Of a stretch of 64,000 bases of DNA, positions 1-64,000 are shown one piece after another. The stretch's first letter is position 1. Each line of letters begins with the position of its first letter. Made by a program: the position numbers and the translations under genes. A model generated the notes under the pieces. It was not told the origin of the DNA. It saw only the letters and a list, made by a program, of their open reading frames with translations, and did not search any database. This DNA is from Williamsia sp. 1135 (GTDB lineage: Bacteria > Actinomycetota > Actinomycetes > Mycobacteriales > Mycobacteriaceae): the NCBI RefSeq assembly GCF_002095395.1, contig NZ_MJEI01000095.1, forward strand, positions 1 to 64,000. Reading direction: 5' to 3'.

Positions 1-1
1 C

Positions 2-256
2 CGTGATGGGGCGGTCCGGATCGTCGAGGAGACGGGTAAACCGATCGCCCAGGTCGCGCGCGATCTGGGGGTCAACGAGGGCACCCTGGGCAACTGGGTC
101 AACCGTGCGCGCGCCGAGCGCGGCGGCGAGGATGAGGCGAGCGGCGATAGTGCTGCCGAGCTCAAGCGGTTGCGTGCCGAGGTGGCCGAGTTGCGGATGG
201 AGCGCGATGTTTTAAAACGATCGGTGGTCCTGTGGGTGAAGGAGGCGACGAAGTGA
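2..256 (+). CDS. IS3-family transposase OrfA (5' end outside window)
   Basis: This is the helix-turn-helix subunit of an IS3-type transposase. The visible 84 residues begin inside the DNA-binding helix-turn-helix (GAVRIVEETGKPIAQVARDL, then GVNEGTLGNWV) and continue into the leucine-zipper-like heptads AELKRLRAEVAELRMERDVL that dimerise the protein. The stop codon TGA at 254-256 overlaps the ATG of OrfB. The frame is absent from a simple ATG-to-stop search because its start lies upstream of the window. OrfA alone normally acts as a regulator; the active transposase is the OrfAB fusion. Confidence 0.85.
   Translation, partial: RDGAVRIVEETGKPIAQVARDLGVNEGTLGNWVNRARAERGGEDEASGDSAAELKRLRAEVAELRMERDVLKRSVVLWVKEATK
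211..217 (+). promoter_or_regulatory. Programmed -1 ribosomal frameshift heptamer
   Basis: In the OrfA frame the codons read T TTA AAA, the X XXY YYZ pattern used for -1 slippage. A one-base slip back leads directly into the OrfB frame, which is open from before this point. This would make the OrfAB fusion transposase, as is usual in the IS3 family. Confidence 0.7.
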
Positions 257-1191
257 TGCTGGCCCGCTTCATCGCAGAGCAGAGGACCACCTATCGAGTG
301 CCACATACGGTCACGTGCGCGCTGCTTGGCGTGAGTATGGCGTGGTTCTACAAGTGGTTCAAGCGTTCTCAAAAGCCGGGTGCAGCAACAGGATTGCATA
401 CCGCGCGTGACTATCGGCGCGACACGGTAGACCGCGCAGTCAAGGTCAAGTTCATGACATTGCGGGGCTTGCATGGTTCCCCGCGGCTGCACGTGGACCT
501 GCGTGAGGACGGGTGGACAGTGAGCGAGAAGACGGTCGCGGATTCGATGCGCCGGCAGGGTTTGGTGGCACGCCGGATCCGTCGCCGAAACGGGCTGACC
601 CGGCAGGACAAGACGGCACCGAAGTTCCCGGATCTGGTGCGCCGGAACTTCACCGCGACGCGTCCGAACGAGAAGTGGGTCGGCGATATCACCGAGATCC
701 CGACTGCGGCCGGGAAGTTGTATCTGGCGACCGTGATCGACCTCTACAGCCGCCGATTGCTGGGTGCGGCCACCAGCGTGCATCCAGACGCACCGCTCGC
801 GTGTGCAGCAATCGAGATGGCGGTGGCCACCCGAGGCGGTAAGCAGGCCATAAGGCGTGACGAGGAGTCCGAACGGGTCATCTTCCACAGTGACCGCGGG
901 TCGACGTACACCTCCAACAAGTTCACCAAGCTGTGCCGTCGGATGGGACTCCGTCAGTCGATGGGCCGCGTCGGGTCATGCTTCGACAATGCCGCTGCCG
1001 AAGCGTTCTTCTCTTCCCTGGAGTGGGAGGTACTGTCACGCAACGATTTCGAGACTCTTGCCGGAGCCAAGGCCGGTGTGCTTGACTGGTGTTACGGCTT
1101 CTACAACCACGTCCGCCGGCACTCCACGATTGGGATGGTCAGCCCCATCGACTACGAGAACGCTGCAGTCGCGGAGCCCGAAGCCGCATAG
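256..1191 (+). CDS. IS3-family transposase OrfB, DDE catalytic subunit
   Basis: This is the rve-type integrase core of an IS3 element, about 311 residues. The DDE triad is visible: D in WVGDITEIP, D in IFHSDRGSTYTS, and E in CFDNAAAEAFFSSLEWE. The C-terminal YNHVRRHSTIGMVSP block is also characteristic. A start at ATG 256 overlaps the OrfA stop, but most product is probably made by frameshifting from OrfA. The catalytic core shows no lesion, so the element may still be active if its left end is intact. Confidence 0.92.
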   Translation: MLARFIAEQRTTYRVPHTVTCALLGVSMAWFYKWFKRSQKPGAATGLHTARDYRRDTVDRAVKVKFMTLRGLHGSPRLHVDLREDGWTVSEKTVADSMRRQGLVARRIRRRNGLTRQDKTAPKFPDLVRRNFTATRPNEKWVGDITEIPTAAGKLYLATVIDLYSRRLLGAATSVHPDAPLACAAIEMAVATRGGKQAIRRDEESERVIFHSDRGSTYTSNKFTKLCRRMGLRQSMGRVGSCFDNAAAEAFFSSLEWEVLSRNDFETLAGAKAGVLDWCYGFYNHVRRHSTIGMVSPIDYENAAVAEPEAA

Positions 1192-1222
1192 AGGAGTCCT
1201 CCACGATTTGGGGGGAACCACA

Positions 1223-1456
1223 ATTGGTGGTCTCGCTCGAGGAGTAGACATCCGCCATCACCACGCCGTCGAAGCGGGAGTACGAACCCGAATACGCCAC
1301 ATCGGTGCCCGCTCCGATCGACGGAGGCACGAAGGGCACATAGCGCTCACCGGCAAGCCATGTCACACCGCCGGCAATGAGGCTGGCAACAATGAACACC
1401 CACCACGCCGCATCACCCAACGTCCGCAAACGTTGAGAACCCCCACCATCAGACAT
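1223..1456 (-). pseudogene. 5' fragment of a membrane-protein gene truncated by the IS
   Basis: The reverse-strand frame starts at 1456 (MSDGGGSQRLRTLGDAAWWV), has one transmembrane segment at about residues 18-36 and then a short extracytoplasmic stretch. It loses sense at the IS boundary after the residues SSSETTN. The rest of the gene is not found on the other side within the window. The frame is therefore the amino-terminal remnant of a single-pass membrane protein of unknown function, disrupted by insertion of the IS3 element. Confidence 0.55.
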
Positions 1457-1616
1457 ACACGCACACTATGACGCAAGACCGGTTGGCGATTCGGCGGTAC
1501 CGAATACATTGCGCCAGCAAGGCCAAGATAATTGGCCCCCCGCGTCGTTTGTTTCATCTCTTCAGACGACGCGAGAATTGCCAACGTAGGCTACTTGCAG
1601 TTGTCAGTTCACCCGT

Positions 1617-2072
1617 TTAGGTGGCGGATCCGTTCGTCCCTTCGCGGCGACGGCGTTCGAGCTCGGCCACACGGCGTTGCTCCTGCGCCCGCTCACGGAC
1701 TTGTCGCAGGAATTCGGCGTCGGCCGCGGGGTCCTGCGGAATGAACCTGCCGGGTCGGTCGTATTCCGGAAATGCAGAGACCACCGCCGCTGATACCTGC
1801 GGCATACCTCGCCTGCCACCACGCCCCCGACGCCGAACCCTGCGCGCGCGTGGACGACCGAAGACCAGCCATACCAGCGTGCCGACAATCGGCACCGCCA
1901 CCACGACCAGAAACCACGCCCACCGCGGCATCAGCCGAACTCCGGTGTCGTCGCGGCACAGCACATCGATCAACCCGATCACCAACGCCAGCAGCATCAA
2001 CGCGATCGCCACCGATGTGTACGACAGAACTGGGCTTCCGATCAACGCAAGATCCAGCAGCACCCGCCCCAC
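1617..2072 (-). CDS. PLD-nuclease N-terminal (PLDc_N) domain membrane protein
   Basis: This is a 151-residue protein with two transmembrane helices (about residues 16-36 and 50-70) separated by a short loop containing RDDTGVRLMPRW. This is the layout of the PLDc_N family, seen at the N-terminus of cardiolipin synthases and, as here, alone. The pattern WxxVVxxVPIVGTLVWLVFGRPR is typical. A charged cytoplasmic tail rich in Arg and Glu follows (residues 75-151). No phospholipase HKD motif is present, so it is not an enzyme by itself. The role is unknown. It stands alone between the IS-damaged gene and the beta-propeller gene. Confidence 0.75.
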   Translation of the reverse strand: MGRVLLDLALIGSPVLSYTSVAIALMLLALVIGLIDVLCRDDTGVRLMPRWAWFLVVVAVPIVGTLVWLVFGRPRARRVRRRGRGGRRGMPQVSAAVVSAFPEYDRPGRFIPQDPAADAEFLRQVRERAQEQRRVAELERRRREGTNGSAT

Positions 2073-2171
2073 CCCTCATCCGGCCTGTAGACACATCGCG
2101 GCCCACCGGATAATTTCACGCTCGGCAACACACCGATAGCCATCGTTCAGTGGACATTCACAAGCGGGTGA

Positions 2172-3551
2172 TCACAGCGGCGCCAGACCGATCATCCGGC
2201 GATCCGACGAGTAGATCCACCCGTCGCCATACCGCTGCGCCGCTCTACCGGTGGCGAAAGTCTCGGGATCGCTGGCGATCGAAGTGAACGGAGCTGTCCA
2301 GACCACCGAGCCGGTCCTGAGGTCGAACTCTGTCAGTGCGGTCCCGTCATTGCCGAGGAGCATGCGGCCGCCGGCGCCGGCCACGTCGAACGTCTGAGTC
2401 GCATCGTTGTGCCACAACTGTTTCCCGGTCCGCAGGTCGATGCCTGTATCGCTTTGGGTGTTCGTGTCTCTCAGGTAGATCGTGTCGCCCACGATGGCCG
2501 TCACGGCTCCTTGCGACCCACTGACGATGCTGGGATTGGTCCAGAGCAGCTCGCCGGACGAACGGTCGTACGCGGAATCCCCCAGCAGGATGGGCTCACC
2601 GGCGTCGTCACGGTGTTCGAGCATCGGCCTCTGCGCGGTTGCACTGTCGGTCGTGGTCAGCACCTTTCCGTCTGGTCCTCGGAGAAGCTGCCCGGACACC
2701 GAATTGTAGGAATCGCAGTCGCTATTGATCTGCGCCACAACGCCACCGGGTTCCAGACTCGCCTGCGAAACACAAACACCGTCGCCGGTCGTCCACAGCG
2801 GAGTCCCCGACTCAGCGTCGAACTGCGCCATCTGATTGCCGATCCGGACGAGTCCTACCCCATCGGTCACGGTCAGGACGTCGATGCCGTACAGGTCTTC
2901 GTAATAGCCGCCGATGTCGACCGGCTGCGACCAGTTCGCGGAAATGTTGTCGAAGGTCCCCGAATGCACGCGCACATCGCTGCCCTCGACACTCTCCTCG
3001 AGACTGCCCTCGGCGATGTACAGCGCGTCCGAGGTGGTCGTGAGGCCGTACACCGATTCGGGAACTGTCCGCCTCTCGGACACGCCTGAATCGATGTCGT
3101 AGGTGACGATCTCGTACTTGTCACTCATCGCGTAGCAGTAGATCTTCCCGCCGAGCGGGATATCGCTGCATCCGAGGAGATCGTGGGCGGGTGCCTGCCA
3201 GCGTGCAGTCCCGTCCTTTGCATCGACGCTGATCATGACCGGCTTGTCCAAGGCGAGCCCCTCGGTCGGACTACCAGCGATGGTGAGGAACGTGTCGCCG
3301 GTCAGAATGAAGCCGGGCTCACCGGAGTTGAACGATGAACCCAACCGTGGGTCGGTCAGACCGGCGAACGGACGATCGAGGTACTCGGCGGGATCGAACG
3401 ACCACGCGAGCCCCGGTGTTTCCTCAGAGGTCCCGGTGATCTTCTTGACCGACGTCGGAGCGCGATCCGCCAGCACGATCGCTGCCGCGGAGACCGTCAC
3501 CACTGCAGTCACCGCGGCGACGACCAGGGCCAAGGTGCTCTTACCGGGCAC
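2172..3551 (-). CDS. Membrane-anchored PQQ-like beta-propeller protein
   Basis: The protein has 459 residues with an N-terminal signal anchor (residues 5-28, LALVVAAVTAVVTVSAAAIVL) and the rest outside the membrane. Repeated blades of the PQQ-dehydrogenase/BamB type are visible through motifs such as DAKDGTARWQAP, DAESGTPLWTTGDG, RSSGELLWTNP, DLRTGKQLWHND and DLRTGSVVWTAPF. No cofactor-binding or catalytic residues of the dehydrogenases were recognised, so a binding or scaffold role is more likely. The start is 2 bases past the stop of the upstream gene at 3554-4887, suggesting co-transcription and a shared function at the cell surface. Confidence 0.8.
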   Translation of the reverse strand: MPGKSTLALVVAAVTAVVTVSAAAIVLADRAPTSVKKITGTSEETPGLAWSFDPAEYLDRPFAGLTDPRLGSSFNSGEPGFILTGDTFLTIAGSPTEGLALDKPVMISVDAKDGTARWQAPAHDLLGCSDIPLGGKIYCYAMSDKYEIVTYDIDSGVSERRTVPESVYGLTTTSDALYIAEGSLEESVEGSDVRVHSGTFDNISANWSQPVDIGGYYEDLYGIDVLTVTDGVGLVRIGNQMAQFDAESGTPLWTTGDGVCVSQASLEPGGVVAQINSDCDSYNSVSGQLLRGPDGKVLTTTDSATAQRPMLEHRDDAGEPILLGDSAYDRSSGELLWTNPSIVSGSQGAVTAIVGDTIYLRDTNTQSDTGIDLRTGKQLWHNDATQTFDVAGAGGRMLLGNDGTALTEFDLRTGSVVWTAPFTSIASDPETFATGRAAQRYGDGWIYSSDRRMIGLAPL

Positions 3552-3553
3552 GT

Positions 3554-4887
3554 CTACAACTCCAATCCGGGTGTGAGCGCTATGGATTCGAGCTGGGACA
3601 ACGGCAGGGCCTCGTCCGGTGACGGCGCTGTCGAACTCACCGAGATCTGGGTCCCTGCAGGTCGTGTCACGACGACGGAGTTGATCGCTTTACTGGTGTA
3701 GTCGTCGGGATTGGTCATTGATCTGCCACCGGAGAAGGAGACGTCTGTCTGCGCCACAGTCCTGTCGGCCAGTGTTCGCAGGGTCTTTTGGCTTCCGGCG
3801 CCCCGGACCGGGCGCTCCTCCACCGGAAGCTGCTTGCCACCAGTGATCGAGATGTCCAGCGCTGCGGTCGGTGTCACGTTCGGAACCCCCGTACACAAGA
3901 GAGCTTCCGAATACCTGCCGAGCTGCAGCGGCGGCAGAGTTGCACCGCCCAGGTCGATGGACGCAAGGACGGTGTCGAGCTTGCGCGCCTGCTCCCGGGT
4001 CACGGATGGACCGGAGTCATCGAATGAGCCACTGCGACAACCTGCCGACGGGGCGGGTGTGCCAGGAGGTACCGGGGTGCTGATGCGGAGCCGCGGGTCG
4101 GTAACGATGCGTACCAGGTCGTCGACCGACACCGGGATCGCGCCGCTGTTCTCACCGCCCGTCGTCCCAGATGCGTCGCTGGCCTGTGCGCTTATCCGCG
4201 ACCCATCCGGCACGTAGGCGATCGCCGAGATGCTCAAGGTGCGTACCCCGTCGGTCTCGTGCCAGGTGTCCTGGACGTCGACCAGGACACCGTCGGGCAG
4301 CGTGCGTCGCTCATCGAGCGCGCCTGCCACACACGGGGGAATCGGTCTGGACGATTGCGCGACGCTGACGTAGAGGCCACCCTTGGCGTCACCGTTGGTC
4401 ACCGAACCGTTTGCGGACGTATACCCGTCCGGTTGGTCCGGAGTGTCTTCGCCAAAGTCGGTGATTGGCTGAAAGACCAGCGATCGCTCCGGACTTGCGA
4501 ACTCGATCTCCGCTCCGGACGGCAACAAGTCCGCCACGGCATTTGACATCTCCGTGGCTTTGGGGCCGTTGAACCACGGGAACTTCGGGTTGTCGTAGCT
4601 CGGTTCACCACTGGTGCCGGTGATCACCGAATAGCCTTCGTCCGGCGTTTCTACGACGTCGCACCCAGGTATCGGTGCACCCAGGTTGACGGGCTCTTCC
4701 ACGATGTCGGGCATCTCGGCGCCGCGGGGTCAGGCTCCTGCGAAGAGGTCGTGGGTGCGGTCGTCAGTTCCGGGTCGGCCCGCGGTAACAACAGTCCGAC
4801 CACGACGACCACCAACGCAACGACGGAAATCAGAATCAGCGCATAGGTCCATAGCCGCTTTGTATGCGCCGAAACCCCGTCGTCCAT
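3554..4887 (-). pseudogene. Membrane-anchored hypothetical protein, split by a one-base frameshift
   Basis: The first frame starts at 4887 (MDDGVSAHTKRLWTYALILI), supplies a transmembrane anchor at about residues 12-34 and a Thr/Pro/Glu linker, then runs out of sense. A second frame of 386 residues (4714-3554) carries the large extracytoplasmic part but has no signal sequence and no clear ribosome site. Inserting one base at the run of four G at 4726-4729 (four C on the coding strand) joins them as EPDPRGAEMPDIVEEPVNLG. The product would be about 444 residues, family unrecognised, co-transcribed with the propeller gene downstream. Either a true one-base deletion or a base-calling error. Confidence 0.6.
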
Positions 4888-5092
4888 TCTTCTCCCCCGA
4901 TAGTGGCCGCTCCGGAAGACATGTCGTCGACTTCGATATGCCCGTTACATTCAGCCCTTTAGGAAGGCTACTGAACTCGAGTTTGAATACCGGCTCTTCG
5001 CAGAAATTGCGGCCCGTGGGAGCAGTTGACTCGAGAACATTTCGCAGCAGCCTGTTTCAGTAGAGCGAAGATGTACGAGCGCCGGTAGATTA

Positions 5093-5311
5093 ATGTCCGT
5101 GACTTTTTCTGGCAGCACACCCCCCGGTTCGTCGGCCCGCGCTGGACTTGCGTGGTTTTGCGTCGTCGCCGGCATCGCTCTGACCGCTCTCGTCGTCTAC
5201 GACCTCGCCAACGGCGAACGCAACCCGAGCCTGTGGGTGGCGGTCATCTGCTGGCCGCTCGTCGCAATTTCCGGCGGCTTGCAGCTCATTCGTATCCGGG
5301 GCCAGAACTAA
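5093..5311 (+). CDS. Small two-helix membrane protein, function unknown
   Basis: The protein has 72 residues (start MSVTFSGSTPPGSSARAGLA) and two predicted transmembrane helices, about residues 18-38 and 48-66, with a short polar loop containing ANGERNPSLW. It ends in RIRGQN. It is divergent from the gene at 3554-4887 and converges on the polytopic gene at 5355-6622. I do not recognise the family. Confidence 0.6.
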   Translation: MSVTFSGSTPPGSSARAGLAWFCVVAGIALTALVVYDLANGERNPSLWVAVICWPLVAISGGLQLIRIRGQN

Positions 5312-5354
5312 CCTCTCGGCTCGCACCCACGACGTCGCCGATGGGGCGCGACCT

Positions 5355-6622
5355 CTACGTGTCGGTCGCTGGCTGGCGTCGGGTGACGATGACGATCGCA
5401 GCAGCGCACGCGGCGATCGTGACCACCGACAAGACCAGTTCTGTGGTGTTCGGCGCGTAACTGTCGAAACCCGACTCGCGCGAGCCGCCGAACGCTGCCA
5501 TCAAACCGAACGTGATGCCGGTGACCGCATATAGCGTTGCCGGTGACGTGACGGCCACGGTGCTGAGAACTGCCGTCGTGGGCAGACAGGCTGCGATGAG
5601 ATGGCCGCCGGCCGCCGGGACCACGAAAGCGGCGATGATTCCGATTACCTTCCAGGCTGATTGATCGCTGATGTTCACCAAGGTGCACACCAGGAGCATG
5701 CCCACCGCGACCAAGGGGTGCGGCATGCGGCGTCCGGTCCATATCCCGCCGATGATCAGAACGACGAATACCACGAGCACAGGCCACGATCCCTGCCACT
5801 TGGGCACAGTGGCCGCTGCGGCCCCTGTCGCGAGCACGGCGGCCAGGACCAAACCGTCCCGTCCGGACAGCCACAACACCCCACCGACAACCAGAGGTAC
5901 CAGCAGGATTCCGTACCACCATGTGCTGGTACCGAGATCCGCGTCGTCGGCGAGGACCTCGGTGGCGATAAACCACCACCACAGCAGCACCGACGCAACC
6001 GGTATCGCGATCCCCAGCGCCAGCGCGCGGCCCGTACGTACCCCGGTAAAGAGAGGATCACTGTCAGAACTCTTCGAAGCCGTGAACCAGGACGCAGCCA
6101 GCAACAGGAGGGCGGCGGTGGCACCGATGACGAGGGGCCAGTCCGCGGGGGTGCCGACCGGGACGTTGTCGCCGGGGTACCCGGCCAGCGGACGGTATTG
6201 ATCGAGCGGTCTGGCCAGGAATGCACCGGCCAGCGCTCCCCCGATGAGCGACGCCTGCAATGCGCTTCGGTCAACTGCGTTGGCAGCCACAGACCCCACC
6301 GCCGCGACCACCAACCCGGTGGCCACCGCGAGGCCATAACTGGACCATGTCGCCGAGGTGTCGATTGCAGCTATCACACCGAGTACCACGAATCCGGTTC
6401 CGCCGAGGACGACCGCGACGGCACGATCGCGCACCGCGGCGCTGACGACCACAGCGATCACGGCGGCCAGTGCGGCGCACGCCGTGTCGCCCTCGATCAA
6501 CGCCCGCCACGGATCCTGGAGGTCGAAAAGTACGCTACCCCACCGAGTCGCGTCAGAAGTACGACAACGGCAACGAATCCGCCGACCGCTACGGCGGCAG
6601 GCGCCACCTGCTGCTTCACCAT
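5355..6622 (-). pseudogene. Polytopic membrane protein, frameshifted near the N-terminus
   Basis: A 381-residue frame (from TTG 6500) encodes about ten hydrophobic helices, but its natural N-terminus appears to lie in another frame. From ATG 6622 the sequence MVKQQVAPAAVAVGGFVAVV gives a first helix, and after one base is added to the run of four at 6538-6541 it continues as LGGGSVLFDLQDPWRALIEG into the long frame. Without that base the reading ends at 6497, overlapping a weak TTG. The family was not recognised; the many small residues and short loops suggest a transporter-like or structural integral membrane protein. Convergent with the gene at 5093. Confidence 0.55.
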
Positions 6623-6737
6623 GGATGCAGTCTCGCAGACAATCCGACGCGGCGGACCTGCACTATGCGGGAAGAGTTGACTCCGAAGACTTTTCCGACC
6701 GACTGCCACCGCGCCCAACTTGTGTCACCGTTGATTC

Positions 6738-7766
6738 ATGACTGCGTGGATCGAAGTGCTCAAGACGATGGTCGACGGCCCGCATGCGCCCATCCAGGGA
6801 GTCATCTCCCGATCGGGAGAGGTCCAGGGCGGCCTCTACGGCCACATGGGCGACATCGCACCCGTCTACGTCGCGGGTGTCGACGACCTGCAAGTGTGGC
6901 GCGATGGGCCAAAAGTCCGGGTGGAGACGGTGGCCGGCGATTTGGTCGTGATGACCGACGGCGAGACCGTGTGGCGGTTTGCCCGTCATGAGGAACTTCC
7001 GCTGCGAGGTGCCGCTCGGGAAATGTCATTCATCGGGCCAGGGAAAGAACTGCTCGTCACGCGCTCGGCCGGCGAGTGGGTCGGCGGCCGCTGGACGACG
7101 CCGACAGGACCGATCAGAGACATCGACTATCTGGGTCGCCCGTCTTGGTCGGTAGAACTCGCCCCGCCTCGCGACAAGGAGCCCTACGCCAGGCAATTGA
7201 CCGTGGACCAACGCACAGGCGCGGTCCTGCAACAGCGCGTCGACGCTGCCGGGACCGCCGTCAGCTTCATCGAATTCACCGCCGGCATTCCGATCGATCC
7301 GGCGATGTTCGTCTGGACCGGCGAGATCGGAACCTCTCTGTCTTCCCGGCAGGGTGATTTCCACTCCGCGCAAACGCCGAGCGTCGGCGTACGTAAAGAC
7401 GAACAGCACAACTGGTTCCGCGAACACGTCACCGATCACGATCTCGCGATCCCGGTCACCCTCGACCTGAACATGCACCTGCTCCGCTCACACGACGAGG
7501 ACGGGTCGTTCGATGCGGCCATCGGCGAGTGGCCACTGGGGCGCCTGGCGCGGCGACCGCGCTCGGCCGACGAGTGGTTTCTCGGGTGGGACCTCCCCGT
7601 CGTCCACGCCTGGACGGCAGGGGATTTCGACTGGGTCGTCGGTATCTTCCTCGGCAACCTGAACACCGAATCCCTGGGCCTGTTGCAACGATTGCTGCAC
7701 CCAGATGAGCCCGTGGCCGGAACTCCTCCTCTTGCACCGTGGAACGACGAGACCGGGTCACGCTGA
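6738..7766 (+). CDS. Hypothetical protein, related to the N-terminal part of the gene at 12630
   Basis: The protein has 342 residues, no signal peptide and no transmembrane helix. It shows alternating short strands with motifs VVMTDGETVWRF, GRPSWSVELAPP and AMFVWTGEIG. These match in order with LVDGEMRR, GRAAWSTELVTP and RFTWDGPI in the protein encoded at 12630-13490, so the two share a domain reminiscent of LolA/LppX-like beta sheets. The carboxy-terminal third (from about residue 240) has a Trp-rich segment WFLGWDLPVVHAWTAGDFDW not found in the other protein. Function unknown. Confidence 0.7.
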   Translation: MTAWIEVLKTMVDGPHAPIQGVISRSGEVQGGLYGHMGDIAPVYVAGVDDLQVWRDGPKVRVETVAGDLVVMTDGETVWRFARHEELPLRGAAREMSFIGPGKELLVTRSAGEWVGGRWTTPTGPIRDIDYLGRPSWSVELAPPRDKEPYARQLTVDQRTGAVLQQRVDAAGTAVSFIEFTAGIPIDPAMFVWTGEIGTSLSSRQGDFHSAQTPSVGVRKDEQHNWFREHVTDHDLAIPVTLDLNMHLLRSHDEDGSFDAAIGEWPLGRLARRPRSADEWFLGWDLPVVHAWTAGDFDWVVGIFLGNLNTESLGLLQRLLHPDEPVAGTPPLAPWNDETGSR

Positions 7767-7846
7767 TCCGACAGCCCTCGCCCGCACCCGACGCGCGACG
7801 TGACCCGCCGCGGACGGTGCCGGCCGGCACCTGCGATGCTGCAGAT

Positions 7847-8418
7847 ATGACAGCGACCATGTCCAGGGCTCGCACCACGTCGCGTCGGCGAGGCCGCCGA
7901 AGGTTGTTGGTCACAGTGCTTGTCGGAGTCGTCGTCGCCGGGTGCCAGAGCAGCGAAGATTCTTCGGCGCAACCTTCTGCACGGGAACTCGGCGACGACG
8001 AATCCCTCATCATTCGAACCGATTCCGCGATGATGCACTCTGGGGACGGGTACTCGCCGAAGCGATGGCGCCGATAGTCGCCAGTACCGAGGGCGACGAG
8101 TACGTTGCCGAGCTCATCCCTGTCGACAACCGGCTCTACGACGGCATGACGATCAAGGGGCTTCTCGACAAGTTCTCCCCGCCCGGGCCACCCTCCTACG
8201 TGTACGTCGTCGACAGGATCGCCCTGAACAATCCTGAACATCCGATCCTGGTCATCGACACCGGCAGTGCGGAATACGGCACACGAGGACTCGTCGTCCG
8301 AGTGATCCCCAAGGAAGTCGCATCAATTGAAGCCAACCTGTCGATCGGCAACACGGGTCTTATCGACTATAAAGACGCTGCAGACCGCGACGGAGTTTTC
8401 CGGGGCTTTCAGCAATAG
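7847..8418 (+). pseudogene. Lipoprotein of unknown function, split by a one-base frameshift
   Basis: The start at ATG 7847 gives MTATMSRARTTSRRRGRRRL, a hydrophobic stretch and a lipobox VVVAGC at about residues 30-35, so the mature protein would be lipid-anchored. The frame ends at 8077 (PKRWRR), while a neighbouring frame continues sensibly to 8418 (RVLAEAMAPIVASTEGDEYV ... GVFRGFQQ). Adding one base to the GGGG at 8042-8045 fuses them into one protein of about 190 residues. The family is not recognised. The C-terminal part contains ILVIDTGSAEYGTRGLVVRV. Confidence 0.6.
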
Positions 8419-8463
8419 CCGGAGTCAATCCGATCAATACGGTCGATTCTGCGGTGGAGACGG

Positions 8464-8506
8464 GAGAACCCGCTGGTCATTCCACCAAAGAGCGGCCAGC
8501 GGGTCT
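8464..8506 (-). terminator. Hairpin between a broken lipoprotein gene and a tiny reverse-strand ORF
   Basis: The arms ACCCGCTGG and CCAGCGGGT, extended by GAG/CTC outside, are separated by about 18 bases. The hairpin lies 20 bases after the stop of the 23-codon reverse ORF at 8526-8597 and 46 bases after the plus-strand stop at 8418, so it could terminate both. There is no U-tract. Confidence 0.5.
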
Positions 8507-8525
8507 CGTCGTCACGCAGAGATGA

Positions 8526-8597
8526 TCAGATCAGACCGAGGTCTGAGAGAAATTTGTAGAGCTGGTAGATGCCGATAATTGTTCCCACTGATCCCAC
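8526..8597 (-). CDS. Possible 23-residue hydrophobic peptide
   Basis: The GTG at 8597 is preceded at six bases by GGGGA (with AAGGA further upstream) and opens a frame reading GSVGTIIGIYQLYKFLSDLG then LI and stop. A TTG at 8631-8633 would extend it by 12 basic residues (PRNHKRNRGFT). The predicted peptide is a single amphipathic or membrane-spanning helix. Support comes from a plausible ribosome site, a hairpin immediately downstream, and the lack of any other gene in 8419-8918. The frame is short enough to be chance; confidence is low. Confidence 0.3.
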   Translation of the reverse strand: MGSVGTIIGIYQLYKFLSDLGLI

Positions 8598-8918
8598 TGT
8601 AAATCCCCGATTCCTTTTGTGGTTGCGCGGCAATTACCTACGCGCACGAACTTTATCTGCTGAGACCCAACCACGGAACCGACTTGTGGTGCGGTTCACT
8701 TGGTCCAATCGGAAACGGTCGACGCGGCCAGCCGGCGAGCGTGTGGTTCTTGCGGCATCGCCCGAGACGCGTTCGCAGGAAGTACACGCTCGACCGTGAG
8801 TTGGCGGCAAGTGCCAGGCTTGAGGAAACGACTGTGGTCGTCCGCCATCTCCCCATCACGCGAACGTACCCTGCGAAAATCGTTCGACCCCACCCGCACC
8901 AGGTGACACCCTCGAGCC
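8598..8918. other. Non-coding stretch, no gene recognised
   Basis: No convincing frame was seen on either strand. The segment is presumably the promoter region of the gene at 8919 and of the possible small peptide at 8526-8597 on the other strand. No clear palindrome or repeat was noted. Confidence 0.4.
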
Positions 8919-9389
8919 ATGTGGTCCTTCCCCGAGCCTGAGTACGAGCAAGTACTGACGGCCTCATGGACCCTGGGCGAGTCCGTCCAGGTGGCGTCAT
9001 CGGACCTGCCCGACCCGTGGCGCAACGCACTGCACCGACTGGGCCGGGATCTGCACGTGCGTCACTACGCGGGCACCATCGATCGGATCGACTGGGTCGC
9101 CCGGTACGACGCCCTCAACGGTGGCGTGATGCTGCTCAGCAGCGTCACGGTGGCAGGTCGCGGACCTGACGGGCTCGGCATGAGCGGGTGCGTACCCCAG
9201 CTCGTGGACGACGAGGAGACGATCCTCGCGTGCATTGCCGACCTCATTCAGGACCAAGTGGCCCGCGCCCATGTGGCCTGGCCATGGCGCGACACCGGCG
9301 GTTTCATGTCGGCGGAACTGCACGAGGGTCGTGCGGTGTGGTCGGACAACGGTCGGCGCATCGCGATCGGCCAGTTGAAGCCGAAGTGA
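8919..9389 (+). CDS. Hypothetical cytoplasmic protein
   Basis: The protein has 156 residues (start MWSFPEPEYEQVLTASWTLG) with no signal or membrane segment. It is acidic, with a central stretch GVMLLSSVTVAGRGPDGLGM and a segment ETILACIADLIQDQVARAHV that looks helical. I do not recognise the family. It lies 70 bases upstream of the reductase-family gene at 9460 on the same strand and may be transcribed with it. Confidence 0.65.
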   Translation: MWSFPEPEYEQVLTASWTLGESVQVASSDLPDPWRNALHRLGRDLHVRHYAGTIDRIDWVARYDALNGGVMLLSSVTVAGRGPDGLGMSGCVPQLVDDEETILACIADLIQDQVARAHVAWPWRDTGGFMSAELHEGRAVWSDNGRRIAIGQLKPK

Positions 9390-9459
9390 CGAGCCAGCAT
9401 CCGATGAGTCCGACGGCCGTCAGTGGTCTACATTCCTGACCACCCGACGAAGGAGCGAC

Positions 9460-10017
9460 ATGGGGATCTTGACCTACGGCATGCACGTCTCACTGGACGG
9501 CTACATCGAGGACCCGGCCGGGAGTATCGACTTCTCAGCTCCGGACGAGGAGGTACACCGGATCGCCAATCGTCAGGCCAAGGACACCGCGGCGTTCCTG
9601 CTCGGACGCGGGTTGTACGAGATGATGGAGGAGTTCTGGACCGATCCCGAGCGTGCCGACGGCGGTGAGGTCGAGGCGGAATTTGCACGGGCATATACGG
9701 ATACGCCGCGGATCGTCTTCTCCGACACGCTGGACTCCGTACCCGACGGCTGCCGGCTCGTGCGCAGCGCGGACGCCCATGCCGAAGTCGAGCGCCTCAA
9801 GTCGGAGACCGACGGCACGCTGAGCGTCGGCGGCGCGAGGTTGGCGGCGTCGCTGGTCGACCTGATCGACGAGATCGAGCTGTTCGTCGTGCCGACCATG
9901 TTGGGCGGCGGCAAACCGTTCTATGCACCCGATCAGCGCCTCGACCTGACGCTGGAAGAACACCGGGTCTTCCCTGCTTCGGGATGGATTTATCTGCGCT
10001 ACAACGTCTCTCGTTAG
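9460..10017 (+). CDS. Dihydrofolate reductase / RibD C-terminal family protein
   Basis: The protein has 185 residues with the RibD-C/DHFR-like fold signature: the N-terminal strand MGILTYGMHVSLDGYIEDPA, the segment TAAFLLGRGLYEMMEEFW, LSVGGARLAASLVDLIDEIE, and the closing ELFVVPTMLGGGKPFY. These are features of the broad YwjB/YyaP-type oxidoreductases, usually NAD(P)H-binding with unknown substrate. A ribosome site (AGGAGCGAC) precedes ATG 9460. The last 151 bases are duplicated at 12451-12601, beyond the inserted block. Substrate cannot be assigned. Confidence 0.88.
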   Translation: MGILTYGMHVSLDGYIEDPAGSIDFSAPDEEVHRIANRQAKDTAAFLLGRGLYEMMEEFWTDPERADGGEVEAEFARAYTDTPRIVFSDTLDSVPDGCRLVRSADAHAEVERLKSETDGTLSVGGARLAASLVDLIDEIELFVVPTMLGGGKPFYAPDQRLDLTLEEHRVFPASGWIYLRYNVSR

Positions 10018-10026
10018 AGCTTGAGC

Positions 10027-10047
10027 GAAGGTTGGCTGGCCACCTTC
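10027..10047. terminator. Bidirectional hairpin after the reductase gene
   Basis: GAAGGTTGG and CCACCTTC form a short stem around CTGG between the reductase stop (10017) and the remnant gene stop (10046-10048). The same hairpin recurs at 12611-12631 in the second repeat copy, where it separates the reductase fragment from the intact convergent gene. Confidence 0.45.
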
Positions 10048-10132
10048 ATCGATCGATGGACGGGTGTTCGGTCTGCTGACGCAGTTCGGCCAGCTCGCGC
10101 CGGATCTTGTCCACCTCGGCACCACCGAAGCG
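10046..10132 (-). pseudogene. 3' fragment of the GyrA-tail gene (copy of 12630-12716)
   Basis: The reverse strand encodes only the last 28 codons of the protein found intact at 12630-13490 (ending in ELRQQTEHPSIDR). The fragment is cut off at 10132, where sequence identity to the other copy ends. No start is possible, so it is a duplication remnant. Confidence 0.75.
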
Positions 10133-10258
10133 TGCCCTGCCCGGCTGCTCCGGTGGCCGATAGCTGATCCTGATGGCGACACCACCTCTTTTCACGCATC
10201 TACTCGCGCAAACCTTAATTCTGTTAGCGTCACACTTTAACGAATAGGAGCCACGCGG

Positions 10259-11224
10259 ATGTCACGATTGCCGACTGATGTCGAACCACATCCTTCACCA
10301 GCTCGACCGAGCCGAGCGTGGCGCCGCCGCAGTGTGGTGGCCGCCTGCGTAGTAGGAACTGTCGGGGCCCTGGCTTCAGCGCCCACCGCATCCGCGGCAC
10401 CGCTGCCGAGCGAATGCGTACAGCCGATCGGCAGCAACCTCGTCACCTGCGCGTTCGACACCGCGGGTGAACACGAACTGACTTTGCCCGACGGCATCAC
10501 CTCCATCACCGTCACGGCCGTCGGCGGGTCTGGTGGTGACGCTGACGCGTACAACCAACTCACCGGGGAGACCTTCCACTCCGACGGCGGGGTGGGCGCT
10601 GTCGTCACCTCCTCGATCGCCGTCACGGAACCGACCGTGTACGCGTTTGTCGGTGGTGACGGCAGCCAGAGCAACATTGTCCTCGAACGATCCCCCGGAG
10701 GATTCAACGGCGGCGGACAAGGTGGATGGTTCCATTCCGACGTAAGTGGCTTCGACGGAACAGGAAGCGGCGGTGGCGCGTCCGACGTTCGCACCGCAGG
10801 CCGCGATCTGCAGTCCCGGAGGGTAATCGCTGCCGGCGGCGGCGGAGCAGGCGGAGCCGTGCCGGCCCCCGGCGGAGACGCCGGTAGCGCGGGCCCCAAT
10901 TTGCGCAACCTCACCGGAGGGCAGGCGGGTACTGCGACCAGCGGCGGCGCCGGCGGTGACGACGGCGCCGCGGGCGCGCTGGGCCAAGGAGGCGCAAGCT
11001 ATAACCTCGGCTTCGGTGGTGGCGGCGGACTGTACGGCGGAGGCGGAAGCGGCTACGTCGGCGGCGGCGGTGGTTCCTCGCTCGACCCCGACGGCCCCGG
11101 ACCGACGCTCGCCGCCCGCGGCACCGCTCCATCGGTCACCATCACCTTCACATCCACAGCACCCCCAACACCCCCGTGCAGCGGATCGGTGTGCCTGACA
11201 CCCGGGATGTTCGGCAGCAGCTGA
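10259..11224 (+). CDS. Secreted glycine-rich protein with C-terminal Cys-motif tail
   Basis: The protein has 321 residues with a long signal peptide (twin-arginine-like RRR followed by a hydrophobic core and cleavage near ASA-AP, about residue 43). The mature part begins with a beta-type domain (CAFDTAGEHELTLPDGITSI) and then a very glycine-rich region (about residues 150-290, with GGGGAGGAVPAPGG and GGGGLYGGGGSGYVGGGGG). It ends in PCSGSVCLTPGMFGSS, a tail shared with the next gene. The ribosome site GGAG lies nine bases before ATG 10259. It resembles the bacterial glycine-rich secreted family; function unknown. It sits inside the block bounded by the 266-bp repeat. Confidence 0.8.
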   Translation: MSRLPTDVEPHPSPARPSRAWRRRSVVAACVVGTVGALASAPTASAAPLPSECVQPIGSNLVTCAFDTAGEHELTLPDGITSITVTAVGGSGGDADAYNQLTGETFHSDGGVGAVVTSSIAVTEPTVYAFVGGDGSQSNIVLERSPGGFNGGGQGGWFHSDVSGFDGTGSGGGASDVRTAGRDLQSRRVIAAGGGGAGGAVPAPGGDAGSAGPNLRNLTGGQAGTATSGGAGGDDGAAGALGQGGASYNLGFGGGGGLYGGGGSGYVGGGGGSSLDPDGPGPTLAARGTAPSVTITFTSTAPPTPPCSGSVCLTPGMFGSS

Positions 11225-11404
11225 ACAACATCCAGCCGAAACCGGCCACACCAAACCAGGAGCCAAGCTCCGCAGCACAGCCTGCGCCCACCGAGCCACG
11301 CCCTCGACCTCTGTCAGAATTTAATAGTGCCTTGACTCTAATGAATATTCCTGCCACCTTGATGTCGGAGAGTTCTTGCTGATCAAACGATGAGGTGGCC
11401 CGCG

Positions 11405-12316
11405 ATGAGCGCGACAAGCGAGACCGGCACTCGCACGAGACCATTGCGCAGATGGCGCACTTGGAGTGCAATCGCTACCGCAGCGATACTCGCTGTCGGG
11501 GCCCTGGGCTCTACACCCACGGCTGTCGCCGCACCCACGGTGACGCTGTATCTGGCGGGCCTCGAACCCAATCGGGTGTTTTCGTTGCCGGGTACCGGCG
11601 GAGCAGTGACCACGCTTGCCGAGGGCACACTCACCGACGACATCGCATTCGCCGACGGCACTCTCTTCACCACCGACCCTCGGGGCAGTGTCCTTTCGAT
11701 TCCAGCTGCGGGCGGTCAGCTCACCACCGTTGCCGATGGTCTCGACCTTCCGACCGGCGTGGCCGAATCCGGTGGGACGCTCTTCGTCGTCGAATCCAAC
11801 GCAGGCCGGATCCTTGCCATCCCGACCACCGGCGGCACCCCTCGCGTCGTTGCCGAGGGTCTCGAGGCTCCCGGGCCGATCGCGGTGTCGGGCGAAACGC
11901 TGTACATCGGCGAGTCGGGCGCGCAGCGGGTTGTGTCGGTTCCGACCAGCGGCGGCCAGCCCACAGTGCTCGCAGAGTTCAATGGCGGAACAACTGGAGT
12001 TGCACTGTCCGGCAACTTGATTTACGTATCCCTCACCGATCGCGTGGTCTCACTACCGGTCGGCGGCGGTCAACCCACTCTGGTCGTCGACGGCCTGTTC
12101 AGTGCGACAGGCCTCACCACGGTCGGCAACACCTTGTACATCGCTGAGCACTACGGCTCGAAGGTCGTCTCGGTCCCGAGAACTGGTGGCACGACAACCG
12201 TTGTCGCCGACAACCTCGGAAATCTCACCGCGATTGCCGCCTCCAGCACCGAAGGCCCACCCTCACCGTGCGGAGGCTCGGTCTGCCTCGGTCCCGGTAG
12301 CTTCGGGAGTAGCTGA
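11405..12316 (+). CDS. Secreted NHL/SMP-30-like beta-propeller protein with Cys-motif tail
   Basis: The start ATG 11405 has the ribosome site GAGGTGG. The signal peptide core WSAIATAAILAVGALGSTPT ends near VAA-AP. The mature protein contains about six repeats of the form GGxxTxxAxGL...P.GvAvsGgTLYIxExxxxxVxSVPxxGG, a beta-propeller pattern as in NHL or SMP-30 proteins. The sequence ends in PCGGSVCLGPGSFGSS, nearly the same tail as the glycine-rich protein upstream, which points to a common sorting or attachment step. Catalytic metal ligands of gluconolactonases were not recognised. The role is unknown. Confidence 0.8.
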   Translation: MSATSETGTRTRPLRRWRTWSAIATAAILAVGALGSTPTAVAAPTVTLYLAGLEPNRVFSLPGTGGAVTTLAEGTLTDDIAFADGTLFTTDPRGSVLSIPAAGGQLTTVADGLDLPTGVAESGGTLFVVESNAGRILAIPTTGGTPRVVAEGLEAPGPIAVSGETLYIGESGAQRVVSVPTSGGQPTVLAEFNGGTTGVALSGNLIYVSLTDRVVSLPVGGGQPTLVVDGLFSATGLTTVGNTLYIAEHYGSKVVSVPRTGGTTTVVADNLGNLTAIAASSTEGPPSPCGGSVCLGPGSFGSS

Positions 12317-12450
12317 CCCGACCGTTGGAGTGCGCCGCCGCGATGCCGGCGTGAGCCCTAGGGTGTCGGCGTACCGATTGGCGGGCACATCCAGTCCCAG
12401 GTGTCCACGCAGAGTGTCGGATGTGTAGTCGGCCCAGGCGACACCACGCT

Positions 12451-12601
12451 CGACGAGATCGAGCTGTTCGTGGTGCCGACCGTCGTGGGCGGCGGCAAAC
12501 CGTTCTGTGCACCCGATCGGCGCCTCGACCTGACGTTAGAAGAGCACCGGGTCTTCCCTTCTTCGGGATGGATGTACGTGCGCTACAGCGTCTCTCGTTA
12601 G
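12451..12601 (+). pseudogene. 3' fragment of the reductase-family gene
   Basis: The plus strand encodes the last 49 codons of the reductase at 9460-10017 (ELFVVPTVVGGGKPFCAPDR, ending VRYSVSR). It has no upstream domain: sequence before 12451 is unrelated. It is the right-hand copy of the duplicated junction and is not expected to be expressed as an enzyme. Confidence 0.85.
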
Positions 12602-12716
12602 AGCTTGAGCGAAGGTTGGCTGGCCACCTTCATTGATCAACGGACGGGTGTTCGGTCTGCTGACGCAGTTCGGCCACCTCGCGCCGGATCTTGTCCACCT
12701 CGGCACTACCGAAGCG
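12451..12716. repeat. 266-bp direct repeat, right copy
   Basis: Gap-free match to 9867-10132. Together the two copies bracket the segment carrying the two secreted-protein genes. The right copy continues into the full-length convergent gene, whereas the left copy continues into the full-length reductase gene. This is the pattern expected after insertion with duplication of the junction. Confidence 0.9.
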
Positions 12717-13490
12717 CCGGACCTGCATGGAGAGGACAGCGTCGGCGCCGGTGTCGCTCACGCCCAGGAGGTCGACGACCGCCGTCCTGGCCTGCTGGTT
12801 ATCAGCCGTGCCGGCAACGGCACTCAGCAGATCCTGCGGCCGCTCCAGCGCAGTGACCAGGGCGCTCAGAATCTCAATTCGGTTGGCAGCCTGCGCCCGC
12901 GGATCATTTCTATCGGGATCTGCGTCGGCGATCGGGCCGTCCCAGGTGAAACGTTCGCTCTCGATCTGATCGTGAACCGCCAGGTTGGTGACCTGCAAGA
13001 GGCCACCGTTCGGGCTACGCAGCAGCACGAGGATCCCGGTGCCGTCGTCAAAAGCGAGTTCGATGGTGTCGTCACCTTTCGGGGTCACCAACTCTGTGGA
13101 CCACGCTGCCCGGCCATCCTTCTCGACGGCTTCGGCTTCACGGGTCACCCGCGTGCGAGTGCTCATCTTTCTCAGGAGCGAGTCCTCACCGAGGAGATCG
13201 AGTGGACTGAACATGGACCCCACCCAGGCCATCCGGATACGCCCCGAGGCCTGACGCCGCATCTCGCCGTCGACGAGCACCGTCACCGTACCGTCGGCCG
13301 ACGCAAGATAGACCACCTCGCCGTCACGTTCGATACGCCACTGCCCACCGCCGCCGTGCCAGAACTCGAACTGCTCGTCGAAGGGTCCGTCCTGCCTGTT
13401 CTTGCCGGAGACACGCAACGACCCCGACACCGACAGGGCACTCGCAGCGATATTGCGCCCGACCAATTCCACCCACGATGGTGTTCTCAT
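12630..13490 (-). CDS. Hypothetical protein with a DNA gyrase A-like C-terminal coiled-coil segment
   Basis: About 286 residues from ATG 13490 (MRTPSWVELVGRNIAASALS); an earlier start at 13541 lies in repeat-derived sequence and is less likely. The N-terminal 190 residues share a strand-rich domain with the protein at 6738-7766 (GRAAWSTELVTP, FTWDGPI). The last 80 residues (RIEILSALVTALERPQDLLS ... LLGVSDTGADAVLSMQVRRF ... KIRREVAELRQQ) follow the pattern of the GyrA/ParC region where the coiled coil meets the dimer interface. None of the catalytic tyrosine region is present. Function unknown; a fusion of two unrelated modules. Confidence 0.7.
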   Translation of the reverse strand: MRTPSWVELVGRNIAASALSVSGSLRVSGKNRQDGPFDEQFEFWHGGGGQWRIERDGEVVYLASADGTVTVLVDGEMRRQASGRIRMAWVGSMFSPLDLLGEDSLLRKMSTRTRVTREAEAVEKDGRAAWSTELVTPKGDDTIELAFDDGTGILVLLRSPNGGLLQVTNLAVHDQIESERFTWDGPIADADPDRNDPRAQAANRIEILSALVTALERPQDLLSAVAGTADNQQARTAVVDLLGVSDTGADAVLSMQVRRFGSAEVDKIRREVAELRQQTEHPSVDQ

Positions 13491-13508
13491 CGGCTCAGGA
13501 TACGAGCC

Positions 13509-13536
13509 GTTCGGCAGCAGCTGATCAACGTCCAGC
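13509..13536 (+). repeat. Relic of a secreted-protein 3' end
   Basis: Twenty-eight bases match 11209-11236 with two differences. At 11209 the stretch encodes the last residues of the glycine-rich protein (FGSS, stop) plus 14 bases after it. Here the plus strand also reads EPFGSS then stop, but no gene precedes it. Confidence 0.6.
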
Positions 13537-13540
13537 GGCA

Positions 13541-13614
13541 ATCTGCTCCAGTTATAGGAATCCGCTCCACTTCCAGTGTTCTGGAAGTGGAGCGGATTTA
13601 CGAAAGTGGAGCAG
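13541..13614. repeat. Dispersed palindromic repeat, copy 1
   Basis: A perfect inverted repeat has 18-base arms (13559-13576 and 13581-13598) around TGTT, flanked by further inverted TGCTCCA/TGGAGCA blocks. The same elements occur at 48438-48520. Confidence 0.75.
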
Positions 13615-13634
13615 GTGCCCGTACCTAGTGCCGG

Positions 13635-13961
13635 CTACACCTGCGGCGGGATATCTCGCTGCGACAACCGCACGCGACTCGGCGGCAGGACACCGGGCAG
13701 AAAGTAGTAACCCTGGGGTGACTGCGTGAGATCGTCGGCCTCGACACCACGGACCTCCCACACATCGACGTCGCCACCGGTGTTGTTCATCCGCACAAAC
13801 CAGTCCCGCTCCCACTCGTTGGCTGCGAGAAAACACCCCTGCTGCTCGGGTTCTCGGCTTCCCGCGATACCTGGCGCTGCCCCCATGCGGCTCCAGTCCA
13901 ACCCGTACTGCGAGATGGACACACGATTCAATACGGATGACACGTGGTAGCGGATAGACAT
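13635..13961 (-). CDS. Conserved hypothetical protein
   Basis: The protein has 108 residues (start MSIRYHVSSVLNRVSISQYG) without signal or membrane segments. Conserved-looking blocks include GLDWSRMG, GIAGSREPEQQGCFLAANEW, FVRMNNTGGDVDVWEV and YYFLP. The order RYHVSSxLNRxSIxxxGLDWxRMG resembles a family of short actinobacterial proteins of unknown function. It stands alone between the palindromic repeat and the small membrane gene at 14074. Confidence 0.7.
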   Translation of the reverse strand: MSIRYHVSSVLNRVSISQYGLDWSRMGAAPGIAGSREPEQQGCFLAANEWERDWFVRMNNTGGDVDVWEVRGVEADDLTQSPQGYYFLPGVLPPSRVRLSQRDIPPQV

Positions 13962-14073
13962 TCTCGAAGACTAAGACGCGCGGCTGAAAACGTCGAGCCG
14001 ATTTCGCCGGGCTCAACCGGTCGAAGAGGTCGCCACCGCCGCTCAGAAGTCATGTCCATCAACATCGTCTGGA

Positions 14074-14235
14074 TCAGCGCGGCACGCCGAAGATCAACGC
14101 TCCGGCGAATGCGCCGAACACAGCCAGAGCGGTGAGCCACCCCCACCATCCAGGGCTGGGCTCGTCGTCGCGGAGCCTGGCATCACTGCGCGTGACCGGC
14201 GAGGTCCAGGGCACTGTGGAGGGATAGTAGGGCAT
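14074..14235 (-). CDS. 53-residue single-pass membrane protein
   Basis: The start ATG 14235 lies seven bases after a near-perfect ribosome site AAAGGAG. The protein begins MPYYPSTVPWTSPVTRSDAR, has an acidic segment (DDEPSPGW) and one C-terminal transmembrane helix (WLTALAVFGAFAGALIFGV). Composition and the strong ribosome site support a real gene. Function unknown. Confidence 0.65.
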   Translation of the reverse strand: MPYYPSTVPWTSPVTRSDARLRDDEPSPGWWGWLTALAVFGAFAGALIFGVPR

Positions 14236-14312
14236 GGGTGTCTCCTTTCTGACAACTAATCAAAGCTCGCAAGGAACAACGGCGACGTGGCAGGTGGTAT
14301 TCCGGGCATGCA

Positions 14313-14354
14313 TCGAAAAGTGGTGTCGCCCAAATACACCTGAGCGACACCACT
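14313..14354 (-). terminator. Hairpin downstream of hsp20
   Basis: The 12-base arms AAGTGGTGTCGC (14317-14328) and GCGACACCACTT (14343-14354) pair perfectly. They lie about 45 bases beyond the reverse-strand hsp20 stop at 14397, where a terminator is expected. Confidence 0.65.
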
Positions 14355-14396
14355 TCGACGGACCCGGCCGCCGGGCCTTCTCTTCGGCGCGGGTCG

Positions 14397-14834
14397 TCAG
14401 CCGGAGGATGCCTCGATGGAATTCTGATGGTCGGCCTGTTCGATCTCCACGCGGCGTGGCTTGGCTATCTCTGCGATCGGGATCGTGATCGACAGAACAC
14501 CATTTTCGTAGCGCGCCGTGATGCCGGCCGCGTCGATTCCGTCGCCGAGGGACAGCTGCCGGCGATAACTTCCGAAGGGCCGTTCGTTCGTCAGCCACTG
14601 GACGCCGTCTTCAGAGCGGGCAGTGCGCTCCGCCGACAGGGTCAGCACCCCGTTCTCCACGCTGGCGTCCACCGATCCCGGATCGACGCCGGGTAGGTCT
14701 GCGGTCAGCAGATAGTGACCGTCGAGTTTGCACAGGTCCATCGGCATGAACCGAGGAGTTCGAGACGATCCCGCCGCTTGCAGCAACCCGCGGGTCGACG
14801 CATCCACATCACCGAAAGGATCAAAACGAAGCAC
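14397..14834 (-). CDS. Hsp20/alpha-crystallin small heat shock protein
   Basis: The protein has 145 residues. The alpha-crystallin domain spans about residues 30-130: PMDLCKLDGHYLLTADLPGV, then ENGVLTLSAER, then FGSYRRQLSLGDGIDAAGIT, and the closing YENGVLSITIPIAE, where the A-x-x-x-n-GVL motif of the family is present. It would bind unfolding proteins as an ATP-independent oligomeric chaperone in the cytoplasm. Transcription is probably controlled by HrcA through the CIRCE element at 14907-14933, and it is followed by its own terminator. Confidence 0.95.
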   Translation of the reverse strand: MLRFDPFGDVDASTRGLLQAAGSSRTPRFMPMDLCKLDGHYLLTADLPGVDPGSVDASVENGVLTLSAERTARSEDGVQWLTNERPFGSYRRQLSLGDGIDAAGITARYENGVLSITIPIAEIAKPRRVEIEQADHQNSIEASSG

Positions 14835-14906
14835 AGCAACCCACCTCCTACGTCACTCGCTGCCCGCCACCGGTTGCCGGGCGACCAATCACTGTGCATC
14901 ACATTT

Positions 14907-14933
14907 TTAGCACTCCAGCCGTCCGAGTGCCAA
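14907..14933. promoter_or_regulatory. CIRCE operator (HrcA-binding) upstream of hsp20
   Basis: TTAGCACTC, nine spacer bases, GAGTGCCAA. This is the CIRCE consensus TTAGCACTC-N9-GAGTGCTAA with a single mismatch in the right arm. It lies about 75 bases upstream of the hsp20 start and divergent from the kinase gene at 15120, so HrcA would repress hsp20 at normal temperature. Confidence 0.85.
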
Positions 14934-15119
14934 GTGTTTCTTAGACATTCTCTATTGGGATAGACTGCCGCACAGCGCTATTGGCGAGCAGTGATGCCCG
15001 CCGTAGCCCGCATCCTGCAAACACCCGCATCGTCTGCAGTCATGAGCTCTGCTCATAAGGCCCGGCCGAGGTGACCGTGATGAGGCATGATCGCTGCAGG
15101 GTCGGGCAGGGAAGGGATC

Positions 15120-16424
15120 ATGAACGCGACGAGAAAAGTCTCCGTGGTCGACGACCGTTCATCCGTCGATCCGGCACCGGAGACGATGCACGACACGCTT
15201 TCATCTGCCCAGATTCCCGTCTCGACGAATCCTGGGGGCAAGACAACCGACTTACCGGGCATCACCGAGAACCTCGATCGGATCCTGCGCATGCTGGCTC
15301 GGCTCGTCAGTGTCGGATACGTCGCGTATCTCGTCTTCCTGTTGCCACCTATCATCGTCAAGTCGGCGCGCCTGGACGCCTGGTGGACGCCGCTGACGGT
15401 GGTCACCGTTTTCGGCCTCGGTTTCCTGCCCGGAGTGTTGTCATTCAGGTCTGACACTCGGCCGATGCGCCTAAGCGCGGCGGCCGCAGCCCTGGCTTTT
15501 CTGCTGTCGATTGTCACCTGGCCGCTCGCCTGGAACGGTCCAGACCTTGCCTCAGGTGACGCGTTCTGGCTTGCCGCTTTCCCTGGACTGGCAAGCTTGA
15601 CCGCGATCATCGCGTGGCCGGTCTGGCTGACCGTCATTCACCTCATCTCGGGCTGCGTCGGCGTCATGGCGATCACCACTGTCGCCCGCGGCGGATCGTC
15701 CGTAGTGATGCTGTTCACCGAAATCGCCTTCGCGATTATGTTCTGCACACTTTTCGTCGGCGGAGCAGCGATGGCGATTCGCACCGGGAAGCTACTCGAT
15801 TCCACCACTGAATCTTCCTACCGGGCCGCCGCATCAGCTGCGGCACAGCGCGCGCGAACGGTCGAACGCGAACGTATCGATGCATTGATTCACGACAGCG
15901 TTTTGTCGGCCTTGCTCGCCGCCGCTCGTGGCCAGCCCCAATACCTTGTCGGTCCTCTGGCCCGGTCCGCGCTCGCCGGTCTCGACCCGCTCAGCACGCA
16001 CGGTGGGCCTGACGAACTCTTCGCTCTCAGAGAAGCGATCGCGCACCTCCGGGCTGCAGCGGCCCACGCCGATGACCAGGCGACCTTCGATATCCTGCCG
16101 AACGGCACAACCGGGCCGGAGTCGCTGCCGGCAGATGGCGTACGCACCATGGGATCTGCAGTTGCAGAAGCATTGCGCAACAGCGTCCTACACGCCGGCT
16201 CCGACGCCGTGCGCGCCGTGACGGTGCACGTTTCCGAGCATGTCTTCAGCATCGACGTCACCGACGACGGGATCGGGTTCGATTCCACCTCCATCGCACC
16301 ACACCGACTGGGTATCGCCGTCAGTATCATCGGCCGCATGCGCGGCTTGCCGGGTGGCTCAGCCTCGGTTGAGAGCAAACCCGGTATCGGCACCCGGATC
16401 CACCTCGAGTGGACGCTTTCTTGA
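15120..16424 (+). CDS. Membrane histidine kinase, module 1 (fused to a response-regulator N-terminus)
   Basis: The start ATG 15120 follows GGGAAGGGATC. The first 16 residues, MNATRKVSVVDDRSSV, are those of a response-regulator start (compare RKVGVIEDHSSV at 18080). The kinase then begins around residue 48 (ENLDRILRMLARLVSVGYVA), as in the paralogue at 18730. It has about six transmembrane helices (residues 60-235). The phospho-acceptor-like segment is ERIDALIHDSVLSALLAAAR. The ATPase domain carries an N box (AEALRNSVLHAG), G1 (DDGIGFD) and G2 (GIGTRIHLEW). NarX-type kinase, stimulus unknown. Its stop overlaps the next gene (TTGA). Confidence 0.85.
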   Translation: MNATRKVSVVDDRSSVDPAPETMHDTLSSAQIPVSTNPGGKTTDLPGITENLDRILRMLARLVSVGYVAYLVFLLPPIIVKSARLDAWWTPLTVVTVFGLGFLPGVLSFRSDTRPMRLSAAAAALAFLLSIVTWPLAWNGPDLASGDAFWLAAFPGLASLTAIIAWPVWLTVIHLISGCVGVMAITTVARGGSSVVMLFTEIAFAIMFCTLFVGGAAMAIRTGKLLDSTTESSYRAAASAAAQRARTVERERIDALIHDSVLSALLAAARGQPQYLVGPLARSALAGLDPLSTHGGPDELFALREAIAHLRAAAAHADDQATFDILPNGTTGPESLPADGVRTMGSAVAEALRNSVLHAGSDAVRAVTVHVSEHVFSIDVTDDGIGFDSTSIAPHRLGIAVSIIGRMRGLPGGSASVESKPGIGTRIHLEWTLS

Positions 16425-17487
16425 ACACCGGCAACGCCTCCGACATCCGCGAAATGCTCGGCCTCCGCACCGCGGCCGCACGGGTACTGGTCGCTGCTTT
16501 CGTCGCCACGTACGCACTGATCGCCACGACAGCCAGCCCACCCGGGAGCCTTTGGTACGAACTCACCGCGTGGTTCATCATCAGCCTGGCCGCTATCGCG
16601 CTCGTCGTGGTCCGAGGCGACCCACTACCGATGCTGATAACCGCTGCTCTGACCACGTCCGGTGTAGTGGCAATGAACGTGATTCTGTTGGCGGTCCACC
16701 CGCCGGTCTCGGGTCTACAGCTATGGCCACTGTCAGCGGTCACCGCCATCTATACCTATATGTGCGTACGCGGCCGGACGACCTGGGCGTGGATAGGCAT
16801 GCTCGCAGTTCTCGCGAGCTATGTGATGTGGGCACAGCGGACCGGCATGGGATACGTGACCGGGCTGCAACTGTCGGTAATCAACTTCGCGCCGCTCGTG
16901 ACGGCGACGTTCTTCGGATGGACGATCCGCCCCGCTGCCCAGAATATTTTTCGCTACGTAGACAAACCACTGTCCGTGCCGCGGCCGAAGCGGCAGACGC
17001 GGCCGTCCTCGACGAGCGCGACCATAGACTCACCCAGCTCGATGAACTCACCCGGCCTCTGCTCGAGCGCTTGGCGGGCTACGGCTCCCTCACGGACGAC
17101 GACCGGACAACAGCAGGACTACTCGAAGCCCACCTCCGCGACACTCTTCGGGCGCCAACTCTGACGACACCTGCGATCACCCGCGCCGTCAACCAAGCAC
17201 GCTCGCGCGGAGTGGAAGTGGTGATGCTCGACGACCACGGACTCGACGACGTTCCCGCCGACCCTCGGGACCAACTACTCGACCGCGTCCTCGACACTAT
17301 CGCCGCCGCCGATTCCGGCACGGTGACGATTCGCATCCTCCCGCCACGACGCGAGGCGCTGCTCACTATCGTCCACCGGACGACCGATACACTCAGTCGC
17401 TTCGAATTCCGTCTCGATGGGGAGCTGACCCGCCGTGATTCACCTATTCGAGCTACACCCCATACGAAAGTGATTTGGCACGATTGA
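16421..17487 (+). pseudogene. Second membrane protein of module 1, frameshifted
   Basis: The gene begins at TTG 16421 (or ATG 16409), overlapping the kinase stop. The first frame gives a membrane region of about six helices and ends in nonsense. The correct continuation (SLRRQTTVRAAAEAADAAVL and onwards to 17487) is in the next frame, matching the paralogue at 19938 (LREQATLRVAAEAADKAVLE). One extra T in the run of five at 16947-16951 restores it. The soluble part has a degenerate kinase-like end without N or G boxes. With the regulator deleted as well, module 1 may be inactive, unless this is a sequencing error. Confidence 0.75.
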
Positions 17488-17549
17488 AGGCAGGGAACTG
17501 TCGTCGGGGGACGCGAGTTCATAGGTCGTTCGCCATGAGGAGCGCGTAC

Positions 17550-17873
17550 GTGAAAGCAATTCCCGAAAGTCGTGCGCAAACGCTGCTGTCGTCGATCGAA
17601 GCATCCTTGCGAGAAAGCGGTCAGTACCTTGCCCGCTGCGAGGGAGCCGACACCGCTCGCGTTCAGGAGATTCGGTCGGCCGGGCGCCGTGTCGGCCGTA
17701 CTCTCGGCTGGTCAGTACGCACCGTCGTTTCGCCGCCGGCTCCTGACAGGACGGTCAACGTCACGGTTGTGGTGCTGAAGTCAACGCCCTTGCATGAAGA
17801 ACTGATGCGCATCCGCGACCGGAAAGCAATGCAAAAGGTCATCAACGGATTCAAGGCCGGGCTGTATTCGTAG
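17550..17873 (+). CDS. Hypothetical protein between signalling modules
   Basis: The GTG start at 17550 is preceded by GAGGAG; an ATG at 17535 would add five residues. About 107 residues follow (KAIPESRAQTLLSSIEASLR onward), mostly helical with basic patches, and no signal peptide. It ends KVINGFKAGLYS. The family is not recognised. It is the only gene between module 1 and module 2 and has no counterpart in module 3. Confidence 0.55.
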   Translation: MKAIPESRAQTLLSSIEASLRESGQYLARCEGADTARVQEIRSAGRRVGRTLGWSVRTVVSPPAPDRTVNVTVVVLKSTPLHEELMRIRDRKAMQKVINGFKAGLYS

Positions 17874-18079
17874 CTCTATGTAATGCCGCGCCGGGTTGCG
17901 CCGATGAGCATCCGAGTGGCGATGTCGCTGAGAATTCACTCGACAAGCGTTGAGCACGGCGCTGCCGTAGCTGTTCCTACGTTCGTATGACAGCGATGAT
18001 CGCCGCCTGCGGGCGTGGCGTCAGACACACACGCTGTCCTGCGATGCTGGATGATCAAAGCACGACGAAAGGGCGGTGC

Positions 18080-18733
18080 ATGAGTTCCATGAGGAAAGTC
18101 GGTGTCATCGAAGACCACTCATCAGTGGTGCTGGGCCTCCGGGCAATGATGGCCGACCATCCTCATCTGGAGGTCGTAGCGACCGCGGGAACAGTTACCG
18201 ATCTGCTCGCCCAAGGTCTCGACCTCGATCTCGTCCTGCTTGACCTGAGACTGTCGGATGGGTCCTCCCCTTCCGCCAACGTCGAGCAATTACGCGCTGC
18301 CGGTCTCGAGGCTTTGGTCTTCACCGGAGCCGAGAACCCGTACCTGGTCCGACAAGCCGCCAAAGCCGGCGTGCTGGGCGTCGTGCGGAAGTCGGAGCCA
18401 ACGGACGTCGTGGTCGCAGCCATCTCCGCGGCCGCCGAAGGACGCCAGGTGGTGACCACCGAGTGGGCCGCAGCGATCGACGGCGACCCGGGACTCGCCG
18501 ACGTCGAACTGAGTCCGCGCCAGCGAGACGTTCTGGCTCTGTACGCATCAGGTGAACAAGCCGATCGCGTGGCGCGAATGACCGGTTTGTCGCCGAACAC
18601 GGTCAACGACTATCTCGCCCGGATCCGAGTCAAGTACGCTCAGGCCGGCCGCCCGGCGGGTTCGAAGGTGGAGTTGTATCAGCGGGCCGTCGAAGACGGA
18701 CTCCTCCCAATGCCCGAACACCCCCGTCGATGA
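18080..18733 (+). CDS. NarL/FixJ-type response regulator, module 2
   Basis: The protein has 217 residues from ATG 18080 with ribosome site AAAGGGCGG. The receiver domain (residues about 5-120) has the acidic pair ED in GVIEDHSSV, the phospho-acceptor in DLVLLDLRLSDGSS, the Thr in LVFTGAE and the Lys in GVVRKSEP. The LuxR-type helix-turn-helix (about 145-210) reads LSPRQRDVLALYASGEQADR, then MTGLSPNTVNDYLARIRVKY. It activates or represses transcription when phosphorylated, presumably by the kinase encoded next. Its stop overlaps the kinase start (ATGA), so the two are translationally coupled. Confidence 0.92.
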   Translation: MSSMRKVGVIEDHSSVVLGLRAMMADHPHLEVVATAGTVTDLLAQGLDLDLVLLDLRLSDGSSPSANVEQLRAAGLEALVFTGAENPYLVRQAAKAGVLGVVRKSEPTDVVVAAISAAAEGRQVVTTEWAAAIDGDPGLADVELSPRQRDVLALYASGEQADRVARMTGLSPNTVNDYLARIRVKYAQAGRPAGSKVELYQRAVEDGLLPMPEHPRR

Positions 18734-19941
18734 GCATCCTCGCATCTCGCCAGCTCATGTCCCGTGCGGTGTCTGTCAGCGGGGAAAATGTCGATCGAAT
18801 ACTGCGTATGGTGGCCCGTCTGGTAAGCGTTGGATACGTCGCTTATCTCACTTTGCTGATGCCGTCGATCGCAAGCGAATCGGCCCGGATGGCCCCATGG
18901 TGGACCCCGCCCACCGTGATAGCGGTGTTCGGTCTCGGCATACTTCCCGGTGTTCTGTCCTTCCGGTCCAACGTCCGCCTCATCAGGGTAGGGGCGGCCG
19001 CCGCAGCGCTGGCCTTCTTGCTCGCCGCAGCCGTGTGGCCTTTTGCCTGGAAAGGCCCCGATCTCGCTGCGGGCGATGCGTTCTGGCTCGCATCCTTCCC
19101 TGGGCTGGCGAGCCTGGCAGCGATCGTCGCGTGGCCGATCTGGGCAGCTTTCCTTTACATGGTTGTGAGCTGCACCAGCGTCATGGCGATCACGGCCGCT
19201 GCGCGCGGCGGCTCGTCCTTCGGGATGCTGCTCACCGACATCGCATTCGCGATCATGTTCTGCACCCTGTTCGTGGGGGGAGCCGCGATGGCGATACGAA
19301 CTGGACGACTACTCGATTCCACCACCGCCATGTCGCATCAAGCCGCGGCCAGCGCGTCGGCGCAGCACGCGCGGAGGGTGGAGAGCGAACGCTTCGATGC
19401 CTTGGTCCACGACAGCGTGTTGGCATCGCTTCTTGCCGCGAGCCGTGGCCAGCCACCGACCGTCGTCGGCCCGCTCGCGGAATCGACGCTGACCGAACTC
19501 GACGCGCTGCACTCTCCTCCGGTGCTGCACCCGGTGTTCTCCACCGACGAGGCGATCACACACTTGCGGTCTGCATCCGCCGACGCCGACGACCGTGCGA
19601 CCTTCGATGTACAACACATCGACAGCAGCGCGATCGAGCAACTTCCCGCGGACGACGTGCGCGCCGTCGGATCTGCCCTCTCCGAGGCCCTACGAAACAG
19701 TCGCTTACACGCGGGTAGCAACGCCTGCCGGACCGTGACCGTGAGACTGTCCGAGGCCCTGCTGACGGTCGATGTGGTCGACGACGGTGAGGGTTTCGAC
19801 ACCACAGCCGTTGCTCCGAATCGTCTTGGTATTGCGGTCAGCATCATTGGCCGTATGCGACGCCTGACCGACGGCTCCGCACATGTACAGAGCAGCCCGG
19901 GATCGGGAACACGAGTGCACCTCGAATGGCCGATCCCATGA
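18730..19941 (+). CDS. Membrane histidine kinase, module 2
   Basis: The protein has 403 residues. The N-terminal half has about six transmembrane helices (residues 30-195) with VGYVAYLTLLMPSIA and FWLASFPGLASLAAIVAW. The acceptor-like helix is ERFDALVHDSVLASLLAASR at about residue 220; the HD pair is the likely phosphorylation site. The ATPase domain has N box (SEALRNSRLHAG), G1 (DDGEGFD) and G2 (GSGTRVHLEW). Most similar in the window to 15120-16424, and less so to 60550-61761. Four-base overlaps on both sides (ATGA) put it in one operon with the regulator and the second membrane protein. Confidence 0.92.
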   Translation: MSILASRQLMSRAVSVSGENVDRILRMVARLVSVGYVAYLTLLMPSIASESARMAPWWTPPTVIAVFGLGILPGVLSFRSNVRLIRVGAAAAALAFLLAAAVWPFAWKGPDLAAGDAFWLASFPGLASLAAIVAWPIWAAFLYMVVSCTSVMAITAAARGGSSFGMLLTDIAFAIMFCTLFVGGAAMAIRTGRLLDSTTAMSHQAAASASAQHARRVESERFDALVHDSVLASLLAASRGQPPTVVGPLAESTLTELDALHSPPVLHPVFSTDEAITHLRSASADADDRATFDVQHIDSSAIEQLPADDVRAVGSALSEALRNSRLHAGSNACRTVTVRLSEALLTVDVVDDGEGFDTTAVAPNRLGIAVSIIGRMRRLTDGSAHVQSSPGSGTRVHLEWPIP

Positions 19942-21020
19942 CCGAGACGACAACACCCGACGTTCATGAGGTACTCGGGTTCAGAACCAGCGCGGCCAGG
20001 CTGCTCGTCGGAGCATTCGTCGTCACCTACGCCCTGATTGCCGTGAACACCAGCCCACCAGGAAGCATCTGGTTCGAGCTCACCGCGTGGCTCATCATGA
20101 GCCTGGCGGCAGTAGCTCTCATCACGGTGAGGGGAGACCCGCTACCGATTCCGATCACCGTCGCTTTGACCGCCTCTGGTGTGGTGGCGATGAACCTCGT
20201 TCTGTACAAGGTGGACCCGCCGATCTCGGGCCTGCAGCTGTGGCCGTCATGGGCGGCACTCGCCATCTACATCTATATGTGCGTGCGGGGCCGGGCAGTG
20301 TGGGCGTGGATCGGAATGATCGCCATTCTGGGATCCCACATGCTGTGGGGGCAACGAATGGGGATCGGTTACGTGGAAGGTTTGCAGCTGTCGGTGGTCA
20401 AGCTGGCGCCGCTGCTCATGGCAACGTTCTTCGCGTGGAGGATCCGGCCTGCCTCCCGCCGGGTTTTCGAACTTCGTGAGCAGGCCACGCTGCGGGTCGC
20501 AGCTGAAGCTGCAGACAAGGCCGTGCTCGAGGAACGTGACCGCAGGTTGGCCCAGCTCGACGAAGTCGCCCGGCCACTTCTGGAGCGTTTAGCCAGAGGC
20601 GATCCTCTCGCCGACGATGACCGGCTCACAGCCAGACTTCTCGAAGCCCACCTCCGCGATACGTTGCGGGCACCCGCGCTGGCCACACCTGCGATCGGGA
20701 ACGCCATCGAAGCAACCCGTTCCCGCGGTGTCGAAGTGGTGATGCTCGACGATGGTGGGCTCGACGGCAAACCTGTATCAGTCCGAGATCGCCTGCTGAA
20801 CAACGTCCGCGACGCCCTGGACGGCGCGGACACCGGGACTCTGACAATTCGCGTACTGCCGCCGCACCGCGAGACACTGCTGACGGTTCTGCACACCACC
20901 GACAACGACATCACCCGCCTCGAATACGGGCAGGACGGTCAATTGATGCCCGCCCAGCGTGCCGATAACGCAGACGAGCGTGCCCATGTCGACGTCGAGT
21001 GGGCCGTAGATCCTGCATGA
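19938..21020 (+). CDS. Second membrane protein of module 2, kinase-like but without ATP-binding boxes
   Basis: ATG 19938 overlaps the kinase stop (an ATG at 19926 is also possible). The product has about 360 residues. Residues 15-170 form about six helices (LLVGAFVVTYALIAVNTSPP, LWPSWAALAIYIYMCVRGRA). A long helical region follows (RVAAEAADKAVLEERDRRLA, then LDEVARPLLERLARGDPLAD) that resembles a dimerisation helix, then a compact domain (LLEAHLRDTLRAPALATPAI, VEVVMLDDGGLD). The N, G1 and G2 boxes of histidine kinases are not present, and no acceptor His is seen. It is probably a partner, sensor or modulator of the adjacent kinase. Confidence 0.8.
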   Translation: MTETTTPDVHEVLGFRTSAARLLVGAFVVTYALIAVNTSPPGSIWFELTAWLIMSLAAVALITVRGDPLPIPITVALTASGVVAMNLVLYKVDPPISGLQLWPSWAALAIYIYMCVRGRAVWAWIGMIAILGSHMLWGQRMGIGYVEGLQLSVVKLAPLLMATFFAWRIRPASRRVFELREQATLRVAAEAADKAVLEERDRRLAQLDEVARPLLERLARGDPLADDDRLTARLLEAHLRDTLRAPALATPAIGNAIEATRSRGVEVVMLDDGGLDGKPVSVRDRLLNNVRDALDGADTGTLTIRVLPPHRETLLTVLHTTDNDITRLEYGQDGQLMPAQRADNADERAHVDVEWAVDPA

Positions 21021-21031
21021 CAACAATTTTT

Positions 21032-21115
21032 CGGCACGGTCGAGGGTAACTACGGCACGGTCGAGGGTTACTAGGGCACGGTCGAGGGTTACTAGGGCAC
21101 GGTCGACGGTCAGGT
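21032..21115. repeat. Four tandem 21-bp repeats
   Basis: The unit is close to CGGCACGGTCGAGGGTTACTA, repeated four times; the first three units differ by one or two bases and the last is more divergent. The array lies just after the stop of the module 2 membrane protein and immediately before the truncated monooxygenase fragment. Confidence 0.9.
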
Positions 21116-21120
21116 ACTGG

Positions 21121-21527
21121 ATGTGCGAGCTACGGCGCAGCGAATCCACCAGCGCGACATGGCCGAGTTCGGGATGTCGACGTACATCATCGTCCGCGAC
21201 ACCGAGAAGGAAGCGCGCGCCGAACTCGACCGCATCACCACCATCGACCCGAACTCGCCGGGCTACGCATCGTTCGAGGAGTTCGTCGCGAACTCCGAGC
21301 TCGACGTCGAGGTGTCCAAGCGCGAGTACTCCGTCGGGACCCGGGGCCTGCGTCCCGACCTGGTCGGCACGCCCGAGCAGGTCGCCGAGAAGATCAAGGC
21401 CTACCAGGAAGCCGGTGTCACGCTACTGCTGATCCAGTGCTCACCGGCACATGAGGAACTCGCCCGCATCGCCGAGCAGGTCTTCCCGCTCGTCCCGGCC
21501 CGCGAGCGGGCGGTGGCTACGGTCTGA
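21121..21527 (+). pseudogene. C-terminal fragment of an LLM-type flavin monooxygenase (SfnG/SsuD-like)
   Basis: The frame encodes about 134 residues that align with the C-terminal third of dimethylsulfone/alkanesulfonate-type FMN monooxygenases: HQRDMAEFGMSTYIIVRDTE, then SPGYASFEEFV, then RGLRPDLVGTPEQVAEKIKA, then LLLIQCSPAHEELARIAEQV. The N-terminal barrel with the flavin site is missing; the 21-bp tandem repeats lie in its place. An ATG at 21123 region could give a short product but not a working enzyme. Convergent with, and overlapping by ten bases, the SGNH gene. Confidence 0.8.
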
Positions 21528-22670
21528 GGTTCGCCGCTGTTGCCGCGAAACGTCGTCCGATCCGCTCGTGCGTCGCCGCGTCGGGATGCAGTTGATCCGG
21601 CAACGGGAGCTCCGCGAAGTCGTTCTCGCCATACAGATCTCGTCCATCGAGGTAGTGGAGGTTCCGGTCGTCGCCGGCCCGTTCGGTGACGATGCGGGAG
21701 AGCTCGTCCCTGATCACGGTCAGCGTCAGCTTCCCGGCAGCGGTCTCCGCCGGATCACCGGTCGCACGGAACTCCACGCGTCCCTCCGCGAACGCACCGG
21801 GGTCGAAGGCCCCGGGCCCCGGGGTGTCCTCGTGGATCGCACAGTAGATCGGCGACACCACCAGCATCGGGGTCTCGGGGTGCCCGTCGCGGATGGTGTC
21901 GAGGAAGCCGTGGACCGCAGCGGTGAAGGCCCGCAGCCGCATCAGATCGGCGTTGACGATGTTGATGCCGACCTTGAGGCTGATGACGTCGGCGGGGGTA
22001 TCCCGAATGGCGCGTGCCACAAACAGGTCCAGCATCGCGCCACCCGAGAATCCGAGGTTGACGAGTTCGACTCCGCCTGCGGCTGCAGCAATCGCGGGCC
22101 AGGTGGTGGTCGGAGTGTGAGCCCCGGATCCCTGGCTGATCGAACTGCCGTAGTGGACCCAGATTGGGCGCGGTGTGCCGGTCGCCGGTTCGATTGCGGC
22201 ATCGGTGCGCAGCGCGACGAGTTCGACATTTTCGTTGTGTGGCAACCAGATCTCGACGTCTTTGCTTCGGGAACCAGGTCACCGAAGCCGAGAGTGCTCA
22301 CCGCTCCCGACTGATGATCGACCGTGCCCGCGGCCATGTCGACGGTGACGGTGGTGCCGGCCGCCGCGATCGCTCGACCAGCTTGCTCTCCGTCGATGAA
22401 CAGCTCGAACACACCATCAGGGCGCGATGGCAGACCGATGAAGTGACGCTTCGTGGACCGCACATCCAGCTCGATCAGCGTCGCGGCGGTTCGGAAGGCA
22501 AGTCGCACACCCGAGGGTTGCGATTCGGCCATCGCCAATTGAGGGTCGGCGTGTTGCCTGCGGGCGCCTGCCGGCAGGCGATGCACGAGCACACCATTCG
22601 ACGTGTGCTCGAGGTCGGCCGCGCCACGCACTAGGCGCGCGGTGATGGGCGTTGTCGTGGTCTTGTTCAT
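21517..22670 (-). pseudogene. SGNH/GDSL-family hydrolase, frameshifted
   Basis: The start ATG 22670 overlaps the TetR stop (ATGA). The first frame encodes a beta-sandwich-like N-terminal domain (TAATLIELDVRSTKRHFIGL, VFELFIDGEQAG); it loses sense after PEAKT. The next frame continues (VEIWLPHNENVELVALRTDA) with the esterase domain: nucleophile-type block WVHYGSSISQG, GFSGGAMLDLF, the KVGIN block and the LPDQLHPDAATHERIG His block. Adding one A at 22261-22263 (three A on the coding strand) rejoins them into about 385 residues. It would hydrolyse an ester of unknown substrate. Confidence 0.8.
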
Positions 22671-23233
22671 CGCGGCCAATTCCGTAGCAGGACATCGAGA
22701 GTACCGAGAATTGTGGTCCAGGACTCCTGCGAGTCCGGTGCACTGTGGCTGAATCCACCGGCCGCCTCGAGGCTCGAGTATCCATGGAAGACGCTGCCCA
22801 ACAGTCGAACTGCATGCGTTTGGTCATCTCCGGAGAGGTCGTAGCCCCGCAGGATCGCCCGCATCATCTGAGCGTGCTTGACGCCGGCACTCACCGCAGC
22901 GGTCTCCGGATCGAGACGGAACTGGGTGGCCGCGTATCGGCCGGGATGCTCCCGTGAATAGTCACGGTAGGAGTCTGCGAAAGCGATCAACGCGTCCTTA
23001 CCGGCCCGACCGGCCAACGCGTCAGACGCCCGCTCGGCGAGCTCGTCCAACGCCAGGAGCGCAATCCCTGTCTTCAGTTCCTGGGTGTTCTTGAGATGCG
23101 AGTACAGGCTGGCGACCTTGACGTCGAACCGCCTGGCCAGCTCCGAGGCCGTCACCTGGTCGAAGCCGACCTCATCGGCAAGCTCAGCACCTGCCCGGAC
23201 CAGACGTTCTCTGGTCAATCCCACGCGCGGCAT
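22667..23233 (-). CDS. TetR-family repressor
   Basis: The protein has 188 residues. The N-terminal helix-turn-helix (residues about 8-55) reads GLTRERLVRAGAELADEVGF, VTASELARRFDVKVASLYSH. The C-terminal ligand domain has the pattern LRGYDLSGDDQTHAVRLLGS, FHGYSSLEAAGGF of the WHG/TetR_C_33 type. It is the first gene of a two-gene operon with the SGNH hydrolase, with an ATGA overlap, and probably represses that operon. Upstream, two TTAGG-plus-AAA direct repeats within 23235-23290 may be its operator. Ligand unknown. Confidence 0.9.
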   Translation of the reverse strand: MPRVGLTRERLVRAGAELADEVGFDQVTASELARRFDVKVASLYSHLKNTQELKTGIALLALDELAERASDALAGRAGKDALIAFADSYRDYSREHPGRYAATQFRLDPETAAVSAGVKHAQMMRAILRGYDLSGDDQTHAVRLLGSVFHGYSSLEAAGGFSHSAPDSQESWTTILGTLDVLLRNWPR

Positions 23234-23431
23234 AAGTGACCTCCAATTTCCCTAACTAGAGGCTACATTTTCCTAATACCCTTAGCAAGTCCCGGTCGTC
23301 CCGTTGCGCAGCTCACACGAACGGCGCCCATCCAAATGCCATATGCTCACGAATTACGTTCAGACACAACGCAAGAGAGCAACTCTGTCTCACAAATGAC
23401 AGAGACGATCAGGAATCGCGGAGGTGGGAGC

Positions 23432-24655
23432 ATGAGCCAAGGGCACGCCCTGGGCCTCGCGATCACCGGCACCGAGATCACACTCCTGCTCATCGACGCC
23501 ACAAACCACGATGTGGTCGCCAGGAACAGAGTCGCACTACCTGCCGTGGACGCCACCCTGCCCGACCACCTCGACCGCCTGGTGGAGTCGGCACCCTTCC
23601 CGGCTCAGCGTGTTGCCGTGGCGTGCACCGACCCGACGGTCCAGATTCTGCTCACCGATCGCGCCCGCCGGATCAACGCCCCCGCCTGGCTTGCCCATGC
23701 GATCATCACCTCCTCGACCCCGGCGCTCACCGCCGCGGTGTCGTCGAAGTTCCCCGGCGCCAACCCCCTGGTCGTGGTGCTCCTCGATCACCATGGCCGA
23801 CCCGAGACCACCGCACCCCTGATGTTGATCGACCCGGCCCTCGGAACCGTCATCGACACCGCGCAGGCTCCGAGCGCACACCTACCGGCATACGAGCAGG
23901 CGGGTGCCGACGCCCTGGCCGACGCGATGGCCGCCCTGCCTGTCGTCGGCCTCGGAGTCGACGTCATCGTCGCTGCCGGCGCAGGTGCGGAGATGCACGG
24001 TGTCATCCAGGAGATGTCCCGTGCGGCGGGTCTCCCGGTCCGGGAAATCGGCGGCCGGTACAGCGTCGCGTTCGGTGCCGCGCTGTTGGCCGGACGCGAG
24101 CGGCCCATGCCTGCGCACGGCCGGTCCCCGAAGGCCAGACCGTCCCATCTCGCAGTCGCCGTCATGGGGCTCTCCGCCGTCTTACTCGCCGGCGGACTCG
24201 CGGTTGCCGTGGCCCAGCACCCCGACAAGGAAGCACCCTCACTCTCCGATTCGAGCCTGCCCGTCACCTCTACGTCCGCGGCCGACGATCCGCCGTCGTC
24301 GACCGGTAAGGCCGCGCAGGCACCGCCTACCCGGCATACGTCCTCGGAAGCGGTCACCAGCGCCCCGTCGACCACCGAGAGCTCCATCGCCACGACCACG
24401 GAATCGCGGCCACCCCTGCCCGCCACCCCGGACTCGACATCTCGGCGGCAGAACACTCCCAACCCGGGGCGCCCTCCGGCCACGACAGAGCGAGAAACAT
24501 CGACGCGGCCGGTCTACACCCCGCCTCCGATCTACACCCCGCCGACGCGGACCACCACGCCTGCGACCCAGACGCCACCGGACGCACCGGCGCCGCCCCC
24601 GGATGAGTCCGAGAATGCGGACTCCAGCGTCCCTGACGCCGCGCCGTCGAGATGA
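23432..24655 (+). CDS. Membrane protein with actin-fold-like N-terminal domain and Pro/Thr-rich exterior
   Basis: The start ATG 23432 (MSQGHALGLAITGTEITLLL) has ribosome site GGAGGTGGGAGC; an earlier ATG at 23336 lacks one. Residues 1-215 look like a cytoplasmic ASKHA-type domain as in the DUF7159 group of mycobacterial proteins (GLAITGTEITLLLID, VAVACTDP, GAGAEMHGVI, FGAALLAGRE). A transmembrane helix (about 240-260, VMGLSAVLLAGGLAVAVAQ) is followed by about 150 residues rich in Pro, Ser and Thr outside the membrane (YTPPPIYTPPTRTTTPATQT). Role unknown; likely envelope associated. Convergent with the hemerythrin gene. Confidence 0.7.
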   Translation: MSQGHALGLAITGTEITLLLIDATNHDVVARNRVALPAVDATLPDHLDRLVESAPFPAQRVAVACTDPTVQILLTDRARRINAPAWLAHAIITSSTPALTAAVSSKFPGANPLVVVLLDHHGRPETTAPLMLIDPALGTVIDTAQAPSAHLPAYEQAGADALADAMAALPVVGLGVDVIVAAGAGAEMHGVIQEMSRAAGLPVREIGGRYSVAFGAALLAGRERPMPAHGRSPKARPSHLAVAVMGLSAVLLAGGLAVAVAQHPDKEAPSLSDSSLPVTSTSAADDPPSSTGKAAQAPPTRHTSSEAVTSAPSTTESSIATTTESRPPLPATPDSTSRRQNTPNPGRPPATTERETSTRPVYTPPPIYTPPTRTTTPATQTPPDAPAPPPDESENADSSVPDAAPSR

Positions 24656-24672
24656 ACGGCAGCCGGGCCGAC

Positions 24673-25173
24673 CTACTTGATGACGGCGTCGATCGTCTTC
24701 TTCAGTGCCGACGGTTGCGCGGGCGAGTGCGGTGCCTTGGCCCGCGACTCGAGCAGCTGTTCACCGATGCGCTGGAGTTCTTTGCGTCCGAGCGTCTTTC
24801 GGACCTCCGGGAACCACTCGGCTTCCTCTTCCTCGATGTGATGCTCCACGTTCTCTATGAGGACGGAGGTCTTGGCGTCGAACCGTTCGTCGTCGGGGGT
24901 CATCGTGACGAGTTCCATGACCAGCAGGTCTGCGACGTGATGCTCTTCGTACGATTCCAGGATGTCGTCCTCGACGTCCGGGACCGCTTTGCGAACTGCG
25001 GGGTACATGACCTCGTTCTCGATGTACGTGTGGACCGTCAGCGCTTCGATGATCTTGGCGACGGTGTCGGCCTTCTTTTTCTTTGCATCGGGGCCGGCGT
25101 CGCGAAACTCTTTGAACAGCTTCTTGATTGCTTTGTGGTCGTCTTTGAGGATGACAATGGCATCTGTCGACAT
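24673..25173 (-). CDS. Hemerythrin HHE-domain protein
   Basis: The start ATG 25173 is chosen because AGGAGAG precedes it; 60 residues of upstream open frame show no domain. The 166-residue product has a hemerythrin four-helix bundle: ILKDDHKAIKKLFKEF (first His), EALTVHTYIENEVMYPAVRK (H and E), YEEHHVADLLVMEL (HH), IENVEHHIEEEEAEWFPEVR (HH and E). These ligands bind a non-haem di-iron centre. Similar proteins in actinobacteria sense or store oxygen or nitric oxide. Monocistronic and convergent with its neighbour. Confidence 0.93.
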   Translation of the reverse strand: MSTDAIVILKDDHKAIKKLFKEFRDAGPDAKKKKADTVAKIIEALTVHTYIENEVMYPAVRKAVPDVEDDILESYEEHHVADLLVMELVTMTPDDERFDAKTSVLIENVEHHIEEEEAEWFPEVRKTLGRKELQRIGEQLLESRAKAPHSPAQPSALKKTIDAVIK

Positions 25174-25374
25174 CGAACTCTCCTGGGTGAGCGGGATATA
25201 CCTGAGGGCACCGGCAGGTTGCCCCTGAACCCAGCGGATCAAACCAGGACGCCTAGGCGCTGACCCGCATCTTTTCGAATTGCGGCAAGGCATGCACTGC
25301 CCTAAAGTGACCGTGACGATCATCATCGGGTGCACCCTGCACTCGGGCACCACTGTCGAAAGGCTTGGTCATCC

Positions 25375-25998
25375 ATGACGGCTCGAATTGCACGGCGCAC
25401 CGCTGGAGTCGTATCCGGTTGCGCGGCCGCCCTATTGATGTTCCCCGCGTTCGCGCACGCAGCCCCGGGCGATGTCTCCATCAGTCCGACGGTGACGGGA
25501 AGCAACGCCACTGTGACGATCACAAACGGATCCGGATCCCTCATCGGCTGCAATCTGTACGGACTGCCCGCAGACACTGCCGTCACCGCAGACACGAAAC
25601 CGGTGTTCGGCTACACCAACCCCGAGACGTTGAGCGCGGTCATCCAGCCCGGCTCCACGAAGACCGTTCCGCTGAAGCTGTTCACAGAGACCGGCCCGGA
25701 CGGGTCCGCCACCTTGCCTGACGGCACCTACGACCTGTTCTGGGGCTGCTCCGAGGTCCCACTCGGCGAGGGCGCCGAACAGTGGGGCACCCCCACACCC
25801 GTCGGCCCGAACGCGACCGCAGAGCCCTCTCGCCTGGTGTTGCCGGGTACGGCGCCGAGCACTGCGCCTTCCGTCGAGCCCGCCGCACCCGCCGCACCCG
25901 TCGAACCGCCGGCCGAGGCCTGCTTCGGAGAGATCTGCCTGCCTCCCGAGGTTGTCGACATCGTCGGCGAACTGTGGGAGACCTACGCGACGCCGTAG
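25375..25998 (+). CDS. Secreted protein with C-terminal Cys motif
   Basis: The start ATG 25375 gives a signal peptide (MTARIARRTAGVVSGCAAAL, cleavage near AHA-AP, about residue 30). The mature part is one immunoglobulin-like domain (ISPTVTGSNATVTITNGSGS, then CNLYGLP, YDLFWGCSEVP with a likely disulfide), followed by a Pro/Ala linker (APAAPVEPP) and the tail EACFGEICLPPEV, then VDIVGELWETYATP. The tail resembles the PCxGxVCLxP ends of the proteins at 10259 and 11405. Function unknown. Confidence 0.75.
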   Translation: MTARIARRTAGVVSGCAAALLMFPAFAHAAPGDVSISPTVTGSNATVTITNGSGSLIGCNLYGLPADTAVTADTKPVFGYTNPETLSAVIQPGSTKTVPLKLFTETGPDGSATLPDGTYDLFWGCSEVPLGEGAEQWGTPTPVGPNATAEPSRLVLPGTAPSTAPSVEPAAPAAPVEPPAEACFGEICLPPEVVDIVGELWETYATP

Positions 25999-26020
25999 TC
26001 GTCCCGCCACCCGCCACTCC

Positions 26021-26080
26021 CCCACCCGTTTTCGCGCCGCCCACCGGTTTCATCAGGTGGGCGGCGCAAAAACGGGTGGG
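26021..26080. terminator. Long perfect hairpin between convergent genes
   Basis: Arms of about 25 bases (26021-26045 and 26056-26080, beginning CCCACCCGTTTT) pair almost perfectly around a ten-base loop. The hairpin lies 23 bases after the plus-strand stop and 37 bases after the reverse-strand stop, so it would terminate both transcripts. The size also fits a repetitive intergenic palindrome. Confidence 0.75.
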
Positions 26081-26116
26081 TGAAGGTCGGGCCTACACAC
26101 TGTGAGCGCGCCTCGC

Positions 26117-26830
26117 TCACCCCACGACGAGCAGCACAGCTGTGGGATACGCCAGCCCGACGTATCCCACGAACAGCCGCAGGCGGTCTGGACGTACGAG
26201 AACTCGCTCAGCGAACAGGATCGCGCCCACGAGTGCCGTGACGAGTAGTGGGTGTCCGAGGAGGACCACCGCGACCATCGCCGGACCGCAGGTGTGTACA
26301 CACCAGTAGCCCTGATGGATACCAAACCTCAGACACGATTGGTCGGCTGGTCGGCCGTCGAATCGTATCGGCAGGGTTCGGTGGCAGCGCCGCAGCGCCT
26401 TCCGCTTCAGCGGCGTGAGCTCGTACAGGGCCGCGGCGGACAGTGCGAGTACGCCGATCCAGACGGGTCCACCGATGATCTCGGCGACGCCGAGAACCGG
26501 CACGCCCAGCACCACCCACACCGCCACGAAGCCCGCAGCGAACAAGAGTATCGACCGCTGCCGACGCTGCCGTCTGGTTGCGTACGCCACGTAGCGAATC
26601 GCCGGTACCGTCGCGGGGAGCATCATGGCCATGACCATCACGAGCCACATGGCGCCCGAGTCGAGAGCCGCCGCCATCGAATAGGACTGCACCTGAGCGT
26701 GATCGGCGTGTCCACCGGAACGCATCGCCAGCGTGCACCACACGATCCAGGCAGCGACCACCGCCGCGAGAACTGTCCACTCAGGCCGCGACCTGAGAAT
26801 GGCGGGTGCAGCAACGGTCCCGGTCGACAT
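26117..26830 (-). CDS. DUF2182 integral membrane protein
   Basis: The protein has 237 residues and about six helices. The family hallmarks are MVMAMMLPATVPAIRY (Met-rich helix) and a cytoplasmic loop with paired Cys/His (YELTPLKRKALRRCHR, then GIHQGYWCVHTCGPAMVAVV). DUF2182 proteins are suspected copper-handling membrane proteins. Its start lies six bases downstream of the tyrosinase stop, so it is the last gene of the reverse-strand operon. Copper delivery to the tyrosinase is a reasonable inference but unproven. Confidence 0.85.
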   Translation of the reverse strand: MSTGTVAAPAILRSRPEWTVLAAVVAAWIVWCTLAMRSGGHADHAQVQSYSMAAALDSGAMWLVMVMAMMLPATVPAIRYVAYATRRQRRQRSILLFAAGFVAVWVVLGVPVLGVAEIIGGPVWIGVLALSAAALYELTPLKRKALRRCHRTLPIRFDGRPADQSCLRFGIHQGYWCVHTCGPAMVAVVLLGHPLLVTALVGAILFAERVLVRPDRLRLFVGYVGLAYPTAVLLVVG

Positions 26831-26836
26831 CGCGAT

Positions 26837-28558
26837 TCAGCCGAGCAAGATGCTGACGGACCCGACCTGCACTGATCCGACACCCACCGTGTCGCCGGCT
26901 TCACCGATGGGTTCGAATCGCAGTCCTAACCGGCTCGGGTCGAAGTTGCCTGCGGCGACCAGCGACTCGACGATGTCGGTGATCTCGAAGGTGAAGCTCA
27001 GGCCGTGCTCGGCATCGGACCTCATCGACTCGGCCAGCCCGAACAGCGGCAGGTTACCCACCCAGGCGCCGTCCCCGCCGTCATCGACATAGACGCCGAA
27101 AGTGGTTGCAGGAATGTCGGTGGCCACCAGGTGGTCGATGGCGATGAAGACCCGTCCGGGGCTGTCGAACTGCAGGGCGGCGAAGTCGGGCATCGACAGC
27201 TCGACGGCGTTGGCGATCCCGTTCACAAGCTCGAGCGGATTGTCGATGGCGCCGATCGTTTGCGGCGGATTGTCCTCGGTCACGGCCAGTCCTCTCACCG
27301 GAGCCACACCTGCCGACGAGGGTACAGACAGGTCTTCGTACGTGTGCGGACGCGGGCTCGGCGGTACGACATCGCGGACCGCGACCGTCTGCGCCCCACC
27401 CACGGAGTCGGCAAACCCGTACGTGCGGTTGAGGAACGCGGTATCGACGGAATCGCGACCCGCTCCGGTGTTGGCGCGCCACACTTCCCACAACCGATCG
27501 ATGTTGGAGTGGTGCAACCAGAAGATCGGATCGCCCGCCGCACGATCGAAGTCCATCATCTTGCCGTTGACACCACCCACCGCGCCGTGGACGGTGCCGT
27601 GCGGCGTGCTCTCGAGTGCCCCCATGATCTGGCTGCCGGACTCGTTCAGATGATGGAATCCGGTGACCGGTCCGCCGAAACTGGGGAAAGGCGCAGTCGC
27701 AGAGAAGTCGCGCGCCCGGAACCAACCGCTGGCCCTCGTCTCAGCGGGGGTCAACCGCGCCGGGGTCGACAGGCTGTTCATCCCGGGGGCACGTTCAGCG
27801 TCGAACAGTGGGTTGGGAGCACCGTCGAGATCAGGCATTCGGAAGATGGGCGGAAGGGCGTTGCTGTCCGGGCGGTCGTAATCCCAATACGGCAGCGCCC
27901 AGGTCTGTTTGATGTCATCGGGGGTCAGCGGGTCGGCGACGATGATCTCGCGGCACACCGATTCGAACTGATCGAGATACATCCGGTGCCACGGCAGGAA
28001 GTACCACGAGAAGTGTTGGCACTGATTGCGCAGACCGTCCTGCGGATCGGGGGTCATCCCATGCACCTGGGTGTGGTGTGACCACCACATCCTGCGATCG
28101 GTGCCGGCATTGCGCTTGAGAACGCCGACGGCCCGCGCGTACGCCGTCAGGATCGGATGCCGCTGGTCGACGGCCGACAGGTGCCAGGCATCGCGCCGCA
28201 CCAGTGTCGTCGGGGGCGGCGGTGGCGGAGGTGGCGGAGGTGGGACCGGATTCTCGACCGCCACCCGAATTTCGTCCAGCCTGCGAACCGTTCGAGGTCC
28301 GACGTCATCGACGATCTCAGGCTCGGGAACAAGCAGTTCGTCACGCTTGAAACGATGTACGGCACCCGCGGACTCGCTTCCGTAGTCACCGTCGGCACCG
28401 AAGAGTGGCAGCGCTCCTGGATCCCAATCGAGTAGTGCGGTCTGGACTTTCACGACGGCCGGGTCGTTACGGTTCTGCGCCGTCGATATACGTTGCGGCC
28501 CGTCGGCCGCAATGGCCTCCAGAAGTGGATCGCCGCTGAACAGACTTGATGTGAGCAT
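26837..28558 (-). CDS. Tyrosinase-family copper enzyme with N-terminal peptidoglycan-binding-like domain
   Basis: The start ATG 28558 follows CTGGAGGTCC. Residues 30-105 resemble a peptidoglycan-binding domain (VVKVQTALLDWDPGALPLFG, DGDYGSESAGAVHRF, VGPRTVRRLDEI). A run of eleven Pro follows. The tyrosinase core has CuA ligands in SHHTQVHG and QHFSWYFLPWHRMYLDQFE, and CuB ligands in TPHGTVHGAVGG and FWLHHSNIDRLWEVW. A C-terminal beta domain (about residues 440-573) closes it. It would oxidise phenols to o-quinones. No signal peptide is seen, so export, if any, is not by Sec or Tat. Part of the giant-protein operon. Confidence 0.9.
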   Translation of the reverse strand: MLTSSLFSGDPLLEAIAADGPQRISTAQNRNDPAVVKVQTALLDWDPGALPLFGADGDYGSESAGAVHRFKRDELLVPEPEIVDDVGPRTVRRLDEIRVAVENPVPPPPPPPPPPPTTLVRRDAWHLSAVDQRHPILTAYARAVGVLKRNAGTDRRMWWSHHTQVHGMTPDPQDGLRNQCQHFSWYFLPWHRMYLDQFESVCREIIVADPLTPDDIKQTWALPYWDYDRPDSNALPPIFRMPDLDGAPNPLFDAERAPGMNSLSTPARLTPAETRASGWFRARDFSATAPFPSFGGPVTGFHHLNESGSQIMGALESTPHGTVHGAVGGVNGKMMDFDRAAGDPIFWLHHSNIDRLWEVWRANTGAGRDSVDTAFLNRTYGFADSVGGAQTVAVRDVVPPSPRPHTYEDLSVPSSAGVAPVRGLAVTEDNPPQTIGAIDNPLELVNGIANAVELSMPDFAALQFDSPGRVFIAIDHLVATDIPATTFGVYVDDGGDGAWVGNLPLFGLAESMRSDAEHGLSFTFEITDIVESLVAAGNFDPSRLGLRFEPIGEAGDTVGVGSVQVGSVSILLG

Positions 28559-28572
28559 GTCGGACCTCCAGG

Positions 28573-31500
28573 TCACAGGTACAGATGATCGGCATATACG
28601 AGACGGGAAATGCTCTGGGGTGCAGTCTGACCCGGTTCGGCGTCCGTCGGTAGCAACTCGTGTTCCTCGAGCAGTACGCGAACCGTCGTGTCGGCACCCG
28701 GTGTTGCGAGCCGGTGCGCGGGCTCGAGCGGCAGCTCACCACTCCAGCTCGCGGCAAACGACTGCGGGTCGGCACCTTCGAGATCACAGTCGACACTGGT
28801 CACAGTCGACCAGTCGAGGTCCGAGGTCGCGTCGCCGGCCCTGGTCTGCAGACTGGCGCGCACCTGCCTGCTGTTCCGCATCCGCGCCACCGTCGCGGAA
28901 CCGCCTTGCAGACCCGCCGCCGCCGCGTCGGTACCCGGGTGATCTGTGACCGCGAAGGTACCGCTGACCGTGACCCGTACCGACCCCTCGTGCGGCCGGC
29001 TCAGCGTGCAGATCCGCTGCGGCAGCAGCTGGACGAAGTCGGTGTTGGTGTCCGAGGAGAAGTGACAGTCATCGATGGCATTCGGTTGGTACCGAGCAAC
29101 ATTGAGTCGAACAAATGGCCAGGCCTTGTCCGCGGCGTCGAACCGTACGTCGACGAACCAGCGGCGCCGGCTCACGTCGTATTCCGGCGTGAACAGGTAT
29201 CCGACGACGTTGTCTCGGTCGGCTACGCGGCCATGGGGTCGACCCGGCCTGCGCTCGACGTCGACCTCGAGGGCCAACGCGCGTTCTTCCCACGCAGACT
29301 GCAACGGGAGTTCGGTCGCCGTCCCGAGACCCGGACCCAGCACCGCGGGATCACGACCCCACAGACTGACCACGTCGCGCTGGCCCGCCGGCGCATCGGG
29401 TGCGCCGATCATCACCGCCAGTTGTTCACCGTCACCGCTGGCGAACCAGGGCCTGTCCAACCAGATGCGCAGCGCACTGTGCCGGATCCGGCGTACGGCA
29501 AACGGGTGCTGCAGTTCGCTGAGTTGCTCCCAGAAGAACATCGGGAGCACTTCGTGGACGACGGGTGCCGGTGGTCGCTGCGAACTCAGATGCCGGACCT
29601 CCACCCCGTTGCCCGCCGACGCCGGGTCGTCTGCGACAGGCAGTTCCGCGGGCTCGAAGAACTCCCGATAGCGCGACGACCCGTGCAGCCGGTACGTCAC
29701 CACCCGGGTACGGGTGTCCGGCAACGTATGGGTCACCGGACGTTCGGGGACCCCGACCGGCCTCGGTCCAACGGCCTGGGCGATAGACAGGATCGAGCTC
29801 GACTCCTGCGCTCCCACCGGGAACGTGCTGACGACCTCGGCGCCACTGACGTCGCCGGCCTCGGGCAGCGCCGGGTCGTCGACGATCCCCGACCAGGTCG
29901 CCCGCAGTTCGACGCTGTCGGTGCTGCTGCCGTGGATGTCGAGGGTGCCCAGGATCTCCGCGCCGAGCACTCCCTGGACGCGCGGCTTCGTCCGCAGGGC
30001 GGTGATCGTCGGCGGCGTTGCGGGGCGGGTGGTCGCATTGACCAGCCGTAGGTCGGTGCTGGGGGTGAGCCACCACAGCCATCCGTCCGTTGCGGCCTCC
30101 GCGAGGATTGCACGATCGGTCGCTGACACCGCGGGGTCATGGACGGCATGAAAGCGCCACAATCCCAAGGTCTCCAGCGCCCCGCGGTCGATGATCGACG
30201 ACACCGCAACACCTACCTGCTCCCCTGGTGGCAGCCCGATACGCACCTCGTTGCCGTGCTGCTCGGCGCCCAGTGTGTCGGCGCTGTGCAGCACCAGTCG
30301 CAACCCGGCGACGGCCGGCCAGTCCCCCGAGTACGGGATGGTCACCGACTGCAGGATCCGGCGATCAGCGAGGTGGTGATCCGCCCCGGCTTCATAGAAC
30401 ATCAGCGCGACGCCTCGTGCCATCGGATCGGGGAGGTACGGCACCACCAGCGCGTCGGTGTCGTGGACGACGTACTGCCCCGCCGCGGGCTGAGCCTCGT
30501 CGTTCGGATGCGGCATGGCGGGGTCGGTGCGCACACTGCGGTGCTGCAACTGCTCCAACGTCACGGCCGCGGCGGGATCAACGGTCGGAGCGGACTCCAA
30601 CCGCACTGGCCACGGCACCGGGTTGGTGCGCAGCGGGTCGTCGAGGTCCTGCACCGAGGTGTGGAACAGGTTGCCCCGCTCCCGCAATGCCGTGGCGTAG
30701 GCCCGCCGACGCGCCGCCGGGTCCGGCGAGGTCATCAGGGCGTCGAAGCGGCCACCGAGTTCGGCTTCGGTCTGACTGACCTTCGGTGGGATCACGTGCC
30801 GCTCCGTGGTGGTCGACCCGGCGTCTGTCGTGCGGATCACCATGCGGTTCAATGATTCTGCGAACGTCAATCGGTGACGCGGCACGATCGTCGGTTCGGT
30901 GACCGGATCCCACCGCAGGAACAGCCGCGGCGTGGTGACCGTCTCCGGACCTCCCGACTGCGCAAACAGTACCGCGAAATCCGTTGCCGGAGTGTCCAGC
31001 TGCGGACGGATCTTCAAGCTGGTGGCGACCTGTTCGATACGTGCCATCGCGTCGTGGACCCGGCCGACGAGACCGCCGGCGTTCGCCGGATCGGTCGCCG
31101 AACGCTGGGACGCCAAGAATCCGGCGGCATCACGTGCCGCGAACTCCTGCCGCAACGTCTGCACATGGGTCTCGGCGGTGACGACGGCAACCGGGTCCAG
31201 GGCGTCGGCGGTCAAAGTGTCGGTGGGGTGGGACACGACGTTGCCTGCCAGATCGACCCCGAGAACGCGAAATGCGTACCGACGTCCGTAACGCAGGGCG
31301 GGCAGAGACCCTGCTCGGGCCGAACTGCGCACCACAAACGCTCCCGGCGTTGCCTCGCGACCGTTGTCGGTCAGGATCTCACTGCCCGGATCGACGCCCT
31401 GCCCGCTGTCGTGGACGATGTTGCGGCCCGGCCGCGGCGCGGACAGACTCCACCCGTCCCAGCCGGCGACGACCTCGTGCAAGTAGTACGGATTCGCCGG

Positions 31501-33093
31501 ATCACCTGGTACCCGGCTCGGCGAGGCACCCTGCAGCAGACCGCTGTCGGGAACGTCGGTGAGCACCACCGTGCCGTTCACCTCGACGGTCACGGTCCGA
31601 TCATGCAGGCTGTGCCACACCCGGGTGTGGTCGTCCCACACCTGCACCTGCAGGCCTCGCACGAGTTCACCGAACGTGAAACGTGGCGCGGCGACGCCGG
31701 GCGTGGAGGCGAGAACGTCGGTACTGCGGTTCTCCGCGGCGCCGACGGTCCCGCGCACGGCCGTCACCCGATTGGTGTTGGCAATCGCGAAACCATTGGA
31801 GCGCAACGTTGCCGGCGCGAAGTTCACCTCGTCGCCATTGAACTCGGCGGCCTGCGCACGGGCCGCGGACCGCAGGTGCTGTTCGAGTTTGAGTCCTGCG
31901 GCGTCGGGGTCGAGGTCCAGGACCCGGTATTCGGGCCTGCCGACCGTCAGCAGTCCGCTCTCCCACCGGCCGTCTGCGCCATTCGTGGCCATGAACCGAT
32001 CCCCGTCGACCGCGCATCGGGTCACCGGCGACAGCAGGTTCTCGACACCGGGGATCGTCACCTCGCAGGTCACCTCGGTGGCGCCGGCCAGCGTCGCCGG
32101 ATCGTCGACCTTGAGGTCGAGAACAAATCCGAGTCGACGCGCCAGCGCGGGGGTGTTGCCCGCGGCGGCTGCCAGCGAGTGGAACTCGACCTCCGGTGCG
32201 TCCGGCCGTGGTCGCGACTCACCCTCGGCGAGGGGCGGCGGCTCGGACTCCTCGGGGCGTCGGTAGTACTCGGCGCTCGCGTGGCTGTCCACCAGCATCC
32301 GCTCGACCGGCGCGGCCTGACCGGCGGCCGGAGCGAATGCGACGACGGGCCCCTCCGGCTGCGGACGGGGAGATCCGCGCAGCAGGCCCGACAGATGGTC
32401 CGACACCGCGCGATCGAAGGTCTCGAAGGCCGACGGCTCACCGGGTCTGCGGTCGAACAGTGTCGACAGCAACGACTCCGGTTGTTGTAGGCCTCGATCG
32501 CCGCCGTCGGTGCAGTCGCAGCCATCCCGCACCGACTGGGCCCGGTCACGGCGGGCCTTGTCGATCGCGGCCTCGTAGGCGCCGCGCCTGCGGCGGTGAG
32601 CTGTGAACTCCCCCAGCAACGGGCCTGTGCCGTCGATCCTCCTGCAGTACGCAAGGACCGCCGTCGCCAGACGACTGCTGCTGACAGACGGCGGTGTCAC
32701 GGGCGAGGAGAACACCGAGGCATAGTGCGCGTCGAGACCGTGGTCGCCCATCGCCGACGCGGGAAACGACTGCCACGGCGCACCCTGCGTGATCTTGGGA
32801 GCCGGGAAGCCGGTCACCGCTGTCGATGCAGGAAACGCTGCCGCCCAGCCCGCCGGATTCAGCACCGCCGTCAGCGGACGGCACGCGATCGGATCCGGTG
32901 CACCGTTGACACGCAGTGTGATCTGAGCCCCGCTCAGCGCGCCGGGCCAATCGATCAGCGCAGGGAAGTCAGCGAGGGTCCCGGCTGCGCCGTCCGGGAT
33001 GAGCCGGTGGGTGAAGAACAGCGATACGTGGAAGTCTGCGTCGGGCGCCACCGAATGCGGCAGCACGGTGGTCATCAATCTGGTGGTGGCCAT
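28573..33093 (-). CDS. Giant 1506-residue protein of unknown function
   Basis: One uninterrupted frame starts at 33093 (MATTRLMTTVLPHSVAPDAD), only 3 bases after the stop of the upstream LysM gene, and ends 14 bases before the tyrosinase start. No signal peptide or membrane helix is visible. The sequence alternates short strands and loops (FTHRLIPDGAAGTLADFPAL, GRRYAFRVLGVDLAGNVVSH, WLTPSTDLRLVN) suggesting many beta domains, as in structural or adhesive proteins. A fibronectin-like cast appears around residues 560-640. No catalytic motif was recognised. The long open frame, consistent codon use and fixed neighbours argue for a functional gene. Confidence 0.85.
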   Translation of the reverse strand: MATTRLMTTVLPHSVAPDADFHVSLFFTHRLIPDGAAGTLADFPALIDWPGALSGAQITLRVNGAPDPIACRPLTAVLNPAGWAAAFPASTAVTGFPAPKITQGAPWQSFPASAMGDHGLDAHYASVFSSPVTPPSVSSSRLATAVLAYCRRIDGTGPLLGEFTAHRRRRGAYEAAIDKARRDRAQSVRDGCDCTDGGDRGLQQPESLLSTLFDRRPGEPSAFETFDRAVSDHLSGLLRGSPRPQPEGPVVAFAPAAGQAAPVERMLVDSHASAEYYRRPEESEPPPLAEGESRPRPDAPEVEFHSLAAAAGNTPALARRLGFVLDLKVDDPATLAGATEVTCEVTIPGVENLLSPVTRCAVDGDRFMATNGADGRWESGLLTVGRPEYRVLDLDPDAAGLKLEQHLRSAARAQAAEFNGDEVNFAPATLRSNGFAIANTNRVTAVRGTVGAAENRSTDVLASTPGVAAPRFTFGELVRGLQVQVWDDHTRVWHSLHDRTVTVEVNGTVVLTDVPDSGLLQGASPSRVPGDPANPYYLHEVVAGWDGWSLSAPRPGRNIVHDSGQGVDPGSEILTDNGREATPGAFVVRSSARAGSLPALRYGRRYAFRVLGVDLAGNVVSHPTDTLTADALDPVAVVTAETHVQTLRQEFAARDAAGFLASQRSATDPANAGGLVGRVHDAMARIEQVATSLKIRPQLDTPATDFAVLFAQSGGPETVTTPRLFLRWDPVTEPTIVPRHRLTFAESLNRMVIRTTDAGSTTTERHVIPPKVSQTEAELGGRFDALMTSPDPAARRRAYATALRERGNLFHTSVQDLDDPLRTNPVPWPVRLESAPTVDPAAAVTLEQLQHRSVRTDPAMPHPNDEAQPAAGQYVVHDTDALVVPYLPDPMARGVALMFYEAGADHHLADRRILQSVTIPYSGDWPAVAGLRLVLHSADTLGAEQHGNEVRIGLPPGEQVGVAVSSIIDRGALETLGLWRFHAVHDPAVSATDRAILAEAATDGWLWWLTPSTDLRLVNATTRPATPPTITALRTKPRVQGVLGAEILGTLDIHGSSTDSVELRATWSGIVDDPALPEAGDVSGAEVVSTFPVGAQESSSILSIAQAVGPRPVGVPERPVTHTLPDTRTRVVTYRLHGSSRYREFFEPAELPVADDPASAGNGVEVRHLSSQRPPAPVVHEVLPMFFWEQLSELQHPFAVRRIRHSALRIWLDRPWFASGDGEQLAVMIGAPDAPAGQRDVVSLWGRDPAVLGPGLGTATELPLQSAWEERALALEVDVERRPGRPHGRVADRDNVVGYLFTPEYDVSRRRWFVDVRFDAADKAWPFVRLNVARYQPNAIDDCHFSSDTNTDFVQLLPQRICTLSRPHEGSVRVTVSGTFAVTDHPGTDAAAAGLQGGSATVARMRNSRQVRASLQTRAGDATSDLDWSTVTSVDCDLEGADPQSFAASWSGELPLEPAHRLATPGADTTVRVLLEEHELLPTDAEPGQTAPQSISRLVYADHLYL

Positions 33094-33096
33094 GGT

Positions 33097-36000
33097 TCAT
33101 GCTCCTAGTGCGAATGCGCCGAAGTAGTTGTCCCACATGACGTCGCCGCCGGAATCGGGCGGCATGATGTCTCGCAGGCTCGGGTCACCCTTGGACCCGG
33201 CCAGACGACGCTCGACGGTCACCTCCACCGATGCCGAGAAGAACAGCACCTCGACCTCGATCACCAGACTGGCGCGGCCGACGAGTTTGCCGGTCGCGGT
33301 GTCGTAGGTCAGTGACAACTCCAGTGTCAGCGAGGCCGAAGCAAGGCCCAGCACATCGACCTCTCCTCGGATCCGGAAGTAGGCGGTCAGCTTGCCCTCG
33401 TCACCTTCGAGTCGCAGGTAGATGCCGATCATCACCGACACCGACCCGGACGCGACCCCGAAGTCGAGGCTCAGTGCAGCGCCGGCCTCCAACCCCATCT
33501 CCAACAGCACCAAACCTTTGGGACTGAGCCGAATACCGACCCAACCACCGCCGCCGATCGCCATCACGGTGAGACGGAACGGCGACTCCTTCTTGCAGAA
33601 TCCGAAACCGACGGTCACTGCTTGGTCGAGGAATGGCACGTGACAGTCCGCGTACAGGGCGATGTTCTCGAGACTGAAGATGCCCAGTGGAATCGAGGGC
33701 AGCGCCAATTCGAACCCGGCTATGACGCCGCTGGTCGACACGTCGACGAACGGCGGATCGGAGAACCCGTCGAACGGGATGACCTCGCGGAGCTTTTCGA
33801 TGAACTCCAGCGGCCCCTCGAACTTCATGCCGTCGAAGACCACGTCGATCTCGGGCTTCCGACCGGTCGATGTGCGAAACCCGATGCGGCGAAATCGCAT
33901 CGAGATCAGTCGGGCGCCCGGCAACAGCGCCAGCGTGAAGTCGGTCAGTTGCGCACTGACGTCGGCGCGGGGGTGGTCACCGGCCCGGACTTCGACGCTG
34001 ATCGTCAGCCCCTGGCGCGACGGGAAGAACACAGCGTTGTTCTCCTCGGAACCAACCGGCCAGGGTTCGAGTTCGGGTTGCCACTCGAAACGCACCACCC
34101 CGGTGCGCAGCGAGGTCAGGACCGCAGCCAATTTCGGATCGGTCGCGACCGCGGTGATCTGCCGGAGCGCAATCGCCGGTCGCTCGATCAGCGATCGAGC
34201 CGCGGCGGGCAACGCCGGGTTCGCTACGAGACCCTGGACCTGGTCCAGGACGCCGGCAAGCACTGCCGCTTCGGCAACCGCCGCCGCGACACTGCCGTCG
34301 ACTCCTGTCAAGACGCCGTCGAATTCACCGGCCAATCTGTCTGCAGCGCCCACGATCTGACCACGTACACGGTCGACGTCCCCCAGCAGCGTCTGCAACT
34401 GCGCGGTGGCGCCACCGTGGGTCGCCTTGACGATCTCGGCGTTCACCTGCGCAGACAATCCATCGAGCGCGACTGTCAGCCGCTGGTGCTCCGACCGCAG
34501 TCCACTGACCACATCGAGCGCTTCACTCACCAGTTCTGGTGCTCTTTCGAGGCCGGTCCCGTCTGCGATCAGCTCGAGCAGACCGAACATCCCGAACAGT
34601 TTCGGCCCCGCGTTGCCCAGGAATGCCGCTGGGTCGAAGGTGCCGGCGGCCAGCGGGCTTCCGGCGGCAACGTCCTTGTCGCCGATGGCTCCGAGAGTCC
34701 GTGAGATCGCGGCAACGGTGACGTTCGGCTGTACGAACCCTCCGCTCTCACTGCTGTTGCCCCCGAAGTCCAGCACCTGCGGCCCGGTCAATGTGAGGAA
34801 CACTTCCGCCGGTCCGCTGAACCCCTGGGCTCTGAATTGTGGCTCATATTCCACCGACACCGGTGCGTTGCCGCCATTGAGCGCGCTCAGCGCCGGGATC
34901 AGGAGCTGGGACTGCTCCACCCGGGGTGCCACGAACTGGTCGGTGGCGTCGAAGTCCGCGGCGAAGGTGAGTCCCTCGACCTGGAACGTCGTATCGCCGG
35001 CGGTGCTCGACGGTGCCATGGCGACAGACTTGTCCAGGACGGTGAGCTCGGAGCGGACGTCGTTCCAGTTCTCTGCTGCCGGTGTCATCAACGCCGCGAA
35101 CTCCCGGTCGGTGTCGACATCGAGAAGTGGCACGAAGACAAGCGGGGTCTCGATGGCGATGGCCCGCCCCGCATGATCGGTACCGGTCACCCGCCACCGA
35201 AAACTGCCCACACCCTCGATCTCCGCGACAAAAGGCCGCGGCCCGGTGTCGAGTCTGATGTCGGGCGTGACAAGCGGCCGCACGGCGAGGTCCGTGAAAG
35301 GCATCGCGAAAGGAGCGGAGCTGGCCTTGCCGGTGTACGTGCGCGCGGGTTCGCGCACCACGATGAACATTCTCTTGATCAGCCGCGCCACCGGATCCGG
35401 GCCTGGTGCGATCTGCCGTTCGGTGATGATGACTCGCGTGGCGCGGTGCCCGAACGGATAGAGCAGTCCTGGCTCGTCGACCCTGACGTACGCGTCACGG
35501 CCCATGGGTGCGAGGTGCCGGTAGGCAAGAAGCTTGTTTGCCGCAGTCGCCGCCCACGAGGCGGACCAGTCGATCCAGGCACCGACGGCACTGAGCGCGA
35601 ACGTCCGGACCGACAGGGGTTCGGGCTCGACGCCGTCGACGCGATGAGAGGTCAGCTCGACGATGTTCCGTCGATGCGCCGACGTCAGCGATCCCGTGGG
35701 TTCGGCTTCGGGCGGCGCCTGGTCGTTTCGCGTGTGCAACGCGCGGACGATGCGCTGGGTCTGATCGAGGCGATCGATGCCGACGAGTTGGCCGTCGACT
35801 TCGCGACGCACCGCGAGCCGGGTGGTCCAGAGCTCGATCCGATTCGGATCACCCGGCGCGGCAACGGGTTCTGCGGAATGCGTGAATGCGCCTCGAGAAC
35901 TCGGTGACACAACCAGCCGGAAGGGTGCCTCGATGGCGGTGTCCCGATCGGTCAGCTGAGCGGGTTCGTCGGGTACCTCGACCGGGATGTCAGCAGGGTC

Positions 36001-36789
36001 GGGTCGCGGCGTCGCAGACGGTGACACAGCGAGTTTGAGAAGTGGCAGCACCCGGAGGATGCCCACCGTCGTGAACTCGATGCGGGTACCGGACGGGACC
36101 TGGAAGACGACCCTCGATTCCTTCGCTGCCAGGATCCGAGTGGGCGAGACCGTATCTGCCGCGACCTCGAAGACGTTCTGGGGGCCGAAACGGACGACGA
36201 TGTGCGCGTCGTCGGTCACCGCACGCAGGTGCCTGGTCGGGTCGACAACCGGGATCGCGGGTGCCGGCCCGGGTGGGCCCGCGATCCCCGGGATTAGGAA
36301 CACCTGGCCGGGAAAGATCAGATCAGGATTTCCGATTCCGTTGGCTGCCACGATCTCGGGGTACCGTCGCGGGTCGCCGTAGAAGCGGCCTGCGATGTCC
36401 CAAAGTGTGTCGCCGGGAACCACGGTGTGGCGAACCTCGGTGGGCACGGGCGGCAGCGCCTGCGGTGAACCAGACACCTCGACCTTGAATCCGACTGCAG
36501 TGCAGTGTAGATCGAGGAGATCGGCAGGACGGAGCAGATGGAAGTCGACGGGGTCCGGTGGACCTTCCGGCTCCACCGGGGGTGGGGGTTGGTCCGGAGG
36601 GGGCGGCGGTGGCGGCGGTGGGGGCGGAGCCAGATCGGGGATGTGCAGAACCTGCCCCGGAAAGATCAGGTCGGGGTTGGGAAGGCGGTTGGCGTCGGCG
36701 ATCACCGGAAAGAGCTCGCCGCGCCCGTAGAAGCGGGTGGAGATGGCCCACAGGGTGTCACCGGCAACGACGGTGTAGTCGTGGGCCAT
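33097..36789 (-). CDS. 1230-residue protein with two LysM domains
   Basis: The start ATG 36789 overlaps the stop of the hydrolase gene. LysM 1 covers about residues 4-52 (YTVVAGDTLWAISTRFYGRG, LIFPGQVLHIPD). A run of eleven Pro follows. LysM 2 covers about 122-168 (HTVVPGDTLWDIAGRFYGDP, FPGQVFLIPG). The middle (300-900) has beta-rich and helical parts without recognised family. The C-terminal 200 residues form a strand-rich repeat (GLVLLEMGLEAGAALSLDFG, YLRLEGDEGKLTAYFRIRGE) like a beta-barrel or sheet. LysM domains bind peptidoglycan or chitin, or in phage tails fix hub proteins. No signal peptide. Confidence 0.88.
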   Translation of the reverse strand: MAHDYTVVAGDTLWAISTRFYGRGELFPVIADANRLPNPDLIFPGQVLHIPDLAPPPPPPPPPPPDQPPPPVEPEGPPDPVDFHLLRPADLLDLHCTAVGFKVEVSGSPQALPPVPTEVRHTVVPGDTLWDIAGRFYGDPRRYPEIVAANGIGNPDLIFPGQVFLIPGIAGPPGPAPAIPVVDPTRHLRAVTDDAHIVVRFGPQNVFEVAADTVSPTRILAAKESRVVFQVPSGTRIEFTTVGILRVLPLLKLAVSPSATPRPDPADIPVEVPDEPAQLTDRDTAIEAPFRLVVSPSSRGAFTHSAEPVAAPGDPNRIELWTTRLAVRREVDGQLVGIDRLDQTQRIVRALHTRNDQAPPEAEPTGSLTSAHRRNIVELTSHRVDGVEPEPLSVRTFALSAVGAWIDWSASWAATAANKLLAYRHLAPMGRDAYVRVDEPGLLYPFGHRATRVIITERQIAPGPDPVARLIKRMFIVVREPARTYTGKASSAPFAMPFTDLAVRPLVTPDIRLDTGPRPFVAEIEGVGSFRWRVTGTDHAGRAIAIETPLVFVPLLDVDTDREFAALMTPAAENWNDVRSELTVLDKSVAMAPSSTAGDTTFQVEGLTFAADFDATDQFVAPRVEQSQLLIPALSALNGGNAPVSVEYEPQFRAQGFSGPAEVFLTLTGPQVLDFGGNSSESGGFVQPNVTVAAISRTLGAIGDKDVAAGSPLAAGTFDPAAFLGNAGPKLFGMFGLLELIADGTGLERAPELVSEALDVVSGLRSEHQRLTVALDGLSAQVNAEIVKATHGGATAQLQTLLGDVDRVRGQIVGAADRLAGEFDGVLTGVDGSVAAAVAEAAVLAGVLDQVQGLVANPALPAAARSLIERPAIALRQITAVATDPKLAAVLTSLRTGVVRFEWQPELEPWPVGSEENNAVFFPSRQGLTISVEVRAGDHPRADVSAQLTDFTLALLPGARLISMRFRRIGFRTSTGRKPEIDVVFDGMKFEGPLEFIEKLREVIPFDGFSDPPFVDVSTSGVIAGFELALPSIPLGIFSLENIALYADCHVPFLDQAVTVGFGFCKKESPFRLTVMAIGGGGWVGIRLSPKGLVLLEMGLEAGAALSLDFGVASGSVSVMIGIYLRLEGDEGKLTAYFRIRGEVDVLGLASASLTLELSLTYDTATGKLVGRASLVIEVEVLFFSASVEVTVERRLAGSKGDPSLRDIMPPDSGGDVMWDNYFGAFALGA

Positions 36790-38138
36790 CAGATGTCCTT
36801 CCCAGCACCGGTCGAGGTCGTGACCGGCAGGAGCATCGCGCTCGCCACGACCCAGGCCAGCGTGGGTTCGAAGATGTCACTGTGAGCCCCCGAAGGTGAG
36901 TTTCCTTGAGCCACATATTCTGAGGCGTCGAAGTTCGAGATGGCACCGCGCCCGAACTGGTAGGTCGTCCCGACCGGGCCGAGCGGTGCCGGCACCACGC
37001 CGTGCGCTCCGTGCGATCCCATCGCCCGCCATCGTGCGAGCGGGTCTGTCGCACCGGCGGCATCGGCACCTGTGCCTCCCAGCATGCTCGCGATCGGATA
37101 GAACGTACCCAGCGCGTGATCGTGTGTCGAATAGCACACCGAGATCGGACCGTCGACCCGGTTCAGCGTCCCGGCCAGTGCCCCGGCGCCCGAGCGGAAA
37201 GGAAGCCGGTCGGTGAACGCAAACCGGGAGAACGCCGCCTGCAAGAGGGTGACGGACTTGAGGGGAGATGCCTGACCTTCTGGTAGCGCGGGCAACGCAA
37301 ACGACACCATGCGGCCGCCGAAACTGTGCCCCACCAGATGGATTCGCAGCTCCGGGAACTCCGAACCGAGCTGGTTCACTGTCGGCCCCAGGCCCACACT
37401 GCCAACCGTGCCCGCCCGCTGCTTCATCCGCCAGTAGGACGCCTGCCGGAGGGTCTCCTTGGCCCCCGCCAGGATCTTCGCGCCGACGTCGCGGAGCCCG
37501 GCAGCACCGACATCCGGGGCGTCGATGATCGCCCCGGTCGCCGTGATCGTGTCAGCCAGATACTCGAATGTCTCCGTCGGGGTGCGATGGTCGGTGAACA
37601 TCCCCGGCAGCGGTGGCGCAGAACCACTCTCACCGTCGTCGAGGTCCGGTTCGATCCGGCTGAACGCTTCGATCTCGCGGTACAGCGCCGCGATCGAATC
37701 CTGGGTCACCGGCACGGCGAGGAGCCCGGCGACAGCATCGAGATTGCTTGCCCGCTCAGGAAAGAGGTCTTTGAGGTCCGCCAGGATGTCGGGGTCCAGC
37801 TCGGAGGTCAGCACGGCGGCCGACGACGTGGTGACCACACCGGCGGATCCCCCGCCATCGACGGTCGGCGGCTCGAAATCCGGGATCGGCTCGTCGCGCC
37901 AGAGCTGAGAGGGCCAGTACAGGCCGACGAAGCCGACCTTTGCGGCGTCGTCCAGGTGGGGCCGCAACAACTCGAACCACCGCTCGTACAGCGACGTCGC
38001 CTGCTGCGCGCCGTTGTTCCAACCATGCGAGAACACCACCAGATCGCGGATCCCCGACTCCCGGATGTTCGTGATCAGGTTCGGTACGGACCCCGGGCCG
38101 GGATGGCCGTCGGCGTCGTAGGTCAACGTCCACAACAT
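36789..38138 (-). CDS. Alpha/beta-hydrolase-fold protein
   Basis: The protein has 449 residues. Early strand and oxyanion region read RDLVVFSHGWNNGAQQATSL. The nucleophile elbow is LVGHSFGGRMVSFALPAL (GHSFGG, G-x-S-x-G). A later His lies in the HDHALGTFYPIAS segment. The insertion between strands (residues 90-250) is large and acidic. This fits lipases or esterases of the DUF900-like group, but the substrate is unknown. It starts 26 bases after the protease stop and its own stop overlaps the LysM gene start, so translation is probably coupled. No signal peptide. Confidence 0.8.
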   Translation of the reverse strand: MLWTLTYDADGHPGPGSVPNLITNIRESGIRDLVVFSHGWNNGAQQATSLYERWFELLRPHLDDAAKVGFVGLYWPSQLWRDEPIPDFEPPTVDGGGSAGVVTTSSAAVLTSELDPDILADLKDLFPERASNLDAVAGLLAVPVTQDSIAALYREIEAFSRIEPDLDDGESGSAPPLPGMFTDHRTPTETFEYLADTITATGAIIDAPDVGAAGLRDVGAKILAGAKETLRQASYWRMKQRAGTVGSVGLGPTVNQLGSEFPELRIHLVGHSFGGRMVSFALPALPEGQASPLKSVTLLQAAFSRFAFTDRLPFRSGAGALAGTLNRVDGPISVCYSTHDHALGTFYPIASMLGGTGADAAGATDPLARWRAMGSHGAHGVVPAPLGPVGTTYQFGRGAISNFDASEYVAQGNSPSGAHSDIFEPTLAWVVASAMLLPVTTSTGAGKDI

Positions 38139-38163
38139 TGCAGATCCTCTCGTGAGAACGGTG

Positions 38164-39999
38164 TCAAACTGATTGGAGTGCGCGCATCAGATCCAGCAGG
38201 CCGCCACCCTCGAAGGCGGGGTCGCGCCCGAGCGGTGTTGCCGAGTCGACGAAGATCTTCTTGATCTCCTCGGGCTTGCCGATGAACTCTTTCTGTACGG
38301 ACAGGAACGCGGCGATCGCGCCCGATACGTGGGGCGCAGCTATACTGGTGCCGCTGTCCTCCACATACACCGCGCGACCGTCGAGTCCCTCGGGATGTGC
38401 GTTGAGGACGGGTTGCAACATGGCACCGGCGGCCGCTGAGGTGATCCGCTCGCCGGGCGCCACCAGATCCGGTTTGCACCTGCCGTCGCCGGTTGGCCCG
38501 CGCGAGGAGAAGTACGAGATCCCGAACGTGTGCGGGGCATCTCGATGCGTCGAGCCCACAGTGATCGCCCGCGCAGCGTTTCCGGGATCGTTGATCGTCA
38601 TGGCCGCACTGAACTTCGTCACCATCGACCTTCCCGGTGCCAGCGTCACGTAGCCCGAGTTGCCCGACGCAGCCACCACGACCACGCCGGAGCGGACGAG
38701 CTTGTCGACCTCCAGACAGAGTGGACTGCGACCGCATGCGAACCATTCCGGATCGAACTCGTAGCCGAGACTCAGATTGACCCCGTGTATCCGGGGCAAC
38801 TTGTCACTCGAGGCATTCAACTCACGCACGTAGGCCAACGCACGGATCACCCGAGTGACGCGGGTGGTGGGATCACCACCGGCCAGCACCTTGAGGCTGA
38901 CGAGCCGCGCGCGGGGGGCCATGCCGGCCAGCATTCGGGGGTCGCTTACCTCGCGGGGTTGGGTGATCGGATAGTCACCGGCCGCGACGTTGAACCGCTG
39001 TTCGGTGACCAGCGGGGTGGGCTGGTCGTCGGCCCAGTGTTCGAGACCCCCGGCAATGACGCCGGCCACATGAGTCCCGTGGCCGAGTTCGTCCTGCAGA
39101 GCGGTTGTGGGGTCATTGCTGTCGATCGTGAAGTCGCGGTGCAGATCCTTCACCGAACCGTGGGTCAAGGTCTCGTAACCGACGAAGTGCGGATGGCCGG
39201 CCTGTACACCGGAATCGACAACCGCCCAGACAATCCCGTCTCCGAAGCTGTTGAAGGCGCGGTGGGCCGCCTGCGCCTTGATCGTCGTCGCCGATACATC
39301 GATCTGCGGATGCACCTCGAAGTCGGGCCAGATGCGGTAGACCGCACGGTTCTCCCAGGCGCCTGCTGCGCAATCGGCCGTCACGAGTCCTTCGAGTTGT
39401 CCGGTGGTGAGCTCACCGGATGCATACTCGTCGGCGAGAAGTAGTGGAGCACTGTGGCCACCGATGTATTTCCACAGCTGTTCGATCCGGTCCATCGCCG
39501 CTCGTGCACCCGGCCGGTAACGCAGGTTGAGCTCGATCATGATCGGCCAGCGACTCTGCCGGGTGCGGGGTGGCACCGCATCCGCGCCCTCGACGAACAT
39601 CTGCCGCAGCGCGGGTGTCAGTACCCCCGCGAGCACGGGGTTGCGGTCGGCGGGGCCGGTGTACGCCGCTGCCAGTGGCCTTTCGGGATCAGCCTGCGCT
39701 CGTGCGTCGGCGTCGGCGAGTGTTCCTCGACCCTGCGCCGTCAACATCCAGACTGTCTCGTCGCCCCCGACGCTTTCGATCACGTGGGCAGCGGCAAGCT
39801 GATCGGCGGCGCCACGGACCTGTTGGTGCCACGACGGTTCCTGCTGTTCATACAGGCGCGCCCGATCGTCGAATCGGGACGCGTATCGCGCCGCCACCAT
39901 CTGCCGGAGTCGCTGATCGTCGGCAGGCTCGCCGATGCCCTCCAGCGCGCCGACAGCGCTCTGTACACGATCAACCCAAACCCGACCGACCTCGACCAT
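38164..39999 (-). CDS. Subtilisin-like serine protease with an N-terminal winged-helix-like region
   Basis: The protein has 611 residues. The S8 triad is visible: Asp in WAVVDSGVQAGHPHF (about residue 264), His in GHGTHVAGVIAGG, Ser in DSGTSIAAPHVSGAIAAF; the oxyanion Asn lies in VVVAASGNSGYV. The first 95 residues contain SWHQQVRGAADQLAAAHVIE, then VWMLTAQGRGTL, which resembles the winged helix at the N-terminus of Mrr-type proteins. There is no signal peptide, pro-peptide or membrane anchor. It is the first gene of the six-gene operon. It may process the large downstream proteins or act inside the cell. Confidence 0.9.
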   Translation of the reverse strand: MVEVGRVWVDRVQSAVGALEGIGEPADDQRLRQMVAARYASRFDDRARLYEQQEPSWHQQVRGAADQLAAAHVIESVGGDETVWMLTAQGRGTLADADARAQADPERPLAAAYTGPADRNPVLAGVLTPALRQMFVEGADAVPPRTRQSRWPIMIELNLRYRPGARAAMDRIEQLWKYIGGHSAPLLLADEYASGELTTGQLEGLVTADCAAGAWENRAVYRIWPDFEVHPQIDVSATTIKAQAAHRAFNSFGDGIVWAVVDSGVQAGHPHFVGYETLTHGSVKDLHRDFTIDSNDPTTALQDELGHGTHVAGVIAGGLEHWADDQPTPLVTEQRFNVAAGDYPITQPREVSDPRMLAGMAPRARLVSLKVLAGGDPTTRVTRVIRALAYVRELNASSDKLPRIHGVNLSLGYEFDPEWFACGRSPLCLEVDKLVRSGVVVVAASGNSGYVTLAPGRSMVTKFSAAMTINDPGNAARAITVGSTHRDAPHTFGISYFSSRGPTGDGRCKPDLVAPGERITSAAAGAMLQPVLNAHPEGLDGRAVYVEDSGTSIAAPHVSGAIAAFLSVQKEFIGKPEEIKKIFVDSATPLGRDPAFEGGGLLDLMRALQSV

Positions 40000-40107
40000 G
40001 TTCCGATCGTGGCAGCGCCGAGCAGCGTGGGCGCGCGTAGTGCACTACCTGTTTTCGAGTAGTGGGCTACCCCAGGGCTCCTCGCGCTCGGGTCGCACGA
40101 TGAACAG

Positions 40108-40305
40108 ATGATGTCCCCCGGCGACAACGACGACACGCTGCTCGCCGCGTTGCCCACCGTTTATTCGGTCGCCCTCCGCCTCAGGCGCGCAGGCGTGCCG
40201 CCGGAGCAGATTGCCGCGGGGCTCGGGATCGAGCCCCTCGCCCTCCCGACACTGTTCGACATTGCCGAGGCGAAGCTGGCGCATCTGCGTGACCACCGCG
40301 TTTGA
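40108..40305 (+). CDS. Small protein with a possible helix-turn-helix
   Basis: The protein has 65 residues from ATG 40108 or 40111 (MSPGDNDDTLLAALPTVYSV). The middle segment ALRLRRAGVPPEQIAAGLGI, followed by EPLALPTLFDIAEAKLAHL, looks like the recognition part of a sigma-region-4 or Xre-type helix-turn-helix. It lies between the divergent protease operon and the LuxR-type regulator gene, consistent with a regulatory role for that locus. Assignment is by pattern only. Confidence 0.55.
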   Translation: MMSPGDNDDTLLAALPTVYSVALRLRRAGVPPEQIAAGLGIEPLALPTLFDIAEAKLAHLRDHRV

Positions 40306-40422
40306 CCCATCAGCCCTTGCAGAACGGCTGCAGGCGTGCCATGGTCACGAAGACCATAAGTGCAGTTGTGCCGATCGCGGCCGTCTCACATTTCGCGTCT
40401 CGTGTGATCGAGGGGGTCGATC

Positions 40423-43069
40423 ATGGATCACGAGTGGCCGATCGTAGGCCGTCAGGAAGAAGTCGCACTGGCCGCTGCCGCCATCACGTGCCGCGAACCC
40501 GGCCGTGGCATGGTCGTCGGTGGGTCCGCGGGGGTGGGCAAGACGCGGTTGTGTGCAGAAGCCGTGCGCGTGGCCATCCGCCTCGGACACCGTTGCCATC
40601 ATGTGGCGGCAACCGCTTCGTCGCGGGACGTCCCACTCGCCGTCTTTGTCGAGTTCGGTGTCGATGTGGATGCCGACCCCCTCCGCCAGATCCGAGACCT
40701 GTTGCACAGCCTCACATCCGACGATTCGCGACACCCCGCTGTCGTCGCGGTCGATGATGCCCATCTGCTCGACAACCGTTCGGCGTTCGTGGTCCATGAG
40801 CTCGTGGTGCGCAAGATGGCGAACGTCGTGCTGTCGATTCGCACCGGCGAAGCCGCCCCCGACGCCATCACCGCGTTGTGGAAGGACCACCACGTGCCGC
40901 GGCTGGAGCTGCAGCCATTGTCGCGCAGGGAGGTCGGCGCATTGTTGGAAGGAGCGCTGGGTCGCCCCGTTGAATCGACGAGCCTGCGCAGGCTGCACGC
41001 CATGTCGGACGGTAACGCGCTGCTGCTGCGCCAGCTCGTCGACGACCAGCTCGCCGCGGGACGGCTGCGCCTCGATTCCGGACTGTGGTTCTGGTCCGGA
41101 GACCTCGCGATCACGCCGACGCTCGCCGAGATGGTCCGACTGCGCCTGGCCGGCTTTTCAACGGACGTGTTGGCGCTTGTCGACCTGCTGGCGGTGAGCG
41201 AGCCCCTGACCACCGACGAACTCGGCACGCTGGTCAGTGCGGAGACCCTCGAACTCGCCGAGACCGTCGGGGCGATCAAGACGCGAGTCACGGCCAGGTC
41301 ATCGATCTCCATCCGCCTGAGCCATCCTTTGCAGGGTGAGATCCGTCGAGCCGACCTCGGCCACCTGCGGCGTAGGCGATTGGCAGGGACGATTGCGCAG
41401 GCTCTCACACCCGGCCCGAGGAGCGATCCGTCGAGCCTCCTTCGTCATGCGGTACTGACCCTGGACTCCGATCTCCCCGCCGACCCCGACCTCTTGGCGG
41501 CGGCCACGCGGGCCGCGATGCTCGCGCTCGACGTCGACCTCGCAGTCAGATTCGCCTCCGCCGCGCTCGGGCTCACCGCCACCCCGGCAACCGCGTATCC
41601 GCACGTGATGTCGCTCATGGTCGCCGGCCAGGGGGACGCCGCAGAGGAGTTCTTCGTGGCGATGACCATCGCACCCGACCAGCCTGAATATGCCCGGTGG
41701 ACCACGTTGCGCGCAGCGAACATGGTGTGGATGCTGGCTCGGCCCCGCGACGCGGCGATGCTGCTCGACACCATCACCGGAGCGAGCCTGTCGTCCGTCG
41801 CGCGAGCCGAACTGGCAGCCGTCCGTGCGTGTGTCCTCGCCGTCGAGGCGAATCCCGCGGCGGCAGTCACCGAGGCGCAGGGCGCCCTCGCGGAGGACGA
41901 GCTCGGCGACTTTCATGCGCTGATGGCGGTGGCCGCCATGGTGATGTCCGCGGGCGCGGCCGGGAACTTCAGCGCAGCAAACGAATACGCGGCCTTCGGC
42001 CAGGCGCGGGCTGCGGCGTCGTGGCAGACCGCGCACCTGCAGTTCTGGCTCGGCGCGATTCACGCCCGGGTCTGCCGCATCTCCGGCCACGTGGACCGTT
42101 GCGCCGACGATGCGATTCGGCTGACCGATATCGCCCGCGATGTGTCGGGGCCGACGCAATTCCAAGCCACCTTCTTACGCGGTCACGCGGCCCTCGCCGG
42201 CGGGCGGGTACAGACCGCGATCACCGAGCTACTCGATTCGCTGGTCGGGAGCGCGAATGGGCACCGCGACACCACCGGCTTGGGCCCGGCCTGCCTCATC
42301 TGGCTCGCCGAGGCCTACGCACAACGCGGTAGTCCGGCCTCGGCCCGGTCGACGCTGTCCGAACTCGCAAAAATCCTGCCCGCCGAATACGCCTTCATGC
42401 AATTCGGCATGGAGCTCGCCGCAGCCTGGACCGAGGCTGCCGAGGGAGTGGTCAGCCGAGCTGTCTCCATCGCCCTCACCGCCGCCGAGACTGCTTGCAA
42501 ACGAGGGCAATTCGCTTACGAGGTGCTCGCACTGCAAACAGCAACGCAATTCGGCAGCACGTCCGCCGTCGAACGTTTGCACCACCTCGCGCAGTTCGTC
42601 GAGGGTCCAAGAGTCGCAATCGCTGCCCGCCACGCCTGCGCTACACGAGGACGACGGCGCCGGACTGCTCGCGGTGGCCCACGACTATGAGCACATGGGC
42701 GACCTCATCGCGGCGGCCGATGCCGCCGCACAGGCCGGCAGAGCATGGGTCGCGGCGAACCGGCGGGGGTCGGCACTGGCCGCTTACGGTCACACCCAGC
42801 GCGTTGCCCGCGCATCAGGCTGCAGCACAACACAAGCCCCACACCGCACGGCGGCGACCGACCCGTTCACCGCACGTCAGCGAGAGGCCATCGCTCTGGT
42901 GGCGGCGGGACTGACCAACGTCGAGATTGCCGAGCGCCTCACCGTGTCCGTGCGTTCAGTCGAAGGACACCTGTACCGCGCCGCTCAACGAGTCGGCGTC
43001 ACCAGCCGAGATGAGCTCGCGGATATCCTGAACTCATCCAGGCGTCCGGACGTCGCAGAACTGAGGTAG
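40423..43069 (+). pseudogene. Large LuxR-family ATPase regulator (LAL/MalT type), frameshifted before the DNA-binding domain
   Basis: The start ATG 40423 follows GAGGGGGTC. The ATPase part has Walker A GSAGVGKTRLCAEA (about residue 34) and Walker B AVVAVDDAHLL. A long helical repeat region (residues 250-740) is the usual TPR-like sensor. The first frame ends at 42690 in basic nonsense. The helix-turn-helix is in another frame (FTARQREAIALVAAGLTNVE, then IAERLTVSVRSVEGHLYRAA), ending at 43069. Removing one C at 42635-42636 restores a protein of about 881 residues. It is divergent from the giant-protein operon and likely its regulator if intact. Confidence 0.8.
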
Positions 43070-43090
43070 TCGCTCTTTCGCGATGACCTC

Positions 43091-43867
43091 TCAGCGGTGC
43101 GAGAAGTTCGCATCCCGCTTCTCGACGAACGCGGCCATGCCCTCGGTCTGATCTTCGGTGGCGAAGGTCGAGTGGAACACCCGGCGCTCGAACAGGATTC
43201 CCTCGGCCAGGCTGACCTCCTGCGAACGGTTCACCGCCTGCTTCGCGAGAATGGTGATCGGCAGTGACAGTTCCGAGATGGTGGTGGCGACGGCGATCGC
43301 ATCCTCGAGGTACGTCTCGGTCGGGACGACCCTCGAGACCAGCCCGGCGCGCTCGGCCTCGTCGACCTTCATCCGGCGGCCGGTGAGCACCATGTCCATC
43401 GCCTTCGCCTTGCCGATCGCGCGGGTGAGTCGTTGCGACCCACCGATTCCCGGGATCACACCGAGGTTGATCTCGGGCTGACCGAAGACCGCGTTCTCGG
43501 CGGCGATGATGATGTCGCACATCATCGCGAGCTCACAGCCACCACCGAGGGCGAATCCCGCGACGGCCGCGATCACCGGCGTGCGCACCTCGACGAGGTG
43601 TCCCCAGGCGCTGAAGAAGTCCTCCGAGAGCATGTCGACATAGGTCTTCTCCGACATCTCCTTGATGTCGGCGCCGGCGGCGAAGGCACGCTCGGACCCG
43701 GTGATGACGATGGCGCCGACCGACGGATCGGTGTCGTAGGCCTGCGCGGCCGAGACGACCTCGGCCATCAGCTGGGAGTTCAACGCGTTGAGGGCTTTCG
43801 GGCGGTTCAGGGTGATGATCCCGACGCGGCCACGCTGCTCGGTGGTGATGGTCTCGAAAGTGGTCAT
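43091..43867 (-). CDS. Enoyl-CoA hydratase (crotonase family, EchA8-like)
   Basis: The start ATG 43867 overlaps the stop of the upstream gene (ATGA). The 258-residue product has the crotonase oxyanion motifs [12 protein letters not shown] and [20 protein letters not shown], with the catalytic Glu in [20 protein letters not shown] (the first and second Glu are both present in the ALGGGCEL and the [11 protein letters not shown] region). It hydrates trans-2-enoyl-CoA to 3-hydroxyacyl-CoA in beta-oxidation or amino-acid degradation. The order with the following hydrolase gene mirrors the mycobacterial echA8/echA9 pair. Confidence 0.93.
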
Positions 43868-44952
43868 GACTGGGCTCCATTCGTCAGGGTGAGGTCGTCG
43901 GGCAGTGGCGCGAAGAAACTCTCGACCACAGCGGGGTCGACGTCGCTCAGCGTCGGCGGCGACCACTTGGGTTGGCGGTCCTTGTCGATCACCTGGGCGC
44001 GGATGCCCTCGGCGAGCTCGGGGTGGACCAGGAAGTGGATCGACACCCGGAACTCGTTCTGCAGTGCGGACTCCAAGGTGGTGTCGGGGGTGATCGACCG
44101 CAGCGAACGCAGGGTCACCTCCACCGACGTCGGCGATTTGGCGGCCACGACGTCGGCAGCTGCGCGGGCATCGGGATCGTCCCGTCCGCGGAGATGTTCG
44201 ACGATCTGAACCGCGGTGTCGAAGGCGAACGCCTCGTCGATCCAGTGCTGCTTGCCGAGCAGTTCGGCATCGGGGGGCGCGATGGTGAAGTCCGCGATGA
44301 CATCTGCGACCGAAGCGGCGGCCCCGGCCTCGGCCGTCAGGGCCTCGACGAAGGCGGGGATCTGCTCGGCGGGTAGGTAGTGATCAGCGAACCCGATCGC
44401 GATCGCGTCGGCGCCGTTGATGTTCGCGGCCGTCAGCGCCAGGTAGGTACCCAGTTCGCCGGGAGCATTCGCGAGCAGATGGGTGCCACCCACGTCCGGC
44501 GAGAAGCCGATCCCGACCTCGGGCATGGCCATCCGGGTGCGATCGGTGACGATGCGGGTGTTGGCGTGCGCGGAAACACCGACGCCGCCGCCCATGACGA
44601 TGCCGTCCATCAACGCGATGTAGGGCTTCGGGTAGTGCGAGATGTAGGCGTTGAGGATGTACTCGTCACGCCAGAAGACACCGGACGGGGTCGCGAGTGC
44701 CTGCTCGAGGTCCTCGGACACCGAAGCGTCGCGGTGGATGGCAACGATGTCGCCGCCGGCGCACAGCCCGCGTTCGCCCGCGCCGTCGAGCAGCACGGCC
44801 TCGATCGCGTCGTCGTCGGCCCATTTCTCCAGGGCAGCATGGATGTCGACCACCATGTCGTGGGTCAGCGCGTTGATGGCTTTCGGCCGGTTGAGCGTGA
44901 TGCGCCCGATCCTGCCTTCGGTGCGAACGAGGACGTTGCTCTCGTCTGACAT
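43864..44952 (-). CDS. 3-hydroxyisobutyryl-CoA hydrolase (EchA9-like)
   Basis: The start ATG 44952 has ribosome site TTGGAGAG. The 362-residue protein is longer than ordinary crotonases and has the family's insert. Visible motifs: [16 protein letters not shown], then [40 protein letters not shown], and the characteristic [18 protein letters not shown] and [20 protein letters not shown]. This enzyme releases free 3-hydroxyisobutyrate in valine degradation. It is the first gene of the two-gene unit with the hydratase and is preceded by about 180 bases of intergenic DNA. Confidence 0.92.
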
Positions 44953-45130
44953 GTCTCTCCAATGCTCGACTCCCGGGCGACTCACATAGTTGCATATCCT
45001 AGTAAAGGCAGTCCAGGGTGGGTCTTTCGACCGCCGATGAACCCGCACTCCGGGCGTAGGGTGAGGTAGCTGTCACCGTCCCGGTGCGCCACATCGCCCG
45101 GCCCGGTGCCGGCAAGTTAGGAGCGTCACC

Positions 45131-45346
45131 ATGACGCCCGTCTCCGACCCACAAGAGGACGCCCAGGTCCCGGCCAAACCACGCATGGACCTACCCAAAG
45201 CGGCGAGGGCGCTCAACGCGCAGCTACTCGAGATCCAAGACGGCGCCGGCGACTCAGCAGATCTCATCCGCGATGTGCGTTTCGCCGTCGTCAATGCAGT
45301 GACCTCACTCGAGAACGATGCTGCGATAGCCGCCGGCCGCCCCTAG
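45131..45346 (+). CDS. Small acidic hypothetical protein
   Basis: The protein has 71 residues (start MTPVSDPQEDAQVPAKPRMD); the ribosome site AGGAGCGTC precedes it. Predicted helices: AARALNAQLLEIQDG and ADLIRDVRFAVVNAVTSLEN. No domain is recognised. It precedes the membrane gene at 45415 on the same strand. Confidence 0.65.
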   Translation: MTPVSDPQEDAQVPAKPRMDLPKAARALNAQLLEIQDGAGDSADLIRDVRFAVVNAVTSLENDAAIAAGRP

Positions 45347-45414
45347 CAACGACAGTGGCGAGGGTCACCGCGCTCAGGGCCAGACCTCGACCGGCGCGAC
45401 TTCATACTGGACGG

Positions 45415-45678
45415 ATGCTCCCGACCACTCTCTTCTACGGCCTGGTGCTGCTGAACCTGCTGTTCGTCTGCGGAGCATGGACCCTCGCCAAACCAAGCAG
45501 GCCCGCGGCCTACGTCCTGATCGGCGTATCCATCTTGTGGTTGCTGTTCAACGGGCCGATCGAGGGGCACGTGATCCTGTCGTTCACCCCGGACAAAGGA
45601 CTCACCGAGTCGGACCTGCTCAGCTTCGCCGGTGTGTGTATTGCGCTGTGGGCGTTGCGCAAGCGCAGGCGCTGGTAG
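45415..45678 (+). CDS. Small membrane protein with three helices
   Basis: The protein has 87 residues from ATG 45415 (MLPTTLFYGLVLLNLLFVCG). Three hydrophobic segments are visible, about residues 5-23, 30-50 and 62-80, and a basic tail RKRRRW. The stop adjoins the convergent thioesterase gene. Family not recognised. Confidence 0.65.
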   Translation: MLPTTLFYGLVLLNLLFVCGAWTLAKPSRPAAYVLIGVSILWLLFNGPIEGHVILSFTPDKGLTESDLLSFAGVCIALWALRKRRRW

Positions 45679-46323
45679 TCAGGGCTGGCCGGGCTTGAGT
45701 TTGATGAACAGCCCGTCCGCCTCCGCGCACAGGGTCTCACCGTTGTGCAACGTCGCCCGTAAGTACACCTTTCGACCATCCATCCGGTCCACCCAGGACC
45801 GAAGCTTCAGCTCGGTGTTCAGCGGAGTGATCGCGCGGTAGTTCACTGTCAGGTAGGCGGTCCGGGTGATGCCTCTGGAACCCAGCGCACCCGCCATACC
45901 CATCAGGTCATCGAACGCGACGGCCACTTGACCACCATGGGCGGCGTTGTTTCCGCCCAGGTGATAGCGGCGGAAGGTCAACCGGGCCTGTACGCCCTCT
46001 TCACCGGCCTCGTCGACCTCGTAGGGCGGCAGCGTGATGCTCCCGCGGGCGGGCAGATCGATCCGCCCGCCGGACGGTGCCCGCCACTCGTCGATGGCGA
46101 CCTCGTCCAGCTTCGCGTTGAGCACCTTGAGTTCATCGATGACCTCGGACACGAGCTCCTCGGACGGCAGCGCCGCCTTCACCCGGTCCATGAACGTCCG
46201 GACCTCTTCGATGAACTCCCCGTACCGGGGTCCGCCGCGCGTCAGGTCGATGTCGAAGTCGGGGCGGAAGCCACCCTCGTGGTGGGCCGTCTTCTCAAGC
46301 GGACTATCTTGACTCATTCTCAT
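45679..46323 (-). CDS. Hotdog-fold thioesterase (PaaI family)
   Basis: About 214 residues from ATG 46323 (or 46317). The hotdog domain spans roughly residues 110-210 and includes RRYHLGGNNAAHGGQVAVAF, the HGG block characteristic of the PaaI family, and TRTAYLTVNYRAITPLNTEL, then GETLCAEADGLFIKL. It hydrolyses acyl-CoA thioesters. The N-terminal 100 residues are helical and unusual for the small PaaI proteins. Convergent with the gene at 45415. Confidence 0.85.
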   Translation of the reverse strand: MRMSQDSPLEKTAHHEGGFRPDFDIDLTRGGPRYGEFIEEVRTFMDRVKAALPSEELVSEVIDELKVLNAKLDEVAIDEWRAPSGGRIDLPARGSITLPPYEVDEAGEEGVQARLTFRRYHLGGNNAAHGGQVAVAFDDLMGMAGALGSRGITRTAYLTVNYRAITPLNTELKLRSWVDRMDGRKVYLRATLHNGETLCAEADGLFIKLKPGQP

Positions 46324-46393
46324 GACACTATCGACCGTCCCTGACCTCAGGTGACGCGGCACCGCGACAGCAAACCCAGCTCGCCACCACCAG

Positions 46394-47443
46394 GTGGGCG
46401 ATACTGGTTCTGATGCGGCGACTATCCGGCTCGGCGATGTCGAATCGAGTCACGCCGTGAACCGATTCAGTCTCGTCCGTGGCACGACCGGTCAGCTGCT
46501 GCGACGACAACAGATCCGCGTGCTGCGCATCTATCTCGCGGCAACGACATTTCTGTACGCGGCAGGCGTCCTGCTCACCTTCTTCCCGCTACGCAGCAAC
46601 AATGTGGAGCTGTCCAATCCCACCGGCGGGATCGTCGCCGTGGCGCTCGGTTCACTCGGCTTCCTCTACCTGGCGCGCACTCCTACCAATCTCGCCCCGG
46701 CGATCGCCGCAGCGATGATCGCCACGCCATCGGTGATGGCGTTCCACGTGCTCGCCGCCGCCGAGTTCCTGTGCCTGATCGCCGTCATGTTTCTGGCGAT
46801 GTATCTGATCGCCTTCTTTCGGATCGACCGCGCCCGCATCCTGATCGGCGTACTCAGTGCGGCGGCCGTCGTCGCATTGGCGGTTGCCCCGGCCCAGAAG
46901 TCGGCGGTGACCTATGTGGTCTTCGTGGTCGCGATCGTCGGAGCCGCCGAATCCTTTGGCCTGGTGATGCGCGCACTGGTGACCATCGCCTGCACCGACC
47001 CGCTGACCGGACTGCTCAATCGCGCCGGCTGGGAGATCGCCACCGCCGAACAGCTCGCTCGTGCCCGGGCAGCGCGGACCACCATCACCGTGGTGGCCCT
47101 CGACATCGACGACTTCAAGGCGGTCAATGATGAGTTCGGGCATCAGTTCGGGGATGAACAGTTGATCGACTACGCGCAGCAGTGGCGGGCACTGGTGCCC
47201 GAGGACGCCGTGTTCGCGCATCTCGGCGGCGACGAATTCGCGGCCTGCCTCGAAGGTGATCGGCCGATGCCTGCAGCGAAGATCGTCGACCGGATTCGCA
47301 GTGGCCCCAGCGACGCCACCGTCGGGGCGGCAACCGGTTTGGCGGCGATCTCCTCCATTTCCGACCTCCTCGCCGAAGCGGATGCCGATCTCTACCGGAT
47401 CAAGCGCGCCAAACGCAGCGGTGGCGCGGAGCAGGACTCCTGA
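46394..47443 (+). CDS. GGDEF-domain diguanylate cyclase, membrane bound
   Basis: The open frame has 349 residues; the start may be ATG 46394 or GTG 46457, the latter giving MNRFSLVRGTTGQLLRRQQI. Several helices (about residues 45-190) precede a GGDEF domain (about 200-340). The domain has the substrate motif HLGGDEFAACLEG, intact GGDEF, and DPLTGLLNRAGWEIATAEQL at its start. It would make cyclic di-GMP from two GTP. No I-site was found with certainty. It is followed 40 bases later by menB on the same strand. Confidence 0.88.
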   Translation: MGDTGSDAATIRLGDVESSHAVNRFSLVRGTTGQLLRRQQIRVLRIYLAATTFLYAAGVLLTFFPLRSNNVELSNPTGGIVAVALGSLGFLYLARTPTNLAPAIAAAMIATPSVMAFHVLAAAEFLCLIAVMFLAMYLIAFFRIDRARILIGVLSAAAVVALAVAPAQKSAVTYVVFVVAIVGAAESFGLVMRALVTIACTDPLTGLLNRAGWEIATAEQLARARAARTTITVVALDIDDFKAVNDEFGHQFGDEQLIDYAQQWRALVPEDAVFAHLGGDEFAACLEGDRPMPAAKIVDRIRSGPSDATVGAATGLAAISSISDLLAEADADLYRIKRAKRSGGAEQDS

Positions 47444-47483
47444 CGCCCTGGCCTTCTGACTCAGGCCACTAGGCTCGGAAACC

Positions 47484-48419
47484 ATGAGCGCATCTGTAGA
47501 GCAGCCCTTCGATCCGACGCAGTGGCACACGGTCGAGGGCTTCGACGACCTGACCGACATCACCTACCACCGGCACGCCGGGTCCGGGCGCGCGCACGGC
47601 ATCGTGCGGATCGCCTTCGATCGCCCCGAGGTCCGCAATGCGTTCCGCCCGCACACCGTCGACGAGCTGTACCGGACGCTCGACCACGCCCGACGCACAC
47701 CCGATGTCGGGGTGGTGCTGCTGACCGGTAACGGTCCCAGTGAGAAGGACGGCGGCTGGGCGTTTTGCAGTGGCGGCGACCAGCGCATCCGCGGCCGCTC
47801 GGGGTACCAGTACGCAGGCGGCGACACCGCGGAGACCGTCGACTCGGCGCGGGTCAAGGCCGAGGGCGGCCGCCTGCACATCCTCGAGGTCCAGCGGCTG
47901 ATCCGGACCATGCCGAAAGTCGTCATCGCCGTGGTCAACGGCTGGGCCGCCGGCGGTGGCCACTCGCTGCACGTGGTCTGCGACCTGACCCTCGCGTCCC
48001 GTCAGGAGGCCCGTTTCAAGCAGACCGACGCCGACGTCGGGTCGTTCGACGCCGGCTACGGAAGTGCCTACCTCGCCAAGCAGGTCGGTCAGAAGAACGC
48101 TCGCGAGATCTTCTTCCTCGGCCGCGCCTATGACGCCGAAGCGATGCAGCGGATGGGCGCGGTCAACGAGGTGGTCGACCACGGCGATCTCGAGACGACT
48201 GCCATCGAGTGGGGCAAGACCATCAACGGCAAGTCCCCGACCGCGCAGCGCATGCTCAAGTTCGCCTTCAACCTCACCGACGACGGATTGATGGGTCAGC
48301 AGGTCTTTGCAGGTGAAGCCACCCGGCTGGCCTACATGACCGACGAAGCCGTCGAAGGCCGCGACGCGTTCTTGGAGAAGCGGTCACCCGATTGGGACGA
48401 CTACCCGTTCTACTACTGA
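47484..48419 (+). CDS. menB: 1,4-dihydroxy-2-naphthoyl-CoA synthase
   Basis: The protein has 311 residues, close to mycobacterial MenB. Crotonase-fold motifs: IAFDRPEVRNAFRPHTVDEL, FCSGGDQRIRGRSGYQY (oxyanion and the naphthoate-binding loop), VNGWAAGGGHSLHVVCDLTL, then TDADVGSFDAGYGSAYLAKQ with the catalytic Asp/Tyr and YGSAYLAKQVGQKNAREIFF. It cyclises o-succinylbenzoyl-CoA in menaquinone synthesis. The matching CoA ligase menE lies at 58596, beyond about 10 kb. The C-terminal YPFYY tail is typical. Confidence 0.96.
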   Translation: MSASVEQPFDPTQWHTVEGFDDLTDITYHRHAGSGRAHGIVRIAFDRPEVRNAFRPHTVDELYRTLDHARRTPDVGVVLLTGNGPSEKDGGWAFCSGGDQRIRGRSGYQYAGGDTAETVDSARVKAEGGRLHILEVQRLIRTMPKVVIAVVNGWAAGGGHSLHVVCDLTLASRQEARFKQTDADVGSFDAGYGSAYLAKQVGQKNAREIFFLGRAYDAEAMQRMGAVNEVVDHGDLETTAIEWGKTINGKSPTAQRMLKFAFNLTDDGLMGQQVFAGEATRLAYMTDEAVEGRDAFLEKRSPDWDDYPFYY

Positions 48420-48437
48420 CCGGCCCGCTCGCAACTG

Positions 48438-48520
48438 AATCTGCTCCACTTCCAGACAGATGCTCCACTTACAGTGCCCTGGAAGCGGAGCGGATTCCTA
48501 GAAGTGGAGCAGATTTCCTA
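48438..48520. repeat. Dispersed palindromic repeat, copy 2
   Basis: The outer arms AATCTGCTCCACTTC (48439-48453) and GAAGTGGAGCAGATT (48501-48515) pair perfectly; inner GCTCCACTT and GAAGCGGAGCGG blocks match the arms of the element at 13541-13614. It lies directly after menB. Confidence 0.75.
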
Positions 48521-48547
48521 GACCCGGAGTGCGATCGCCGGCGAGAT

Positions 48548-48778
48548 TCAGTCTTCTGCGGCGTGATCAGTCGTGTGATGCTCCGGATGCGGCGTACGGA
48601 ACAGTGGCGGGTGCTCGCGCTCGGCATCGAGATGCTCGTTGAACTCTTCGATCTCTGCCTCGGTCACCGACGCCTCACCCTCGACGATCGACCCCCCACC
48701 GGGGGCGCCGCGACCAAGGTCGGCGGCGTCGATGGAATCGTCGGTGTGCTGAAACGGTGGAATCAGAGGTTCGCTCAT
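48548..48778 (-). CDS. Small acidic hypothetical protein
   Basis: About 76 residues from ATG 48778 (MSEPLIPPFQHTDDSIDAAD). Rich in Glu, Asp and His, with a helix SVTEAEIEEFNEHLDAEREH and a His-rich tail (FRTPHPEHHTTDHAAED). No domain or membrane segment. An upstream ATG at 48814 is less likely. Function unknown. Confidence 0.6.
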   Translation of the reverse strand: MSEPLIPPFQHTDDSIDAADLGRGAPGGGSIVEGEASVTEAEIEEFNEHLDAEREHPPLFRTPHPEHHTTDHAAED

Positions 48779-48863
48779 CGAATCAGGATGTCGGCAAGGT
48801 CGGCCCCGATACAACGAACTCCAGTTGAAATCTGGGCGAAGTCACACCCGCGCTCACCAAACA

Positions 48864-48896
48864 GAACACGCCCCCGGCAACAGCCGGGGGCGGGTT
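48864..48896 (-). terminator. Terminator of the mycolyltransferase gene
   Basis: CGCCCCCGGC and GCCGGGGGCG pair around AACA, with outer GAAC/GTTC. The hairpin ends 17 bases after the reverse-strand stop at 48913. Confidence 0.75.
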
Positions 48897-48912
48897 CTCG
48901 TTTGGCGTGCGG

Positions 48913-49959
48913 TCAGAGACCGAGCGGACGTGCCAGGGTCGGCCAGGACTTGTGCAACTGGTCTTCCCAGTAGTGCCAGGAGTGGGTTCCCGCAGGCGGG
49001 AAGTCATAGGTCGCAGGGATGTTCAGCCGGTTCAGGCGATCGACCAGCAGTGCAGTGCAGATTCCGGTGGCGGCTTCGATGCCGCCTCCGAGGATGATCT
49101 GATCGGCGAGGCTTGCCGGATCCTTGGTGTAGGCCAGGCTGTCGTACTGACCCGGAAGGCCCGTGGCGTTCGAGATGTACAGCGTCTGTCCGCGCAGCTT
49201 CGGGGCATTGATGATCGCGTCGTTCGCGATCCAGCCCGGACCGCCGTACGGGCCCCACATGTTGGTGGCGTCGCCGCCTCCGCGTCCTTCGACGGTGATC
49301 CTGATGTAGTTCTCACCGAGCTGGCTGGCGGTCGACGCGCAGCCACTGTACGAACCGACGGACTGATAGAGGCCCTGGTGCTCGATCGCGAGATTGAGCA
49401 CCGACGTGGCCGACGAGGAGATACCGGCGATCGAGTTACGACCGTTGGTGTCGAGCGCCTCATCGATGATGGGCGGCAGTTCCTTGCCGAGGAATGTCGA
49501 CCATTTGTTGCGGCCGAGCTCCGGATCGTCCTGCTGCCAGTCTGTGTAGTAACTGAAGGCACCGGAGTTCGGGGTGATCACGTTGACGTTCTTGTTCTTG
49601 AAGAAGTCGACGATGTCGGTCTTGGCCTGCCAGTTCGCGGCGTCCTCGCCACCACCGGCCCCGTTCAGCAGGTAGAGCGTGGGGCGTGGCACCGACCGGT
49701 CTTTCGGCAGCAGGACCGAGATGGGGATGTTCTTGTTCATCGAGGCGGAAAACACCTGGAGTTCGAGCTGCTGGGGGTCGGTCTGGTTCACGCTGACCAG
49801 CGACGATCCGCCCGGCGAACTGATGCCGACCTGCGGCAGTTCGTCGGCGGACGCAGGGCTCGACACCAGTAGCGTCGTTGCCGCCACCAGGGACGTCACC
49901 GTCACGGCAAGGGCGCTTCGTAGAATTCGGGACGACTTAACCGCCGGCATTCGAGTCAC
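48913..49959 (-). CDS. Secreted mycolyltransferase (antigen 85 / corynomycolyltransferase family)
   Basis: The protein has 348 residues with a signal peptide (residues 1-38, core SALAVTVTSLVAATTLLV, cleavage near ASA-DE). The esterase fold is seen in LPKDRSVPRPTLYLLNGAGG, WQAKTDIVDFFKNKNVNVIT, the nucleophile block IAGISSSATSVLNLAIEHQG (GxSxS) and the C-terminal His in AGTHSWHYWEDQLHKSWPTL. These enzymes transfer mycolic acids to trehalose and arabinogalactan in the cell envelope. It is a strong sign of a mycolate-containing organism. Transcribed alone, with the hairpin at 48864-48896 after it. Confidence 0.94.
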   Translation of the reverse strand: MTRMPAVKSSRILRSALAVTVTSLVAATTLLVSSPASADELPQVGISSPGGSSLVSVNQTDPQQLELQVFSASMNKNIPISVLLPKDRSVPRPTLYLLNGAGGGEDAANWQAKTDIVDFFKNKNVNVITPNSGAFSYYTDWQQDDPELGRNKWSTFLGKELPPIIDEALDTNGRNSIAGISSSATSVLNLAIEHQGLYQSVGSYSGCASTASQLGENYIRITVEGRGGGDATNMWGPYGGPGWIANDAIINAPKLRGQTLYISNATGLPGQYDSLAYTKDPASLADQIILGGGIEAATGICTALLVDRLNRLNIPATYDFPPAGTHSWHYWEDQLHKSWPTLARPLGL

Positions 49960-50479
49960 GAAGCGAACAGTAGCGGGAAAAGACCCGCGCAGAAAGTTTT
50001 CCAGCTGTTCTGGGGGTATCGATCAGGTGACGTCGCAATGCCGGCCACCCGCGCTCCGACCGCGCCGTAGTTCATTCGCGCTACATGGCAGCTGCCACTA
50101 CCCGATTCGCAACGGATTTGCACGTGAAACCTGAAGAAACTCTTAAATAACCTCACATTCGCCGCAATCCCGCGCTCGACGCCTATTACCCACAGCGAAT
50201 TTTACATTCGACCCAGCGGATCACGGATATAACCGAAACGACAAATACGCCCTCCAACTGCGAAAACAGGTCTGGACACAGTTGTCCAATTCGGGCATTG
50301 CCAGGTTTGAATCTCAATGGATGCGCTGAGAGATTGCGAGAAGGGGGTGACAAAGAGCCGAATAAATGCGAGTGTGAGTTTGGCTCGATTGGTCGGGGAA
50401 GCGTTTATAAAGAGCTCGAGCCCCGAAGCAAGCCCGTGCCAGATGTGCAAGAGAAACCCACGAATAAGGAGACCCACAC
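49960..50479. other. 520-base intergenic region, AT-richer than its surroundings
   Basis: No convincing gene on either strand. It contains the promoters of the mycolyltransferase (leftward) and of the peptide gene at 50480 (rightward). TATAAA at about 50405 is a possible -10 element for the latter. Base composition is lower in GC than the neighbouring genes, suggesting a regulatory leader or acquired DNA. Confidence 0.45.
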
Positions 50480-50599
50480 ATGGCATCATCTGATCTGTCC
50501 TCTGAAATCGGCTTCGACGTCATTCTCGGACTCATCACCCGTCTCTTGGGCGGCGGCAGCAGCGAAACACCGGAGACCCCGTCAACTCCAGCTACGTAG
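50480..50599 (+). CDS. 39-residue amphipathic peptide, candidate exported peptide
   Basis: ATG 50480 follows a strong ribosome site AAGGAG by eight bases. The product begins MASSDLSSEIGFDVILGLIT and ends RLLGGGSSETPETPSTPAT. Residues 10-23 form an amphipathic or hydrophobic helix; a Gly-Gly-Gly stretch and a Ser/Thr/Pro/Glu tail follow. There is no Cys, classical signal peptide or lipobox. A hairpin terminator lies 14 bases after the stop, so this is a free-standing short transcript. It precedes a two-subunit ABC exporter (50777-54393), which might export it. A real peptide with unknown role is the best reading. Confidence 0.6.
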   Translation: MASSDLSSEIGFDVILGLITRLLGGGSSETPETPSTPAT

Positions 50600-50612
50600 T
50601 AGCCGCTCGACA

Positions 50613-50645
50613 ACTCCGGGGTGCGTTTTCGCACCCCGGAGTTTA
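50613..50645 (+). terminator. Strong intrinsic terminator after the peptide gene
   Basis: ACTCCGGGGTGCG and CGCACCCCGGAGT pair perfectly over 13 bases around TTTT, followed by TTATTGGTT. This marks the end of the peptide transcript before the exporter operon. Confidence 0.85.
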
Positions 50646-50669
50646 TTGGTTCTGCAGACTGTTATGCCT

Positions 50670-50735
50670 GGTCCGGTAGGTTGAGCACAACGGAAGGTGG
50701 CGTCGAGCTGGTCCGACTGCCTGGCAACCGGAGCC
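50670..50735 (+). promoter_or_regulatory. Possible structured leader of the ABC exporter operon
   Basis: CCGGTAGG (50673-50680) can pair with CCT and ACCGG (within 50720-50731), enclosing the hairpin GTCG-AGCTGGTC-CGAC (50702-50717). It contains the sequence CTGGCAACC reminiscent of S-box-type RNAs, but the rest of a known riboswitch consensus is not present. Placement between terminator and exporter start suggests a leader RNA or just promoter sequence. Confidence 0.3.
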
Positions 50736-50776
50736 TTTAGATGGGCTCGATCGTCGGCCGGACGCGCGGAGTGAAT

Positions 50777-52522
50777 ATGACCAAACCCAAAGACAGGTCT
50801 CTTCGGACGGTACTACTGCCTCATCTACGCAGGTACCGTCTTTCTTTGTCTGTACTACTCATTCTGCAATTGACCTCGGTCATCACGATGTTGCTCCTGC
50901 CCAATCTCAATGGCCGCATCGTCGACGAGGGAATCGCAAACGCGGACGTCGACGCGATCGTTGCCCTTGGCATCACCATGCTGGGCCTCGCAGGCCTTAA
51001 CCTGCTTGCTTCCGTGTCGGCGACTATCGTCGGGTCTAGGATATCCACCGGTATCGGACGAGCAATCCGGAACGACACGTATGCCCGCGTGCAGGACTTC
51101 TCCGATTCCGACCTGCGGCGATTCGGAGTACCGTCCCTCATCACTCGCTCGACGAATGACACCAACCAGTTACAGGTCGCGGTTTTCATGACCATGACCG
51201 TGCTTGCCACGGCTCCGCTACTGGTGGCCGGTGGAACTGTTTTCGCACTGAGCGCGAACATCCAACTCGCCCCGCTCGTCGTGCTCTCGGCATTGTGCCT
51301 TACCGCAACCGTCGTACTCATCGTTCGCAAACTCATCCCCAATTACGCGATCCTCCAGACCTCCATCGATCGCGTCGGCCGGGTGCTCCGCGAACAGCTG
51401 ACAGGAATCGCGGTCATCAGATCTTTCGGTCGCGAAGGCCTGGAGACCGACCGCTTCGACCGGATGAACACCAACCTCACCGCGACTGCACGTCGAATCG
51501 GGTCTCTGCAGGCCGTTCTGTTGCCAAGTATTCTTGTCATCTCAAACTTCGGTGCCGCCGCGGTCATCGGCGTCGGTGCGATCCTGGTCGGCAACGGGTC
51601 GATGGAGGTCGGCGAGATCATCGCGTTCGTCGGTTACCTGACGCAGATCCTTGCTGGGCTGTCGCTCGGAGCCGCAATGGTCGCAGTTCTTCCGCGCGCC
51701 CAGGTCAGTGCCCGACGGATCCGCGAGGTCCTCGAGACCATCCCCTCGGTTCAAGACCCAGCGGCGCCGCGTGAGCCGGGGTCGCGGCGCGGATCAGTCG
51801 AACTCCGGGGCGTCGAGTTCCGGCACCCCGGCGCGCACAAGCCGATAATCGCGGGCGTCGATATGGTCTGCGGACCCGGCACCACCACCGTGATCCTCGG
51901 CGGCACCGGCGACGGCAAGAGCACTCTCCTGGGACTCATCCCCCGCTTCTCCGACGTGACATCCGGCCAGGTGCTCGTCGACGGAATCGACATCCGTGAG
52001 CGGCGCCGGGACGATCTCTACCTGGGCATGTCCTACGTCGCCCAAGTACCGGTGCTGCTCTCGGGCACACTCGAATCCAACCTCAGACTCGGTCGACCGG
52101 AAGCCTCAGACGCAGACCTGCGAACCGCTCTGGAGATCGCGTGCGCCGACGATTTCGTATTTCGTCACGAACTCGGCACGAACCAGGAGGTGCAGCACAG
52201 CGGCAAAAACTTCTCCGGTGGGCAACGCCAACGACTGGCCTTGGCCCAGGCGATCGTCGCCGACCCGCGGCTGCTCTTGCTCGACGATCCGTTCTCGGCG
52301 CTCGACCCCGAAACCGAGAGCAACATCAAACACAGGCTCCGGCAAGCGCTTCCCGGTCTGACCGTCGTGATGACCGCGCAGCGGGTCTCGTCGACTGTTG
52401 GAGCAGACACCATCATCGTACTGACCGACGGCCGTATCGAGGCCCGTGGAACCCACGACGAATTGGCTCGTAACAGCCCAACCTATCGCGAGATCCTCGA
52501 GTCACAGGCTGCTCTCCTATGA
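50777..52522 (+). CDS. ABC exporter half-transporter, degenerate-site subunit
   Basis: The start ATG 50777 has GGAG five bases before it; ATG 50741 lacks a site. About 581 residues. The membrane domain has six helices (about 20-310). The nucleotide domain has Walker A GGTGDGKSTLLGL, Q-loop SYVAQVPVLLSGTL, signature FSGGQRQRLALAQA and Walker B RLLLLDDPFSALD. The residue after the Walker B Asp is Asp instead of catalytic Glu, as in the inactive site of heterodimeric exporters. Its stop overlaps the next gene (ATGA). Substrate unknown; the nearby peptide is one candidate. Confidence 0.93.
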   Translation: MTKPKDRSLRTVLLPHLRRYRLSLSVLLILQLTSVITMLLLPNLNGRIVDEGIANADVDAIVALGITMLGLAGLNLLASVSATIVGSRISTGIGRAIRNDTYARVQDFSDSDLRRFGVPSLITRSTNDTNQLQVAVFMTMTVLATAPLLVAGGTVFALSANIQLAPLVVLSALCLTATVVLIVRKLIPNYAILQTSIDRVGRVLREQLTGIAVIRSFGREGLETDRFDRMNTNLTATARRIGSLQAVLLPSILVISNFGAAAVIGVGAILVGNGSMEVGEIIAFVGYLTQILAGLSLGAAMVAVLPRAQVSARRIREVLETIPSVQDPAAPREPGSRRGSVELRGVEFRHPGAHKPIIAGVDMVCGPGTTTVILGGTGDGKSTLLGLIPRFSDVTSGQVLVDGIDIRERRRDDLYLGMSYVAQVPVLLSGTLESNLRLGRPEASDADLRTALEIACADDFVFRHELGTNQEVQHSGKNFSGGQRQRLALAQAIVADPRLLLLDDPFSALDPETESNIKHRLRQALPGLTVVMTAQRVSSTVGADTIIVLTDGRIEARGTHDELARNSPTYREILESQAALL

Positions 52523-54393
52523 ACTCGAAATGGCTCGTGGCCAGGCTCGCCGATGAGCGCCGCAAGCTCTGGGGAGTCGGCGCGCTCGCGTCCATCAATG
52601 TTCTCGTACTGATCGCCGGCCCGCTGGTGCTGGCGGCGATCATCAACGAGCTGTTCGCCGGCGCAATCAGCATGACCCTGCCGGACGGACTCACCAATGC
52701 CGAGGCGGTGGCGCAGCTTCGGGCCGATGGGCGTGGAACCTTCGCCGATGTGGTCGAGGGCGCCGGCGTCGTCCCAGGTTCGGGCGTCGACTTCGCAAAG
52801 GTATGGCTGCAGTTCACACTTCTTGTCGTGTTGGACGGGCTCGGCCCCCTGGGGACCTGGATCCAGGCCAGGACGATCAACAACATCACCCAACGCGCGA
52901 TGTACCGCTTGCGCGCTGACATCGAGGGCCACGTGCACCGCATGCCGGTCGCCTACTTCGGTGCGGCCGGCCGCGGTCAGATGCTGACCAAGGTCACCAG
53001 CGACGTCGACAACGTCTCGTCGATCTTCTCTCCGCTTTTCGTCAAACTCCCCACCGCGGTGTTGACATTGCTTGCGCTGCTGGTCGTCATGCCGGTGATC
53101 TCGTGGAAGCTGACGCTGGTCGTCCTGGCGACCTTGCCGGTGATCGTAGGCGCAGGCGTCCTGATCGCGAAGCGCGCGAGGCCCCACTTCCAGGATCAAT
53201 GGGAAGCGACCAGCCGGTTGACCGGGCACATCGACGAGACCTACCCCCAGATCAACACGCTCCGCGTCTACGGTGCACAGACCCGCGCCCGGGAGGAGTT
53301 CGAGGAGATCACCGCCGACCTCGCCCGATCCTCCCGTACCGCCCAGTCGTTCGCCGGATCGATCTCCCCTGTCCTGCAGGCGATCACCGCGTTCGGTTAT
53401 CTCTCGGTCGCCATCGTCGGCGCACTGCAGGTCCTCACGGGTTCGCTTACGGTAGGCCAGGTCCAGGCGTTCGTCTCCTTCTCGCGGATGTTCAGCCAAC
53501 CGGTAAACGAGCTGACCGCGATGATCGCATCACTGCAGTCGGGGCTGGTGTCGCTGGGCCGGATCAGGGCACTGCTCAGCGAGCCCATCGAGGATGCGCC
53601 GGCGGTCGACGACCCGATGTCGATGACGTTCGGCAGGCATTCCGTCCCACCCGAAATCGATTTCGACAAGGTCCAATTCGGCTACCGCCGCTCCTCGAAA
53701 GGTGAGGAGCAGGTGGTTGACGTCATCAACGACTTGACACTCCACGTACCGTCGGGCGCGACCCTGGCAGTCGTCGGCCCCACCGGCGCCGGAAAAACGA
53801 CGTTGACCAATCTGCTTCTGCGTCTCTATGACCCGTCGTCGGGGTCGATCAGGGTCGATGGCGATCCGATCGAACCGGGACCCCGCGCAGCAATCCGGAG
53901 TCAGACCGCCATCGTCACCCAGGACCGCTGGCTGTTCAGCGGCACCATCGCCGACAACATCGCCTTCGGACGTCCCGGCGCCACCCGGACCGACATCGAA
54001 GCCGCCGCTCGAGATAGCCATGTCCAACATTTCGTCGACTCCCTGCCCGACGGCTTCGACACGGTCATCGGGCATGACGGTGCGAGCCTGAGCGAGGGTC
54101 AGATGCAGCTCATCACCATCGCCAGGGCCATGATCGGCCGCCCGCGAATCCTGGTGCTCGACGAGGCGACGAGCGCCGTCGACTCCCGCACCGAGCTACT
54201 CATCCAGCGTGCTTTGGAGACCCTGCAACAGCGGACCACCAGCATCGTTGTGGCCCATCGCCTCTCGACCATCCGCGACGCCGACCTGATCGCCGTCGTC
54301 GAAGACGGCGTCGTCACCGAACAGGGCACCCACGACGAACTCCTGGCCCGCGGAGGAAAGTACGCGGTGATGTACAAATCCCAGTTCGAGTAG
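52519..54393 (+). CDS. ABC exporter half-transporter, catalytic-site subunit
   Basis: The protein has 624 residues and a four-base overlap with its partner. Six-helix membrane domain (residues 15-350) with a long extracytoplasmic insert after helix 1 (LPDGLTNAEAVAQLRADGRG). The nucleotide domain has Walker A GPTGAGKTTLTNLL, Q-loop IVTQDRWLFSGTIADNIAFG, signature LSEGQMQLITIARAM and Walker B RILVLDEATSAVDSRTE with the catalytic Glu. With the preceding gene it forms a heterodimer of the type of BmrCD or TM287/288. It is followed by the first palindromic repeat of the 54.4-kb locus. Confidence 0.94.
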   Translation: MNSKWLVARLADERRKLWGVGALASINVLVLIAGPLVLAAIINELFAGAISMTLPDGLTNAEAVAQLRADGRGTFADVVEGAGVVPGSGVDFAKVWLQFTLLVVLDGLGPLGTWIQARTINNITQRAMYRLRADIEGHVHRMPVAYFGAAGRGQMLTKVTSDVDNVSSIFSPLFVKLPTAVLTLLALLVVMPVISWKLTLVVLATLPVIVGAGVLIAKRARPHFQDQWEATSRLTGHIDETYPQINTLRVYGAQTRAREEFEEITADLARSSRTAQSFAGSISPVLQAITAFGYLSVAIVGALQVLTGSLTVGQVQAFVSFSRMFSQPVNELTAMIASLQSGLVSLGRIRALLSEPIEDAPAVDDPMSMTFGRHSVPPEIDFDKVQFGYRRSSKGEEQVVDVINDLTLHVPSGATLAVVGPTGAGKTTLTNLLLRLYDPSSGSIRVDGDPIEPGPRAAIRSQTAIVTQDRWLFSGTIADNIAFGRPGATRTDIEAAARDSHVQHFVDSLPDGFDTVIGHDGASLSEGQMQLITIARAMIGRPRILVLDEATSAVDSRTELLIQRALETLQQRTTSIVVAHRLSTIRDADLIAVVEDGVVTEQGTHDELLARGGKYAVMYKSQFE

Positions 54394-54397
54394 CTTT

Positions 54398-54456
54398 CGC
54401 TCGCACAACTTCGCCCTGCTCGTGAAACAACGCGAGCGGGGCGAAGTTCTGTGAGC
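54398..54456. repeat. 60-bp palindromic repeat, left copy
   Basis: CGCTCGC, then ACAACTTCGCCCTGCTCG, a short loop and CGAGCGGGGCGAAGTTCTGTGAGC can fold on itself. Its reverse complement matches 55305-55368, so the two copies lie inverted around the gene at 54467-55296. It would also terminate the exporter transcript. Confidence 0.8.
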
Positions 54457-54466
54457 TCTCCCCACG

Positions 54467-55296
54467 GTGCGCGCGGGTCAGCTGTTCAAAGTGTGGCCGG
54501 GCGTCTACGTCGACATGACAAAGTCGCGTACAAGAGACGAGCTGCTGCGGTTGCGTGTGGTCGCTGCTGCCCGCAGCTGTTCGGAGCCGTTCGTCCTCGG
54601 CTACCAGTCCGCGGCGCTGATGCATTCGATTCCACTGCTCAAACCTGATCACACGAGGGTTCATCTGATCAGTGGTCGGATCGGCGGCGGCCGAGTCGAG
54701 TCGAAGAGACACGTTCACGGAGCCGTGGTGTCGGAAGGTGAGATAAGTGAGGTCAGCGGGCTGGCGGTCACCTCGATTGCTCGTACAGCGGTCGACGTGG
54801 CCCGATCGGGCACTTTCGATCAAGCACTCACCGCGTTCGACTCCGCTTTGCGGATGGGGACCGACCTCACCGAGTTGATTTCAGTGCTCGACAGCATGCG
54901 CGGCAAGCACGGCTTGAGCCATGCGCAGCGCGCGGTGGTTGCGGCTGATCGGTTGTCGGACACTGTTGGCGAGTCCTGGAGTAGGGCGCAGATGCTCGCG
55001 TGTCCGGATCGGTACTTCAGCGCAGATTCTTCGACGAGGACGGGCGGTTTGTCGCGAGGCCCGATTATGAATGGGAAGGGCGTCTCGCCGGCGAGTTCGA
55101 TGGTCTCGTCAAATACGGGGGTGGGTCGATGACGCCCGGTCAGGCGCCCAGTGACGTCGTCATCGCCGAGAAGATCAGGGAGGACCGGCTGCGCCAGATG
55201 GGAGTCGAGGTAGTGCGGTGGGTATGGGCGGATCTGCAAGCCGGGAGGCTTCCGGGCATTCTGCGGCGGGCGCTGGGTCGGGCCGGGCTCATCTGA
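54467..55296 (+). pseudogene. AbiEi/DUF559-type hypothetical protein, truncated and frameshifted
   Basis: The first frame (from GTG or the ATG-like start near 54467, MRAGQLFKVWPGVYVDMTKS) resembles the N-terminal half of a common actinobacterial AbiEi-like family: LRVVAAARSCSEPFVLGYQS, LHLISGRI-like and ARTAVDVARSGTFDQALTAF. Its usual first 30 residues are missing. It loses sense near 55000. The C-terminal DUF559-like nuclease fold is in the next frame: LQRRFFDEDGRFVARPDYEW, EGRLAGEFDGLVKY, VEVVRWVWADLQAG. One inserted base near 55004 would rejoin it. The gene lies between two inverted palindromic repeats, suggesting mobility. Confidence 0.7.
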
Positions 55297-55304
55297 CAAC
55301 TGTT

Positions 55305-55368
55305 GCTCACAGAACTTCGCCCTGCTCGCGATATTTCACGAGCAGGGCGAAGTTTTGCGAGCGTGAGC
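55305..55368. repeat. 60-bp palindromic repeat, right copy
   Basis: Reads GCTCACAGAACTTCGCCC, then GCTCGCGATATTTCACGAGC and AGGGCGAAGTTTTGCGAGCG. It is the inverted counterpart of 54398-54456 and is itself self-complementary. It lies just after the stop of the F420-type gene on the reverse strand. Confidence 0.8.
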
Positions 55369-55375
55369 GGAAAAC

Positions 55376-56428
55376 TTACGCGACGAGCTCTTTCAGCTGG
55401 CGGATCTGGTCGACCTGGGCTTCGTGACCCTGAGCTGCGGAGGCGACGAGGAGGGTGCTCAGGCCGACGTCTTTGAACGCGGAGAGGCGTTCGGCGACGT
55501 AGCTCTTCGAGCCGATCAGGGACATGCCCGCGGCGAGTTCGTCCGGGATCGCCTCCGCGGCTTCGGCCTTCTGGCCGTCGAGGTAGAGGTCCTGGACCTT
55601 CTTGGCAGCCTCTTCGTAGCCGTAGCGGACGGCGAGATCGTTGTAGAAGTTCTTGCCCCGGGCACCCATGCCGCCGATGTACAGCGCGGCGTGGTGCTTG
55701 ACCAGGTTCAGCGCATTGCGCTGCTCGTCCTTGTCGTCGGAGATGAGCGTCGTGGCGTGCACGGAGATACCCAGTGTGCCGAGCGACGGATCGCGCTTCG
55801 CGTTGCCCTTGTCCAGGGCGACGCCGAACGCGGTCGCCAGGTGCTCGGGATGGAAGAGGATGGGCTGCCACTCCTCGAAGAGTTCGGCGGCGAGCTCGAC
55901 GTTCTTCGGGCCGATGGCGGCCAACAGCATCGGGATACGCTCGCGGACCGGGTGATTGATGATCTTGAGTGGCTTGCCCAGTCCGGTGCCGCCGTCTTCT
56001 TTGGTGAACGGCAGCTTGTAGTACTTGCCCTGGTAGTCGGTGCGCTCACGTCGCCACACCATGCGGCAGATCTCCGCGTTCTCGCGTGCCCGGCCGACCG
56101 GCGCGTCGTACTTCACGCCGTGGAATCCCTCGATCACCTGCGGTCCCGACGCCCCGATGCCCAGCACGAAGCGGCCGCCGGAAATGTAGTCGAGCCCGGC
56201 GGCGGTCATCGCGAGATTGGTGGGCGTGCGCGAGTACATCGGCAGGATGCCGGTCGCCAGCTCCAGCTTGGAGGTCTTGGCGGCGATGTATCCGAGCTGA
56301 CTGACGGCGTCGAAGCTGTATGCCTCGGGCACCGTGATGCGGTCGAGCCCAACATTTTCGAAATCGACGAGGTTGTTGATCGTCTCCGCGAAATCGCCCG
56401 CGTAGTTGATGGCCATGCCGATTTTCAT
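55376..56428 (-). CDS. LLM-class F420-dependent oxidoreductase
   Basis: The start ATG 56428 has ribosome site GGAGGACAC. About 350 residues in one luciferase-like TIM barrel. Motifs: MKIGMAINYAGDFAETINNL, the GLDRITVPEAYSFDAVSQLG block, LATGILPMYSRTPTNLAMTA, RFVLGIGASGPQVIEGFHGV, and the C-terminal GMSLIGSKSYVAERLSAFKD. This pattern matches the mycobacterial Rv3520c-like F420-dependent group rather than FMN-dependent ones. Substrate unknown. Monocistronic, with the right palindromic repeat immediately downstream. Confidence 0.9.
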   Translation of the reverse strand: MKIGMAINYAGDFAETINNLVDFENVGLDRITVPEAYSFDAVSQLGYIAAKTSKLELATGILPMYSRTPTNLAMTAAGLDYISGGRFVLGIGASGPQVIEGFHGVKYDAPVGRARENAEICRMVWRRERTDYQGKYYKLPFTKEDGGTGLGKPLKIINHPVRERIPMLLAAIGPKNVELAAELFEEWQPILFHPEHLATAFGVALDKGNAKRDPSLGTLGISVHATTLISDDKDEQRNALNLVKHHAALYIGGMGARGKNFYNDLAVRYGYEEAAKKVQDLYLDGQKAEAAEAIPDELAAGMSLIGSKSYVAERLSAFKDVGLSTLLVASAAQGHEAQVDQIRQLKELVA

Positions 56429-56639
56429 GTGTCCTCCAGAGGTTCGCGTCACTGCGATCGTGTATGCAAAGTGTTTCATATGGCTGTCGAAGCAGCTTCG
56501 CCCGCGTGGCCGATCGGCGGACGCTACATGAACAGTTGATGAACAGCCCCGACTCTTCGCGCAAAATGCCAGGTCACACTGGCGATTCGCCCTATGTCCG
56601 TTTGGACAGGATCCTCAGGTGGCGCTCAGAATCTTACCT

Positions 56640-57872
56640 ATGAGCGCAGAAATGTTGATTCTCGTGCTGCTGGTCATCACGGCACTGGGATTCGACTTCA
56701 CGAATGGCTTCCACGACACCGGAAATGCGATGGCGACGTCCATCGCGACCGGCGCCCTTAAGCCCAAGACCGCAGTCACCATCGCGGCACTTCTGAACCT
56801 TGTCGGAGCGTTCCTTTCGGTGGAGGTCGCAGCGACCATCACGAAGGACGTGCTGAAGATCCAGCAGACGTCGGGCGACGAGGCGGGCAGCCTCATCGGT
56901 GGCCTCGACGCGCAGAAGGCGATGATCATCATCTTCGCCGGCCTCGTCGGCGGCATTCTCTGGAACCTCTTCACCTGGCTGTTCGGCCTGCCCTCGAGTT
57001 CCTCGCACGCACTCTTCGGCGGCCTCATCGGCGCGGGCATCGCCGCCCTTGGCACCTCCGGTGTCAACTGGGAAGGGCTCACCAAGAAGATCCTCATCCC
57101 CGGACTGATGGCCCCGATCATCGCCTGCATCGTGGCGGCCACCGGTACGTACATCATCTATGCGCTGACCAAGAAGGTCGCCGAAAACAAGAAGGCACAA
57201 GGCTTTCGGGTCGGCCAGATCGCTTCCGCGTCGCTGGTCGCGCTCGCCCACGGGACCGGCGATGCGCAGAAGACGATGGGCGTAATCGCAATGGCGATGA
57301 TCGCCAGCGGGCACCTCAGCGCAAGCAGCGTCGAGCACGGCCTGCCGTTCTGGATCGTCTTCAGCTGCGCCGGCGCGATCGCCCTCGGCACCTACCTCGG
57401 CGGCTGGCGCATCATCCGCACACTCGGCAAGGGACTCGTCGAGATCGAGTCCCCGCAGGGTATGGCCGCCGAAGCGTCGTCCGCAGCGATCATCCTGACC
57501 TCGAGCGCCGCCGGCATGGCCCTGTCGACCACCCAGGTCGCCACCGGCTCGATCCTCGGGTCGGGCGTCGGCAAGAAGGGCGCGGTCGTCCGCTGGTCGG
57601 TCGCCGGACGGATGGCCACCGCGTGGGTCTTCACACTCCCGGCCGCCGCCCTCGTGGGTGCTCTGTCGTTCTTCATCGCCAACCTCACCGGTGGAGCGGC
57701 CGGCGCCATCATCATCTTCGTGATCCTGGTCGCCGCTTCGGGCTTCATGTACTTCCGCGCCCAGCTGCAGAAGGTCGACAGCAACAACGTCAACGACGAC
57801 TGGGACGAAACCACTGGAAGCGTCATCCCGGCCGACGTCGCTGCCGCGTACAAAGAAAAAGAAGGGGTCTGA
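56640..57872 (+). CDS. pitA: Low-affinity inorganic phosphate transporter
   Basis: The start ATG 56640 matches homologues; a GTG at 56619 would add seven residues. About 410 residues, ten or more helices. Two inverted PiT signatures are visible: GFDFTNGFHDTGNAMATSIA near the N-terminus and VALAHGTGDAQKTMGVIAMA in the middle. Both bind phosphate and sodium or protons. It imports phosphate. The order pitA, small membrane protein, DUF3349 protein, menE follows with short gaps, as in mycobacteria. Confidence 0.95.
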   Translation: MSAEMLILVLLVITALGFDFTNGFHDTGNAMATSIATGALKPKTAVTIAALLNLVGAFLSVEVAATITKDVLKIQQTSGDEAGSLIGGLDAQKAMIIIFAGLVGGILWNLFTWLFGLPSSSSHALFGGLIGAGIAALGTSGVNWEGLTKKILIPGLMAPIIACIVAATGTYIIYALTKKVAENKKAQGFRVGQIASASLVALAHGTGDAQKTMGVIAMAMIASGHLSASSVEHGLPFWIVFSCAGAIALGTYLGGWRIIRTLGKGLVEIESPQGMAAEASSAAIILTSSAAGMALSTTQVATGSILGSGVGKKGAVVRWSVAGRMATAWVFTLPAAALVGALSFFIANLTGGAAGAIIIFVILVAASGFMYFRAQLQKVDSNNVNDDWDETTGSVIPADVAAAYKEKEGV

Positions 57873-57875
57873 CCC

Positions 57876-58157
57876 ATGGAGACCGTCGAAGCGATCTTCA
57901 AAGTTCTCGTAGTCGGCCTGCTCCTCGGCGCCGGACTTCCCGCAATCTTCGCCATCGGTATCCGGCTGCACTCTGCCGGCTCGGGGGAGACGACGGCAGA
58001 CGGCACCGTCACCGCACCGAACCCGGGACTCAAAGGTCTTGCGTACCTGCTGTTTGCGATCATCGCGGCTGTCATCGTGATCGGCATCCTGTGGATCACC
58101 CGCGGCACCATCGACTACTACTTCGGCATCGACCTGTTCCCCTTTGTCGAGAGCTGA
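57876..58157 (+). CDS. Small membrane protein downstream of pitA
   Basis: The protein has 93 residues (start METVEAIFKVLVVGLLLGAG) and two transmembrane helices (about residues 8-28 and 52-76) around a polar loop GSGETTADGTVTAPNPG. It starts four bases after the pitA stop and is the usual companion in mycobacteria (Rv0544c-like). Possible role in transport or stability of PitA; not proven. Confidence 0.85.
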   Translation: METVEAIFKVLVVGLLLGAGLPAIFAIGIRLHSAGSGETTADGTVTAPNPGLKGLAYLLFAIIAAVIVIGILWITRGTIDYYFGIDLFPFVES

Positions 58158-58242
58158 CCGCCGACCGCAGTATCATCGAACCAACTCGATCCGGCCTGGA
58201 AGTGGCCGATCTGTGACGCCTCACAGCGGGAAGGGCGCGAAA

Positions 58243-58599
58243 ATGGACCGTCCACAATTCCTGATGAGAGTCGTGAACTGGTTGCGCGAGGGATATCCGA
58301 ACGGGGTGCCGTCCGGCGATTACGTGCCGCTGGTCGCGCTCCTGCGTAGGCAGCTGTCCGAGGAAGAGGTCAAGTCCGTCTCCCGGCAGCTGATCCACAG
58401 TGGCCAGGTGACCGACGACGGCCCCGAACCCATCACCTCCATCGACGCGGGCGTCCTGATCACGAAGGTGACCGACGAGCTGCCGTTCGAAGCCGACGTC
58501 TCGCGGATCCGTAAGCATCTGGAGGCCAAAGGCTGGCCCTTCGACCCCAACCCCCTCGACCCACCCCCGGAGAGCCCGCCGGCAGAAGCACCGGAGTGA
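58243..58599 (+). CDS. DUF3349-family protein
   Basis: About 118 residues from ATG 58243 with GGGAAGGGCGCG upstream. Blocks FLMRVVNWLREGYPNGVPSG, DYVPLVALLRRQL, LSEEEVKSVSRQLI and ITKVTDELPFEADVSRIRKH are those of DUF3349 proteins such as Rv0543c. These are small, helical and of unknown role. The C-terminal tail is Pro-rich. The stop overlaps the menE start by four bases (GTGA). Confidence 0.9.
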   Translation: MDRPQFLMRVVNWLREGYPNGVPSGDYVPLVALLRRQLSEEEVKSVSRQLIHSGQVTDDGPEPITSIDAGVLITKVTDELPFEADVSRIRKHLEAKGWPFDPNPLDPPPESPPAEAPE

Positions 58600-59744
58600 G
58601 CAGCAGAACGCTGCAACCACTCCCCCTGTCGGCCGTCGCACCTGATCTGGGGGCACTGCACCAGCTGCTCGACGGCTCTGCGAGCTTCGCGCCCGTGCCC
58701 CTGTCGGATCCAGTTGAGACCGCAAGGCTGAGCGGCGCACTCGGGGTGGGCGAACCCATCGACCCCGACATCGCGCTGGTGATCGCGACGTCGGGAACCA
58801 CCGGAACACCCAAGGGTGCACAGCATTCGACGGCGTCGGTGACCGCGTCGATCGACGCCACCCACGCGCACCTCGGTGGCCCCGGGGGCTGGCTGCTCAC
58901 CCTCCCGCCGCACCACATCGCCGGGCTGCAGGTGTTGCTGCGCAGTCTGCGCGCCGGTGTCGAGCCCACCACCATCGACGTCTCCCGCGGTTTCGACCCC
59001 ACCGACCTGGTCCGCGCGCTGGAGTCGATGTCGTCGACCCGGCGCTACACCTCGCTGGTCCCGACCCAACTGGTGAAGGTGCTCGATCATCCCGGGGCCG
59101 TCAGCGCTCTGCGGGAGGTCGACGCCGTCTTGGTCGGCGGCGCCGCGACCCCACTCCGACTACGCGAGAGAGCCACTGCTGCAGGCATTCCCATCGTCGG
59201 AACGTATGGGATGAGCGAGACGTGCGGGGGCTGCGTGTACGACGGGGTTCCGTTGCCCGGTACGCGGATCAGGATCGACGGTGGCCATCCTGGACGGGTG
59301 GTGCTCGGGGGTCCGATGGTCGCCTCCGGTTACCGGGGCCGCCCCGATCATCCCGCCTTCGCCGAGCCCGGGTGGTTTCGCACCGACGACCTCGGAGAGT
59401 TCGCGTCGGACGGCATTCTGACCATCGTCGGGCGAACCGACGAAGCGATCAGCTCCGGCGGGTTGACCATCGTGCCGCAAGTGGTCGAGGCGGCGATTCT
59501 CAGCGACCCCGCGATCGGTGACTGCGCGGTGTTCGGGTTGCCCGATGAGCGTCTCGGCGACAAGGTGGTGGCCGCAGTGGTCGCGTCGCCCGGTGCGAAT
59601 CCGACGGCCGAGTCGGTGCAGGCGTCGGTGGCCCGCACACTCGATCGCACCGCCGTGCCTCGTGATGTCTTCTTCGTCGACGACCTCCCCCGCCGCGGCC
59701 CGGGCAAGGTCGACCGGGCAGCTCTGCGCGCGCTGCTGAGCTGA
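58596..59744 (+). CDS. menE: o-succinylbenzoate-CoA ligase
   Basis: The GTG start overlaps the DUF3349 stop (GTGA). 382 residues, compact for the adenylating family, as in other actinobacterial MenE. P-loop-like ATP motif VIATSGTTGTPKGAQHSTAS, A5 region VGTYGMSETCGGCVYDGVPL, A7 FRTDDLGEFASDG, GRTDEAISSGG, and the A10 Lys in PRRGPGKVDRAALRALL. It activates o-succinylbenzoate for MenB (47484). In this window the two are separated by about 10 kb. Confidence 0.93.
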   Translation: MSSRTLQPLPLSAVAPDLGALHQLLDGSASFAPVPLSDPVETARLSGALGVGEPIDPDIALVIATSGTTGTPKGAQHSTASVTASIDATHAHLGGPGGWLLTLPPHHIAGLQVLLRSLRAGVEPTTIDVSRGFDPTDLVRALESMSSTRRYTSLVPTQLVKVLDHPGAVSALREVDAVLVGGAATPLRLRERATAAGIPIVGTYGMSETCGGCVYDGVPLPGTRIRIDGGHPGRVVLGGPMVASGYRGRPDHPAFAEPGWFRTDDLGEFASDGILTIVGRTDEAISSGGLTIVPQVVEAAILSDPAIGDCAVFGLPDERLGDKVVAAVVASPGANPTAESVQASVARTLDRTAVPRDVFFVDDLPRRGPGKVDRAALRALLS

Positions 59745-59914
59745 GAGTCGTTCCCGTCCCGGATCTTCGCTGATCTGCCTGTAGCCGTAACACTCTGAAC
59801 TGGATACGCGATCAAGAATTGCTCATGTATTGAGGTTCACAGGCACTTTGTCTGCTGTTTACGTCAGGATTGCGACATGGAATGCCCGATTACCGTCCAG
59901 CCACAGGCGGAGCG

Positions 59915-60583
59915 ATGACCGACGGCGCTGCGGGAGGTCTACGCAGAATCGGTGTGGTCGAGGACTTCGAATCCCAGCTCAAGGGAATCGAAGCCATCAT
60001 CGACGAAGCTGAAGGGCTGACTCTGGTCGCCGGAGCGGCCACCGTCGACGCGCTGCTCGCGATCACCACGGACATCGATCTGGTCGTACTCGACCTCAGA
60101 CTGGAGGACGGCTCCTCCCCGAAGGCCAACGCCGATCAGCTGCAGGCGCTCGGCATCAAGGTGCTGGTGTTCACCACCGCCGACTACCCCGATCTCGTTC
60201 GTTCCGCACTCAGTGCAGGCGTGCAGGGAGTCGTTCGGAAGTCCGTACCCAACACCGAACTGGTCGACGCCATCCGGCGGGCCGCCGACGGCGACACGGT
60301 CGCGACCATGGACTGGGCTGCCGCGATCGACGCGGATCCCGGCATCGGGTGTGTTGACTTGAGCCCGCGGCAACGTCAGATCCTGGAGCTGTACGCTTCC
60401 GGCGAGCAGGCAGACCGGGTCGGTCAGCTCACCGGATTGTCTACGGAGACCGTGAACGCCTACCTTTCCCGGATACGCCGCAAGTACGCGGACGCGGGCC
60501 GCCCTGCCCCGACCAAAACCGAACTCTACAAACGCGCCCTGGAGGATGGATGGCTGCCGATACCTCGGCTGTTCCGGCGCTGA
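59915..60583 (+). CDS. NarL/FixJ-type response regulator, module 3
   Basis: The start ATG 59915 has GGCGGAG five bases before it. About 222 residues. Receiver: acidic pair in GVVEDFESQLKGIEAII, phospho-acceptor in IDLVVLDLRLEDGSSPKANA, Thr in VLVFTTADYP, Lys in GVVRKSVP. DNA-binding: LSPRQRQILELYASGEQADR, then LTGLSTETVNAYLSRIRRKY. It is a paralogue of the regulator at 18080. The kinase gene begins inside its last 34 bases, so expression is coupled. Confidence 0.92.
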   Translation: MTDGAAGGLRRIGVVEDFESQLKGIEAIIDEAEGLTLVAGAATVDALLAITTDIDLVVLDLRLEDGSSPKANADQLQALGIKVLVFTTADYPDLVRSALSAGVQGVVRKSVPNTELVDAIRRAADGDTVATMDWAAAIDADPGIGCVDLSPRQRQILELYASGEQADRVGQLTGLSTETVNAYLSRIRRKYADAGRPAPTKTELYKRALEDGWLPIPRLFRR

Positions 60584-61761
60584 GGGCCGACTCTTCCGAC
60601 GGCAGCGCGGCCGACAACATCTTTCGGCAGTTCTGCCGCTACCTCGGGATCTGTTATTGCCTGAGCCTCGCCTTTCTGTTCGGTGCCATCACCACGTCTG
60701 CCGACGTGGTGCCGTTGTGGTGGATGGCCGCGTCTCTGCTGCTGATCCACGGGTCGGGCGCAGTGATGACTGTAGCGACGTTCGGCTTCCCCATCGCCTG
60801 GGTCCGATATACCTCGAGTGCACTGGCCATCGCCTACGGCCTGACAATCCTGACCTGGCCGCTGGTCTGGGACGGCGAACTGATCGACAGCGCGCAAGGC
60901 ATGTGGTTCTCACAGTTCAATGGTTTCGCCGCCCTCACCGCAGCCCTGACCTGGCGGGTCCGCTGGTCTCTGCCCTACTTCATCTTCGTCGTCATCTCGG
61001 TCCAGTTCATCAACGACGCCGTTCGTGAACCGGCGCACAACTCGTCGGTCTTGACCACCACCGCCTGGAGCTTCTGCTTGACCGTTTTGGGGTACACGGT
61101 CGGCGTCGCAGTCATGCGTTCGGGCCGAATCCTGGACACCACGCGCGCCGAATCTGTTACCGCGGCAGCGGAATCGGCCGCCGCGCTGGCACGCGCGAGC
61201 GAGCGAACACGCTTTGACGCGTTGACCCACGACGGGGTCATGTCGACCCTCCTCGCAGCCGCCCGCCTGCCCATGTCGGACGCGCTGACCGATCAGGCCG
61301 CCGACACGCTGGCCAAACTTGGCATCCTGGAGTCCGGCATCCCCCAGGAGTCCGAGTTCGACGTGGCCGCGGCCATCAGAGAGATACGAGGCATGGCAGG
61401 TGATTTCGATGATTCGATACGAGTCACCGTTCACGAGACGGCCCATTCCGAATATTCCCAGTACCCCGGCGAGGTCGTACGGACGGTCTCCGCGGCGATG
61501 GCCGAGGTTCTACGCAACAGCCTCCATTACGCCGGGCAGGAGGCCAGCCGCACAGTCGATGTCGTCGCGTCGGAAAACATGTTGAGGGTGCGAGTCGATG
61601 ACGACGGTGCCGGTTTCGATCCGGGTGCAGTGCCCGAACACCGGCTCGGTCTCAAGGTGAGCGTGCTCGGGCGGATGGACCTGCTACCCGGCGGCGGTGC
61701 CGAGGTCAGGTCGGCGCCCGGAGCGGGCACCTCGGTGGAACTGACCTGGGAACGCCCGTGA
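60550..61761 (+). CDS. Membrane histidine kinase, module 3
   Basis: The protein has 403 residues, as long as module 2. Membrane region about residues 30-185 (CYCLSLAFLFGAITTSADVV, WPLVWDGELIDSAQGMWFSQ). Acceptor-like helix ERTRFDALTHDGVMSTLLAA, with HDG instead of HDS. ATPase boxes: N AEVLRNSLHYAG, G1 DDDGAGFD, G2 GAGTSVELTW. It presumably phosphorylates the regulator at 59915. The start overlaps that gene by 34 bases and the end overlaps the next gene by four (GTGA). Confidence 0.9.
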   Translation: MAADTSAVPALRADSSDGSAADNIFRQFCRYLGICYCLSLAFLFGAITTSADVVPLWWMAASLLLIHGSGAVMTVATFGFPIAWVRYTSSALAIAYGLTILTWPLVWDGELIDSAQGMWFSQFNGFAALTAALTWRVRWSLPYFIFVVISVQFINDAVREPAHNSSVLTTTAWSFCLTVLGYTVGVAVMRSGRILDTTRAESVTAAAESAAALARASERTRFDALTHDGVMSTLLAAARLPMSDALTDQAADTLAKLGILESGIPQESEFDVAAAIREIRGMAGDFDDSIRVTVHETAHSEYSQYPGEVVRTVSAAMAEVLRNSLHYAGQEASRTVDVVASENMLRVRVDDDGAGFDPGAVPEHRLGLKVSVLGRMDLLPGGGAEVRSAPGAGTSVELTWERP

Positions 61762-62900
61762 TCGCCTCGCGCGGTCCGAGCGACGTACGCGAATTCTTCG
61801 GATTCGACACGCCGCTGACCGGGGTTCTCACCGGAGCCGTCGTGGTCGCGATGACCTACGGTGCGGCCCAGAACCTCGACGGGGTGTCGCCGATATGGCC
61901 GGCGCCGGTCGCGATCGTGATCATGGCGGCCGCCACGATCACGTTGCTGATGGCTCCCGGCGACCCGATCCACAGCAGAGCAGCCTTGATGGTGGCCTTG
62001 GCTGCGCCGGTGTCGTCGGCCATTCTGTTACCTGCGGTACCTGTTCCACTGGACAACATCAACCAGGTGTGGATCTCGGGATACGCCACCCTGCTGAACG
62101 GGTTGATGTGTCTGCGCGGTCGTGCGCCGCTGGCGTGGCTCAGCGCCTTCCTCACCCTCGTTGTCTACGGCACCTGGTCGGTCAGCACGGATCAGGGGGT
62201 GATGGAGGGCGCGGCGATTCCCCTGTTCAACATTGGCGCACTGGTTGGTATGACCGTGGTCAGTATCGCCATTCGTCCAACGTTCCGGTCGATTCTTGCG
62301 CTGCGCGAAGCCAACTTGCAGCGAGTGGCGAGTGCCTCCACGGTGACCGCAGTGCAGCAGGAGCGCAACACCAGGCTGGCTGAACTCGACGAAGTCGCCC
62401 GGCCGCTACTCATGCGAATCGCGACCGGGGTGCCGCTGACAGCGGCCGAACGGCAGGCCTGCGAACTGTTGGAGGCGCATCTGCGCGATCAGCTCCGCGC
62501 TGCTGCGCTGGTGAGCCCGGAGACCGCTGCAGCGGCGCGGGAGGCACGCGCTCGTGGGGTCGAGGTGACGATGATCGACGACGGCGGTCTGGACGGCGCC
62601 TTTGAGGAAATGCGCAGCTGGGTCCACATCGTGGTGACCGCCGCGCTGCACGATGCCCGGGATGGGTACGTACGGGTTCGGGTGCTCCCGATGGACCGGG
62701 ATCACGTGGTAATCGTTAATCGGAACGGCAGCTCGGGGACCGAAAGAATATGCATTGGGAAGAAGGGCTTGGTCGAAAGATACTCGGACGCCGAACATCC
62801 TGGGCGCAACACCCCGCATTTGATTACGCCCGCTAAGTATGACCCCAGTATTGGTGTCACCACAAAAGACGTCTATCTGACAACTGATCCTGAAGTGTAA
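61758..62900 (+). CDS. Second membrane protein of module 3
   Basis: The GTG start overlaps the kinase stop. 380 residues with about six helices (residues 18-165), then a helical linker (REANLQRVASASTVTAVQQE, LAELDEVARPLLMRIATGVP) and a domain (LLEAHLRDQLRAAALVSPET, VEVTMIDDGGLDGAFEE) like the module 2 protein. Kinase N and G boxes are absent. The last 60 residues (ERICIGKKGLVERYSDAEHP onward) have no match in the paralogues and come from AT-richer DNA. Confidence 0.8.
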   Translation: MIASRGPSDVREFFGFDTPLTGVLTGAVVVAMTYGAAQNLDGVSPIWPAPVAIVIMAAATITLLMAPGDPIHSRAALMVALAAPVSSAILLPAVPVPLDNINQVWISGYATLLNGLMCLRGRAPLAWLSAFLTLVVYGTWSVSTDQGVMEGAAIPLFNIGALVGMTVVSIAIRPTFRSILALREANLQRVASASTVTAVQQERNTRLAELDEVARPLLMRIATGVPLTAAERQACELLEAHLRDQLRAAALVSPETAAAAREARARGVEVTMIDDGGLDGAFEEMRSWVHIVVTAALHDARDGYVRVRVLPMDRDHVVIVNRNGSSGTERICIGKKGLVERYSDAEHPGRNTPHLITPAKYDPSIGVTTKDVYLTTDPEV

Positions 62901-62963
62901 TTTTAAGCGTCTGGTCACGACGCGGCCGACCAATGTTGCCCGCTTAGGAGTTGCCCGAATCCA

Positions 62964-63224
62964 ATGACTTGCGCTTTCAATACCTCTGAGCCGTTGCCGG
63001 CGCCCACTCTCACCGCCCGTGAGATTCAGATCCTTCGCGAATGGGTCATGCGCGATTCGAAGTCTGACGTCGCGACCGCGCTGTTCATCACCGCGGCCAC
63101 GGTCAGCACACATGTCAACCGGATCCGGCTGAAGTACGCGGCGATCGGCCGGCCCGCGAACACCAAAGCCGCCCTGCTCGCCCGGGCGTTGCAAGACGGC
63201 CATATCGATCTGGACGAGCTCTAG
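62964..63224 (+). CDS. Stand-alone LuxR-type DNA-binding protein
   Basis: The protein has 86 residues (start MTCAFNTSEPLPAPTLTARE). The helix-turn-helix spans about residues 16-80: TLTAREIQILREWVMRDSKS, FITAATVSTHVNRIRLKYAA, GRPANTKAALLARALQDGHI. The closing part matches the C-terminus of the module regulators (RIRRKYADAGRPAPTKTELY). No receiver domain. It lies directly after module 3 and may be a decapitated regulator that still binds DNA, possibly at the same sites. Confidence 0.85.
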   Translation: MTCAFNTSEPLPAPTLTAREIQILREWVMRDSKSDVATALFITAATVSTHVNRIRLKYAAIGRPANTKAALLARALQDGHIDLDEL

Positions 63225-63368
63225 CTCCTGAGTTGCTTGCAACACCGGTGTTGAGGGGTACCGGTATTGCAGTGACTGTAGGACCAGAGGGGCGGCCGAC
63301 GGTTGTACGGACGGCTCCCGACAGCACGTGTCAGCCGCACGACAGCCCGGCCCCGCACTCTGTGTTCC

Positions 63369-64000
63369 ATGAACACACCACTGCACACCGATGCGCCGGC
63401 CATCGAGGCTCGCGGATTGGTCAAACACTTCGGTTCCACCAAAGCAGTCGACGGCGTCGACCTGGTGGTACCCACCGGATCGGTCTACGGCGTCCTCGGA
63501 CCCAATGGCGCGGGTAAGACGACAACCGTGCAAATGCTGGCCACGCTCCTCAAACCCGACGCCGGAACGGCGAAGATCTTCGGGTACGACGTGACCACCG
63601 ACTCGGTCGCGGTGCGGTCGATGGTCGGGGTGACCGGCCAATACGCATCCGTCGACGAGGATCTCTCGGCGACCGAGAATCTGATCGTCTTCGCTCGCCT
63701 GCTGGGCAAGTCCCGCCGCGACGCCCGCATCCGATCCACCGAACTGCTCGAGGAGTTCGGACTCGCCGAGGCCGCCAAAAGACCACTCAAACAGTTCTCC
63801 GGCGGCATGCGCCGGAGACTCGACCTCGCGGCCAGCCTGATCGCGACACCGCCGCTGCTGTTCCTGGACGAGCCGACCACGGGCCTCGACCCCCGGACCC
63901 GCTCGCAGATGTGGGACACCATCCGGCGCCTGGTCGCCGGCGGCAGCACAGTACTGCTGACCACCCAGTACCTCGACGAGGCCGACCAACTCGCCGACCG
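63369..64000 (+). CDS. DrrA-type ABC transporter ATPase (3' end outside window)
   Basis: The gene starts at ATG 63369 and runs off the edge after about 210 codons. Walker [18 protein letters not shown], the Q-loop [19 protein letters not shown] typical of daunorubicin-resistance DrrA proteins, signature [18 protein letters not shown], Walker [21 protein letters not shown], and the H-loop region [15 protein letters not shown]. DrrA exports drugs or lipids together with a DrrB permease expected beyond the window. Confidence 0.93.

Follow-up and report, generated by a model that had tools for sequence, protein, structure and literature searches.

A co-inherited pair of giant proteins within a stacked six-gene run of Williamsia

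Main

In a 64,000-nucleotide stretch of DNA from Williamsia sp. 1135 (the window; contig C54 in a genome of 5.98 Mb), six adjacent genes encode two giant proteins, here called A and B, and four smaller ones. Gene order and co-evolution show A and B, as far as sequences can tell, to be a co-inherited unit, and our searches support their status as a conserved pair for which no described family was found. The run as a whole stacks three two-gene cassettes: subtilase with hydrolase, A with B, and tyrosinase with PpoB2. We give an even chance to the reading in which A and B are one co-inherited complex that acts outside the cytoplasm, held at the surface by exchangeable anchors, with the enzymes co-located at the wall.

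Architecture of the six-gene run

The close-packed reverse-strand run described in an earlier note on this DNA is real. Six minus-strand open reading frames (ORFs) extend from 39999 to 26117, abutting or overlapping, with distances of 25, -1, 3, -4 and 6 bases, and encode in order of transcription the subtilase, an alpha/beta-hydrolase-like protein, A, B, the tyrosinase and PpoB2 (Table 1). Catalytic motifs are present in the subtilase (VVDSG at residue 260, HGTHVAG at 307 and GTSIAAPHVSG at 550), in the hydrolase-like protein (a GHSFGG nucleophile motif at residue 270) and in the tyrosinase. At the downstream end a type-3 copper domain is followed, after a 6-base gap, by a PF09948 chaperone, with the histidine motifs present. 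This last gene had been called DUF2182; it is indeed there, but its current name is PpoB2, a copper chaperone (Pfam PF09948). The note had seen by eye no signal peptide on the four enzymes and giants that it tested; hydropathy alone likewise shows no N-terminal signal on the two giants, the subtilase, the hydrolase or the tyrosinase.

Adjoining the subtilase, positions 40423-42690 of the window encode a divergent AAA-like ATPase of 755 residues with weak TPR-like matches, a candidate regulator of the operon. Pfam gives the divergent ATPase (P0007) sub-cutoff or borderline matches to AAA_22, AAA_30 and AAA_16 only.

Table 1. Features of the six-gene run, in window coordinates.
Feature	Position	Strand	Evidence
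Subtilase (S8 peptidase), 611 aa	38164..39999	-	Pfam PF00082, E 3.8e-38
Subtilase catalytic domain, residues 253-591	about 38227-39243	-	PF00082; motifs
Alpha/beta-hydrolase-like protein, 449 aa	36789..38138	-	Pfam matches sub-cutoff only; relatives on 26 plasmid records
Giant A, 1230 aa	33097..36789	-	ORF and relatives
LysM 1 of A, residues 5-51	36637..36777	-	Pfam PF01476, E 2.9e-24, two stretches
11-Pro run of A, residue 55, between both LysM	36595..36627	-	Sequence
LysM 2 of A, residues about 120-173	36271..36432	-	PF01476
C-terminal core of A, residues 905-1230, best conserved part	33100..34077	-	Alignment; ends W..Y..AFA plus three residues
Giant B, 1506 aa, without known domain	28573..33093	-	ORF and relatives
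Tyrosinase, 579 aa	26837..28576	-	Pfam PF00264, E 1.6e-32; PF25271, E 1.7e-12
Weak peptidoglycan-binding-like module of tyrosinase, residues 7-114	28235..28558	-	Similarity to W. faeni L005:18344-19198
11-Pro run of tyrosinase, residue 112, between module and tyrosinase domain	28211..28243	-	Sequence
Tyrosinase central domain, residues 165-368	27473-28084	-	PF00264
DUF7868 of tyrosinase, residues 470-576	26849-27169	-	PF25271
PpoB2-type (DUF2182) membrane copper chaperone, 237 aa	26117..26830	-	Pfam PF09948, E 1.1e-31; hydrophobic stretches

Distribution and co-evolution of A and B

Both proteins occur in 34 of 36 loci, which comprise actinobacteria, proteobacteria and one virus-catalogue contig, and A lies directly upstream of B on the same strand in 34/34. 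Eight of the 36 are plasmid records chosen from hits, partly because both proteins matched; the fair test of pairing is given by the genome loci reached via B alone, where A stands beside B in 22 of 24 (11/12 in a phylum sample and 11/12 in two class samples). The two loci without a full A (L056 and L096) have marginal B matches (E 7.1e-5 and 4.2e-5) and only a partial A-like match. In 32 loci, homology places the B start between -19 and 42 bases from the A stop, and the annotated genes of two large rhizobial loci are 15 and 11 bases apart.

Pairwise distances among A proteins follow those among B proteins (r 0.91, n=30 of the 34 loci; the maximum of 2000 permutations is 0.34). The two trees have 18 of 27 splits in common; among splits with bootstrap of at least 95, 12 are common, out of 14 for A and 15 for B, with 0 conflicting pairs. 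When neighbouring ORFs of at least 80 residues were clustered across 22 loci, no other gene reached the spread of A and B. Two clusters, with members in 17 and 15 loci, are encoded on the strand opposite to that of A; third in size comes a cluster from 8 loci, one member of which is annotated in L008 as an ABC ATP-binding protein.

By profile search, B is present in 13 of the 396 genomes examined from the phylum, in 14 of 394 from the class to which the window belongs and in 6 of 66 from another class; these samples overlap, and the window's genome enters both of the first two counts. B is also present on 14 plasmid records (tblastn), including Cupriavidus, Diaphorobacter, Rhizobium and Streptomyces, and A on 90, with 6 of the 20 matches listed covering the LysM part only. 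One further A/B pair lies on an IMG/VR contig; there, the minus-strand ORFs before A/B (L058:129-3810) resemble, on inspection by eye, genes for phage packaging and heads, and the pair may sit beside a prophage.

Several loci differ in form. Rhizobial A and B are much larger (L101:7539-22213 and L012:11248-25722; A of 3052 and 3106 residues, B of 1766 and 1780), and both of these A proteins carry Tat-like leaders. In two loci (L008:14152-18475 and L047:16560-20557) two overlapping ORFs make up A, possibly through a frameshift or sequencing error. In one actinobacterium the gene after B (L041:17245-18198) encodes 317 residues with a 16-Pro run before a cysteine-rich end, one more proline spacer beside A/B. 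Apparent B fusions of 2155-3029 residues (L038, L039 and L052) were set aside as out-of-frame extensions over the A gene.

Domains and family status of the giants

The description of B as a 1506-residue protein with no recognised domain holds for Pfam (E 0.1), NCBIfam and PHROG, the last scanned with the window's protein only; Pfam gives PG_binding_1 in one of nine B relatives, and NCBIfam gives nothing for the relatives. A is, as had been described, a 1230-residue protein with two LysM domains (Pfam PF01476), which Pfam also detects in 3 of 8 A relatives, by alignment the three Williamsia. A relatives without LysM have no convincing family match, and none of the six scanned against PHROG has a match there at E 0.1. 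Individual A relatives gave weak hits to Apolipoprotein (E 0.067) and to a vitellinogen shell (E 0.19), which we set aside, and the PDB sequence matches to the B and A profiles, at E 0.067 or worse, were taken as chance. The window's A and those of 12 of the 19 loci listed end in W..Y..AFA, in some cases followed by a few more residues; 6 loci have variants of this motif and 1 has none.

No family model in these libraries gives a convincing core match to A or B. The earlier note knew of no described system with this set of genes; for the giants themselves, no described family was found in Pfam, NCBIfam or PHROG. Their novelty rests on missing family models and on literature searches short of a full review, which returned no described A/B family and cannot show absence from print. 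The AlphaFold model of A residues 176-1230 (mean pLDDT 37, pTM 0.29, above 70 only in a helical stretch) is unusable, and no predicted fold supports a function for A/B.

Parts of A match phage profiles. Its LysM matches phage tail and baseplate profiles, and residues 767-871, helical and poorly conserved, match a baseplate-hub PHROG (E 1.5e-4). Together with the lack of signal peptides on the window's proteins and the one relative on a virus-catalogue contig beside phage-like genes, this would fit a tail-like or contractile-injection-type particle released by lysis, in which LysM would form the tail hub and the enzymes would be the cargo. We consider such a particle very improbable, however: the contractile sheath PF04984 has 0 matches in the whole of the window's own genome, against 3 positive among 14 control genomes, B is unmatched in 50,697 phage records, and the six A relatives without LysM drew a blank in PHROG.

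Separate occurrence of the cassettes

Searching with A identified Williamsia soli as a relative, along with a record under the name W. faeni whose title carries UNVERIFIED_CONTAM. All six genes recur in W. soli, with identities of 88-96% and with proline runs of 9 and 23 at the places of the window's two runs. The W. faeni record has A and B only, about 70% identical, without the four other proteins, and the gene after B encodes a different protein of 284 residues with an N-terminus like that of the tyrosinase. A genus-wide search of nine Williamsia genomes for B, the hydrolase and the tyrosinase found B in three, the hydrolase in two and the full tyrosinase in two, with one more genome matching the tyrosinase's N-terminal module only; the full six-gene set was found in 2 of the 9.

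The outer cassettes were also met elsewhere. Hydrolase neighbourhoods were viewed in 4 of the 26 plasmid records: the subtilase lies directly upstream of the hydrolase on Rhizobium and Sinorhizobium plasmids (L098 and L099), with no A/B in the stretches seen; on a Rhodococcus plasmid the ORF before the hydrolase relative matches the final 103 residues of the subtilase; and on a Nostoc plasmid (L102:7950-15703) the hydrolase relative is instead followed by a C25 cysteine peptidase and CHAT-domain proteins. Members of the hydrolase family may thus have different protease partners. Tyrosinase with PpoB2 recurs on a plasmid of Rhizobium ruizarguesonis, some 18 kb away from an A/B pair. On plasmid B of Sinorhizobium americanum CCGM7, a protein of 975 residues annotated as an S8 family serine peptidase (L100:6234-9161) is tyrosinase-like at residues 590-951, an apparent natural peptidase-tyrosinase fusion.

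One six-gene machine as a general rule was rejected, since the cassettes occur apart. The earlier note had proposed a single system of six genes, and this is not supported: A and B stand alone in the W. faeni record, subtilase and hydrolase lie without A/B in the stretches seen of two rhizobial plasmids, and tyrosinase with PpoB2 is a known pair. Nor did we find support for its suggestion that A and B are matured by subtilase cleavage or tyrosinase oxidation. Separate occurrence of the genes in relatives, which the note had named as refuting its reading, was observed in part, at the level of cassettes. A cassette view explains why the six genes together resembled no described system.

It is quite possible, though we would put it somewhat short of probable, that the genes are only stacked, as three independent cassettes under a common promoter that do no joint work. 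Each cassette has been seen without the others, and the complete set was found in two of nine Williamsia genomes, as this account would have it; yet genes overlap at both cassette borders (-1 and -4), the high identity to W. soli extends to all six, and in both Williamsia versions the gene after B starts with a related peptidoglycan-binding-like module.

Export signals and surface modules

A rule for Tat-like leaders, written after examples had been seen, picks out 9 of 38 A ORFs (from 9 of the 36 loci) and none of the 34 B ORFs. It also picks out 7 of 1613 other ORFs from these loci, which served as controls; they are mechanical ORFs scanned over their first 100 residues, a smaller search space than for A. 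An earlier, stricter rule had given 5 A leaders, then 6 over a longer stretch, and the A of L052 has a tenth Tat-like leader by eye. By the rule that gave nine, A has no Tat-like signal in 27 of 36 loci, and hydropathy shows none on the window's own A and B. Seven Tat-bearing loci cluster in the midpoint-rooted A tree and not in the B tree; two others lie outside the trees. On S. meliloti pC, a plasmid typed conjugative, an annotated tatA (L012:25772-25939) lies 49 bases after B.

The best single argument for B travelling with A comes from the sequence of one actinobacterium (G304), in which A has a Tat-like leader and B has none and ends in three CWB2 cell-wall-binding repeats; as this B directly follows the A gene, its start is unlikely to lie much further upstream. 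The G304 pair bears a wall-binding domain together with a Tat-like leader; the window's pair has the domain only. Wall or glycan modules were seen in few loci: one B relative, assigned by eye to S. nigrescens, has a PG_binding_1 insert, and the A of G684 has an N-terminal PLL3-lectin match (E 1.3e-5). LysM itself is also borne by proteins that are not wall-anchored, such as a potassium-binding protein among the LysM matches.

For the tyrosinase, the earlier note had reported a run of eleven prolines next to a wall-binding-type module, and a like run in A. Both runs are exactly 11 residues long, but the module is weak: Pfam gives it nothing at E 0.1 and PHROG a single endolysin match (E 0.031), and it resembles the W. 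faeni protein (E 1.4e-7), which scores 20.2 bits against PG_binding_1, the cutoff being 23. Its identity as a peptidoglycan-binding module is weakly suggested, mainly via this W. faeni similarity.

The idea of a released or exported assembly that binds the wall, also put forward earlier, is favoured by relatives with export-like signals and wall-binding modules, but the window's own pair has no recognisable signal. This lack, together with the 27 loci without a Tat-like signal on A and the absence of one from every B, would suit a cytoplasmic A/B complex in most lineages, Williamsia included, with LysM bound to a non-wall target and export derived in some relatives. We regard this as unlikely, though not negligible: a double LysM with a Pro-rich spacer on A makes most sense outside the cell, PG_binding in one B and CWB2 on a signal-less B fit an extracellular place best, and the Tat-like leaders occur in widely spread loci.

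An extracellular pair might also be turned against other cells. The lectin-like N-terminus of one A, the patchy distribution and the carriage on plasmids are in keeping with a secreted two-subunit factor for antagonism or adhesion, not a scaffold on the producer's own wall. Pfam recognises no toxin domain in A or B, however, and the C-terminal parts of both are conserved, not polymorphic; we find such a role improbable.

Discussion

We return to the reading to which we gave an even chance, that of a surface-held A/B complex outside the cytoplasm. A and B would be two subunits that bind each other, and in part of the family an A with a Tat signal would carry the signal-less B out in folded form. 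Outside, swappable anchors would hold A/B at the cell surface: two LysM domains on A in Williamsia, CWB2 repeats on B in G304 and the lectin-like stretch on A in a third actinobacterium, G684. In Williamsia the complex would sit at the wall via LysM, having left the cell through a signal of a kind we did not recognise, through another secretion system or by lysis. The tyrosinase-PpoB2 and subtilase-hydrolase cassettes share the operon here and in W. soli, and we think it most likely that they would bring phenol oxidation and hydrolysis to one place on the wall, with A/B as scaffold; the tyrosinase, by its weak wall-binding-like tag and proline linker, may place quinone chemistry there.

A broader version, which we offer tentatively and hold to be unlikely, makes A/B a widespread extracellular two-protein machine, exported folded by Tat, docked on wall or glycan and serving as a platform for lineage-specific enzymes with peptidoglycan-binding tags and poly-proline linkers, here the tyrosinase and in W. 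faeni another domain.

Phyla as distant as Actinomycetota and Pseudomonadota keep together a pair that spans about 8 kb and for which the libraries searched offer no curated family model, a large gap in annotation. Should A/B leave the cell as a single folded complex, it would be a very large cargo for Tat and a test of the size limit of the pathway, and it might serve as a natural scaffold for enzymes at the bacterial surface.

Comparison with known systems sets the cassettes in context. The window's subtilase matches the PADLOC models of IetS from the IetAS anti-phage system, in which the partner of IetS is the AAA ATPase IetA; unlike there, its co-directional neighbour is hydrolase-like. 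A defence system was rejected, as PADLOC matched the subtilase only, of five proteins scanned. The Streptomyces MelC1/MelC2 system exports a signal-less tyrosinase with a Tat partner, and the window's tyrosinase is likewise signal-less, with a chaperone that is PpoB2-type. The rhizobial cassettes of S8 peptidase and hydrolase (L098 and L099) share with the window the subtilase directly upstream of a hydrolase relative; unlike the window, they show no A/B in the stretch seen, and their function is unannotated.

The tyrosinase and PpoB2 genes (28576-26117) resemble the PpoB1/PpoB2 operon of Marinomonas, a tyrosinase with a COG5486/DUF2182-type copper chaperone, where PpoB2 takes part in passing copper to the tyrosinase (PMC2855505); unlike that pair, the window's tyrosinase has the peptidoglycan-binding-like module and 11-Pro linker and sits behind the giants. 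For A and B, the nearest likeness is to Tat hitchhiker complexes, a principle reported for E. coli PaoABC (PMC4273604), with heterodimers bearing one signal treated in PMC10924467. Unlike such hitchhikers, A and B belong to no known enzyme family by their matches, their size is very large, and most members, the window's included, have no signal; they share with them an adjacent partner without a signal (0/34 B; adjacency 34/34), and in the loci with Tat-like leaders (9 of 36 by the rule written after the fact, 5 or 6 by the stricter one) a putative signal on A alone.
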